A stretch of DNA of 64,000 nt from Beroe forskalii (taxonomy: Eukaryota > Ctenophora > Nuda > Beroida > Beroidae). This document shows, in pieces, positions 1-64,000 of this stretch. The position numbers and the translations under genes were made by a program. Location: NCBI GenBank assembly GCA_011033025.1, contig WFMF01000262.1, positions 124,001 to 188,000 on the forward strand, read 5' to 3'. The first letter of the stretch is position 1. Each line of letters begins with the position of its first letter. A model generated the notes under the pieces. It made no database searches. It saw nothing but the letters and a program-made list of their open reading frames with translations, and had not been told where the DNA came from.

Positions 1-113
1 ACATTTCTTTAGTCAGCAAAATACTTAATGATTGCAGGCAATAAACCTGGTCCCCAAATATTTTCAGATTCCCAAAGAGAGGGAGAGCCCAGCATTCCCA
101 CATGGCCGTTACG

Positions 114-341
114 GTCACGTGACACGAGATCAACCAATCGCTTTAATCCCGACTAATAATTATCTGGAAGCAGCTCCTTCCTTTCCCCCTTCCTCATTGC
201 CTGACCACCCCAAGGGTTATTCCGGCGGTTCTAGATTCCCTGATTCCCGGCTCAGCTCAGTACAATTATATAGGAATAGTGCGGCCTTGTAGTCTACCCA
301 GTTACCATGGCAACTGTGCGGTAGTGGGTGCGTCACGTGAC
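114..341. promoter_or_regulatory. Composite CACGTG / CCAAT / X-box cluster
   Basis: Two perfect GTCACGTGAC palindromes lie at 114-123 and 332-341, a CCAAT box at 134-138, and a near-palindromic RFX X-box (GTTACCATGGCAAC) at 301-314. These are recognised site types for USF/MITF/MAX-type bHLH factors, NF-Y and RFX respectively. The grouping within 230 bp looks like a promoter or enhancer. The target gene is not visible and may lie left of the window. Confidence 0.45.
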
Positions 342-483
342 GCAGGCATGTGCTACGTATAGCCTACCGTCAATTAAATTGACTGGTAATTACCAGCAAC
401 CAAGCAAACCGCAGAGCTGTCACACAATCCAGAGGTAAGGCAGAGGAAACTGGCTTGTGTGCGTGGTACGTGTGTACTTGCAC

Positions 484-670
484 TGTGGGGGGGTGGCCGA
501 GTCAAGGGGGGGGAGGGAAGGAAGGGAAAGGTAGCTAAAGCAGGGAGTTTGGATGGTAGCAGGGGGTTGCGGGTGACAGGGGTAGCTATACCAGGGGGTG
601 GTAACCGGTAACAGGGGGTGGGGGATGTACTTGTAGCTATAGCAGGGAGTTTTGGTGGAAGCAGGGGGTG
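484..670 (+). repeat. G-rich tract, G-quadruplex-prone
   Basis: Many runs of four to eight G, including two long runs near 487-493 and 506-513 and a degenerate short unit with GCAGGGGGT. Four or more G-runs fall within short distances, so quadruplex formation on the plus strand is plausible. There is no coding signal. Confidence 0.5.
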
Positions 671-1100
671 AGTTGCAGCCAAGCTGCGCCTGATAGTGAT
701 GTAAGCTTGGGATGGTCGATGAAAGGGGGTTACAGCAAAGTCTATTAAAGTATTAAGTGTTGGTGGGTTAGTGGAATGATGTAATTTTATCGAAGGCCTG
801 CAATTCGACCAAGTGTGAGGTGCCCCATGCTACATGCTTCTCTAAATCTCTCAGCTCAACATGCTCACTGGCTACTGATAAGCGATAATTAAACAGAGCA
901 ATTCTCACAGAACAGTGTTCCCATTATTATTTTCTCTCGAAGTCTAAAGCGTTAATCACAGACACCATCATGTACAAATTCCTTAGCCGTGGATCACTTT
1001 TACTGTACTATATTACAGTTTGTGGAGACTTTTCCATGAGGGCCACTGCCAATATACCGCTAGGTGCAAGAGAAGAAGAGATTTGTTGGAGGTACGCGAG

Positions 1101-1215
1101 CCAATCACAAACGAGGGAAATGATAATCGTTAACCAATCGCAATCGGTTACAGTGGGAAATCACGTGATCGTTATCAACCAATAAGAAGACGGAACATTA
1201 TCAGCGTCAACCAAT
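1101..1215. promoter_or_regulatory. CCAAT-box cluster with CACGTG
   Basis: Four CCAAT boxes (1101, 1134, 1179, 1211) surround a TCACGTGA site at 1161-1168. This is the arrangement expected of an NF-Y plus bHLH promoter or enhancer. No start codon with a convincing reading frame follows nearby. Confidence 0.4.
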
Positions 1216-1565
1216 GGCAGTGAGGGAGGGGCTGGGAATGATAGGAAAGTGGTGTATTGTACGAGTGTATGAGACAGGTGTTTCAAGAATACTGCTAAGT
1301 TTTACCGAAGCAGCGCCCTCAATACCGTGTTAGAAAATATTACAATACCGCCAGTGATTATCATTTAAATTTATTAAAAGGAAATATTATTTATCGCGTT
1401 TGTAATAAAACGCGTATTTCTATGCGACATTATTGACTGATGATAATTTCCCAAATTTATGATTATGAAACTAATAGTGGTACCAAAGAATCGCAGATCC
1501 AGCAGATATTCATGGTTTCTTGAGAATTCTTATCTGATAAAATCAATGGAATCCAGTTAGAGCAT

Positions 1566-1594
1566 ATGTAGATATGCCTAAGGCATATCTACAT
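1566..1594. repeat. Short perfect palindrome
   Basis: Two 14-base arms are exact reverse complements around a single central A at 1580. It could be a hairpin or a small target-site relic. There is no coding context. Confidence 0.7.
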
Positions 1595-3320
1595 ACATAC
1601 TTATTGGCCATTACTATAATTAACCATCTGTGTCTAGTCAATTGCCACTCTTTTCATCATATCAATCTGGATCCATTTAGAGACAGGGTTGTCGTTTGAT
1701 GTGGTAATTCAGCTTGCACCTGATGACTAGATGACATAGGTGTTAGGGTTATTACTATACGTCATGACTGCTGCTTTGGTGATAATCAAAATAATTATTT
1801 ATGCAGTCTTGTTTCCGCAGCAAAATTTGAAATTGGGGAAGTGGACAAATAAACATTAAATTGGAAGCAAAAGAAGATGAGAATTGAGAAAGGGAGTCAA
1901 ATGGTTTCACAGAAACAAAAATCCAAAAATTTTCATTTTGATTCATTCAATTGGCTTCATCAGTTAAATGCAACCTTCATTATTTTTACACTTTAAGGGC
2001 AAAATTCATAAAAATTGGCTATGATTAATTTTCGAAATCTAGTTAGACACCATTGAGCCTGAAATCTTGTTTCGTTTAGTTTCAGTCCAGTGCAAGTCTC
2101 ATTATCAAAGCAAATTCTGGCTAACACCACTAGTAACCTATTCAGACACCTTATAATTAGGGCAACAATTGAGACAAATCAACCCCCAATCGCCCCACAA
2201 GCTCACAATTGATACATACGACAAGCTCAAACATCTCATTATTATGCAAAGCTGCTTGTTCGATCTGCCAAATTATAAAGTTGTTTGTATATATCAAGCA
2301 CCTCTGGCACCTTCTTACATGTCAGCGTATGGTAGAGGGATTTAACTTTTGCCTGAGGTGAATAAAATTTTGATAAAAAACTCCACAGTTTAATAGAGAA
2401 TATTTTACCTGGAAAGGTTCAAATTGTACATTTCCCCACAAAGACACACCAATTAGTGTCATTAGCTCATTAGTATGAAGATTAGGAGCACCTATATTAA
2501 TTAAAACCAATAAGTTCATTCACCTGACTGAGGGCATTTAATGAATTTAGTAGCCTTGCCGACCTCATGGCACTGCAGCTATCGGGTAAAAGTTAAATTC
2601 CCGTGTGAGATTAAAGTACTACGGAACTCCATGTTGGGGACTGCGCAATGATTTGACTGAAATAATCTTTATTATGAGGGCTTCAAGATTCCTTATGAAC
2701 ATCAGATGGAAAGAAATGTAGAACCTTATGGCTTATCGTGGATAAAGGAGATAAGAAATGGTTCATATTTTGGGTATCCAAATAGAAGCATTCCTCATAA
2801 AACTTAGTAGTGACAATCTCGGTATCAGATATCCAATACCCATTTTAGCATTGACAAATTAATTGCCAATTTATTGTTACCAAATCATGCTCCATGTTAT
2901 AACTACAAATTCGTACAATGTATTGGTTCACCCGTCGTTTCATGCGTCTGTACCAGATATATACCCATTTCGATCAACTTCTCAGACTAATGTCTTGCAA
3001 GGGTTTAATTACTCTCATCTTGTTTATATTTTTATTTGAGCGACATATCTTTCTTTTTATATAATATTTTAATGATGATTAACATAACGGACAGCTGCAG
3101 GCCGTGTGTAATAACCGGAGTTTAGTGTTGCCACTTAGCTAGAACATGCAACGCTTGCAATCGCTACTACTACCCGACGCCCTTCCGTCTTCTGGGATAA
3201 AGTTTCTGGAAACTGAAAAGTAATATTATCCGAATTTGTACACAATCCCTCTACAACTACTAGTAATATCCGGGAGACACGAACTCTCTTCTTCTCCTTC
3301 TTGTAAGCCATTAGTCTGCC

Positions 3321-3367
3321 CACGTGCGCGCGGCTTTCACGTCACGTGACCTGGACTGTCACGTGAC
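3321..3367. promoter_or_regulatory. Triple CACGTG upstream of homeobox start
   Basis: CACGTG at 3321, then GTCACGTGAC at 3341-3350 and again at 3358-3367, 150-200 bases before the homeobox start codon. The position suggests core or proximal promoter elements for a bHLH-zip factor. No TATA box is evident between here and the start. Confidence 0.5.
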
Positions 3368-3517
3368 GCTACGTGCAGGTGCGGCGCGTGAGCTCTTTGC
3401 TGTTGTTACCACGCCTGGCCTGGCTCCATAGTAGTAACCAATTACTTCGCGTAGTGTTTGATTAGTGTATGATATTGTTTTATCGGCTGCTGGTTTAAGA
3501 TAATCACCCAACCACCT

Positions 3518-6500
3518 ATGATCGAGATGCAGAGCCCCGATTTTCGGATTGACTCCCTCCTTTTAACACAGTGTTTTCCCGACAGCCGGTATCCCCCTGA
3601 CGGCTACAGCTACAATTCACCCTACAACTTCAGCATACAGGACATTATCACGAGTTCGGGGGGCCCTGGGCCCATTCCCGCTGTCTCTAGGCCTCAGTTC
3701 ACCGAAGGGCCCGGCATCCCAGCCCCCTCCCAAATCACATCAGCAAACGGATCTCCGCCAGCCCCCTTCCCCTACCCGCCACATAGCCACATCCCCCCGC
3801 CCCCGCAGCCGGAGGGGGACAACACGGGCGGGGTGCCGCCCCCGCACGACCCCCAGCAGTACGCCACCTCCTGCAACTCCATGATGCCCCAGCAAAACGG
3901 GGGAATCACCGGCACCTCACCTCACGCCCTCGTGCCAGCCTCGGTAGTGTCTAAGAGCGAGTACTGTGCGAACTCGTGCCTCGGGATTCTGGATGACGAC
4001 CCAGCTAAGCGGAGGATGGACTTCATGGTGAAACACGCCTGGCTGCCACCTCGACCCCTGGCTCCTAAAGGACCCGGCTGTGAGTACTTTGTGTTGTGTA
4101 AACTGCTGTCTAGTTTTGTTAAGTTTATGGGGAATTTAAGATTTGTAGTAACAAAATGGGGCGGTGTGCTTGGGTTCTTGGTAACAAATAGCGGGAAATG
4201 TCAGATCTGGTTATATTAAGGGTAGAATTTAAGAGAAGAGGTTCCGTGTAAAATGTAAGGGCCAAAACTAGGAATCACGTCTTTATCATTTAAATAAGGA
4301 AGCTTAGTGCATTTTAATTATGGATACTTCGGTCTCCTAGTGAAGAAAGGCATCGGAGTTCGTGCACATTCCCCATTGTTATTTAATAAGAATCAGACAT
4401 TTGGCTATCATCAATGTAAAAGTTAACATTTCGAATATAATCACGGTAAATTTATAACGGTTTTAGTCGCAAAAACTTTGATAAAATATATAAACCCGCA
4501 CCTCTCCGGTCCATTTTGGGATCCTTCCCGAGGGCGCAGTTCGAAGGATTCATCCTGTTTAGACCTGCAGCCCGAAGGACAAGGGTTTAAGACAATATGG
4601 ACCCAATCAGACAAGGATTTAAGTATTGTAGACACAAGCGGAAACTGCAGAGCCATGGGAATATATTTTTAATCAAAATGGATTTGAGTAATCAAAAAAT
4701 TCATCCTTATGGCTTATGCCAGTAACCAGTAACATAGCTAGTGTTCGAGGCCAGGGTATGTATATATGCATCTGCCAGTAACCTGAACAGATTTATGAGG
4801 CAGTGAGGCAGAGCAAATAAAGATTGGATAACCCAATCTTCATTTAAGGTTAGAATTTTATATTCATCCTATATGGAGGTATGGATACTAAATAAGAATA
4901 TATTCAACAATTTTTGAAAAATTGACTTTATTTTCTTGTATTGGATAAACTTCGAATGTTAGTTTTGTACACAATTCAAAAGTTAGGAGCCATTAAATCA
5001 AAAATTGTCTTTAATTCCTCCTCAGAGCAAAATTTAGGATTCAAAATGTTTCGAATTCTTAGCCAGTCGAAAACATGTCCATGTGTTGACCCTTCCATGC
5101 TATTTAAATATTCAAACACACAATTTACTGTCATGCTCACTGCTAATTAGAATCCTATTTTCTCATTTTCATCTTTTCATGTGCTCTAAGATACTGGGCT
5201 GATATTTATTGGGGTCATTAGGCAATTATGAGATAATTCTAGACGAATTACGTTCAACTATGGTATATAACATTACCCGCGAGCTGTTAATTAATTTCTG
5301 CTTAAATGAACAATACCAAGGACTTAGGTAATGCACCGGGGATGAAAAATCTTTAGAATTCTATCTGTTGTCCGGCTAATTCGGGACGTTTACCACCGAG
5401 AGAGTTAGTCGACTAACTCCGCATCCTCCGTACACATGGGAATTTGACGTTCTGCGCTCAGAGATCTGTGTTCTGAGGAAGCTCACCAAATAATAGAGGG
5501 GTGATGGGAGTCTGGAGGAGGGACACCAACTCCTCAGGCCTTTAGTCCTCACCAGCAGTAGATAGTAGATGCAGTATTGAGTCCACAGCAGTATTAGATA
5601 TTGCTTTGAGTGCTAAATAATAATAAAAAAGATGGTAAGGCTTTCAGGAAGTCAGGAATAAATTTTTGAGGTTCAACGCATTAAACTTTCCTTCAAGCCC
5701 ATTCAGATCATAATAGCTCATCTCATTGGAAAAAAAGCCCAGATCGTTAGAAAGTTAGAAGTTGCTTATGTATTGAAAGTTGTTTCTTTATCCTGAGAAT
5801 TTAATAGGTCCTGGAAATATCTTTATAGAATCTTGAGCTTTATCTTTCACGAACATCACTTCACTTGAGTATTTTCTCCATGAAATCCACGGCTTTATCA
5901 CAGGAATTCACTCTTGCCATCTAGCATATATCTTTCCAATTCCAGCTCAAATTTCAACTTCAAATAGTTCTCTGCGTCCAATGTAACTCATCCATGCTGT
6001 AACGCGGATCTGATATAACACGGACACATACACGGTGTGATCTTAGGACCACAGCAAAAGGAGGCTTTATGTGAATCGGTGGGGTGTAAAAGTGTAGCAA
6101 GACTATATAGAAGTAACACTGCCATCAGTAACATGTGCCACATTCGAACGAGGCTAACAAAATGCAAGTAACAGAGAGTAACGTCACGTCAGCCATCAGA
6201 AAGGGAGTAACACACGGTAGAAACAATAACAAGGTACTCTGAGTAAGAAGGTAACATTTACTCAGGGAGCAAGGTAACGGAGTAACAGAGGAGTAACACA
6301 GGAGTAACAGAGGAGTAACACAGGGGAAATGATTGCAAAGCAGGAGGGAGAAGCTCCACCACACACAAGAGAGAAGAGGAAGGCATGGCAAGTGCAGCAG
6401 CAACAGCCGCAGCAGTAGTAGTTTGCTAATCAGTAATAAGCAATTTCAACATATTATAGAGATTATCTAACTATGCAAGACTCTAAAAAGTCATATCATT

Positions 6501-9500
6501 AGCGTGGTGGCTCTATGGATGTCAAAAAGAAGTCCAATTAGCTGGTGCACGTGCTCACACATTGGCCAATCTGCACGAGAAATTACTAAATTAGTTAGCA
6601 TTTGTATACAATTTATAAATTGCTTAATATCATAATTCCGAATTATATTCCGCCTCTCTCTCTGTTGTATGGCAAACATTTAAAGCATGCGTTCCTCGTT
6701 ATAGAATAGGTATGGTTTGTATATTATTTAAGTGAACGTTGCCTGTGCATTCGTCACGGACATGAGAAGAAGGATTTAAGGTACTGCTGCACTGGTATAA
6801 TATACGTGTCACGTGATAGGTATACCCGACACATCACACAAACACACAAACACACACACGCACCACGATATGTGTAAAGGAGCGTCGTCGTCGTCATGGT
6901 AACAGAGAATACACACACGCACGTGCGGGCATTAGTCCGTGGTTACTAAGGAGTTGGGTCACGGAGCTGCAGGTACCCTTCCTCCTCCCCCTTCTTCTCT
7001 TGTGGAACCAACAAAGCAGCCAGTCTCGGTAGCAGTAGCGGTACCAATTGTCATTACCAATTAAAAATCTCGCTTTGTCATGACCACGCTTTATATATGT
7101 GAGTGTGTGGGTTTAGAGCCATGTTTGTAGAAGATGCAGCAATGATATGTTGGTGTCTCTCGCGCTCGACATATCGTGAATTCACAGGGTTTTGTGAGAG
7201 GGAGGGATGAATGTAATATATGGGCATATATGAGTGTGTTTTTGGATTAGGCATGCTCTAAGGCCTTAGCTTCAACAGAGCGTGAAGAGTGGAGGAGCTA
7301 CACTGAAAACCCACGCCCCCTCAAAATACACGGGACATGCAAGAATAATAGGAATTTGAGGATGTCGTCATTATCATGAGTTAAAGCAGCAGTGACTGAA
7401 TGACAAAGAGCCTCTACAAGCAGGGGATGCGAGTGAGGATGCAGGATACACGGAGTGTAGAATATGCAGCTGCGTGTGTTGGGGTGATTACCGCCCAGGA
7501 ATGCAGGTCATGTGTCAACCACTACCACCGCTTGGCTTTGCCCCAAAATCATAGGGTATAATTATGTTTTTGAGCTGATGGTGTAGGTGGAGCTCCCATA
7601 ATAAGCCTCACAATGGGCATTAGGTATATATTCTACTATTCTATGAAATCAAACCTCTTATTGCCTGCCTTGGACCGAGAAGCTACCTAAGTTAGAGCCT
7701 TATTAAGCTGTCAGTTAAACTGACAGCTTCGGAAATGATGAAAGAAAATATGTTTGATGAACTTTCCAGATAAGCAACTTTGATCAGAAAAATTAAAAAT
7801 ATTAAGAAATTTTTTTACAACACCTTTTTAACAGCCGACTGTTATTTGAAATTTGATAAAAATCCAAAGCAATGAAATTTGAATTTTGCATAACCGATTC
7901 AACGAGTAAACTTTACATATTCGTCCCCACTGTCCTTAGTCCTGAGTGTTTCTATGTTTCTTATGAGGCCACGTTTTAACTATATTACACAGTTAGGTTC
8001 CTAAATGTCTCTCATGAAAATTGGGAAGGTATGTGACCAATCCGCACTCGTGGGTGTGTTTGAGTCTTTATCATTCATCCGATACTGACACGTTTTCTAT
8101 CACAGAACGTACGGAAATAAGAAAAAAAGGGGATAAGGGATAGACTTGGAGAAGGGAAAGAAAAGATAAGAGGAGAGGGGATTGGTATGAGAGAAATGTG
8201 ATGTACAGTCCTTGTATTCTGCAGAATGTTTATCTGGAAAGAGAGGAGCCAGATAACACTCGTTGGAGCTAAGGAAAGAGAACGAAGTGTCGTGAACTAA
8301 TGATCGGGTAGAAAAGAGTTGTCCAGAGTGAGACATCCAGAAACTCCCTTCAGATAACAAACTTTTCTTGCCTTATCTTGAAACAATAGCTGTGTAAATC
8401 TATTCTGAAAAGTGGAAGTTTTAGAAAGGCCGAATACGATTTTTAGGCTATTTGAGGCTGACATATTATAATATGCGATACAAGTCATTGGAAAAGTCGG
8501 TAATATATTCCTCATGAAAATGACATTCTTTTTAGTTGTGTTTTCTCTCATTACAGGAAAGCATGCAATACACTTTATATATTGTAATAAATATCATATT
8601 ATAAATCGACTAAGGACGCATTTAAAACACGTTTTGTTTACTTCGCTCGTCTTTTTCTCGTTAAATTGCTGACGAAACACATTCGGACTTAGGACATCTC
8701 GAATATATATAAATATATAGTTGGTAGATGAGTTAAACTTCAAAAACTGATTTAAATATTGAGGAGTTTACGGCAACGTACTGACAGTTAGATTATTGGT
8801 ATCATCTCTAAGGACTCTCGAGGGAATACTTTGGTGATAATAATAACAACAATAATATCAAGTGACAGAATATTACATACAACAGCAGGTGTTCCACAGG
8901 AACTTTCCTTACAAAATATAATAATTGGAAGACTAAAATAGTTCAATTCAACACATATAACGTTACTCCCCTAACATGAAATGTCGGTAACCTTGTAGTT
9001 ATTATTAATGATAATCTCCCATTCAATCCCACCAAGTTCAGGAGACCAATGAGATATAGTGCTTTTAGAATGATATAGAAGTTTAGTGTATCAGAAAGTG
9101 AGGGGATCTATTCATTTAGACGCGTTTAAAGTGTCAATTGATTCCATAGTTACCATCTACCTAAGCTTACACCGTGCAGCACGTGGACTGTAGTGTCCCT
9201 AGTCTGTCAACCTAGTGAGTAGGGACAATGGGTGCATGTGTCAGGATACTGACAATAGTGAGGGTGTGACACTGTGAGGCAGTGAGGACACTAATAGTGA
9301 GGGTGTGACACTGTGAGGCAGTGAGTGGACACTAATAGTGAGGGTGTGACACTGTGAGGCAGTGAGTGGACACTAATAGTGAGGGTGTGACACTGTGAGG
9401 CAGTGAGTGGACACTAATAGTGAGGGTGTGACACTGTGAGGCAGTGAGTGGACACTAATAGTGAGGGTGTGACACTGTGAGGCAGTGAGTGGACACTAAT

Positions 9501-12500
9501 AGTGAGGGTGTGACACTGTGAGGCAGTGAGTGGACACTAATAGTGAGGGTGTGACACTGTGAGGCAGTGAGTGGACACTAATAGTGAGGGTGTGACACTG
9601 TGAGGCAGTGAGTGGACACTAATAGTGAAGGTGTGACACTGTGAGGCAGTGAGTGGACACTAATAGTGAAGGTGTGACACTGTGAGGCAGTGAGTGGACA
9701 CTAATAGTGAAGGTGTGACACTGTGAGGCAGTGAGTGGACACTAATAGTGAGGGTGTGACATTGTAAGGCATTGAGTGGACACTAATAGTGAAGGTGTGA
9801 CACTGTGAGGCAGTGAGTGGACACTAATAGTGAGGGTGTGACACTGTGAAATTGTTTGTCACTGACAGTGACGTGACTGACGTGTGCATTGTGAGGCAGT
9901 TATTGCGTGAGTGAAGGTGAGCGTATATTTTGACAGTGAATCTGATAATCTGAGCCATTGACAATGGGATATTGTGGAGTAAAAAGGGGATGCCAGTTTT
10001 GGCACTGAGTTTCCGACAGCACATTTTTCCTAATTATATGCCTACTGATGAAATACTTAGCATAATGAGATGTGTGGCGTTGCCTAAACATAGTTTAGCT
10101 GGCAAAATTTTTACTAACATAACAACCATAAAACACTCATAACTCACTCTCATGATGTTGTCCCTGTTGATCACTCATTTTACCTGGTTACCAAGGTGAT
10201 ACACAGTATGGTTACCATGGTAACTGTAGCAGCCATGGTAACATTAGTTCCAGGGCACGTGGACGTTGGTAATTGTCTCGTAAGTATAATTCCAACAGAC
10301 ATTCAGTGTTAAGTGCGTGTGTCTCGCATGATAATTATACGTAGACAGGTGGATTAGGGGTCTATACACTGTATACTCTGTAATTTGCTGAGCATGAGGT
10401 CTGTTTGTACAATAATCCAGTGTTATAATTTGGTGATTATTAACCTTGGAACAATAATAACAAGGTGCTTGTGGTAGTACAACACCAGCAATTGACACCT
10501 TGTTGTTGTCAGAGACCCCGAGGGATTTCGCCACATCTGCTGGGCCTTGGCCACCCTTCAGAGATAATTGGAAATGGGAGTCCTTGGAAATGGAGTATCG
10601 AGCAGCAACGCTTATTAGACTAAAACATTGCCAGATAGAGCCATTAGGGATGCTCATTGCCCCATCAGATCAATATCAAACGTATTTTATTACTTCTATT
10701 TCATTGCAAAGTTGTTACTTGTACTACGTAAGTAATGAAAGTGGGATTGACACGAGATGAATTGCCGTTTTTGAATAGATGGCTTATCAATTATCATATT
10801 AGAATGAGTTGTGGGTGGTCAATAGCAAAAAGCATGGTGCACGAATATTTTTCCATTTACCTCTTTCCGCAAAACAACAGGTATAAATGCAGCTAAATCT
10901 CTATAAAATTGATTTGAACTTTTGTCCTAAATGGTCCTTAACGATGATGGTTTCTTCCATTTAAACATTTTGGTAAGGACATGCAGAGTCTTTTTATACG
11001 TTATTTCAAATAAAGACTTGATCCCAAGTGTATATGTCATTGATGCCATTTTTCCATTGGACGTGGCTGCGTATTACTTATTTAACCCTTCAGATAAAAT
11101 CAGTGTGTCGTTCCGAATTTGTTTTGCCCAATGCAGTTCTGCATTGGTAGGCTGCAATAGGTTAGGAGTAGTTTAGTTTGCCTTGTTACTTAGTTGCATC
11201 GGTTTTTTCCTCTCTTAAATTGTCCATTATTTTGAGATCATCTCATTTTCGAGAGTAATATTCTCATTTTGTCGACGCAACTAGCATCTCTTCAGTTTGT
11301 GAAAAAGCTCATCTTTCACGAATTCTGCCGTTGCTGTGCGAATTTACAATTCCTCTTAAAGTTTTTCACGTTTACTACTTTATCGAAAAATAGTTCATCA
11401 TCTCAAAATATATTCTTCTTGGCATCTACAGTAATCAGTTAGCAGGAGGCGATTTGTTCTCATTAGCTAATCAAAGTTCTGGACTTCCAGTAGCTGCTTA
11501 TAAGGTAGCCATCTAATTCATACTTTGTATGTTTGTTGAAGGAGCACATGGTTGTTGAGAGTGTTGAGGCATACAAGGACCCTCAGGGTAATAAGTGTAC
11601 AGAGGGTCTGATAGTTGATAGTGAGGAACTGAGAGTCGACCCTTTCATCACAGAATCCCTTATCATGGAGCAGTCTAATTTATATCTTGGTGTTTGGGAA
11701 TGCAAGAAGAAGCTTGATAGGGAGCAACAAAGTAACCAATGCCCTTCACCTTGACTTTACCCTTGAACAAAGTGTCTACCAATATTGAGATTAGATTAGA
11801 GAGCAGACCATCACATCCCTTCACAAGACAGTCCTTTCACACTATCAAAGCATGAATTATAATCACTATTTGACATACAGAGCGTTAACTAATCATATGA
11901 TTGCCAGGAAAAGCTGGTGTCCTTTGATTGAAATACCTTCTTTCAATGGTGTGAAATCACTGAGCCACATACTGGTAACACTTGGGACTCCCAGCGATCG
12001 ATTGAGGTTCATCGTAATAAACCTAGGGAGAGCCTGCAGGTAAAGGTTCAAAGGTTCTCCGAAATCCTTTCATCTGTTTCCCTTCCCCTGAGAGCAAGAG
12101 CAGTGAATAGAACGAGGATTCTATATAGCTAGTGCAGGCAGGAGCAGCTCTTGTCAGCTGTACATGATGTACCTGCCATCCTCCCAACAGTCTACTACGC
12201 GCACAGAGCCAGAGAGCAGGCGAGTCTGTACATTTTACATTTTATTCAAATACACACCGCATACTCTTCACAGCTTCTGCCAGGCACAGTGAACTGTAAG
12301 AAGAATGGCCCGAACTGGAAACGGCTTCATCAATAAACATGTGAATCCAGCGACACCCATTTGCATCGCTAATTGTAGTGTGTTGGGTGCGGATTATAGT
12401 TGCAATGGTGGGACACCAGCTCCTGGCGTGCTAATGAGATGCGCGTCTTTGATACTGTGAAGCAGTGGATATAACCCCCGCGCGTGGAAAATAGGCAGTT

Positions 12501-15500
12501 CAACGTCATCAAGTCATTAAATTACGCTATTTTAGTGACGGCATCTCAGCCGATTATTTCTGGCACGGGCATATTAATATTGGGAGGGGAATGGGGGAGA
12601 AAAGAAGAGAAGGAAGGGTCACCGTGAGCAGATGGCACCAAGTTTCGAGGCGCTGCAAGGGCCGGAATATACTCCAGACTATATTGTTGATGTTTAGATC
12701 CCGCCCCTTTATTTGTAAATATTTATATACGGAAGACAATGCCGATCATAAACATGAAATAGACAAATATATATACTATATGTTGTGTGCAATATATATA
12801 TGAATTTACTCTTAACAATTGTAATTTATCCCTTTGTTATTGACATGAACGACATGCCTAGTTAAATCCTTAGTAGTAGCCGGGGCTCGCAAACAATGGC
12901 ACTCAATTTGAGACTAGTTCAAGGCTTTTTGATTTATCGTCAGAAGGAGGGGTTGGGTGGTGCCATGGGAAGGATTTGTAGTATGTGATCTGAAATTTAA
13001 ACTATTCTACCCAGTCGGTAGGAATGACGTGGTGATAACATTGTGATTTAATTCAACACCGGAAGATACAAACCATTTTCATCATCTGGTTAGAATCTAG
13101 AAGGAACGTTTGACGTCATGTTATGATAAGCTCATAGATAGGAATAAAACTTAAACTCTCGTGGGATTCTTTTGATGTCGAATTATAATTAGAGAAAGGC
13201 AAGATATTTAGGATAAATAACCAAACAGAACAGTTACCAAATTGCTTCATTCCTTTAACTAGCTGAGAAGAGGGTTTGTGAAAACTTTCAGATATGGCAG
13301 CAGAGAGGGGGTAAAATGGAAGAAAGAGGGGATTTTGAGGGTGACTACCTGACTAGATCTGCATTTCTGCTAGTGCTCAAGGGAAGAATTGGGATCAGCA
13401 ATAGGTTCTCAAGAGTCAAGCAGCTCACCATCGGTGTGCCTTGCATTGTGTTGTCAGTTGCAACACCACATCAAAAGAATTAGGTACCCAGAAGTCCACC
13501 TCAATATTCATGTCGGTTGCTCAGTAGTCAGTGTTCACAGCTCGTGTTGAATTGGACACCAATAGTTCCCTTGAGCAACAGCAACGATAGGATTAATTAG
13601 ATACTTAGGTATAATCACTTGAAAAGTACTATAATTTTGGTGCTGCCTGATGCGAAAACGGGGTAAATACTTAGCTTACTTCTATTCCTAAAGAGGGTAA
13701 GTACTGTTTTAAATGACTTTAAAGGGCTGATATTGATACTGTCGTATGCTGCAGCCGTACACTCTAAACTACAAGACAACCCATTTCACTGTTTCTGACA
13801 GTTACCAGAACTGTGTCGCGTGAAAATTACTATTGTTTTATGATAATTTAATGCCACCGTTTTGAAACTATTTGAATGTCTACTTCTCACTATAACCGTA
13901 GATCATATACTCATATAATACGGTTTGTAAGAAAAATTAATTTACCTGATTAGATACATTGTCTTTGCAGTATCATGTTATTAACGGTACTTAGGTTATT
14001 ATCTGATTATGAGATTAGCGAGCTATTATCTTCGGCGGCAACAAGAACTCATGTACGTATAATACTGCGCAACAAGTGTACTTATAGTGATGGGGAAACA
14101 TATAGTAAAATGGTAAAAGTACGTGAATTGATGACCGGACATGGGCATTTCGTAGAATTTGTACCTAATTTAAGAAATTTAAATGAAAAATGTTGCAAAT
14201 TCAGTTCAAAATTTCATGGCAGTCTATTTAGCTCGTTCAAAGATTATCGGGACATTTTCGTATTGATTCATTCATTAAATAAATTTTGTAGGCCACATTG
14301 GTTTAATGACAATCATTAATAATACCAAAATTGTAAAATACTTGCCTATTTTAATATTTGATTACCTAACTTGTATTTTTTTCGCAACAAGTTCAACTAT
14401 TTTTCGCTCCGTTGCACGTGCCTGTCACGTGGTAGCCACCTATAGTGTTGACCACGTGACGAACCTTAGTAACAGGCAATTACCACGCGACCTTGTCTTA
14501 TGACACGGCCTGTCCCAGCAAAAGACCAACTTTTTTACAGCAATCTATTCTTGTTATCTCACTAGCGAAAAAGTAATAACGGCATTGGTCTTGTGGTCAT
14601 CATTTCGTGCCTTCGGCACTCCATTCTATTACTAAGCGGAGTCGAGGAGCTCCAATAAATGCCGTCGTTACATAGAATTTGAGATATATTCGTGAAAAAA
14701 GCTCTGAATAGGAAGTTTTAGGGCTATCAATAAGTCAATTTTCTTTTTTTATTTTATTTTGAAGGTTTTACTTCTATTACAACAGCTGTAACAGCCAATG
14801 ACAGGAATCGAAGGATTCAATTTCAAGTGTAATCAAACCAGTGACAGTTAATTGAGGAAGTGTAATCCATACTTTCTTCGCCCGAGACTTCGCTGCAATG
14901 GGCAGCTCCTCATTCAACCCTCCCGCACAGTTTCCTGTATAACGCTCGGCTGAGTGAACCGTGTGGCTGCTTAGGCGAGAGTTCTCACCCTTAGCACGGT
15001 AGGCACGGCCGGGAATCGAACCACCAACCTCTCGATTGAAAGTACGACGCCTTAACCACTGCGCTACCTGACCGTAAAATATGATTTATAGCTCAATATC
15101 ATGTGGCTCAACCTTGTTAAGACTTGATTTCACGGGGTAGTTTTCACCATTAGCTATGAAAACATTTATTTTGGGTCCAGTTCTATCATCATTTTGAGGT
15201 TTTGAAGCAGGTTTCATACAGTAATAGGATTCCTGGAAATGCGATAATGGAAATTCTTGCACGAGGGGTAGCCGAGTGCAATTATTGTGCTTATTGCAAG
15301 AGGGGAAGCTGAGTATTATAAACAAAATGATCATTACACGAGGTGAAGCCGAGTGCAATAATTTCTATGGTCGCATGCCTAGGAATACTATTCCTTCATT
15401 ATTATAAATGTTACGAACAATGCTATTATGAAAATAATAGCACACCATATAAGTTGTTATGAATTTTATAACACAATTATTTCTAGTATAGGAGCAGTTC

Positions 15501-18500
15501 TGCAGAGACTGATTAGAGCTGACAATATTGTCTGATTAATCTCCAGTAATGATAGTTGATTGAGGGCTTTTATTGAAACGTGTGTCCCTCTTTCCCTAAT
15601 CACTAATAATAATAACATGCACTTCTTTTAGCTGACCCTTGTCCTTCTGGACCTGTATGTCTCGTTTAAAAGTCGTGTAGTATTCATTATCACTAAACAT
15701 ATATAGACCCTCTTCAAAGGACTCGGAATTGCGAAAGAGTTTAGGTACATCGTATCTGAGGCAACCTAACTGCAGGATAAGGGGAATTACCATGGCAACT
15801 ATAGAGGTATAGAGGAGAAATTGCAATAGAATATGACCATTGTCCAACACCTTCTTTTGTCAAACGTTGACTGTCGTCTACGATGATATAAACGCTTGAG
15901 GCGCACCAATAGGGTGCAAGTAAAACGTCACGTGATAGTTGTAATTTGTAACAATGTTTGCAGTTCACATATAGGTAGGTTTTTAGACAATGCACTTCAA
16001 TGATGATAATTTATATTTAATTGTCTTTGTTGACCTTGTAACGTCACAAAAGTTCGTGTTTGCCAGGGTGCATAAATTTAAAAGGTGTATGCTTTTTGTG
16101 TTTTGTCATCATATAATATATTTAAACCACGTGTATAGGAGTAAGCAGGGAATCTATATAGGCGAGGTAAGAGTACGCAAGGTACGAGTATTGTTTGAAA
16201 ATATCCTAAACCTGAGGAGTGCCTGGGTAGCTGAAACAATGGTAGAGTTTATATTATATCCGACATATCAATTGCCGAGCTTATCCTTTGTTTGTAAGAT
16301 CATTGTTAAGGTCAATGATATATAAAGGTAGTGGAAAATATTCAAATGAATCAGAAGAGAAGAACTTATTCTAGATAAAATAAGGGTCTTGACATTATTT
16401 CAGATTTATTCAAAACAGAGAAGGTTTTAAGTGCAGTAGCTCTTTTCTCCTTTCCAAAGAATATTAAGGTAACCAATTTAAGCTTTTTCCCTTTTTGGAG
16501 AGGTCATAGTGCAGCATTTCTGTGCTCTGGTTCGCAGATAAAAATACATAATTGAACGTGAAATAAGTTTAAAGTCATAGTTGCATGCCTAATCGAGGGA
16601 ACCTATCCATCACTTTCGGCATTTAACCTTCATTTAACATACGTTTAATTATTTGAACGGTAAGCGTATCCCATAAAGATTGGAATTTAAAGAGGAACCA
16701 AGCACTATTCTATTTACATCTTGGTCACTTTCGACTGCAAATGACTTATTAAGCTGTATTATAAAAGAGTAAAAGACAGGTCATTGACCCATCTTGTTGT
16801 TGCCCGTTTATATGCCATATAGGATTCAATCTAAAGATATTATATATATACGATATTGTCCGGGTAGCTTGTTATAGTGCAAATTGTGGAAATGCAGCAG
16901 AAAGCAAATACGGGATATGAGTTTTAAACGTTAAGTGCACACCCTTAGTGGGAGAATTGTACTATTTCATATTCTCTAAAATCCTTGATTTACTTTCCCT
17001 CGGTTTCTAATCCTGAGCTTTAGTCTAAATAGGACGGATAAAAGTTAAGTTATATGGTCATTTCATGCACGTATATTGTCTTTCCTCCATTTGATACATG
17101 ACCAGTCATTTCCTTATTTCGAAATTTTGGGCATTTAAGTATTTTACTAATTAGATTCATTTGAAACTCATGGCGTAGATAATAAGAATTACTATTCAGG
17201 TACAGTACTAAAAACTAATTTCTTAAGTATTCCAAATACTCAGCTCAATTATATGTAAGATGCAAGATAAAATTTGATTTGAATAACTTAAACAATTATA
17301 TTCTCTAATATACGATGCCTAACGTGATCTCATGACATTTTACCATCCATAATATTGCTGGACAATTTCATCGTTTACCCTCGTTTTGGTGTAAAGAATG
17401 TCAAAGACATTTTCACATGTGTAGTGTACGAAACATTCTCCAGATAAAAATAAACCTCCACGTTAACAAGGCCCGGGTATATCCCATGGATTTGTGGAAA
17501 GTAAAATTACTCGGCACTATAAGAATTTAAAGAGCTTCAAACCCTCATCCTTTCCTACTATCCTAGCCTTAGAGCGCTGTAGCCAATGAGAGCGATTGCC
17601 TGGTCATGTGACTGCGAGCAACCAATGAAAGAAAAGTCCGGACACAAGCAAGAGGCTCGTTCGAAGTTAGTGAGTGAGATTATGCCTTATAACAGTTGTC
17701 CTGTCCTCTGGAATAATGACCGGATATCACATCCGGCTTACAAGATAATGACCCACTCTAATCTAACCGTGTCGGGTTGTTGCCATGGATACATCCAATG
17801 GGAATCGGACTTCCCACACTCCGGCCAATCACGTTCAGAAGAAAAATCACGTGCCCGATTCCAGCCAATGGTAGTTCAGTCCCAGCAATTTTAGGCTAGT
17901 AACAGCGATGAACGAACAAAATCGAGCCCGATTGAAATGCAATATTTTTATGAATAAGGAATAATGAGAATCACGTGACGTTGCCAACGTAAACTCTCGC
18001 TAGATCAATCATAATTTCTTGGTTTACATCGAAGGTTAATGATAAATTCGAATAGCATAAATTCAAAACCCCCAGATACAAAATCAACAGGGCTTACAGG
18101 GTAATACATCCAAGTATAGCAGCTGTAATTGCAAGTGCATGAGTTCTTAGCAATCATCTTGTATTTGGGATATAATATCATAAACTAACTTATTACTTTT
18201 GCATAATAGTTAGGTAATGTCTAAATGAGTCTATTTACAATTATGCTAGGCTTTAATTGGTCCCATTATGAATCATATTAAGTCAGAGCTTCCTCTTCCA
18301 TATGCGTATGAAGCTCTTATCTTTTCCTGATTTGTTTGTCCTGAGACTCATTATTTGACTTTTTGTTCATCAAACCCCAAAACTTGTCTCCCATTTTCTC
18401 TTCATACGTTTTTGTCGTATCTTCTCCAATTTCTCACCAAATTTTCTAATTCCCCGCCTACTTTCCATTTCCTACTTTTATAGAGCTTTCAATTACATCA

Positions 18501-21500
18501 ACCAATAAACCACTACAGTTGTTCATATTTCCGTCATCCTTTCCTCCTACTACTTCCAAACTTCAAAGTTTCGTCTCTTCCTTCTTTCTCAGTTTCTCTT
18601 TACACCAACGTTATTTATTCAATCTTTTGTCTCTTCATGAGAATATCTTCTCCTCACTTCCTCCTCCTTAGCTAAATAGTAGTCTCAGCTCCCACCATGC
18701 TTCCTGTCTCACTTTCCGCTCGGATTCCTGTCTCACCACTTTCTTCCCCATTATCTCTTCTCCAGTCCTCTCCTTGTCAATCACCTTCTTCCTCCCTGTT
18801 TTGGAAGATCAGAGGAGACCTGTCAGGGTGAGAATGGTTGGAGATTCTCTCCACCCTTCCTCCCTAACCCCTCTTCCCCCTGCAGCCCTCTAGTTTTCTC
18901 CTCCTCCTCGTTGTGTGTTTGACACCTGGGAGCAGTGACCTCTCTGAGTGCACGTGCACATCATGATAGGGAGCAGCAACATTGGAACATGCTGTACGCG
19001 GGTCCTCCTCAGATAGCAGTTTGGAGTGACGTTGTTATCACGCATTAAGCTGCTGAATTGAAGACGTTTTATCACCTCATCTCACCGTGCGACATTTGTG
19101 TGGCAAAAACTCCGGAGTGTTTTATTTTAGCTACAATGTAACGTAAGAAAGACAGCAATTCCATGATGATTAGGAGGCCGTGTAACATATGACATTCCTA
19201 CACTTTCTTAATGATGACCGTAATGTGACGCATGATGACCAAATGGAGACTCTGTATAGGAGCCATTGGGATCATGTCCTCATGTTTTGATGCCATAAAT
19301 TTTAAGGTGATTTGGGATTTGAAACGTAGGTGATTCTTTTATTTTCCATCAAAATCATTTAATAAATTTTCATTATCGATCAGTAATCATTGAACTCTTA
19401 TCTAACTGTAGGTGCATTACATGATGCATTACATTCTATATAATAATACCAGGTAAAAAGTGTCCTATATAACCTCTTGTACAGTCCCTCATTAGCCATC
19501 AAACACAGACATGCCTATCGCTCTCGTCTCTACCACAAATCCAACTAATTAAGCGCTCCTTTGCCAAGACCCTCGGTCCCATGTTGCACGTGAGCGTTGC
19601 CCTGGTGACGAACATCCTGCTCAGCCAATAGGAGGAGGGAGTGCAGGTCCCGTGACATGCCCACGTGCCAGGAGTCGGAGCAAGTACCACCCCAAATACA
19701 AAGATTCTCTGGGTCGTCGCTCCTTTAGACTGGGATAATATGTACACAATTGTGCCGAGTGGTCTTGAAACGGCTGTTATTATTACTATTATACTGTATG
19801 TGTGTGAGAAAAAGGATGACAAAAGAATCGCACGGGCTGCAACGTACTAAATCTAGATTTGAAATAAACTAGACGGTATCCTAGTGGGGCTAAAATTTCT
19901 ATGTACCGCAGTTATATATCAGTTAATTCTATAAATGGTATTTTGGCACATTGCCTTCCTCGTTAGACGAGACATACCAGCATGAGCGGGAAATCGCTCG
20001 TCCCGCTCATTTTCTGATCAGCGAGTTTGTGTGTGTGACTAACTACAAGAATGCCACATCGTTAAAGTTAGCATAGTACAAATTAAGGAAGTTGCATCTG
20101 GCGTCCAATTACGCCATTAATTACCTCTTTAAGCTATTAAGTACTTGTATGATTCAGTACAGAGGCATACCATATATTATGCTAATTGAATAATAACTTG
20201 GTATAATCGCTTTCCTACTGTTCTTTCATGCATTTCCTGTAATGACTTTATCGTATTGGATTCTTATCTAACAGTAAGAAAAACAATTTATAAACTAAGT
20301 ACATAGGTGTATGTTCAAGATTGTTAAAAAATCCAATGCATCTGATAACAAAAAGGTGCCACATTAAGACATTGAAGGGTTTGGTAACGGATAAAAAGTG
20401 CAAACCGTGATATTAAACACGAGTGGCCGAAGGCCCGATTGTGTAATATCGCGTTTAAAACCGAGGCCAAAGGCCGAGGTTTCTATTGCTGAGGTTTGCA
20501 CTTTTTACGAGTTAGTTATTAAACCGAATTATGCACCGACCTAACTCGTTGAATTAGGGATATTTTGGAACACAAGGAAATTATGATATGAAACCAAAAC
20601 TGGCTCAACTGCGCGTAATAAATTATAATTATGCACCTATCGAGCATGTTTTTGCAGTGCTCAAAAATCCCTATAGGCACCAGTGTACCAGTCGTAATAA
20701 ATTATTAGGCACTGTGGTGCCAGAATCCTGATTTATTGCGCACTGCAGTTCATAATAATTTATCATGGTGCATAAGGAAATGTTTTAAATTATCATATGA
20801 AGGTAAAACTGGTTCTACCGTGCGAAATAAATTATCACCCACTGTTCCACTGCACCATAATAAATTATTATGAACTACAGTGCGTTATAAATCCGGATTT
20901 TGGCACTGCAGTGCGTATAATAATTTATTACGAACGGTACCCTGGTGCATTTAGGGTCTTTGAACACACTTCAAAAACATGCCTGGAAGGTGCATAATTT
21001 CATTTCATAAGTTGCTACATCATCATAATCGACTCAACTAATTGTTGCTGAAGGTTTTAAAAATTCACTAGAAGATGATAGGCAAGTCTTCTAGCGAATG
21101 GATTATTGGGAAACATATTTCAGATACATGAGAACTTTTCTACGGAAATTGTGGAATACATTTGAAGTTTATTTGAATACATCGCTATTATAGAATCTAT
21201 TATTAACGGTCTTCTCAGGAATCAATAGAAAGGGGAAACCCAATGATATTCAAAGTTATTGCATAGCATAAAAACAGAATTGAAATTCTCGAGAAAATAT
21301 TGTCAATTGCTAGCTGAATTGTACTAGAACACACTTATAAACCAGCAAATTGACTTTAAATGCGATATTACACAATCAGGCCTTCGGCCGCTCGTGTGTA
21401 GTATCATGGTTTCAAATTTTCACTCGTTACTAATTATAATTACAAAAACCCTTCATTGATTACCACCGTTTATGAAAACCCAATGACGGGTAAGTATTAA

Positions 21501-24500
21501 ATTTCACTCCCGTTTGAACAGCGAGATGGATCTGCTGAATCAAGGTCGGTTCGACGATACTAGAAGTATAATAATCAAGTCTTTCGATTGAGTTATGAAG
21601 TGGCTGATATCATCACTCATCACTCGAGCTCTCTCTGTAAACACCAATAAACGGAACTTGAGCCACCACTGCTTTCTTCTTTAGAAGCAAACCAATCGTC
21701 AGTATTCTCTATAGTCACCGTGTTTCAGTGAGCCTTATTCATAGAGTAGAAACAGCTAAACAGACAGAGTATGACTTCAGTCTATGACGGAAGCAAGTAT
21801 CATAGCAGGAACCATTCCACCAGTCATGTTTGCGATTTCAGAACCTGTTCAGGATTTGAGCAGGTCTAACGTCCACCTCAGCAGCAGTTTGGTTGAGAAC
21901 ACAAGGCGCCAACAAGCAGGACAAGCCCAAGTCTCGTGACTCAGAGCCGCCAATGTGGTGCATTTCCCGGACTTTAGTCCGTGCCAGACACAGGTAGAAA
22001 CACCCGACTACAGGCACCAGGGAGGCGCAGCACCCCGCCAGGAAAGTGGTGGTGTCAGTGAACTCCAGGATCAGACCGGCAGCCACACACGGACACAGGT
22101 ACGTCTGCAGGCACAGACCGAGGTCATCGAAACAGCCGAATAGCGGTGCTTGCCACTCCTCGTAGAGGTGGCGTGGCTTGCCCAGGGAGGTGGCAGTGGC
22201 TCCTGAAGTGGCAGTGTGTGGCAGCATTTGCTCTTCTTGCAGGTGATTCTCATCCATCGCAGGGTTTTACAAAGTCACACGCAGAAAGAAAGTTTGCAAA
22301 ACGTTCGATTGATTAGTGAATTCTGGACTCCGAAGATGTAAAACGAGTGTAGAAAGAACCGAAACCTGCCTATGAGTAAGGAGGGATGGGGCTACATTCT
22401 CAAGGAAAAGTTACAGCTTTACAGTGAAATGCATACAATAATGCTAACAAGTAGCACAGGACTCAAGGTTGTCGGGCGCTCCTTTCAATTCTCCCAGACT
22501 AACAAGGGAAACCGGTAATAATAATGAAATAGAATGGCGTGTGAAACGATGTTCGCAGAGATAAAATGGTGCGGAAGTTAAAACACAGCAGCAGCTGCTG
22601 TGGACTTGTGGAATCAATAACAATTCTGAAGACAGATGGTCAATTTTCGGTGGAACGCTGATACAACGACGCAAAAGAGCAATTCTGGATAATCATTACT
22701 GCAATAATTCTAGCTTTGTAATAAGTTATGAGTTCTCAATGCGCGACAACACGATAAAACTTCCGTAGAATTAGTAACGTTCTATGCTATGCATAATATC
22801 ATGAAACGTAATACTATATTATCTATAATGCAGAAGTACGTGCTTGAGTCTTTCTTATTCTATCATGCGGGGCATAGTGTGTGATGGTGTGCTTAGTTTT
22901 GTGACGGAATAAATGAGTAAATGTGTGAGTGAATGTGTGAGTGATTGAATGAATATATGAGTGAGTGAATTAATGAAGAATAGAATGGATATGGATGAGT
23001 ACATGAACTACACAAGTAAGTGAAGGGGTGAATACCTAGATTAGTGAGTGAATGAGTGAATACACAAGTGCAGGAATGAGTGAATACTTGAGTGAGTGAA
23101 AGAGTGAATACATGAGTGAGCGAATAAGCTAATGCCTAAATAATGCATAAACGAGTGAATGAGAGAGTGAATGGGCTATGTTAACTGTGAGCAATTCCTA
23201 AAACAGAGTAAAGTCGGATTATCACATTCACAACTAAAAGCTTTATAAAAGCGGTATCACTTCAGTTTCCTTTTAAGTCTGTGAAACCCAGTACATCAAT
23301 TTGAATTGTGGTGATATATTTCCGTCTATTACAACCGTCTCTCGACAGCAATTTTAACATTTCGTCTGACAAATTGCCGTAATACTTTAATAATCTCATT
23401 TATATAGCCCCAAATTCTCTAGAAAGGCATACGCCCTTCCCCGTTCTTGTTGACATTTGCGTTCGATTGGTCAATGGTTGGATGCGATAACAAGTTTGCC
23501 ATGGCTGATCAATAACTGGCCATGTTGTTTTTGACATAAACCTCAAGTCATTAATGACCGAGTAGCCGGATGCCCTTATGAATGGGAGAGATTGACTATA
23601 ATCTACAATAATAATATACTGTACATACTAACATGCTTTACATAGCATAACGTGTCTAGGCGCTTTTTCACGACTAAGGATACAGTTGCCATGGAAACAG
23701 TGCCAGTGGTTGCTATGGAAGCCACTGTTGGTTGTCATGGACACTACACAACACCTCTACGTCCGGCTTGTTATTACAACCATTATTATACGCGCGTGCT
23801 TCACAGTCACTTCATTGAGGGAGTATAAGCAGCAACTCTACCTCACATTCTCTACAATCCCACCAAACTCACCTTCTCACACTGCTACTCACAGGACGGC
23901 CGGCAGTGGTTTTACTTACACCCTCCCATGCAAATATAGTGTCTACATTGAGCTGCGTCGGGGAGATTATCTGTACTGCATACCAGTTGAGTGAATAGTA
24001 TTGCCAGCATGCCATAGCATAGCCAGCATGCCATAGTATTGCCATCATGGCATAGTATTGCCAGCATACCGGTTAATCATAATATGGCTATGGTTTTAGT
24101 GGAACTATATTTGATATTGGAAAGACCATTTAAACCGTCACAATCTATAGGCATAAGCTGAGTTCTTGGAAATCCTGACAAGCCGTTGTGGAAGCGCAGT
24201 GGAAGTGTTTAGTGAAAAGAGGGTAATTGAGAGCGTCAACCTATGGACACTGGACAGACATGTGCTAACTTAACTCTCCCACATATTCACTGTCATTATG
24301 CTTGTGGAACATCCCTCAGCTTATTCCGACAAATACTGGATGTACATGAAGTCAAGGTTCATTATGCTGAATATAATGGCATACCTATCTCGATAACAAG
24401 CTGCATTGACTCCTCATTGCTATCCAAGCCATTACCTTAATGACCAATGCAGGAATTTCAATTGAGCTCCAAACCATTTTCAGCACGAGCACTTGATTTC

Positions 24501-27500
24501 CCACAGCTTAGTGAAAGTTAACAACTTGTCTCACGAGTCAATTGCTTTGTTCCTGACATATCTAATTGGCGTACTATATCCCTGAACAAGAACCAATTAC
24601 AACTCCAAGGCTTGTATGTACGCGAGCATGTTATCCATTGTTTGAAATTCAACATGTTGCTCCGATATATATAAATATAATATTTAATATTGACCCATTC
24701 AACGCACACCTGGGTCCTATAGAGCATGGCATCCTGCTCCCATTGGTCTACGCGGGTCACGTGACAGCCAGTACTCTACTCCCATTGGTGGAGCGTAACC
24801 ACGTGTCCAACCATCTGGTCAAACGTTGTTTTTGTGAGTAATTAGTGCACCCTCCTGCTCACTCTATTCTGGTACAAAGACTGTTTTTAAAGTTTAGATG
24901 GGACCTAACAATGATCCTGACGGAAGGGGTGAGAGGTAGCTTAGGGAATATATAGTCAAACACATACATACAGATAGATGAGTGGTGAGCATCCATAACC
25001 CTGCCATCCCTATCATCTAAAAGCACCGCTATCACCAGAGATAATCGTGTGACAAAAGGGGAAATAATATCTACTTTTAGAGAATGTATGACGTATGTCC
25101 TGAGGTATCAATACTTTGACAACCATCTTGAATGTTGGAATGCCCATATTGATTCAAATCGACATATAAATATTGAATGGTTGCAAGCAGCATTTGCTGT
25201 CTGACTATTGTTATTCTAAGTGGTTTCATAAAGCATTGCGCGTAGTGAACTGTGAAGTGTATCATTTAGGACGTTCAGTGTACAAATAATCGAGGTATAA
25301 TAGTAGGTATATTTAGTAGATCGGCCAGTTACAACCATTCAATCCTGTGATTTACTACTTAGCTCGGGTTATACTCATTCACTATTCAAAAGGTTTCGCT
25401 ATTGAATAATTGTAATTTTCTTATCGGCAAGGTAACGGCTTTTGATAATGGCTTTGAACAATTGTCAAGCTGTCGTGTAACCAAATGGTGGAGAGCAATA
25501 GTTACCTTACTTATAGTTACACCTAATTCTGAAAGGAGCTGATAATGGTCTAATGTCCTTAAATTCTAAACCCCATACCCAGGATCGCAGACAAAAGATT
25601 GTACACTTTAAAATCTCTCATCAGTTTTTGACGTTGCTGGCCACAAATTCAAGTATTTTTCGGCAAATGTTCGTAAATTTCTTCAACAGATTTTATCCAC
25701 TCCTGATTTTTTCCTGACGACTCTTTGAAATACGAGCTAATTTTCTTAAATCATCTTGACGCACGCGACATCCTGGCATATAATGATAGGAGATACTTTA
25801 CAGCAATCAGTGCTGTAGGATCTGTGCTGATAGTTATTTTCATACACCAGATATGTCGTTCATGTGGTGCAGTATATGATTTCACCTCATGATTAACGAT
25901 GGAGAAGACGCTAAAAAGAGGATAACGCTCGTAAGAGGAGCCAGGATGATTTGCAAATCGTGATATCAACGGTGCGCGTGTGAGACAGAACTGGAGCAAA
26001 AACTACATTATAGAGCAAAAGTACAGTATGAGCTAAAATAAAACTGCTCATCAAAGAGGTCCTCTAAACTTTTAGACTTCATCTGAACTTGCTTAGATGC
26101 TAATCAAAACTATTCCGGTATCCAGAATATTATCAATATCGTTGCTTAAAAGTATTGTCATGATTTATTGATGATTGCCAGACTGCCCAAAAATAAGATC
26201 CCCCTAGTTTTCAGGAGGTGCACTAAAAATGTGAAGGGTCCAGGCCCCACCAAGGATTTTCTCCGAAACTTTACTACCAAAATGAAGTTTAGGATTAAGT
26301 TGAAAATTAAAATTCAGCTATTTCAGAATTTAAACATGCAATTTTTTTCATGCTGAAAGTACAAGGTGACAATTAGGGTTCTGAATAGTAAGTCATTACA
26401 TGTCGAAGAGGTGACTGTATACCGCAAATTGCACGGTCGAGGCAAAGCCGAGACTGTGTAAGTTGGTCAGCTGGTGTAATGGTATTTAGTCTGGCTCGTG
26501 GTCGAAAGATCCCGGGTTCGATTCCCTGCCATTGTCACTGAGCTGAGGGTGGAGGATACAAATGTATCTGAAGCCTATGCACCACACAGTTCACTTAGCC
26601 GTGCAGGAAAATGTACGGGAGGAGCTGCCCATTGCAGCGAAGTCTCGGGCAAATAAAGTATGGATAACAGTAACACTTCCTTAGCCGTTCCTGGCTTGGA
26701 TCCTTTGATTATTAAGACCTTCAAAATAAAAAATGGACAAGGCGTACTGAGTTCTTTATCAATGGTATACGCCATACGGTCACAGATTAGATCATGGAAC
26801 TTCATTATGTACCCCGACCAGAAATAGCTGGGACCGACTATTCTTCCACCGAACAACAGAAGGCATTTCTTTTCACTCAGGTCGGACGACCCTCGTTCGG
26901 ATTCATTTTTGAGTGCTCCTTTATAAAAATCAGACTTCATTTTAAGCAATTTTTCACTTAGATTTCGTGGTTAACATAGATCGCAGCCAACATGATCGCT
27001 AAAACGAGCCTGGAAAGGGTTTGATGAAAGTTTGCTGATGTGAATCTAGGCTAAAATTTTGTGAAATGGCATGACCGACTGACTAGTTGGGAGTCTAAGA
27101 CGGTGAATCCCTGATGGATAAGAGGGGATTTTCCAATAGATACTGGCTTTTTTTTAATTCAATGGTTTCGATAATTTGCAATGTGTAGGACGTATCAAGA
27201 AGTCAAGGAGCTTAAGTCTTCTGATATTGCTCTGTCGAGAATGGTAGGTTACTTCTTATAAGACGGAGAGTAAGAAGGCTTGAACCTTTTTATGAAGAAA
27301 TCTTAGTATAGATCATAGCCATTTCATTCTAGGAGTCCATCGTGAAGTCTCCTACATTCTTATGACGAATGTTTGGGTGTTATTTTTGTAGTCAGTTGTG
27401 CGATATGTTTAGCTATTTTTACCACATCTTCCCCATTCGTTCGAATCGATCATTGGTGGTATCATTGGTGGTATCATTGGTATACGTATATGTGATAACA

Positions 27501-30500
27501 CTCCATCAAACCCAGCAGAGTTCACCGACCACCGTACAGACACTGCCTGAAACACAGCTAAAACTCCACAGATCACGTGATCTTGGTCACGTGATGGCTG
27601 ATATCAAGAAGACACCCTGAACGATATCAGTAACACACTCTACACACCATGGACCTGGAAGTGCATTGTAAGCACAGCTGTAATTAGTAGTACTCTACTA
27701 CCATTGTAATTCCCACCCCAGCACTTCACTCCCCACTTCCACTCCTGCCGGGGAAGGGCAGGGAGGAGGGGATGGGGGAAGAGGCGCGGTAGGGCGTGCC
27801 CTGTGGAAGAGGCAGGCAAAGCAAGACACCTGCGATGCCCTTATAATCGTCAATTACTGTACGATTTGACCTTTTGCGGCACCCTAGCCCCGTTAGCTTT
27901 ATACGTGGGAGAGAGAGGTGGGATTTTGAAGTCACCGATGCATACCATGCAGTACTGAAATTAAAATACATGGGATTTTACGGGAAGTGGGAGGGTGAGC
28001 TCCCGCACGCCAGATGTTCTTGGAGTGCTCCCGAGTGTGTTTGTCATGGTCACATGGCCCTGTGAAAGCTCACGGGGGGCTTTTCATGCACTCATTTTGC
28101 AAGGGGGTGAACATGTGCTTCTCTCATACATATGATAATACATACCACAAAATAATACTATATATGCTGATGCTGGCAGGTCCTGGCATACATAATCAGT
28201 TCCAAGAGTCTGAGAGTTAGCAACAAACGTGTTCACGCTTCAAATGTCTTCCAACTTGGTTGCCCCGCCACGTCTCATAATGCTTACATAATGGCGGCAA
28301 AAATCAGCAGATGAGGTGATTGATGACGTCATTATGAGAAAGTCAAAGAGAATCTTCGTATTTGATTTATAAGGTTAGGAATGAATATACTTAGTAAGAC
28401 TCATATAGCGTCAAGTTGTCAGGGCGATATGTGGTTTAGAAGGTTTTAAAGAAGTAAAGAGGATCTTTCTTTTCCTGGAATTAGTGACGATGTCAGGCGA
28501 TATAATATCATGTGTTTAGGGAGGATCTCTGAGATTCACGGGAAATTTAGTGATGACACTGATAAGGGCGTAAATCTGTGAAGTACTGCTATGGAGTCCT
28601 CAACACGTGTTTAGCTTCTGAGAGAATGCTCATGATATTATGCGATGACGTCATATTTGAGTTCCCCGACGTCATTATTTGAGTAGATCATTTTATTATG
28701 TCATGTCATCAGCCGTAAAATAACGATTGTCATTATGTCTGACATTTACTCTGCCTACAAATTGTCGATTAAGTAGTCAATTTTAAACCTAAGTTCAACC
28801 TAAGTTGTGTGTGGCCAGACTCAAATAGTTAGGAAAGCGCGGGAACATACTTGCAGCTAATTACTTAGTAGTTATCCAATTTACATTATCTATGATCTGA
28901 AAGCAAACATTTTACTAAATCAAGATCAGAAATGAATGGTTACTGATTCAAGCATGCTCAAAAGGCAATAAAAATTTTAAAGAAAATCCTGGGATGGTGG
29001 ATTGGTGGGGGATGGTGGGGAATGCCAAAAACAAATTTTGAGGGATTGTTTAAAGCGATGGATAAGAAGTTCGTGATCTTTCATACAACCAATGAATTTA
29101 GTGATAAAATTTTCAAACCATTGCTACGAAACATTGACAGACTTTTTATATTTTCAGATGATCACCTTCCCTACCATCGAAATCACTTACAATGTGAGTA
29201 TATTGAAGTATTGAGTATGACCTTAATTATTAACCTAATTCCATGATATTTGTGGTTTAGACTAAGATATGATCTTATGATGCACTTGAATTACGCATAT
29301 CATATTTTTGTGCCCCCTTTCTTTAAGAAGTAAAACAAAAATGAGTGGTCCTTGAAATTTCGTGCTCTTCGCCCATTTCTCTTCCCTCTTCTCACTAAAG
29401 CTAACTTCACCTATTTATAACTCGACCCCCCCCTCCACCTATTTCTAACCCCGCAATTCTAACCCTCCCCTCCCTCTCCAGCTAAAGACAGACCTCTCCT
29501 AACGTTCGAACAGAAGAAACCCCGTCGACCGAGGACCATCTTCTCCGCTTCCCAGCTGCTGGAACTGGAAGAACGGTTCCGGTATCAGAAGTACCTGTCA
29601 ACGGCCGAACGGAGCTGCCTCGCCTTCACTCTTGGTTAGTTTACTCTTCAACTCCAAGTCTTGACATCGCATAGGATTAGGACAGATTCGGCCAGTGGTG
29701 ATTTCCATTTAAATTGAGTATGATAAGGTCGCTTCTCTCAATCCCCTGTTATTGTTACTTTGTTACTCATGCGCGTTCCTTGGTATTATAGTAAGTTAAT
29801 AGCTCTGTTAGATATTTGTAGGAATACGCTATATCTCGGTTAGTTACAGTCTAGATGGATGCTTCTAGGGCTATGAATTAGAGAAAAGTAACTACAGATG
29901 CACTTCGAGTACTATGAGAAAGGTGTTTTGTGGTATATGAATTTAAGAGTAGGATTAGAGTACCCATAACCTGGATCTAAATATCTAATATTAGCTTAAA
30001 TTATCCCAGTTACTAGGGCTACCGAGGTAGGAGTAACGAGTTAAATCGCGCCGATATTTCCACAAAATCCCGCTCAACTGTGAAGTGCACTTTGCCTCAG
30101 CACTACTGCTCATAACAGCCAGTGAGTCGCGACTAAGGGAATCCCAGGCAATGAGGTAATACTGATCAATTACCCGAGTCTCAGTGGCACGGTCACCGGC
30201 CGGCTTATAAAAGCTGCAATTTCCAGGGAACTGCGCTGTATTTTTGGACCGCATTGAGTAAAACCGTAAACGGGAAAGTTTGGTAATGGGCAGGATTTAA
30301 ACGACTTACAGCCTCCAAAAAACGCTATCGTATTATATATGCAGTGCATACACCAGGAGCATTTAGATGCCAAGAAAAGCCGATTATTCATGGTAAGTAA
30401 AGGGAAGATGAAATGCACATGGTATCGCTTGGAACTGTGCTCGGATCTAGTCTAATGACAGTGCAGAGGGTGGTATTTGGAACATGGTTCAGGGAAGTTT

Positions 30501-31576
30501 TTACCGAACACCGGGTTCCACAAAACGTGACCAGATCACGGAGAAATCACTTAACATCTTCAAAAACATGTACTATCCCGTTTATAGTTCCACAGAACGG
30601 GGAGAAAAAAAGGAAAAAACTTGAAAAATAGAGTTCCCGAACGCTAACTAAAAATTGTGATCATGGTATTGAGCATCGTCATCATAATAGAAGTTCCAAG
30701 TACGACGGTTTTTTTTCTATTCCTTCATTTTGTGAAAATGGAATATCTCTTCTGGCTAACTTAGGGCAAGGCTTTCTGAGTATCTGGCAATTGACATATG
30801 ATTCATGAGATGCCGATCCTGGCTATTGGCTCAGTCAACAATCATTAATGAAGATAACTGGAAATTAATAATCTTACTTTCTTTTGCATAATTCATAACG
30901 CTCAAAGTAATACATCAATTAGCTATTGCTTGTAGTGTTATAAAAATTCTCAGGCTACTTATGTTTGAGACCAGAGTCAAGTGAATTGATTATATCAATC
31001 TTCTGTGGGATATTTTCATAAAACCTGCATAATCATTGGTAATTTCCACCAAGATCAAATGTAATGAATGTCTGGAATATTACATGTTCTGGCAACTGGC
31101 AAGTCTTATCGTGATCAATTAAAGTTAATTCTCAGTAATATGTCACGTAGCATTCATACTTCATAATTATTATGGGCTATGGTATTCGTAGATATCAATT
31201 ATCGAAGACCAAGTGTGGCAAATATACTAATAACGGTAGAAATTGTGAATAATTGTAAAAAATCGCCACGAGCCAAGACCATTGGAATTCATGTTACACC
31301 ATTTTTGCACCGGAGTGAGATTGGTACTGAAATACCCTCAGTAAATGACTGAACTTGCATTGCGTCATCCTAACATTATCAGTGAGATCATGACAAAACA
31401 CCTTACAAATCACCTCACCAAGACGTGATTTAACCTGCCCATACCTTCCAGGTCTGTCAGAAGAACAGGTGAAGGTCTGGTTCCAAAACAGACGGAGCAA
31501 GTGGAAGAAGGGCGAGAAGAGGAACGAGATCAAGGAGGAAGCGATAGAGCAGAAGACTATGACAGAGTTCGAATGA
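3518..31576 (+). CDS. Homeobox transcription factor (ANTP/NK-like), 3 exons
   Basis: Exons are 3518-4079, 29482-29634 and 31452-31576. Joined they give 840 bases, 279 residues, one uninterrupted frame, with both introns in phase 1 and GT-AG ends. Exon 1 encodes a proline-rich N-terminus with two engrailed-homology-1-like peptides (FRIDSLL near residue 9, FSIQDII near 38), the type that recruits Groucho/TLE repressors. Exons 2-3 encode a complete homeodomain: Arg5 arm, Leu16, Phe20, then [11 protein letters not shown] with Trp48, Phe49, Gln50, Asn51 and Arg53. The second intron splits the homeodomain at codon 39. Helix 1-2 sequence (YLSTAERS) recalls the Barx, Hmx and Dlx families, but I cannot assign an orthology group. 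The coding exons are clearly GC-richer than the flanks. The protein should act as a DNA-binding repressor in the nucleus. Extra exons inside the 25-kb intron cannot be excluded. Confidence 0.88.
4080..9230 (+). other. Homeobox intron 1, proximal part
   Basis: AT-rich intronic sequence. It contains one copy of a roughly 130-bp hairpin element (about 4494-4622), a GTAACA-rich simple stretch (about 6115-6330), a TCACGTGA site at 6809-6816 and a CA-rich patch near 6835-6920. A possible SINE tail fragment lies near 4798-4835. Apart from these I see nothing coding; the ORFs near 8.1-8.55 kb have no recognisable features. Confidence 0.6.
4494..4622. mobile_element. Hairpin element (copy C, diverged)
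   Basis: Matches the elements at 33.4 and 44.3 kb in order and layout (CCGGTCCATTTTGGGATCC at left, ATATGGACCCAATCAG at right, internal GAGGGCGCAGTTCGAAGGA), but with many substitutions. It is the oldest of the three. Confidence 0.65.
9235..9855 (+). repeat. 41-bp minisatellite, about 15 copies
   Basis: The unit contains GTGAGGCAGTGAGTGGACAC and recurs every 41 bases (for example GTGAGTGG at 9321 and 9362), nearly identical across the array with occasional AGGG/AAGG variants and a degenerate right end. It lies in the large homeobox intron. GTGAG and GGCAG words look splice-site-like but no exon is attached. Confidence 0.95.
9856..14400 (+). other. Homeobox intron 1, 9.9-14.4 kb
   Basis: Mostly unremarkable intron. 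It holds an X-box cluster (10187-10242). Open frames at 10244-10657 (-) and 11533-11754 (+) are the best coding-like stretches, but neither resembles a known family, shows splice sites or has a promoter. They may be decayed element fragments. Confidence 0.5.
10187..10242. promoter_or_regulatory. RFX X-box cluster
   Basis: A perfect palindromic X-box, GTTACCATGGTAAC, lies at 10211-10224, flanked by a variant at 10187-10202 and a half-site CCATGGTAAC at 10233-10242. A CACGTG follows at about 10256. RFX factors bind such sites, often at cilia genes. No adjacent gene start was found. Confidence 0.45.
14415..14458. promoter_or_regulatory. Three CACGTG sites
   Basis: CACGTG occurs at 14415, 14426 and 14453 within 44 bases. 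This is another bHLH-type cluster inside the homeobox intron. Confidence 0.4.
14850..15073 (-). mobile_element. tRNA-derived SINE, copy 1
   Basis: Read on the minus strand it starts GGTCAGGTAGCGCAGTGG (A-box) and carries GGTTCGATTCCC (B-box) at tRNA spacing: a tRNA-like head. The body that follows ends with CCCATTGCAGCGAAGTCTCG, shared with copy 2 at 26.5 kb. The head does not fold into a clean acceptor stem, so it is not a working tRNA gene. Transcription would be by RNA polymerase III. Confidence 0.8.
15245..15360. repeat. Hairpin cluster, TGCACGAGG...AGTGCAAT type
   Basis: Three imperfect copies of the compound hairpin motif lie near 15257, 15297 and 15334. An outer TGCAC/GTGCA stem encloses an inner GGY-GAA-GCC type stem, separated by GA on both sides. 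The same motif recurs at 43.2 kb. Confidence 0.65.
15786..15935. promoter_or_regulatory. X-box + CCAAT + CACGTG cluster
   Basis: An X-box-like ATTACCATGGCAAC lies at 15786-15799, CCAAT at 15906-15910 and TCACGTGA at 15928-15935. It has the same composition as the cluster at the left end of the window. It lies in the homeobox intron with no nearby gene start. Confidence 0.4.
15936..17577 (+). other. Intronic stretch without features
   Basis: AT-rich intron sequence. One CACGTG lies at about 16129. No coding, repeat or structural signal was recognised. Confidence 0.5.
17583..17978. promoter_or_regulatory. CCAAT-dense module with X-box and CACGTG
   Basis: Five CCAAT boxes (17583, 17622, 17795, 17825, 17865), an X-box-like GTTGCCATGGATAC at 17779-17792, CACGTG at 17848 and TCACGTGA at 17971-17978. 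The local sequence is GC-richer than its flanks. It looks like a CpG-type promoter or an intronic enhancer. The open frame across it (17586-17894) is probably incidental. Confidence 0.45.
18290..18890 (+). repeat. Pyrimidine-rich tract
   Basis: About 600 bases are dominated by C and T on the plus strand (many CTTCCTCC and TCTTC words), purine-rich on the other strand. This is low complexity with possible triplex or H-DNA tendency. No coding signal. Confidence 0.6.
19575..19690. promoter_or_regulatory. CACGTG pair with inverted CCAAT
   Basis: CACGTG lies near 19587 and 19661, with a CCAAT box at about 19625 between them. A GC-richer patch in AT-rich intron. A weaker example of the same motif grouping. 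Confidence 0.3.
20393..20506. mobile_element. Small TIR/hairpin element
   Basis: Fourteen-base inverted ends (AAAAAGTGCAAACC at 20393-20406 and its complement at 20493-20506) enclose internal hairpins GGCCGAAGGCC and GGCCAAAGGCC. A matching inverted fragment lies near 21370-21410. From about 20560 to 20960 there are further duplicated palindromic blocks (AATAAATTAT with GCACTGCAGT). It resembles a non-autonomous MITE cluster. Confidence 0.6.
21838..22257 (-). CDS. PLAC8-domain protein, nested in homeobox intron
   Basis: A single-exon ORF of 139 residues, start ATG at 22257 and stop TGA at 21838. From about residue 35 it shows the PLAC8/cornifelin/PCR family pattern: W[22 protein letters not shown] with the diagnostic CPC motif, a hydrophobic cysteine-containing stretch ([14 protein letters not shown]), a basic R-x-x-V-R-E-M-H segment and a final C-x-x-APC-x-L-x-Q motif. 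Family members are small cysteine-rich, often membrane-associated proteins, linked to metal handling or cell-size control in some eukaryotes; the role here is unknown. It lies antisense inside the first intron of the homeobox gene, which makes independent regulation likely. No frameshift was seen, so it looks functional. A 5' untranslated exon is possible. Confidence 0.85.
   Translation of the reverse strand: MDENHLQEEQMLPHTATSGATATSLGKPRHLYEEWQAPLFGCFDDLGLCLQTYLCPCVAAGLILEFTDTTTFLAGCCASLVPVVGCFYLCLARTKVREMHHIGGSESRDLGLSCLLAPCVLNQTAAEVDVRPAQILNRF
22905..23180 (+). repeat. Degenerate GAGTGAAT microsatellite
   Basis: Repeats of GAGTGAAT, GTGAGTGA and related words over about 275 bases, considerably decayed. 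Confidence 0.8.
23685..23722. promoter_or_regulatory. Two X-box-like sites
   Basis: GTTGCCATGGAAAC at 23685-23698 and GTTGCTATGGAAGC at 23709-23722 both fit the RFX X-box layout (GTNRCC, short spacer, RGYAAC-like). Confidence 0.4.
24001..24066 (+). repeat. Short tandem repeat with GCCAGCATGCCATAG
   Basis: Four imperfect copies of a unit containing GCCAKCATGCCATAGTATT. Intronic; no function is apparent. Confidence 0.7.
24741..24805. promoter_or_regulatory. Paired CCAAT and CACGTG sites
   Basis: Two inverted CCAAT boxes (CCCATTGG near 24739 and 24781) each precede a CACGTG site: GTCACGTGAC at 24756-24765 and CACGTG at 24800-24805. The duplicated NF-Y/E-box arrangement is regular enough to suggest selection or a local duplication. 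Confidence 0.45.
24842..26464 (+). other. Intronic stretch without clear features
   Basis: AT-rich intron. A hairpin with the GAGGCAAAGCCGAG core lies near 26440, just left of the second SINE. Otherwise nothing recognisable. Confidence 0.5.
26465..26690 (+). mobile_element. tRNA-derived SINE, copy 2
   Basis: It starts GGTCAGCTGGTGTAATGG (A-box), with GGGTTCGATTCCC (B-box) about 45 bases on. The 3' body carries the same blocks as copy 1, including a near-identical stretch around GAGCTGCCCATTGCAGCG and AAAGTATGGATAAC. The two heads differ in the anticodon region while the tails match, so they may be subfamilies sharing one tail. Confidence 0.8.
27573..27594. promoter_or_regulatory. Tandem TCACGTGA pair
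   Basis: Two TCACGTGA octamers at 27573-27580 and 27587-27594, 14 bases apart, in the homeobox intron. Confidence 0.4.
28320..28690. promoter_or_regulatory. TGACGTCA (CRE-like) sites
   Basis: TGACGTCA-type words occur near 28323 and 28643, with a further GACGTCATT near 28669. CREB/ATF sites have this form. A similar group lies at 55.4-55.8 kb inside a repeat-like region, so these could be carried by an element. Confidence 0.3.
29482..29634 (+). CDS. Homeobox exon 2 (homeodomain helices 1-2)
   Basis: A pyrimidine-rich acceptor ends in CCAG at 29481 and the donor is G/GTTAGT. It encodes the linker [13 protein letters not shown] and homeodomain residues through Leu38 plus the first base of codon 39. 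The frame continues from exon 1 (one base carried over) and into exon 3. Confidence 0.9.
29635..31451 (+). other. Homeobox intron 2
   Basis: A 1.8-kb phase-1 intron that splits the homeodomain. AT-rich. No repeat or nested gene was recognised. Confidence 0.75.
31452..31576 (+). CDS. Homeobox exon 3 (recognition helix, C-terminus)
   Basis: Acceptor CTTCCAG precedes it. It encodes [19 protein letters not shown] and a short charged tail ending in a TGA stop at 31574-31576. The tail after the homeodomain is only about 22 residues, lysine- and glutamate-rich. Confidence 0.92.
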
Positions 31577-34500
31577 GGGGCGGGAGTGAGGAATGTGCGG
31601 AATGTGGAGTCACGCCCCCACAACCCACTCACAACCCCTTATTATCACACCATATAGCTCACACCCCGGAGTCCCAGTGAGACAGGCGAGATGAAGGAAT
31701 GTAGTGCTTTCTGCTTCAAGTCAGGAGGAGGAGGAGGAAGAGGAGGAGGGACAGAGTGTCTAATGGAGGAGGAGATACACCCACACAGGATGATGAGCGC
31801 ACTAACCGAAAGAATAACACTTTTGTATCGGGATAAGAGGCGTAACGTTCTCCGATCTTAGATATTATTATTGGAGATGATAATATATATTGGTGTTAAG
31901 TTCGAGTTTATACATAACATATTACACTATATTGCTTTGTAAAAAATAGCTAAATAAGGGATGCTAAATAAGGTTTCGGATCATGACCCATTCTGCTGGG
32001 CAGGGGTACACATTACTTGAGGAAAAACATGGGTCTTCAGTTGTGAGTGACCCTCCGGGACTTGGTCGTTTCATGATTAGATTTAGAACAGAAGATCGTC
32101 ACATCAATGTTTCTCAAAGTGTACCCCGGATTAGCAGAATGACACATGTGATGTTTGTCACAAAAAGCATACGTTTAGGTCTTATGAACCCTGCAATAAA
32201 ATACTATAAATTCATGCGAAATAGTTATATTTTGCCTCATTTGTTGGCCCAGTGGGCACTAACGGGTTAAATAACAGTTCGTTTACCACATTTACACTTT
32301 TGACTTTACCACAGAATCGTTAACGTTCATTGTAATGCATTAAATTAATCACATACTTGTACACTTGGTATTGAAAATAACGTGATTTTTTTCATATTTA
32401 TGATGTTTCGCTCGAATCAGCACACATAAAAATATTTGATATTTGTTAATAACATGATAATATTATATTGATGTTACACCCTTTTTTGACTTCGTTAATA
32501 AGGTATAATCTGCGTTCAGAGCACTAGGTTTGACAGCATGATTTCGGATTGATTGATATTTAATAATAATTGCATAAATTGATAAAGTTTCACGTATTTG
32601 ATGATGATCTAGATTGTGAAGTAAATATCCCAGTTATTCAAGATAATTTCAAATTTCATACCCATATGTTCCAAACTTTCAACTATTTTATTTTTGTTTA
32701 TTTGAACTTAAAATGAGCCACAGTAATCTGGTTGACCAAATGGCCTGTAACTTTTTATTTATTTTCATTGAACAGCTGGTGACAATTGCACAACTCTGAA
32801 AATTCTAAATCAAATCCTGGCATAAACAAATGAACCATTGGCTGATAAACTGATAAAAAAAAGTTGCCATTCGAAGTTTGGGATTTATGCACACTATTTA
32901 GCATAACAACATAATATTTAACAGTTTTCATTTAAACTCATACATAATGACAATTTATAGTGACAATACTCTGTTGTCCAAGTATTTTAATATATAAGTT
33001 GAAATGAACATAATTTACCATATTTATTACTGGTGCTGTATATAGTTTGAATTTAGTTTATTGGACTTGAAATCATGTTTTATTGCTTTTGGTTCTGATG
33101 CTATCCATAGCATAATTTGGGAGTTTGGAAATTTCACCAAGATGGCAAGCTCAGACTGTTTCTACAATCCTGTTGATAGACGCTTATCTCTTGGCTTAAA
33201 GTTAAAGTTGAACACATATACACATGTATCAAGAGACTTGTAGAAAATTCAACCTATGATTTGGTTGGTGTAGGCTATAAGTTCACTCAAATAATCAACT
33301 CCTCTCTCGCAAAATTTTAACTCTGATTCGGAGTCCAATGACTCAAGTTCTAAAAAATACATTGACACGCACCTATCGGGTCCAATTTGGGATTTTTCCA
33401 GAGGGCGTTAGCCCGAGGGATGTATCCGGTTTTGGCCCTTGCCCGTAGGGTGATGGTCTAAACCAATATGGACCCGATCATGCAAGTGTCTATATATTAT
33501 AGACCCGCATGAAAACATCAGAGGGTTCTAAAATTATAAAAACGTAAAGTAGGCAATTACCACAAGGCGTTGGTTGAAACCTCAAAACAAGTTTTGTGAT
33601 ATGAGTTGGATGATATTCGAATGGTATAATGGGTACTTGCTGTTGCAATCTATTAAATTTATAATATTTATGAAGGTGCCCTATGGCCTATAAGCAGAAA
33701 TTAAAATTCATAACATACGCACCGCTGTCAAAAATTCAAGAATTGAATTCACTTATCTCTAAATTGATGGCAGCACCGAGTCTGGTGCCAGAGCCCAAAC
33801 CAAGCCGATGTCAAAAAACTTGAAAACAACTGCTGTACAAGTAACTACTAACTATACTCGTAGGTAAATGAAATAAGACGGTGTTAGGCGTCAGCTTTAA
33901 ATTAATTAATTAATAATAGAGTCCACATTGGTATAGAGCTTCAAGTTCAACTGGATTCTGGGTATGGCTTGTCTCCCATACAAACGTGTCTGAGTGCCGC
34001 CACAGATCAAACTTTTTGTATCTTTATCCTTATTCCTTAAACTAACCCTAACATTTACCCCAACCTTAATTCTTATCTTAAACCTAAAAAATCATGATCT
34101 TAACCCTAACAGCACTAGATGCGCTTCAATGCATTTTTCCGAGTTGTTAAAAGTATCAGAGAAGCGTTGACTCTATAAATTCATATTTATAATGAGGTTC
34201 CATCCCCTATTTAAAAGGATCTGATTTTAATGAACGCTCCTCCTCCAGGATTCTATGACAATATCCACGCTTATCACAATTCATTAGTTTTAATTGACTA
34301 TCGATGATAGTCCCTGGCGAGAAGTGTGACGCGCCGCACATGCTTCTCAGCCTGCTCACAACTGCATCAGCGGGGCTGGTATCACCAAAGAATTCTTTAC
34401 TATATACACCACACCATTCAGAGATATCTTTTTTAAAATCAAATTCAGCGAATTTACGTCAGTTTTGTTGGCTATAATTATATTTCAACGAGAACGAAAC

Positions 34501-34900
34501 GGGATACTTTGCACTACTTTAGACGGTATTTGAAATTTCACAACACACAGAATTCTCCTCGATAGTATGATTAGTATTTCATAAGTTCATATATAACTTG
34601 CAAATTTATTTAATACTTTGCATATGAAATCATTTGCAGCGTTCAGTAGATAATTAGCTGTTGTGTGTTCAGTTGATAAAAGTGAAACAACAAACATTTG
34701 GACAGGACTGAATAACAATATATTTTTTTACTTCCATATTATTGCATTTATTAAAAACACTTTTTTCTAAGTACAGAAGCAGCGACAGCAGAAAAAGGCG
34801 GTGCGCAATACCTAGCAACACTTTAAAAACCATGAAGCACGTTTTTTCGGCAAGCAAATCAATGTGATATTTTAAATATCAATTCACAAACTCGACATGC
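31577..34900. other. Homeobox 3' region and intergenic AT-rich DNA
   Basis: Starts with a purine-rich patch (GGAGGAGGAGG near 31725) in the probable 3' UTR. AATAAA at about 32195 is a possible polyadenylation signal. One hairpin element lies at about 33363-33494. Scattered CCCTAAC/TAACCCT words lie at 34038-34110. I see no gene. Confidence 0.5.
33363..33494. mobile_element. 132-bp hairpin element (copy B)
   Basis: The outer ends pair: ATCGGGTCCA near the left and TGGACCCGAT near the right. Internal GAGGGCGTTAGCCCGAGGG is a second hairpin. Related copies lie at 44326-44458 and, more diverged, at 4494-4622. Short length, inverted ends and dispersion fit a non-autonomous foldback or MITE family. 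Confidence 0.75.
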
Positions 34901-34907
34901 TCGAATC

Positions 34908-34916
34908 TATATAAAA
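34908..34916 (+). promoter_or_regulatory. TATA box of small gene
   Basis: TATATAAAA lies about 92 bases before the ATG at 35000, so transcription is expected to start near 34940. It is the clearest TATA box in the window. Confidence 0.6.
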
Positions 34917-34999
34917 CCATTACACGACAGATTACAATTCTCTGTTTTGTGTGTAAACGCTTCGCAACTCTCCTTTACACTTGTGTTTGTCGGATTGTC

Positions 35000-37362
35000 A
35001 TGGCTGAAACAGCACAAAGGGACCCCCGGCTCAGATCAAACTGGGGCACAATAATCGAGCCTCCCTTCCCTCTGGGACACCCAGAAACTAGCGGGAGGGG
35101 CAGTGATTGAGATCAGTGAGAGACTTCACACGACAGAAACAAAGGTGAGTCAACCATCACTAAGATTTGCATTGTGAATTACAATCTCTCCACGTGATGG
35201 AATAATGACATCCCTGAACTCTTTTCCGTGACTAATGCCAGCCCCATAAACCCATAAACAATCTAGGAGACAATGTTATTTGGTATAAACAAATAAGTAA
35301 CAAATAATATTTACAGCAATTCTAAGTTATAAGAATGGTAACTTCTTAAACAGTGGCAACAGGAAAATCCCAGTCGATAGGTTCACATCTGCAGTAAGGT
35401 TCCTTCGTAGCTGATCTTCTGACTCCCAACTTTGTCTTCAGAGCCTTGACAGGTTTCATCAGGACTTTCTTGAGTGCCTTGGCGGTGACACAGTTGTTGT
35501 GGGTGGCAGATAATCTAGGGACGGGTTTCCCGGACCCAGCATACGTCCTGACTGGAGGACGGGCAGCCACATTGTACACCGTCCGGGGCATGTTCTGGAC
35601 TGATTTGAAGGGCACGGTGTCCGTAGAGATCTTCTTGGAGAGCGGCAGGTTGCCGGTAGACTTGGACTTCCTCTTCAGGACATGTGGAGGAGGAGGGCAG
35701 GGAGCAGGGAGCTTGATATCCGGAATGCAGGTGCAGAGGATGGGGGTCTGGAAGGTGCGGTGAGGCATGTAGTGGATCACGACGCTAGGCCTCACTTCTC
35801 CATCAGCTCGTCTGGGACAGGACATCAGCTCCTCTCTGACAGCTTCAGGAGCTCTGTTGGCAGAACAGCAGGAGGAGGTGGTTTGTCTTCTCTTTTCTGG
35901 GATGCTGGCGAGGCGGTGTTGAGAGTTGTGTGTCTGAGGGAGATCTGTGCAGGTTCGAAGGGAAGGTGTCCAGGGTGTAGGCAGGAGTTTGCTGGGTGTA
36001 GGGAGGAGTTTGCTGGGTTGGAGGTCCTGCACTTTGTAGGAAGATAGGAGTTGAGGGTAAGCATCCACGGTAGAGATCATAGTGAGAAGTGTGATAGAAA
36101 GTAGAAGATAGCAAATGGAACTGATGTGGCAATGGGTCCCATGGCGCTTATATACCACTTCATCGCGTCTCGTTATTGCTTGCAAGTGCCACACATTCCT
36201 CATTGAGGGTGATATGATCAGCTTCTGTCCAGCGCCTCTTGCTAATTATTGCTCGTCACGTGATAGGATGAGGCTGGCGGTGGGGCTCGTCATCGGATCA
36301 TGATACCCGCGATGGGGGATCATGTCTCGGATATGATGGTATTCGCAGACACCCTCATTGCTTGAGAGTCACATCACGCCTTACAATGAAATGTCACTGA
36401 AACTGTCTGAAGGATAAGCGACATGTACAAGACAGGTGACGATACATTTCCATTGGTCACAGGGAATCGTCTAGTAATGTTAAGAGCTACACCAAGTTCT
36501 CATGGGGATGAAAGTAAAGAATAGAAGGGAGATATTCGTACATCACCGGTACCGACAACAAGTTCCAGTCATCTGATCATGTGAGGAACTAACAAGACCT
36601 TACACTCCAAACAAGATCTGTCTGTCCAGACAAGAAGTACAGTTGCTCCAGCCGAAACAAATAACGTTCTCGAAATAGTCGAAAATTTAACTATTTAATA
36701 CAATATTTGTAGCCAGCGAAATATTAAATATTGCACTAATTAGTGTTAGCACAGCCCTGTCTATGCGAAATATGATAACATTATAACAATTCTATATTTC
36801 AGTCACGAGTAGCACACAAACAGCAGCCAGATCTACCGACTTCGGAAGGGAAACCCAAAGAGGAGGTAAGAATGATCGTACTCATTATAAACTCGTACGT
36901 TTCACAGTATCCCAGATAATCATATTTTGAGGAGTACGGGACAGGGTCCTATTAGACCCAGGAGAGAAGTGAAAGAGAGGATTTTTTTCTTCGTCAAAGA
37001 CATCTCACATAAAGACGAAAGATTAACCATACTATGAAGAATGGAAAGCACGGAGAATTGACAATATTGGTATTCCCAGTTTCCAGGATGAGTAGATAGT
37101 CACATACATCACACAGCACATTTCCCCCGGATTTTTCTGACATCGTTCCCCTCACGGCATTAAAACACATCACTGAGAATACGGTATTGCCGTTTCGTGA
37201 CGGCATTACATATCGCAGGTACAGGCGATTGTGGAGAGGTTGAGCGCTGTCACGAAACCTCCCCCGGAATCGAAACGAGTGGGAGCGATTGTGGACACCG
37301 GCATCCTCAACTCCTACGCGTGGAAGGGGTGGAAAACTTCCGATTCGCTTCATCAGGATTAG
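35000..37362 (+). CDS. Small unrecognised gene, 3 exons, exon 1 frameshifted
   Basis: Exons: 35000-35144 (donor G/GTGAGT), 36803-36865 (acceptor TTTCAG, donor GTAAGA) and 37219-37362 (acceptor CGCAG, stop TAG). All introns are phase 0 in one frame, and that frame reads sensibly (exon 3 ends WKGWKTSDSLHQD). However, the only ATG, at 35000, is in another frame and stops at 35108. Dropping a single base in the GGGAGGGG run at about 35095-35101 would connect the ATG frame to the downstream frame and give a basic, soluble protein of about 120 residues without signal peptide. Either the assembly has an indel there or the allele is broken. I do not recognise the family. It lies tail-to-tail with EFL1, about 295 bases apart. 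Confidence 0.6.
35346..36080 (-). CDS. Unrecognised intronless ORF inside intron of small gene
   Basis: The frame runs from ATG 36080 to stop at 35346, 244 residues. It can be extended upstream to ATG 36203 (285 residues), which would add a hydrophobic segment ICYLLLSITLLT followed by VDAYPQ, resembling a signal peptide with cleavage after VDA. A TATATAAG at 36147-36154 on this strand would favour the shorter start. The protein is proline- and basic-rich, with cysteines grouped as SCC, LCTC and YCRC, possibly a secreted disulphide protein. No family is recognised. It is antisense within the first intron of the gene at 35.0-37.4 kb. The length and composition make chance unlikely but not impossible. 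Confidence 0.5.
   Translation of the reverse strand: MISTVDAYPQLLSSYKVQDLQPSKLLPTPSKLLPTPWTPSLRTCTDLPQTHNSQHRLASIPEKRRQTTSSCCSANRAPEAVREELMSCPRRADGEVRPSVVIHYMPHRTFQTPILCTCIPDIKLPAPCPPPPHVLKRKSKSTGNLPLSKKISTDTVPFKSVQNMPRTVYNVAARPPVRTYAGSGKPVPRLSATHNNCVTAKALKKVLMKPVKALKTKLGVRRSATKEPYCRCEPIDWDFPVATV
36147..36154 (-). promoter_or_regulatory. TATA-like box for minus ORF
   Basis: TATATAAG on the minus strand, 67 bases before the ATG at 36080. A TCACGTGA lies further upstream at 36256-36263. The box overlaps the longer reading frame, so both cannot be right. Confidence 0.4.
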
Positions 37363-37656
37363 AAACACGCCGGTTGGAGAAGACAGGAAAATGATGAAGC
37401 TATGAATGGACATATTATAGTTGTTTTAACATATCACGCAGTAGATTAGTTGGAGATAGTTAGTGCTGTAGTAAAGCGATGTGTTCACTGTAGAATTCAT
37501 GGACTGGCGGTTTTCAGAGGATATAATAACGTGGACGGAATTCTGAACATGTTGTTACGATTCTGATTTGGGATCGAATCCATGAGTTTTGTCAAACATA
37601 AATATATGTATTTTCGAACGTATTTTACCCCATCGACAAATAAGAGAAGCTTTTCT

Positions 37657-40600
37657 TCATTTGTTTTTCTTCAAAGTCCGTTGCTTTTCTCCAGAAACGA
37701 CTATCTGTTCGTCTGTAGGCAGTCCTTTCCGTTTGCGGGCACTCATCATGTAGTCATGCGCCACGTTACCTGGTCGAAAATGAAACTTAAATGCAAAGTA
37801 TTCCAAATAGTTGAAACATGCTTACCTCGAAAAATACACCTTCACTTACGACCTTATTGATGCTTACAGGGACTGGAGGAAAGGCCCTAAGATCAGCAAT
37901 AAGGGGAGAAGTAGCTAGGACTTACGAGATAATGAATATTGGAGCATGAGCACCACGCTCACACAGCACAATCAGGACTCAACTGCGATGGGATATACCC
38001 GAGAGGGACTGGTATATAATGTAAAAGCATAGCTAGGGATATTGAAGTGCAATGTTGCATAATTGAGTATATTGTCAATATATCACTCTTTTACCTTTAG
38101 AAGTTTAGGAGTGTGTCCTGAACTCAACAATACAAACATAAATCAAATTATTAACAGTTCCCCGATAAAGAAAACGAAAATACGGAAAGGAGTATCAGCT
38201 TAAAAATAAGCGGGTGGTGTTGGGACTTTGAGCACCACATTTTAGTTTCAAATGCGTGGGCCAATTTAGATTGTTGACAAAGCTATGAACTGGACCCATT
38301 TAGTTTCAAAACCCCCTGAGTAATATTTCGCTTATATTATTAAGCTTATTATATTTTGCAATTTCTATTGACTTATTGAAGAAACCCTTGGAATTATTAA
38401 TCCTTTGTTTTTCAAGGGTTAGGCTCCAAAGAAATTGAGCTCAGACAATCGAAAATTATATTTTTCTCTTCGGACCGGTTCTAAGAGGCAAACACATTTT
38501 AATAATATTGGAATATTTGGCGACGCCCAGCTTTTGGGCTCACTTGTCGTTTGCTGTAGTTTTGTTTTGGATCTGACTTGGCTGCTATGCACAATGTGCG
38601 AATCTGAAGTGCTCAATCAGCTCCAATCATAAACATGTCACCCTTTTATACCATGGGAAATAGATTCTTATGTGCGCACTTGTCTGTAGGCCATTTTAGG
38701 AAACTGCAACTGTCCAAGTTACTATAATAATGTACCAAAGGTGTTTAGTTTCATCAGGGATTTGAGATTTTGATATGTCAATGTTACTACACAATTAGAA
38801 AACCGCCATAATTTTGAGAAAATTGGCTAAACATGTGCTTCGCAAGAAATTCGGAAAATTTAACGCAAATTGAAAAAGTGCGCGCGAAAATGATGCTTAA
38901 ATTTTCGTTTCGCGCGTGACAAAAACAAGGTTTGCAAATTGCGACCGTTCCACAATTTACACTGGTCGGGGTGTTAAAATCCCCTTGTACTGTGTGACAA
39001 GCAGCTAGGTACATTGCAGGAAATGTACAAGTACCTGAATCACCCAGTTCACCAAAGTGCGTTATCTCCTCTTCCGTGGTAGGAACCCAGAACGGGTCTT
39101 CTTGGAGGGTCTGAAAAGGTGGGGAATCAGGAATGTGGATGGCGGAACTAGATTTCTTTAGACGGTCAAATATACAATGTCAAAAAGGCGATGTAATTTC
39201 AATCAGCCCAAACACCTTAAACCATAAAACCATTACCTCCCAATGGCTGAAGACGAGTTGAGGCATAGCGAAGCCGGATGTTTTCTTCCTAATTTCCTCG
39301 GCAAATCCGAGGCTCTCAGCGACTGGGAGCACAGCAGCGATAACAAAGGTTCCGGAACCCTCCCTCAGCTCTTCACTCAGCACCCGACCTTGCCTCTTGG
39401 CTAACACGGCGTACACCCTGCCCAATACGTCCGCTGACGCCTGTACGTCGGAGATTTAGGGTTGATAAAGTATTCGGAAAAATATGCTAAGTTGATAATT
39501 ATGCCCATTATCATGTAATGACAGGCTCACAAGAGCACTGAAGTATTAGAGGCTGGTTGAAATGACACATTTCATTGAAAAAGAATATAAGTGGTCGGTG
39601 AATTTGTTCAGTAATATCCGAACATGGCTACGTAATACTGTGAATATCGATGGTAACTTGGATTTTAGAATGATGCTGTGATAATTTAAACAGTTCGTTA
39701 GTTGAGTAATACCTAATAATAAAGGCTCATGAGTCGAGCTACATGTCATCGTGACTACGATAATCACTGTTGCATGTAATTTACAAATTACAGACGTCTC
39801 ACAACGAATTACCAGAAAATAGATTGCTGTGATCTGATTTGAAATAGTGCGTTATTTTGAATTTGATATGATCGAAGTGAGGTTGGAATGTCTGGAGATT
39901 AAAAGGGCACTTGATCACGAGTCCCGTACTACAGTATTATGATAGTTATTTCTAGAATTCTCTTTTCAAAGTAAAACATAATATAATAGAGCATATATTT
40001 AGCTTATTAATTTATAACAATACGACGATCCATATGCCACATTTGGTGAAGTACATAGTATAGGCACTAATTATTGAACAAAGAAGCCTATAACAGAGCC
40101 TAAACAAGTAAGTTATGTTAAAACTCACGATAACACTACAATGTAGTTTTATTATTTCAATGAAGTAAAATGATGAAATAATGAAATCCCCACACCACAT
40201 ACAGGCTTGTCACAATACAATTCATACCTGTGTAGAATATAGATACGGTAGTCGGTACATAACCGATACAATGAACATTCCCATTTGTAAGGAAGTAGAA
40301 TCCTGAACTAACCTGTATTTCGCACTTGTACATAGCAATCATAATTAGGAATTAGAACTCTGAACTTACCTGTATTTCGCACTTGTACATAGCAATCATG
40401 AGTCTGCAGGGCTGCTTGAGGAAGGCTCGCCTGCACCCTTCCTTCACTGCTGACACGATCTGACCAGCAATGGGGGCTCCTGAGGATATGGAGGGAATGA
40501 GTTAGTGCGAGTGTTTATTGGCTTTAATCGTGTCTTATTCAGTGCTGCAACCTTTATTGGATTGGAGGTTGAAGAACTGGACTGTGAGTTACTGAGTTAG

Positions 40601-43600
40601 ATCATAAGAATACTAAGGACTGAAATGAGTTCACCTCGCTATCGATACGACTTTAAGAATTGTGGAAGTGAGTGTTATTTTTTATGGCTTCGTACGACTT
40701 GCTATAATATGATAAGTAGAGATATAGTGCACCCCTTTTCTGTCTTTATGATTGTGTGATGATTAGAGATATGGGTGCCCTCTTTACGACTGTGTTCTGT
40801 GTTATGACTTTGTGAGTAAAGATATCAGTGCCCTATCTAATTAAGAGTTTGTTATGAGTACAAACCACATCGTAGACACAACATTCGCACAGTTTACACA
40901 ACATTCGCATTGCTAACAGTAAACAAACAAGGCAGCACTTGGCGTGAAGTCATTAACGCACAACAAAAGCCCCATCGCCAGGCTGTTAATAACATGTGTA
41001 ATTTGTATCATGAGTGTGCGAGTTGAGGAAGGATTCGCAGCGTAATGACCCTCACAACTTCACAAGTGATAAACGAGTTTAAATTACTAATACAAAGTTC
41101 TAAAAAACTTGTTTCATACAGACATCTGGCACCGTACAAAATATACAAATAAATTAGCAAATTAGGTGCTGTCAAATCGTCATGTACAATGTACATATTT
41201 ATTACTTATGTCTTATAAACATTTTAATCAGAAATAGGACGAGTAGAGTGGTTACGAACATCTTCAATTGTAACAATTAAAACGTCGTGTTCTTGTGATA
41301 TTTCAATGAATATATCATTCATCATAGTCATACATTCTGAGAAGTTAATTAGTTTAGAACATACAACTGACACGCAACATATTCATATCACTACGCTCTT
41401 ATCTTAACTAAATCTATAAATAATTGAATTAAATTAATTTATTAGAAAATGCACTGAATATATAATACGACAATCTACTGTCTGCTATTATGTGAATTAC
41501 AATATACATTATACAATATACACAGCAATTGGCAATGTCAAGGCACGAGCACTGTACACAGTACACAGTGACGTAATGACGTATGTGAGCTAGTAGAGAG
41601 AGAGAGAGTTCCCGCTCAAACCCTATGCTTGTCAATACGTCACTGCATACCGACACTCTGTTGCTCAGTGACTCTGTGTCTTGACTTTGTCAATAGCTGG
41701 GGAAAATTCTGCCTTTCAGTTGGTCTTGATATGTTGGTAAATTAAATAAGAATAACGGTACTGATTTCAGTTTATCATTAATTAATGTTCCATCATCGTA
41801 TTCCTGTATATATAAGCTTTCTTTAATTTTGCGTTTAAACATTTTGCTTTCAAACGTTAGTATATCGCAGTTCTCAAACGTAATTTGGCAACTTGGACGC
41901 CGCCAAGTGTTTTCAACTTCGGTCATACCAGTTCCACTTGTCTTCATGTGTTCTTCAAACCGTGTTCGAAGAGCACGACAAGTCTCACCAATATACCGTC
42001 GCCCACAACTACAAGTGATCCTGTATACCAAATCATGTTTGAGGTGTTTTGGCTGTCTGTCTTTAAAACTGAACTTATGACATAATTTAGAATAACTGTT
42101 TAAATAAATTAACTGACATTTCCCTGGTAAATCCTTACTAATACATTGTTTGACTTTCGATGAAATGTCGCCAATGTATGGTAACTTAAAATACACCTTA
42201 AACTTTTCTGGCCCTTCGTGTACCAGCTTTTCTGTCGTGTTAACTTTATTAGTAATTTCCTTGTTGATAATACTATACGTAAAATTTCTACGCAAAATTA
42301 AAGAAAGCTTATATATACAGGAATACGATGATGGAACATTAATTAATGATAAACTGAAATCAGTACCGTTATTCTTATTTAATTTACCAACATATCAAGA
42401 CCAACTGAAAGGCAGAGATTTTCCCAGCTATTGACAAAGTCAAGACACAGAGTCACTGAGCAACAGAGTGTCGGTATGCAGTGACGTATTGACAAGCATA
42501 GGGTTTGAGCGGGAACTCTCTCTCTCTCTACTAGCTCACATACGTCATTACGTCACTGTGTACTGTGTACAGTGCTCGTGCCTTGACATTGCCAATTGCT
42601 GTGTATATTGTATAATGTATATTGTAATTCACATAATAGCAGACAGTAGATTGTCGTATTATATATTCAGTGCATTTTCTAATAAATTAATTTAATTCAA
42701 TTATTTATAGATTTAGTTAAGATAAGAGCGTAGTGATATGAATATGTTGCGTGTCAGTTGTATGTTCTAACCAATTAACTTCTCAGAATGTATGACTATG
42801 ATGAATGATATATTCATTGAAATATCACAAGAACACGACGTTTTAATTGTTACAATTGAAGATGTTCGTAACCACTCTACTCGTCCTATTTCTGATTAAA
42901 TTGACGAAGAAATCCCTATTCTACACACCATCTTATAAACATAAATATGGGCTTTTGTTATCCTGATATCTTATGCCAATCATTTACAGCAGTAATATCT
43001 CGTATTATTAATGATAGTATATCAGTCATACACACTAAAACATTGATGACCACTGATCGACATCAGTGATATCATACGAATAACAAAAGATAATGGAGTA
43101 GTATTCAAGTATTTGCTATTCAAATTCGATGATTTAATGCTGTTCAGCGACTATCAATGACAGATGAGTCCCTACACAACTTACTAGCATAGATATTATA
43201 CGCTTAAAGCATGGCTTGGGATGCGCTAATAAAAATTATTGCACGAGGGAAAGCCGAGTGCAAATAATTTGGGTTATCGTCACGAGGCGAAGCCGAGTGC
43301 GATAACCCCAGTTATTGCACGAGGCGAAGCCGAGTGCAATAACTGTAATTAGCGTATCCCAAGCCATGCTCTTAGTGTATTAGCCAATGTGAGGAAAACG
43401 ATATTAAAACTTATTTGCATGAGCATTTTAATTGCAAAATGCTCTATTATAAATTATTGCACTTTCGATGAAAACCTATTGTTCGTCAATTTGACTTATG
43501 AAAAGGTGAAAAGATGAATCACAGCTGCTATATGATAAAGTTGGTCACGTGACGCGCAGTGACAGCTACAAATCATGTTACCGTGTGTTACAAATAAGTC

Positions 43601-46600
43601 TAAAATTCATTACGATACGCCTTTTAAAATGAAACAATTTGTTAACTAAAGGATAAAAACAATGGAAATTATGATACAAATAAAAATTATGATACAAATA
43701 ATCACTGAAGGAGAAGGATGGTTTATGAAAAGAAATAATTGATAATTTAATGAGTTAAACAGGAGTATGTCTCAAAGAGCACTATTGTACGATTACAAAT
43801 GCAACAACAAAAACAATATCGATCAAAAAATCAATACAACAAAAACAATATTAACGAATAAGGGCATTGCGATATAATCTGCAGAGCATGCAAAAGAGGT
43901 AAATGGACTTTCTCGCCGTGTAAACAAGTAAGAAGAGCCAGAACGGCGAAACACAACAGAAACTGTGAATGAGAGAATGAGAAACCGTTTGCTGAAGGAT
44001 AGTGCTCCGAAACCAGTGGCACGTGCGCGCGCGCAACACGTGACCTTGATTTGGTATAGTAACAGTGGCACGTGCGAGTCACGTGGGACGGTAATTACAT
44101 GTTTAGAGAGATTCTCGCGGGAACGAAAACATTTGCATTTGATTTGGTATACATTTGCTAGTAAGAGTGTGTTGTTTGAAAGGAGTACAATACACTGAAA
44201 CTATGTGGTAGAGACAGTGAATGTATTTGATAGAGGATTATGCCAGCGTGTCTATCGCTCTATTTTTTATCCCTCCCGCCGGCTGAACCCTCACGCAATA
44301 ACCCGGACGAATCTATGTAAAACACATAGACACACGACTATCGGGTCCATTCTGGGATGCTTCCAGAGGGCGTTAGCCCGAGGGATGTATCCGATTTTGG
44401 CCCGAGCCCGTAGAGCGAGGGTCTAAACCAATATGGACCCGATCAGGCAAGTGTCTATATATTACAGAAAACGTCAGAGGTTCTATAATCATCATCCCAT
44501 AACTATTCAGAGCATAATTTTTAGGAGTGCAATAATAGAACTTATTTGCATGAGGCATTTTAATTGCAAAATGCTCTATTATAAGTATTGCACTTTCGAA
44601 CAACTTATTTGCATGAGCATTTTAATTGCAAAATGCACTATCATTAGTTATTGCACGATGAGCAGAAATGATGCAAAAACAAACAAGCAAATCGGTCATG
44701 CACTGTTACAAATTATTGCACGCTTATAAGTACCCTCAAAATTGGCTAATATTGATTAAGTAACTCAGTCCATGATTCACGTTAAAACATTTTCAATTAT
44801 GAATGATAAATATTTATAGTTTCTGGAGTAAGCATATAGAATAAAAGCTCAAGATGAAAACACTAATCTGCTAATTACCAAAGTTGAAAGTACCAATTAG
44901 ACAATTAGGCAATATCGCATCAATGTAATTTGCAAATTGCAACACAACCAATATGATACATCTATTCCACTGACCGACGTTATCAGAAGAGGAGTCTTTG
45001 ACATTGCTCTCTGTCCAGTCGTGTAGAACGTACGCTGTGGCCGCCATGGGTTCCTCGCACAGTGGACCACTGGGAGGGGAGGGATTAGTGACTATTGGGT
45101 TACATTTTAAGAAGATAGAGACTCAATCAGCGATCATTTTTGATAAAATATCACGATTATAACTGATATATTTCAAAAGTATCTCTAGAAAAAGGGTAGA
45201 AGAAGAAACCAAAAGGAAAGACAAAACTTTTAGAAACACAACTATTTGTTTTCTAGTTTTCTATAAGGTATACACCTTGAGGCAGCCAGGTCGAATCCCC
45301 TGATAACACTAGACTCGTAGTCCCACAGGCTGGTCAGGTCCAGATTCTCACTGTCACTCCCCGGCCAGATGAGAGGCCTGTCATACCTGCCAGGGTTGTT
45401 GCAGTGGAGACTGGGTATGACAGAAAATATGAAGAGTGCAGATGTGAGATGAAGAATAGGAATCACATAAACTGAATTGTACAATCTGAGCTAAATTGGT
45501 TTTAGGGAGCACCGATCAAATTCATAAAATCAATGTCCAACTTGCATAATTTACCGGGAAATGTTGTTGATAAGGATGTTAGGTCCTGTCTGATTTGGTC
45601 CGAAACAGATGATCTTCTCGATGCAGTTATCCACGTGAATTCCTTCCAGATACTCCTCTAACAATAGCTTGAACTCCTCTATTTTGAAATCTGCGAAATA
45701 TAGTATTTGATATTTAAAGTCCCCAACGCACCACGTCCAAACGGCGCGTAGTGCCACCGAGTGAGCAATCTATTAGCCAGCTGGCAATATTTAAACTTAT
45801 AACTTTGTAAGAATTTAAAACTTATTCGTCATACTGTTTGTGAGTTCACAAGACATGTCCTTATCCTAACTTCATGAAGCATCAATTTTCAGCAAAAATT
45901 CTGAAAGTCCTGGAAATAAAAAACCTGATACAATCGATCAGGCTTTTTGTTCCACAAAGCACTTACATCAATTTCCTATAAAAATAAGTTTCAAATAAAA
46001 ATAAAACTGAATTCGTATCATATCCAACTACCATCTACCAATCCCACTAATCAGTGTGTTCGTCTACTGGGGCTGGTGTGTGGTTGGTGGAACCGGCGAA
46101 TAGAGTAGAGTTCACCAGACACTTGAGAGCACTGGCGTTATCCATCATGAAGTTGACAAAGGACTCGGGCAGGGGGTACGCTTGGATGGTGAAAGAGAAG
46201 GCTCGGTTAGCTGTGTACGAGGTGTAGGACTTATCGAGGGTCAGGTCAGCCAGGTCTTCTGTGATGATAGCCTGCAATTGAAGTCCTTCATAAGACTCAT
46301 TTGATGGTATGACGTCATACCTCGCAATGTGGATCTCATACCAAAATTGAATCAGATCCGTTTATAACCTAGTTTTACCTCGTTGAGTTTGTCCAGTTTG
46401 GGAGGAGGAATAATGGTCTCCCTAAAGCTGACTAGAGGAGGGGAAACTCTGATATCTATCTTACTGAACCTGAGATAGGATTGTCAGCTATCTTATTATT
46501 TGTCTTCTAACTTTCCTAGTAAATTGTTAACTTAGTAAGTTATCAAAATTATGGAGTGCCTTAGAAATGATTCAACAAAGCAAGGCTATTACTTCACTCA

Positions 46601-49600
46601 GTACAGTTTACTAGATACCTGTAACTCTGCACTGGCGAAGGCCATTTGCAATGCTCTTAGTTTGCATTATAGACTATCTATAGTTAGGTAGGAAGATCGT
46701 TTAGTATAGAAATAAAAGAATAACGTAGTGTACACGTGTACGTGCCTTGTTTAGAATACATACAATATTCAACTATTCAAGTGGTATTTTAGGATGAGCA
46801 ATATGTTCACTTTTGATCATTAATCGTATACGCTGCACATGTTTACTGCAAACTGTTTAGAGTAAACAGTAAACACAATACGGTTTACCATCTACAATAT
46901 ACACAAAAAGCCTGAAACGGTTATTCTGAATCCAGCTACTCAGCTAACCTCTTTCTGCTCAAAATGAACCAGGTACCAAAATAAAAGATCGATATAACTC
47001 TGCAACTAAATCAGTTGTATCACATGTCTGACTGCAGCGGAACAGTCCAAGTACCTTGTACGGAGGTCCTCAATACAGCGCTCTAAATGCACCTCTCCGG
47101 AAGTGCAAAGTACCAGTTCCCCCGTGTCCAACACTGACGTCTCCACGCAGGGGTCAGCCTGGTTCAGCAGCTTCATCCCTGAAATCAGGACGGAACATTG
47201 ACTTAAGTTTAAAACGTTTGAATGATGCGATAAGGGTTCAAAATCAGAAGCTTTCGAAAATCATGTGACAATCGCCGTCAGATCATAGACCAGTGGGTGA
47301 CTCGCTGAAAAGGGTGATTGATATGAGTAGCCGGGATCTCAGGATGCTGTTGCTTCTCTTTTCATAATTATTAAAGATAGAACTGGGACCATAGACGGAT
47401 GACAATGCTTGGTAAAATGTAGCACTTATAGTGTAATATTCACTGCCGCTCTGTGGGAAAAGTTAGGCATATAACGACTCCTAACTTCATCAGAACAGCC
47501 AGAGTTTAAACTTCCAAGAGATGCCGCGATCTTATTATCATTATTCCACACACATAATAATTTGACACGATTAAATTTGTTCTCAGAGTGTGTATCATTA
47601 TAATATGTGACACGTTACACGAGATGCGTAATGAAGTGATATGTCAACTTTTATCTCACCATATATGGACTTTCAAGGAAAATTGTCGGATACTGATGAT
47701 AAAATTCGACAACATATAACTTCAACAGAGACATGTAAGAACGATGTCTGAACCATATGCTTGGTGCTTGAACTATAGAGTCACAGATAAGATGTTATGT
47801 CGAACATTGATAGCTTTAAGGCGTGTACCTTTACCGATACATTATTTCAAATCATGCATATAAAGATATAAGCATATAGTCTATAGACTAGGCAGGACTC
47901 AGGAGATACTTATAACTTATCTTCATACAACACGAAGTTCAAAGACTGGTCTTTTGCAGATCCTTCCTTTTATATTAAAGATGAGAAAGTTTTTTTAATT
48001 ATTCAGAATAAACGTTATGAACATGTCCACTTCATGTAGGTATGTCGTACAAGCAACCAGTGAGTCGGAACTGCCGGACCTGTCTGCTCCATCGTCACAC
48101 CTTTGAGCAGCAGTGAGCTTTAAAGGACCATTACACGATATAGAATCGATATCTTTAATCTAAATTCTTAATTATTTAATAACAACAAGCACTTCAATTA
48201 ATACACATTAGTGACATCCCGAGCTTTCTGCGTGCTCCGGAGATACAGGCATGTAAAAGTGTAAATGTGTCACTCTGTATTCCGCTATGTGACGTCAAAA
48301 TGGCAACTGTCACATTACACGATGCGCTGCGAGGCCTCGGGCCACTGTTTTGTTTGTGGATTGCTTTGTTTACGTGTTTATACAAATTACACATTATGGC
48401 ATTCATAAACTACATTGATGCCAACGTCACTCGATAATTTAGTATATAATTATTATTAGTAATAATTAGCAGTTAGTATAGGATAATCGGTCGTATGAAA
48501 GTATAATAGTCTATACCAATGACCCCCTTCTGACCCCCTGCTGACCCCACTACTGACCCCATTATCATTATACTCTTGAAAGAAACTCAGAAGCCTCAAA
48601 ATTCTTCTTATATTTTCCATGATGGAAAATATAAGAAGAATTTTGAGGCTTCTGAGTTTCTTTCATCTCGTGATGGATACGGTGACCGAATTTTCGCGAC
48701 AACTCGTCATGGTGGTAAAATGTACCGTCGGTTCTTGCCAATAAATCTGAGTTCCCATTTATTGAGGAATGTTGAGTAACGAAGACCTTTGGGCTTAATT
48801 CTACGGTCATTGTGAGTAGCCATACGTTTCTTTAAACATTTTCTAGTTATTTACTCCATTGACAAACAACTCGCACTGCGTGACACAAGAAATTTCTTCA
48901 CGTACTGATATCATTTCTGTAATGTGGGTACTCTCGGACTTTCCTAGCATTGACAACTAGACTATTATCATGACCATGCTGGCAGCCATTCAGAACAATA
49001 CTTATCTTCAGAGCGTTGCCAAATAGAAAACTTACCCTGTGGTAGCATGGTTACGTGCTGACAAGGATCGGATTTTGAGAAACAGGGATTTCTACGACAA
49101 TGTTACTTTCAAGAATGATCTACTCAACATGGCCATTATTAAGGACATCAAGTTGCCATTGACTTATCCTCATATGTCAGAGCACCTGTTCCTAAAACAT
49201 TTCACTGCAAAACTGCTCCTGCTATGGCTGATCTTGTTGAGAAAACAGGAATCTAGCATGTGTTAATTAGCAGGTGCCAGGTATGAGTTCCTCTCAGAAA
49301 CGTCCACCTGGACAAGGTTTAGCTGTGACATGTGCGGCTTATCGTGATTAGAATAATTTAGCAATCTGAAATTTGGTGGATCTAGGTTTACCGCCTCGTT
49401 CGGGTGAAATGTGAGCTCTAAATCCAGTCAGGTGATCAACTCTGTATATTCAATTCATCTTGATGTCAAATCAATCTAATTTTGAACCGGAAATTCAAAA
49501 CCACCACGAGTTGGACTAATCGTTATCTCTGGGAATACAGATGAAATCTAATTATTGATCGAGGAAATTATAGGTTCCCTGCAAAACGGAAAACGAATAC

Positions 49601-52600
49601 TTCTCTCGCCGTTGTGTCTTATCCAAGATTTTGTAGTGTCGATAACTACTTCACAATTTAATACTCTTAAAATATGATTGGTCTACTTAAGCAGTTTATT
49701 AACCTTAACGAAGTTGCCAAGGCCTTCACATACGTTAGCAAGGCCTGCCCATACGTTACCAAGGCCTGCTCTTACGTTACCAAGGCCTGGTCATATGTTA
49801 CCAAGGCCTACTCATACGTTACCAAGGCCTGCTCATACGTTACCAAAGCCTGCTCATACGTTACACGGGCCTGCTCATACGTTACCAAGGCCTGCTCATA
49901 CTTTACCAAGGCCTGCTCATACGTTACCAAGGCCTGCTCATACGTTACCAAGGCCTGCTCATTCGTTACCAAGGCCTGCTTACACGTTACCAAGGCCTGC
50001 TCATACGTTACCAAGGCCTGCTGATACGTTACCATGGCCTGCTGATACGTTACCAAGGCCCGCTCATACGTTACCAAGGCCTGCTCATACATTACCATGG
50101 CCTGCTCATACGTTACCGAGGCCTGCTCATACGTTACCAAGGCCTGCTCATACGTTACCAAGGCCTGGTCATATGTTACCAAGGCCTGCTCATACGTTAC
50201 CAAGGCCTGCTCATACGTTACCAAGGCCTGCTCATACGTTACAAAGGCCTGCTCATACGTTACCAAGGCCTACTCATACGTTACCAAGGCCTGCTCATAC
50301 GTTACCAAGGCCTGCTCATACGTTACCAAGGCCTGGTCATATGTTACCAAGGCCTGCTCATACGTTACCAAGGCCTGCTCATACGTTACCAAGGGCTGCT
50401 CATACGTTACCAAGGCCTACTCATACGTTACCAAGGCCTACTCATACGTTACCAAGGCCTGCTCATACGTTACCAAGGCCTGCTCATACGTTACCAAGGC
50501 CTGCTCATACGTTACCAAGGCCTGCTGATACGTTACCATGGCCTGCTGATACGTTACCAAGGCCCGCTCACGTTACCAAGGCCTGCTCATTACCATGTTA
50601 CCAAGGCCTGCTCATATTACCGAGGCCTGCTACCAAGGCCTGGTCATATGTTACCAAGGCCTGCTCATACGTTACCAAGGCCTGCTCATACGTTACCAAG
50701 GCCTGCTCATACGTTACCAAGGCCTGCTCATACGTTACCAAGGCCTGCTCATACGTTACCAAAGTACCAAGGCCTGCTCATACGTTACCAAGGCCTGCTC
50801 ATACGTTACCAAGGCCTGGTCATATGTTACCAAGGCCTGCTCATACGTTAAGAAGGCCTGCCAAGGCCTGCTCATACGTTACCAAGGCCTACTCATACGT
50901 TACCAAGGCCTGCTCATACGTTACCAAGGCCTGCTCATACGTTACCAAGGCCTGCTCATACGTTACCAAGGCCTGCTCATACGTTACCAAGGCCTGCTCA
51001 TACGTTACCAAGGCCTGGTCATATGTTACCAACGCCTGCTCATACGTTACCAAGGCCTGCTCAGTGCTCATAATATGTTCAACATTTGAGGCCTTCACGA
51101 CATACCTGCGTTCGCTTCGTGCCGTACGTGCGATTTATTAGTAAGCGCCTGGAAATGAAGAAGAAATTGCTTGCAATAATGCAATATCTAGTTTAAAAAG
51201 TAAGATAAGAAGTTAAGGTACTGGAATCGTATTACAATTAAGTTGATACCGTTATACTGCAGTGAAAAACTTAAAACCTCATTCCTTAAATTATTACTGT
51301 GCTGGTAATGAAATCAATTCAGCGGCTATTGATAAGCATGGCAGAAATAATAAGCAGTTTCTTTATTTAGTACTCAAGTAATTTTCTTGCTAAGTCTGGT
51401 CGTCGCTGTTAGGGTCTTGTTTTGTACGTTTCCCATGCTTTTACGCCTTTTAAGCCTGCCACGTAATCAATTTTGTTGGTTACATATCAATTTATATAAT
51501 TCCAAATTTACTTATAGCTTTGATATGTAAGTAATAAGTATACAGTAATATTAAAAGCATTTAGATGAGTCATGACGTAATTATTTCGCATGATTCAATG
51601 CTTGATTCATAAATTCATAATGAGATATTGAGAAACAAATTTTCCGATTTGTCTCGATTTTGTGACAACCTTCAAGACCGCTCCTCTCCTCTAGAAGACT
51701 AGAAATGACAGTTTTATGGGTGTTAGCCCTGCTCCTGTCGACCACCCTGGCAGAGGAGGACTCCTACACCTACAACATCCCCTACGAGTGGACACTGGAG
51801 GACTACCCGAGTGTCGTGTTCCCCAAGTCCGGAACAGAGATCGAGCTGATGGATGTATCCCGGGTCAAAGAACCCAACCAGATCAGACTATCCCTGACAG
51901 GTGACGTCACTGAGATGGCAGTCATGTGGACCACCAACTCAGTGAGCGCGAAGGAGTGCGTCAGGTACGGTCTCTCAGAGGACGAGATGACGTTTACTGC
52001 CGTGTCAACGTACCACCAGTTCGACTGGAATTTCAAGGAGGACCTGCAGGATTTCTACTACACGAGCGGTTTCATACACGAGGCTCTCATGATAAACCTG
52101 GTGCCGGGCAAAAAACATTTCTATCAGGTGAGAAGCAGCCAGCAGGGTTAACCGAGGTCTGAGTCATCATGTTTTATAAGTTTATAATAATTGTGGAAGA
52201 TATCTGGTATATGCCACATTCTGAAACTTTGTTTTTACTTAAATCATTCCGTATTTCAGATCGAAAGCAACGGTGAGAAGTCTGCTATTCTAAGTTTCGT
52301 GGCAGCCCCATCGCCAGGTTCCCCCGCCCCTATATCCCTTCTCCACCTGGCAGACCAGGGCATCTTCGGGACCTCAGTCATGGTAACGAAGAACATGATA
52401 GACCGGGCAGCCGTGAAGGACTTCCACGCAGCACTCCACTGCGGAGACATTTCCTACGCTGACGAGTACAAGAAGTCCCGGCCCCCCGTGTCCGGGGCCT
52501 CGGAGCAGGGCGTCTGGGACACGTGGGGTCAGATGGTGGAGCCCCTGGCTGCCAAAGTACCCTACATGGTTACGCCTGGCAACCACGAGATTGTGGGGAT

Positions 52601-55600
52601 AGAATCGGGATGGGAAAACGGAACTATCTACAACAAGAGGTTCGTCATGCCCGAAAACGAGAGGTACTACTCTTTCGGAGTGGGCATGGTCTACATCATC
52701 GCAGTGAACACGGACGATAACATAGACGCTAAGTCCACCCAGGGGGTCTGGCTAGAGAACACTCTCAAGGACATTGACAGAGAACTGTACCCATGGGTAG
52801 TGGTGTTCCAGCACCGACCTATCTACAACTCGAACACCAACCACGGCAACTGGACGGGCGAAAGCACGTACATTTACGATTCTCATCCCCACGCTGAACT
52901 CCCAGATTTTGAGGGTTGGATGGAGCATTATGAGGACCTGATAGTGAAGTACAAAGTGGACTTTGTGCTGAACGGACACGTCCACAACTACGAAAGAACA
53001 TGGCCTGTTAAGAGAGTTTATAACGCGGATGGTAAGAGGGTTACAGAAGTCTCCCAATCCTACGACAATGTCAAGTACCCGATTCACATCATTTGCGGGC
53101 ACGCAGGGAAGTCCCTCTACACCAAGACTTGGTCTGATTATGAGGATGAGGAGGGCTACAGGCCACCTGTGTACCAGGGTGATTGGGATTTTAGTGCTGC
53201 CAAAACAAACGCCAAGTGGGGACATTGCGAGATGGAGTTTCTGGACAGAGTCACAGCAAAACACTACATGTTTCCAATGGGACAGAGCGAACCTTCAGAT
53301 GAAATCACAATCACTAAAGAGGAGACACTATCTGGGGGTGAGTGCTTTACAGATGTACGTTCTAAAGATATAGGTTACTTACATGCACATCAAAATGTAA
53401 ACCAACTTCAGCAATGCTTGAATTTATTTGCGCATGATACATTTCACACCTTTTGGGTCTCTACTTTTCCAACAGTGACCAAATTTTAATACCTTGGACA
53501 AACACACGCATCAAAATATCGGAGTCATCCAGCCTTTTTAATAACCAGGGTGCACATACGTTGACAAGGAAGGTAGAATCCAAAAAGCAGGGCCAGGAGA
53601 AAAATTCATGGACGACTGCAACACCTGCTTTTGCGGAGAAAACGGTGTTGCTGCTTGCACTGCTATGGCTTGCGAGAAAGATAGAGGTTAGGGGATGTTC
53701 TGATTTCAAGAGACGTTTTGCGATTGCTTCCTTATTCATTTAAGCTTGACCCTACATTATAAATTACTCTTGATTTTATAATGTCTTCCTCAACCAGGGT
53801 GTACATACGTTGACGAAGAAGGACGAAAGCAAATAGCACTGCCGGGCGAATCTTACATGGACGACTGCAACACTTGTGTCTGTGGAGTAAATGGAATTGC
53901 TGGGTGTACTCTGATGTATTGTGGGGATGAAACGATCGAGGAAGAGGGAGGTTTGATGGGGTTGAATTAGATAGAAAATTGCAGACATTAATTTGGGTAT
54001 TTTATTTTATAATTGATCAGAGCTATGAAAGTATGAAAGTATGATGAAGAACTGCAGTTAATGTTTTGGGTTAACTTACGGTGGTGACGCTAAGGCAATT
54101 TTGAGCTTAAGCCTTTGTAATTTTAACTTTGTAATATCTCCTTCGAGAAGGGTGCACATACGTTGACAAGGAAGGTAGAATCCTAAAAGCAGGGCCAGGA
54201 GAACAATTCATGGACGACTGCAACACCTGCTTTTGCGGAGAAAACGGAGTTGCTGCTTGCACTGCTATGGCTTGCGAGAAAGATATTGGAGGTTAGGGGA
54301 TGTTCTGATTTCAAATCTAACTAATAAAAAGAAAAAGGGAAATCTTTAGTCCCACTACCGCAGCACAACTGTGTCGCTACTGTCTCCTACTCAACTAGTC
54401 AGCTGGAAAATCTTAAAACTTATCCTTACTTGAATTTCTTTCTCTACCAGGGTGTACATATGTGGACGAAGAAGGACGAAGGCAAATAGCACTGCCGGGC
54501 GAATCTTACATGGACGACTGCAACACTTGTGTCTGTGGAGGAAATGGAATCGCCGGGTGTACTAAAATGTATTGTGGGGATGAAACGATCGAGGAAGAAG
54601 AAGGTTTGATGGGGTTAATATTATACGGAAAACTAAGGACATCGATCTGGACAATTTATGACTTATGTGTTTATTGCTATGAATAGCGCCAAATGCCAAT
54701 TCTTTTGGGTAAACTCGCGTTCTTGACGATTCAACGCTACCGTGGCGTTACTATTCTTCTACCACATCATTTAGATTTATGAATCGCAAATTACCCATGA
54801 GATGTTTCGTTCTGCGATTGCTTCCTTTTTCATTTCAGGTTTTATAATGTCTTCCTCAACCAGGGTGTGCATACGTTGACAAAGAAGGACGAAAGCAAAT
54901 AGCACTGCCGGGCGAATCTTACATGGACGACTGCAACACTTGTGTCTGTGGAGAAAATGGAATTGCTGGGTGTACTCTGATGTATTGTGGGGATGAAACG
55001 ATCGAGGAAGATGGAGGTTTGATGGGGTTGAATTAGATAGAAAATTGCAGACAAGTTCATAGATATACATTTTTTCCCAAAACCAAAAAGGATTTGGTTG
55101 TGATGGTCCGCGGCGGTTTTAAGGCGTTCTTTACTGTAAAACCCATGATATGAGAAAGAACGCGACGGTTAAAACTGCTGCAACATCTTATAAAACATAC
55201 AGTATTCACGTAGCTTTAATGCATCAAAAAAAGTGCCGTTGCGGCAGTTTTAACCGTCGCGTTCTTTCTCATATCATGGGTTTTACAGTAAAGAACGCCT
55301 TAAAACCGCCGCGGACCATCACAACCAAATCCTTTTTGGTTTTGGGAAAAAATATCACCCTTTTTCTGTGCCGAGATATTGAAATTTGGCGTCAAATCAC
55401 GCGTAAAAATTCGTGTTACCTATTACTGATGACGTCACAATAACGTCATAAAATTAGATAAGCTATCTGAGACCCATTCATTTACACAGTTGGGACTATG
55501 AACGACAACATATCCAAAGATGAAGTTCTGGGTGGTCCCGTTCTCTCTCCACTAGCTTCACAAGTTTTGCCAGTTTTTGGAATTTTTTTCGCGTCAAAGC

Positions 55601-58600
55601 GCTTCGAACAATCGCAAATATCTCAATGATGCCGTAGAGCCCGGAACTTTTTGACCACGTCTTTGGAAAGTACATAAAATTTCCTTTCTGCGCTAACAGG
55701 AGCATTTTTTCTATCTCGAAAGCTTCATACCGAAAATTGCGTTGAAAAACGCCTATTTTTTGGGAAAATCGACATTTGAAATTCTTAGTTTTGTGACGTC
55801 ATTATGACGTCATAATCATGACGTAAAATAGTTTTTAAGGTCACTATCTGCAAGTTCTATCTTTCTTCTTTCCAACGCTGGGTCGATGAGCTCTGTATCT
55901 TTTATGGTCCCCGAGATATCGCCGTTTAAATAGGGTATACTTCTCGCATATGTATATACCTCTATATATCTATATATATGTATGTATATATGTATATATA
56001 TGGTCGTAACCCAATTTAACAAGAACACCCTCGATTTTGGCAATATTCAAGTTATAATAACTCGGCTATTTTTCATCCGATTGACCTGAAATTTTGACAG
56101 TTGCACCTTTGACCTCTAAACATGCGATGTTCAAATTTTAGTGCGATTTCGGCAACGGGAACTTGCTCAAATTTCAACGTGAATTGGCGAATCCATGAAA
56201 ACATATAGTTGGGGGCTGGCAAGCAAAGTTACATAAACTCACTCCCGATGCTCGGAGGCTCGTGTACTGTTAGAATAGCCGTCCAATGCTCACCCTCGGA
56301 CCCTTCGGGTCTCAGGCTCACGCTCGGGCCTTCGGCCCTCGCACTGTTAGGTCCGCCGTCCAATACCCTCGGACCCTTCGGGTCCTCGGGCTCGCAGCTC
56401 GGGCCTTCGGCCCTCGCACTGCTAGGACCGCCGTCCAATGCTCGCCCTCGGGCCCTTCGGGCCCTCGGGCTCGCAAACCGCCGCGGGGGGCTTGCCAGCC
56501 CCCTGATAACAACCTAATGTCATAATACATAATTACCTAATTTCATCGCTCTAAGAATACAATAGCAATATTGTCTTGAACTATAGTTTATTCTAGGGTG
56601 GTATGCCATATAAACCATGATAGTACAACGGAACCATGCCTTGGCACTTGCTATAATGGTGATACCATCTTTTCTACTTCCTTAGCGACTCGGAAGATAA
56701 ATAAACAAATAAGGTTGAAAGTATGTAAACCCCACCAGGCTGCAAGTATTTGAAACCCAACCAGATTAAAAGTATTTGAAACCCACCAGGTTACTAGTTT
56801 GGGAAACCCCACCAGTTTGCTAGTATGTGAAACCCCACCAGGTTACTAGTATGTGAAACCCCACCAGGTTACCAGTATGTGAAACCTCACCAGTTTGCTA
56901 TTAAGTGAAACCCCACCAGGTTACTAGTATGTGAAACCCCACCAGGTTACTAGTATGTGAAACCCCGCCAGTTTGCTAGTATGTGAAACCCCACCAGGTT
57001 ACTAGTAAGTAAAACCCCACCAGGTTACTAGTATGTGAATTGTGAAACCCCACCAGGATACTAGTATGTTAAACCCCACCAGGTTGAAAGTATGTGAAAC
57101 CCCACCAGGTTACTAGTATGTGAAACCCCGGCAGATTGCCAGTATGTGAAACCCCGGCAGGTTGCTAGTATGTGAAACCCCACAAGGTTATTAGTATGTG
57201 AAACCCCACCAGGTTGCCAGTATGTGAAACCCCACCAGGTTGCCAGTATGTGGACGAGGACGGCAATACGAAGGTTGCTACCGTGGGAGAGTCTTTCAAG
57301 GACGGGTGCTCATTGTGCGAGTGTGTAACTGCATGGGGACACAAGACATGTGACGTGAGTGAGTGCCCGGGACTCTGCAACTTCCACAACAGGGACATGG
57401 TGCCGGGGTGGGCTAGGAGAGGAATGGTGACGGCATGGGATGAGAATGAGGGCTGTTTCAAGGAGTGCAAATGCCGGGTGAAGGGACGGGGACGAGACAA
57501 GGGACGAGCTACCCTGGACTGCTCGGTCTCCCCCTGTGAAGACGAAGGAGAGGAAGAGGTTTTGTGCCAATACAATCTCATGGCACTGAAAGTAGGCGAA
57601 ACACTTAACGACGGATGCAACACGTGTGAATGTCAACGAAACGGAAAGAATTCATTATTAGCAATAGCTAAACCAGATATTCTTTGACGTTTATATAACT
57701 CTATAACAATGGTATCATAATTGTATGATCGTTCTTTCACTTGCCCGGAACAAGAATTTAACAAGAATTTTAAGGCGGTTCTTCCAGCAGCAGCTCACAC
57801 GATCATATTTCAAATCTCGTCTTTTCAGGAAAAATGAAGTGTGACTCTCGAGCGTGCTGTCTCTACGTTAAGGACGGAGAGACCACCAGAGCGTGGATAG
57901 GAGAGGACTACTCGGACGGTTGTAACCGGTGCAGGTGTCTGTCCAGTGGCGGGGTGGGAGCCTGCACCAGACGGGCGTGCCCTGGCAAGTGCTTCTACAG
58001 GAACTGGGACCTCGCGGTCGGGTACGCTGACATTGGGGAGAATGTGCAGGTGTTCGATGACGAGGAAACTGAGTACGGCTGTCCGAAGTATTGCAATTGT
58101 ATTAGGGGAGAAAGGGGTGCTAAGATCAACTGCCCCAAGGGATTCCAATATTGCGTTGTAAATTAAGAATTATTTGATGAGATGAAATATTGAAGTTTTT
58201 GTACGTTGTTACGTGGTACACTTAATTAACAAAATTCATGAAAATTAGAATGATAGGATCTCAAAATACTTCAATGAGGGGAGTGCCATTGTCCTTTTTT
58301 TCCGTGGTGCCTCGTGACTGCTTTTGGTAACACGCGGACGAAAAAAGAGACATAGTAAAACTTCAATACTTCAATACTAATAGCAAACTAATTTTACGTT
58401 TTTATGCTTTCAAAGGCGGGCAAAAAAACAAATTGAACCTCTTTTGCTTTATCCACTGCCCGTTTCAACCCGACGAAATGTTCAATGTTCATGCCCGTTT
58501 TCTTAATGCCCCGAAAAAACGGATAGTGACAACCCTCTAACAATGATATATCCCATTGACACAAACACTGCGATGTTGGAAACGTGACCAATGATTCCTA

Positions 58601-61600
58601 TATTATTTCACCTGCGACCTTGAGAGTTGAAGTGTTTGTTTCAGAAAATTTTTACTTTTTATCTGATGTAATATATTCAATTATAAATCGGTGCCTATGT
58701 GATGTACCTAAGCACAATTTTGAAAAAAACCAACGTTTCTTATTTTTGAAATAATATGGGTTTTTTGCTGGTTCGATAAACGATTCTAGAATTTTTAATT
58801 TTCATCAACTCCTACTATTACTAAAGAACTAGGTTTCTAGGGGATCATAAGAAGTCAAGGATCCATTATAATCTCTTGATTCCTAATAAACTGCCCAAGA
58901 AGATGCAGTAGGTGATTTACCCATAATGAGTTGAGGAATTTCCGCGGGGTTGGTGGGTTCTATAGCCACCCTGAGGACCGGTGTCTGCCAGTGGGACATC
59001 CCGTGGAAAGGAGGGCAGTAGAGGGTGTCTGAGATGGTCGCACTCTTCTGTATCAGATCCTGGAGGCCTCCAATACCGCAGATATTTCCTGGAAGAAAGG
59101 TGCTATAGAGCTATAGTAACATGTGATCCACAAACCTGCAGCGATAAAGACATCACAGCGATAAACACCACAAACCTGCAGCAATAAAAAAACCACAAAC
59201 CTGCAGCGATAAAAAACCCACAAACCTGCAGCAATAAAGGAACCACAAACCTGCAGCGATAAAGGAACGACAAACCTGCAGCGATAAAAGAACCACAAAC
59301 CTGCAGCAATAAAAGAACCACAAACCTGCAGCAATAAAGGAACCACAAACCTGCAGCGATAGAAGGAACAACCTCCAGATCCCCACCCATGAGGAGGTAC
59401 ACAGGACCGAGCGCTACTTTGCCCACGTGCACATTGACACCGTGCGTAGTGCGCTCCTGCGTTGCTATGGTGCGCGGGTCATGTCTCGGACCTAACACGA
59501 ACACCTGAGGAAGTTTTTTGAAGAGGGTGAGATGGAGATGGCAGATGCTGGAGTGTTGGTGAACCGTGAAACGAGTAATGGTGAATTATAGGACTCCTAT
59601 AGAACGTTGGTTTTGGGTAAATAATGGAATTTTGGTGAACTAAAACATAACTCGTTGTTCTTTAATATACGTTATCGGACATAATCATCACGGGTTTCAT
59701 GAACTAAAAATTTTACAGAAATTAATATTTACGCTCGATCCTGTCGCTTAAAAATTAAAATTACAACAAAAATTCGAAATTATCTGCTCAATTTTCCCCA
59801 TTTTTTTCCACGATTTGAACACTTGAATTGAAGATTTTTTCAATAATTTTCGTTAATTAATATGATTAATTTCCATATTGCAGGTACTAAGCATGAAAAA
59901 GAAGTATGATTTCCTTAAAGGCTTAAAAATTTGATCATTTTGCATCTCTATCCTAAAAATTTTAAGAGGAAATACCGGACTTAATTTTCACGGACCTGAA
60001 AATCACGGACATTATAGTACTCACGCTGAGTTGCTCAGCGTGAATGTACTTTCCGTGATTATTATGTCTGATAAGTCGATAAGTTATACATTAAATTTCA
60101 ATTAAAACTTGAATACCAATTAGCGACTGTGACTGAGTTAGTACTATTCAAGTAAGTACTAAAGTAATCTGATAATCACTAAAATTAAAAAGCATAGAAT
60201 GCATACGATGCATCTTATCAGGATTTTGATTCTCTTCGTACATATAGTTATTTAAGTATAAAAGCCTTGTAGACTGTAGTAGGTATATTATGTACTCTTA
60301 TACAATGTACATTACAATGTATGCCTTACTAATGGGTTCTAAAATAAACGCGTTTACCGATGCTAAATTTCCTCCTACCAACTACAAATCCGAGGTCTTT
60401 ATTCGTAAATCCGTGGTAGGAGTAAACAAGCAGTGTCCCCAGTTACTCAGCAATCAGTAATCCACCCAGTCCCACCACGACATGTGTACCACTTTAATTC
60501 GGTATCCAATGAGATTCGTTACTTGCGATCGTAAATTGTACAATTACATCAGACGACCTAATACACGTATACCACACAAACCTTTGTACAGCACAAATGC
60601 GCACGAACTTACACAATACACACAAACACACACATACACACATACATACACAAGTACTTACACACGAAACTGCGGCCTAAGCACTCTGAGGGCAGTGCTG
60701 TCATTATTTCAAAACTTATTAAAACATTCGCAAACTTTACAGCGCTCCATCATCGATAACACAGGTATATTATGTTGTGCTCAACTGATATAAGCACATA
60801 AACTGGACGACGCTATCATTTTCCTTCTGGCAAATCAATGACGTTGCATCGCCTAGTTACCACATGTAACCTACACTCCTATAACACAGTCCATTTGTGC
60901 TGCGCTAAAGTACATACAAATTACAGAGACCCGAAGAGACTTTCAGCGCTGAAGTTCAAAGGAAGCGAGAAGTGAGGAAAAGCTTTTTAACATATTACCG
61001 GCCAGGTCCTTTATAAGCAGACTTATAAAAGTCAAACCTGAACAACATAAAACTATTATAGGTATCCAGCCCGTGCAGTATTTAGTTCAGACAAGCGTGT
61101 CAGACACACTTTACAACGCTTTCCATCGTAACATCTAGAGGTATCAGAATAAAGAGGTATGAAGTTAAGAGGTATCTAGAGGCATGAAGAGGTATGAAGC
61201 AATGGACTCAGTGTGCACACCCATCATTCGTGAAGAATGGACTCAGTGTGCACATCCATTATCCATGGAGCAGTGGACTCAGTGTGCACATCCGTTATCC
61301 ATGGAGGCAGTGGACTCAGTGCACATCCGTTATCCATGAGCAGTGGACTCAGTGTGCACATCCGTTATCCATGGAGCAGTGGACTCAGTGTGCACATCCG
61401 TTATCCATGGAGCAGTGGACTCAGTGTACATCCGTTATCCATGGAGCAGTGGACTCAGTGGTATCCGTTATCCATGGAGCAGTGGACTCAGTGTGCATCC
61501 GTTATCCGTGGAGCAGTGGACCCAGTGTGCACATCCATTATCCGTGGAGCAGTGGACTCCGTGTACACATACATTATCCGTGGAGCAGTGGACTCAGTGT

Positions 61601-62646
61601 ACATCAATTATCCGTGGAGCAGTGGACTCAGTGTGTACACCCATTATCCGTGGAGCAGTCGACTCACACACCACTATCCGTGGAGCAGTGGACTATAAGG
61701 GTGCAATAGTTTGCACGGAGCCATACCCACTACTGAAGTAGACTCTTCGCGTGGACGCTGCACACTTGAAGTGCAGCGTCTTACTCTCCAAGTCTCATTA
61801 CATACACATTCTGTAGCGATAACATATGCTATATCCCGCCATTATGAACTGTAATAACTCGCAGTAACTCGCAGTGTACCCTATGACCAGGGAATTATGC
61901 AAGAAGTCCAAGGTACCCACATTATATGAGCAGCTACCTGTTTACGCGGTAATCTACAGATGTTGATTATTATATGAGGTAGTCAATAACTATGATCTGG
62001 AGCATCAAAATGTCCCGTAAATTGCATAGCTGGAGTGAATTATAACAGCATTGCCGACACGATACACAATAAAATGTAAAAACAAGGCATTTTCTAAGGA
62101 TAAAATCACGTGTCAAGACGTAAAATAGGTTTTTAATATTCTTCAAATCATAGCATGTGTACATAAGTTTTACTGAGGTACGTAAATAAGAGGTTAAGTT
62201 TCCCAGGTATAAATTATATATTTAGATATTTGGTCATGGAATAAGAGGCGGGAAGAAGCCTTAGGTATACACGTAATGTGCAGTTCGATGTGAACACTAT
62301 GTACATTGTACACTGGTACATATAATATACACGTCATAGTTGAGTGTAATCCAGTGTAATTTCAAGGATATGACTTCATGTGTGCAATATACACATGTTG
62401 CACTACGCACCTCTCTTCAACGAACCAATTATTAGATTATTGCGCTTGATTTACATTTCAGAGTAGAGTGTGAAAATGTAAATATATGTTTAACAAAGAA
62501 AGATTAAACAGGGCAAGGGCTTAGGCTACTAATATATACCTCTTTTCCGGGCTCTATTCGACCGCTATAGATCCTACAGAACGCAGCAAAGTGCTCCTTT
62601 TCTTCTTCTTTTTCTTCTGAATCTTCACTTTCTTCTTTAGGGCCCG
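37657..62646 (-). CDS. EFL1: Elongation factor-like GTPase 1, C-terminal half (partial)
   Basis: Thirteen exons in transcript order: 62540-62646, 59351-59504, 58921-59088, 47055-47178, 46379-46469, about 46094-46271, 45555-45690, 45276-45410, 44975-45069, 40370-40479, 39237-39440, 39035-39110, 37657-37769. Phases agree at every junction and total about 563 residues plus stop. Family signatures include [17 protein letters not shown] and GEVHLERC (EF-2-like domain II/III), GPLCEEP (domain IV), [45 protein letters not shown] (domain V) and the tail [18 protein letters not shown]1 (yeast Ria1) is a cytoplasmic GTPase that, with SBDS, evicts eIF6 from late 60S particles. The G domain lies beyond the right edge. 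An acidic, lysine-rich insert ([14 protein letters not shown]) precedes domain II. The donor of the 46-kb exon is the least certain boundary. The last introns are short, but one is 11.7 kb and contains another gene. Confidence 0.93.
37770..39034 (-). other. Last EFL1 intron
   Basis: A 1.27-kb intron separating the exon at 39035-39110 from the terminal exon. AT-rich; no nested gene was recognised. Confidence 0.7.
40301..40399 (-). repeat. Tandem duplication of an EFL1 exon end and donor
   Basis: About 42 bases spanning the 3' end of the EFL1 exon at 40370-40479 and its donor are repeated 57 bases downstream in the transcript sense (40301-40342). The exon part is identical, but the extra donor reads GTTAGT instead of GTAAGT. 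Use of the second donor would add codons that include the stretch between copies. Confidence 0.85.
41224..42901 (-). mobile_element. Penelope-like element remnant with long inverted arms
   Basis: A 611-base arm at about 41224-41834 is nearly identical to the reverse complement of about 42291-42901, and roughly 455 unique bases lie between. The minus strand encodes a GIY-YIG endonuclease domain (next feature). The right arm repeats only the last 44 or so codons in the opposite orientation. No reverse transcriptase is present, so the copy is heavily 5'-truncated. Penelope-like elements often carry terminal repeats in inverted or direct order, which fits. It lies in the EFL1 intron 40480-44974. 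The high arm identity implies a recent event. Confidence 0.85.
41690..42295 (-). pseudogene. GIY-YIG endonuclease domain of Penelope-like element
   Basis: A 201-residue frame starting inside the element. It contains [20 protein letters not shown] followed by TRFEEH: the GIY-YIG nuclease pattern (here Y-x-I..YIG) with the CxC zinc-like insertion and the catalytic Arg and later Glu expected in Penelope endonucleases. The reverse transcriptase that normally precedes it is missing, so this is a fragment. Confidence 0.85.
43208..43370. mobile_element. 163-bp TIR element with three compound hairpins
   Basis: Terminal inverted repeats of 23 bases (43208-43230 and 43348-43370, 22 matches) enclose three copies of the GCACGAGGCGAAGCCGAGTGC-type hairpin. 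Each hairpin has an outer stem, GA opposite GA, and an inner GGC-GAA-GCC stem. A possible CTTA direct repeat flanks it, but the match is not exact. A non-autonomous MITE in an EFL1 intron. Confidence 0.8.
43544..44085. promoter_or_regulatory. CACGTG cluster (five sites)
   Basis: GTCACGTGAC at 43544-43553, then CACGTG at 44020, 44037, 44069 and 44080, the last four within 66 bases and around a CG-alternating patch. It lies in the EFL1 intron 40480-44974. Confidence 0.4.
44326..44458. mobile_element. 133-bp hairpin element (copy A)
   Basis: Ends ATAGACAC and GTGTCTAT pair, as do ATCGGGTCCA and TGGACCCGAT just inside. The internal block GAGGGCGTTAGCCCGAGGG is shared with the 33.4-kb copy. It lies about 500 bases upstream in the plus sense of the EFL1 exon 44975-45069. 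Confidence 0.8.
47179..48576 (-). other. EFL1 intron 47179-58920, right-hand start
   Basis: AT-rich intron sequence between the EFL1 exon ending at 47178 and the palindrome at 48577. No gene or repeat recognised. Confidence 0.5.
48577..48665. repeat. 89-bp perfect palindrome
   Basis: Two 44-base arms are exact reverse complements around one central G at 48621. Open frames on both strands across it share the same peptide because of the symmetry. It lies in an EFL1 intron. Such a transcript would form an uninterrupted 44-bp RNA hairpin. Confidence 0.95.
49720..51068 (+). repeat. 21-bp minisatellite, about 60 copies
   Basis: The unit (core CTGCTCATACGTTACCAAGG) is repeated with few changes and occasional truncated units (near 50580-50640, 50765 and 50855). 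As 21 is a multiple of three and the unit lacks stops in several frames, long spurious open frames arise on both strands, such as 49678-51141. GTTACC is a half X-box. It lies in the EFL1 intron, 640 bases before the phosphatase gene. Confidence 0.95.
51142..51704 (+). other. Upstream region of phosphatase gene
   Basis: Non-coding sequence between the 21-bp array and the start codon at 51705. There is no clear TATA box. The bases just before the ATG (AGACTAGAAATG) give a fair start context, and a pyrimidine run CTCCTCTCCTCTAG ends at about 51694. Whether this is the true first exon or an acceptor of a longer 5' UTR cannot be settled. Confidence 0.5.
51705..58166 (+). CDS. Secreted purple acid phosphatase fused to pacifastin/VWC-type modules
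   Basis: Exons: 51705-52127, 52260-53337, 53549-53686, 53798-53950, 54151-54291, 54451-54603, 54864-55016, 57239-57643, 57829-58166. The joined frame is 2982 bases, about 993 residues. Residues 1-16 are a signal peptide ([14 protein letters not shown]). Residues up to about 500 are a purple acid phosphatase: fibronectin-like N-domain, then metal ligands in order D173 (ADQG), D204 and Y207 (GDISY), N249 (GNHE), H326 (QHRP), H381 and H383 (GHVHNYER), so all seven dinuclear-metal ligands are present. The rest is eight six-cysteine modules (C..CNTCxCxxNGxxxCTxxxC) plus two CPGxC modules. All introns after exon 2 are phase 1, so the modules are symmetrical cassettes. It is predicted to hydrolyse phosphomonoesters outside the cell or in lysosomes, with a possible protease-inhibitor tail. 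It is nested antisense in an EFL1 intron. The junction after 57643 is non-canonical (see findings). Confidence 0.85.
52260..53337 (+). CDS. Phosphatase catalytic exon
   Basis: One 1078-base exon encodes the whole metallophosphatase core. It starts after TATTTCAG in phase 0 and ends TCTGGGG/GTGAGT in phase 1. Reading past the donor gives only a short, non-homologous tail, so splicing into the cysteine modules is the supported model. Confidence 0.92.
53549..55016 (+). CDS. Five tandem cysteine-module exons
   Basis: Exons 53549-53686, 53798-53950, 54151-54291, 54451-54603 and 54864-55016, each starting with GG completing a Gly codon and ending in phase 1. Modules 1 and 3 are one type ([16 protein letters not shown], ending CTAMAC). 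Modules 2, 4 and 5 are another ([17 protein letters not shown], ending CTLMYC or CTKMYC). Flanking intron bases are also duplicated (for example GGGGATGTTCTGATTTCAA after modules 1 and 3, and TTTTATAATGTCTTCCTCAACC before 2 and 5). This shows recent duplication of exon-plus-intron blocks. Confidence 0.85.
55069..55353. repeat. Foldback with 116-bp arms
   Basis: Arms 55069-55184 and 55238-55353 match at 115 of 116 positions as reverse complements, with a 53-base loop. It starts 52 bases after a coding exon of the phosphatase gene, inside the intron 55017-57238. It is probably a foldback transposable element, or the core of one. Confidence 0.93.
55354..56180. repeat. Repeat-like region with TGACGTCA words
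   Basis: Intronic sequence next to the foldback contains several TGACGTCA/GACGTCAT words (about 55430 and 55795-55825) and a TATATATG microsatellite (about 55950-56000). It has the look of an old non-autonomous element, but I have no second copy in this window to prove it. Confidence 0.4.
56270..56500. repeat. Cluster of CTTCGG-loop hairpins
   Basis: A GC-rich block in AT-rich intron made of three similar units, each with hairpins such as GGACCCTTCGGGTCC and GGGCCTTCGGCCC, separated by CGCACTG and CCGCCGTCCAAT. The loops are CTTCGG-type, which gives very stable RNA tetraloops. Confidence 0.8.
56716..57238 (+). repeat. 26-bp minisatellite derived from the adjacent acceptor
   Basis: About 20 copies of a unit with core CCCCACCAGGTTRCTAGTATG run right up to the acceptor of the exon at 57239. 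The last units read ACCAGGTTGCCAGTATGTG, identical to the acceptor and first coding bases of the exon (ACCAG/GTTGCCAGTATGTG). The array therefore consists of copies of the splice junction, each an AG/GT potential acceptor. Confidence 0.9.
57239..58166 (+). CDS. Terminal exons with cysteine modules and CPGxC domains
   Basis: Exon 57239-57643 encodes one CNTC-type module, a CPG-C module with W and several cysteines, and the first half of another CNTC module (ending NTCECQRN). Exon 57829-58166, after CTTTTCAG, supplies the second half (MKCDSRAC), another module ending CTRRAC and a second CPG-C module, then TAA. The half-module fit and the phase (1/2) both support joining them, yet the donor dinucleotide at 57644 is GA. 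Confidence 0.75.
59089..59361 (-). repeat. 25-bp minisatellite derived from EFL1 exon end and donor
   Basis: About nine units in the minus sense contain ATCGCTGCAGGTTTGTGG or ATTGCTGCAGGTTTGTGG. The EFL1 exon 59351-59504 ends ATCGCTGCAG with donor GTTTGT, so the array is a tandem series of its own 5' splice site. Each unit could act as a donor. Confidence 0.92.
59630..60943. repeat. Direct duplication, copy 1
   Basis: This matches 62703-64000 in order over its whole length, with many small indels. It contains GTATAAAAG (about 60257), AATAAA (about 60343) and a sub-element with inverted ends TTATCGGACATAATCATCACGG-like (59667-60074, more than one mismatch) including a TCACGCTGAG hairpin near 60023. 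It lies in the EFL1 intron 59505-62539. Confidence 0.88.
61197..61695 (+). repeat. 36-bp minisatellite, about 14 copies
   Basis: The unit contains GAGCAGTGGACTCAGTGTGC followed by CATCCGTTATCCATG. Copies vary by short deletions. Spurious frames run through it on the plus strand because the unit is a multiple of three. It lies in an EFL1 intron. Confidence 0.93.
61740..62539 (-). other. EFL1 intron without features
   Basis: AT-rich sequence between the 36-bp array and the EFL1 exon at 62540. One CACGTG near 62107. A short hairpin repeat with GCAGCGTC near 61760. Nothing else is recognised. Confidence 0.5.
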
Positions 62647-62702
62647 CTGGGGGCGAAATAAACCAGTTTAAAAAAAAGGGCAAAAAAATTTTTCCAAGCA
62701 TT

Positions 62703-64000
62703 TTGGTGAACTAAAAATAACCTGTTTTTTGGGTTTTCTTTTTTAATATACGTTATCGGACATAATCATCACGGGCTTTGCTATGAACTAAAATTACAGA
62801 AATTAATATTTACGCTCGATCCTAATGCTTAAATTAAATACCAACAAAAATTCGAAATTATTCCGCTCAAGTTTTCCCATTTTTTCAACGATTTGGAACA
62901 CTTGAATTGAAGATTTTTCAATAATTTTCGTTAATTATTATGACTAATTTATATTTCAGATACAGGTACTAAGCATGAAAAGAAGTATGATTTCTAAAGG
63001 CTTAAAAATTTGTACATTTAAAGTTTTCCTAAAAGATTAAGGACCAGAAATACCGCATCTTACCATAGAAATTTTAAGAGGAAAATCACGGACTTTTCAC
63101 GGACTCACGCTGAGTTGCTCTCAGCGTGAATGTGTACTTCCTGCATTATTATGTCTGATAAGTCGATAAGTTATACATTAAATTTCACTAAAACTGAATA
63201 CCAATTAGCGACTGTGACTGAGTAATAATAAAGCAAGTAAAGTCTTAAAGTAATCTGGATAATCACTAAAATTAAAAAGCATAGAATGCATACGATGCAT
63301 CTTTATCAGATTTGGTTTCTGCACATATGAATATTTAAGTATAAAAGCCTTGTAGACTGGTATATATTATGTACCTTACAAAATGTACATTGCTAAATGT
63401 ATGCCTTACTAATGGGTTCTCAAATAAACGCGTTTACCGATGCTAAATTTCTCCTGCCAACTACAAAATCCGAGGTCTTTATTCGTTAATCCATGGTAGG
63501 TAAACAAAGCAGTGTCCCCAGTTACTCAGCAATCAGTAATCCACCCAGTCCCACCACGACATGTGTACCGCTTTAATTCGGTATCCAATGAGATTCGTTA
63601 CTTGCGATCGTAAATTGTACAATTACATCAGACAAACTAATACACGTATACCACACAAACCTTTGTACAGCACGAATGCACACGAACTTACACAATACAC
63701 ACACATACACAAGTACTTACACACGAAACCGCGGCCTAAGCACTCTGAGGGCAGTGCTGTCATTATTTCAAAACTTATTAAAACATTCGCAAACTTTACA
63801 GCGCTCCATCATCGATAACACAGGTATATTATGTTGTGCTCACCTGATAAGCACATAAGCTGGACGACGCTATCACTTTCCTTCTGGCAAATCAATGACG
63901 TTGCATCGCCTAGTTACCACATGTAACCTACACTCCTATAACACAGTCCATTTGTGCTGCGCTAAAGTACATACAAATTACAGAGACCCGAAGAGACTTT
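62703..64000. repeat. Direct duplication, copy 2 (runs off window)
   Basis: The same blocks as copy 1, beginning 57 bases upstream, in transcript sense, of the EFL1 exon 62540-62646 and continuing past the window end. Many differences are single-base losses. Confidence 0.88.

Follow-up and report, generated by a model that had tools for sequence, protein, structure and literature searches.

A purple acid phosphatase joined in frame to a pacifastin-like module array in a predicted gene of the ctenophore Beroe forskalii

Gene model at the locus

The window analysed here, a 64,000-nucleotide stretch of the Beroe forskalii genome (contig WFMF01000262.1, contig positions 124001-188000), carries at 51705-58166 on the + strand a gene model of nine exons which join into a single open frame of 993 aa (Table 1). 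This location and the passage in frame from a purple acid phosphatase (PAP) to cysteine modules within one model agree with an earlier sequence-only reading of the same DNA. The predicted protein starts with a signal peptide, as judged from hydropathy and in line with the secretion proposed in that reading, and continues with a PAP N-terminal domain, a metallophosphatase domain and a C-terminal tail of about 490 residues in which eight six-cysteine modules are accompanied by two CPGxC modules. Intron 1 is in phase 0 and the other seven introns are in phase 1, which is found at every module boundary. Shuffled extracellular modules are classically flanked by phase-1 introns. The donors of modules 1-5 read GTTAG or GTTTG, which is weak by the usual consensus, and the 26-bp minisatellite of intron 7 (56712-57252) extends into the start of exon 8.

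Table 1. Coordinates of the fused gene model (window positions) and of the PAP paralog on contig C1112
Feature	Position	Strand	Remarks
Exon 1	51705..52127	+	Signal peptide (hydropathy) and PAP N-terminal domain (PF16656, 8.3e-15); donor CAG|GTGAGA, phase 0
Exon 2	52260..53337	+	PAP catalytic domain (PF00149, 5.5e-12), seven metal ligands; no stop; donor GGG|GTGAGT, phase 1
Junction intron, 211 bp	53338..53548	+	Frame stop at 53489 if retained
Pacifastin module 1	53549..53686	+	P1-P1' A-M; donor GAG|GTTAGG; Pfam 9.6e-14
Pacifastin module 2	53798..53950	+	P1-P1' L-M; donor GAG|GTTTGA; Pfam 1.3e-13
Pacifastin module 3	54151..54291	+	P1-P1' A-M; near-copy of module 1
Pacifastin module 4	54451..54603	+	P1-P1' K-M; copy, module 2 type
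Pacifastin module 5	54864..55016	+	P1-P1' L-M; near-copy of module 2, 98% over 214 bp; Pfam 3.1e-14
Intron 7	55017..57238	+	Inverted-repeat element ~55056-55346 (by eye) and 26-bp minisatellite
Exon 8	57239..57643	+	Divergent module 6, first CPGxC (CPGLC), first part of module 7; donor ACG|GAAAGA, non-canonical
Exon 9	57829..58166	+	End of module 7, module 8 (P1-P1' R-R), second CPGxC (CPGKC), stop TAA; Pfam 9.4e-07
PAP paralog	~C1112:64805-69263	-	Found by genome-wide search with exon 2

The fusion in the earlier model stands; its last intron lacks a canonical donor, and the GA present at 57643 had been overlooked. In the interval 57560-57720 there is no GT donor from which the frame would run open into exon 9. 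One GC site (57595) would allow this, at the cost of three cysteines in module 7. If the last intron is not spliced, the protein would be 895 aa long instead of 993, with a stop at 57687; since the shorter product would still be a PAP-pacifastin protein, the fusion holds with or without this splice.

The phosphatase and its paralog

In a Pfam search of the joined protein, both phosphatase domains scored above their curated cut-offs (Pur_ac_phosph_N, 55.6 bits against 30; Metallophos, 47 bits against 21.5; E-values in Table 1). Scanning for motifs located seven of seven PAP metal ligands in five motifs, namely D in LADQG, D and Y in GDISYAD, N in GNHE, H in VVFQH and both H in GHVH, and those of exon 2 align to the kidney-bean PAP 1kbp (E 6e-19), so that the complete ligand set described earlier is confirmed. 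Comparison of exon 2 with the PDB gave ten distinct sequences at E <= 0.001, nine of them named purple acid phosphatase and the tenth diphosphonucleotide phosphatase. Judged by these matches the window gene encodes a purple acid phosphatase, with predicted catalytic activity. The N-terminal domain, the metallophosphatase domain and the seven metal ligands are common to two-domain PAPs, the closest known systems, such as the kidney-bean enzyme (1kbp/4dhl) and the animal ACP7-type PAPs. To our knowledge, two-domain PAPs have at most a short tail behind the catalytic domain, whereas the window PAP runs on into the long stretch of cysteine modules.

A search of the whole 216-Mb genome with exon 2 returned eight matches, of which one is the window itself and seven are pieces of a single paralog on contig C1112; more distant PAP-like genes may exist in the genome. 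The paralog has about ten coding blocks with 59-79% identity per exon block to exon 2, the same ligand motifs and, in common with the window gene, a phase-0 intron at FYQ|IESNG. Between the two PAPs, dN is 0.187 and dS 1.60 over 316 codons in seven gap-free blocks, a count in which four block-end codons enter twice and which omits the unaligned and gapped parts of the ~500-codon PAP; these values indicate that the PAP part is under purifying selection.

The two proteins differ at the C-terminus, where the paralog lacks modules and has a hydrophobic tail resembling a GPI signal. Its sequence there reads TIT-R-AGAGRGAELSGAVVVAVSLLLSWRY-stop, at the point where the window protein goes into module 1, and ends ...TITRAGAGRGAELSGAVVVAVSLLLSWRY-stop, the window protein diverging right after TIT(K). 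A GPI signal is expected as a hydrophobic C-terminal segment that follows small residues and directly precedes the stop; the terminal segment GAVVVAVSLLLSWRY-stop has a hydropathy of 2.78, and by eye and hydropathy this tail is a probable, putative GPI-anchor signal. The paralog is interrupted by an inserted element that offers no in-phase GT donor, and the ~14 kb past its end contain no tail-module match better than E 3.

Pacifastin-like and CPGxC modules

Pacifastin_I matched the joined protein at 9.9e-66 in seven stretches (217.6 bits; curated cut-off 27.9), and a Pfam scan of exon 8 alone gave no Pacifastin_I match. The pacifastin signature comprises six cysteines in the arrangement CNxCxC...CTxxxC. 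Counting in the sequence confirmed eight six-cysteine and two CPGxC modules, and the strict signature is present in six of the eight; module 6 (CSLC and CDVSEC) and module 7 (CDSRAC) deviate, the signature Asn or Thr being missing. The P1-P1' pairs, a reading of the sequence only, are listed in Table 1 for modules 1-5 and 8 and are V-S and S-R in modules 6 and 7. The loop between Cys1 and Cys2 has 21 residues in six modules and 16 and 20 in the other two, and the five linkers after modules 1-5 contain no dibasic pair.

Exon 9 and one module exon match the sequences of solved pacifastin inhibitors in the PDB, the best being LCMI-I (2.2e-06), whose loop CTLMGC resembles CTLMYC of a window module. 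A structural model of exon 9, built from window sequences only (pLDDT 75.9), contains an N-terminal hairpin (strands 9-14 and 17-22) and a second beta module. Foldseek comparison of this model returned pacifastin structures with a probability of up to 0.98 and E above 0.1, and in its top row a fibronectin F1 pair (E 0.037); a second fold comparison placed FnI slightly above the pacifastins for the first module and was weak for the second. Since FnI modules rank as high in the fold search, the pacifastin assignment rests on sequence. By that measure the CNTC modules belong with the pacifastin-like domains, in a form whose first loop is long, and not with VWC, so that of the earlier label pacifastin/VWC-type the pacifastin half is upheld by the Pfam and PDB sequence matches and the VWC half is dropped for these modules. 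For the two CPGxC modules Pfam gave no match, and in fold they resemble FnI/VWC domains only weakly.

Compared with the ancestral pacifastin class as set out in a survey of pacifastins from 2026 (PMC13388995, main text), the window modules have in common the six-cysteine scaffold, the long Cys1-Cys2 loop, which in exon 9 is modelled as a beta-hairpin, linkers free of dibasic pairs and the A-M and K-M pairs, which are among the P1-P1' pairs enriched in that class. In the class the loop has 13-20 residues and forms a beta-hairpin, against 21 residues in window modules 1-6, and the window modules further differ in being joined to an enzyme and in their ctenophore host. Partner domains named in the same text are laminin, Lustrin, VWC, FnI, pentraxin, TIL, WAP, thyroglobulin, Kazal and Kunitz.

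Ten pairs of modules were compared for selection. Six between-type pairs gave dN of 0.19-0.28 and dS of 1.0-1.8, with one pair saturated; for modules 1 and 2 (dN 0.22, dS 1.2 over 45 codons) these values indicate purifying selection. The four within-type pairs are too close to judge; in two of them dN is close to dS or exceeds it, namely modules 1 and 3 (dN 0.028 against dS 0.038) and modules 2 and 5 (dN 0.035 against dS 0). Near-copies share the exon together with ~20-40 bp of flank, which indicates that the array grew recently by exon duplication.

Modules of the tail type are present elsewhere in the genome. Exon 9 found 13 places, four in the window and nine on six other contigs (C159, C443, C624, C847, C468, C160), and exon 8 found 12, two in the window and ten elsewhere, of which one (E 6e-4) adds another contig, C787. 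The small pacifastin and CPGxC proteins of the six contigs are 38-49% identical to exon 9. Wherever a start is seen, in five contigs (not C468), they carry a signal peptide of their own: the C624 and C443 proteins are encoded by a single exon, and the C159, C847 and C160 genes have a separate signal-peptide exon, which in C159 was read by eye and was not listed by a strict-threshold hydropathy scan. In the latter three genes the last intron is homologous to that of the window gene. None of these contigs matched PAP in the genome search with exon 2, and the 14 kb around the C159 gene contain no PAP match better than E 3.9.

Alternative gene structures and possible role of the tail

That one gene joins the PAP to the pacifastin array is well supported at the level of the predicted gene model, through the domains, ligands, frame, intron phases, selection and paralog anatomy described above. 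The alternative of two adjacent genes, with a PAP ending by retention of intron 2 and a separate secreted pacifastin gene whose start exon went unrecognised, seems to us quite improbable. A stand-alone pacifastin gene is plausible in itself because the genome has small secreted genes with these modules at other places, and the frame of exon 2 stays open for about 50 more codons into the junction intron. However, exon 2 ends without a stop at a strong GTGAGT donor, where the C1112 paralog goes on to its terminal tail, and the next acceptor lies only 211 bp downstream. This gap (53338-53548) contains neither an ORF with a signal peptide nor any of the hexamers AATAAA, ATTAAA, AGTAAA and TATAAA, and the first module exon starts in phase 1, which requires an upstream exon. 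It is also conceivable, if unlikely, that the gene is fused but its 3' end is decaying, with the GA donor blocking the last splice so that module 8 and the second CPGxC module are lost from an 895-aa product. The C159, C847 and C160 genes have GATG|GTGAG (found in one of the three copies in C847) at the position where the window has ACG|GAAAGA, and ten U1 copies from the genome are unchanged at positions 7 and 8, where a change might favour a GA donor. The last exon is nevertheless intact, with 111 codons free of stops and 49% identity to C159, and the GA could be a sequencing error or an allele; moreover, Eurytemora and Oikopleura splice many GA-AG introns (PMC7072748).

On balance we favour, with some confidence, a secreted PAP in which the pacifastin-array tail replaces the probable GPI anchor of the sister enzyme and by which the enzyme would be retained or delivered. 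The best argument that the tail decides the location of the enzyme is the sister gene with its probable GPI anchor. In the mechanism that we propose, exon shuffling would have placed pacifastin and CPGxC exons behind a phase-1 splice in place of the membrane anchor of the PAP, the change presumably running in this direction. The putative single transcript would yield a secreted enzyme with the fold of an active two-metal phosphatase. The role of a lipid anchor would fall to the multi-module tail, which would tether the enzyme in, or deliver it to, mucus, gut or matrix. In most modules the reactive loop is still of the inhibitor type, its P1 residue varying among A, L, K and R, and these loops could form a shield against serine proteases; the product is perhaps a soluble or matrix-bound extracellular phosphatase that is protected from proteolysis. 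The stronger version, in which phase-1 shuffling swapped the lipid anchor for a multi-specific inhibitor array and so made an enzyme-inhibitor hybrid working in protease-rich mucus or gut, is put forward tentatively. There is a serious possibility, short of an even chance, that the array is a structural or adhesive spacer only and inhibits nothing. Such a role would suit the frequent occurrence of long-N-loop pacifastins in matrix-type multidomain proteins (main text of PMC13388995), the lost Asn or Thr of modules 6 and 7 and the high rank of FnI for exon 9, but it accounts less readily for the full signature in six modules and the six cysteines in every one.

The PAP-pacifastin architecture is likely novel: the earlier reading knew of no described family of this kind, and none was found in the literature searched, which did not extend to subscription papers, UniProt or other ctenophore genomes. 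Searches for pacifastin with ctenophore and for purple acid phosphatase with ctenophore found no paper; among the matches listed, those for pacifastin with acid phosphatase had no fusion in the title or the start of the abstract, and those for pacifastin, metallophosphatase, purple acid phosphatase and phosphoesterase included none with pacifastin. The words phosphatase, Metallophos and ctenophor are absent from the main text of PMC13388995, as are phosphatase and pacifastin from the main texts of two ctenophore genome papers (PMC11184263, PMC11797021). Each half belongs to a known family and what is new is the combination, for which the earlier term "undescribed system" is too strong. If our reading is true, the hybrid would be, as far as the searches go, the first described enzyme with a pacifastin array, and its modules the first pacifastins reported from ctenophores. 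Pacifastins have long been taken as arthropod inhibitors, and ctenophores are perhaps the sister group of other animals. The main text of PMC13388995 places pacifastins also in animals, fungi and bacteria at large, as parts of multidomain proteins of the matrix type, and ctenophore pacifastins joined to an enzyme would extend this known range. With one member probably anchored in the membrane and the other carrying a module tail, the pair of paralogs offers a testable case of the relocation of an extracellular enzyme by exon shuffling.

Elsewhere in the same assembly, a ctenophore-type mtDNA and a berovin-like photoprotein bear out that the host is a ctenophore. Mitochondrial COX1, on a contig of 13,339 bases, contains four in-frame TGA codons and the first 10,000 bases of this contig have 17.4% GC; PMC6991124 gives 17.3% GC for Beroe forskalii mtDNA. 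Of nine genomic matches to an aequorin query, contig C254 carries eight, and eight of the nine lack an internal stop; the one photoprotein frame tested (open, 209 codons) scored 445 bits with berovin and 424 bits with mnemiopsin 1.

Minisatellites that repeat a splice junction

A class of minisatellite, in which a 3' splice junction is contained in each repeat unit, is present at three sites, listed in the table below. The unit before exon 8 of the window gene, which probably joins a purple acid phosphatase (PAP) to pacifastin modules, carries CACCAG/GTTGCCAGTATGTG, that is, the acceptor together with the start of the exon.

Minisatellites with splice junctions in the window and at the PAP paralog locus (L046)
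Site	Location	Repeat
Before exon 8 of the window gene	window 56712-57252	26-bp unit, 20.6 copies
Last intron of the PAP paralog	L046 4523-5037	58-bp array, 8.9 copies, unit likewise with a 3' splice junction
Adjoining a minus-strand gene	window 59167-59365	25-bp units with CTGCAG/GTTTGTG

A 21-bp tandem array of about 64 copies in two stretches (window 49713-51063) stops about 640 bp upstream of the start codon of the window gene. Minus-strand exons at 58883-59500 presumably resemble the GTPase EFL1, and an ORF at 41690-42394, also on the minus strand, presumably resembles a Penelope-like retroelement at its GIY-YIG end.

Elements and repeats in the PAP paralog

The PAP paralog is interrupted at L046 6220-6474 by an element which, by eye, has an internal inverted repeat and the 10-bp direct repeat CTCAGGGAGA on both of its sides, and at which no GT donor in phase was seen by the same inspection. 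It is an inserted element, either serving as an intron or breaking the paralog. The intron at L046 8155-8361 has repeated GGTACGT at its bounds and partial matches at 18 other places in the genome, and is perhaps an introner-like element. At L046 6861-7238, one exon end is present in three copies within a tandem repeat with a 169-bp period.

Module exons, U1 variants and related proteins

Two of the ten U1 snRNA copies in the set L065-L074 (L066 and L074) have ATACTAACCTG in place of ATACTTACCTG. Judged by base pairing, this variant is better suited to donors of the GTTAG type, which modules 1 and 3 of the window gene have.

A family of small proteins, in which a pacifastin module is accompanied by a second cysteine module, is encoded on contigs C159, C160, C443, C468, C624 and C847 (loci L049-L053 and L055-L057). 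The second module contains Y/F-x-N-x-D-x(2,3)-G-[YW] in most members, and no Pfam match was obtained for its copies in the window. Elsewhere in the genome, berovin-like photoprotein genes with single open frames are clustered on contig C254 (L059-L062).
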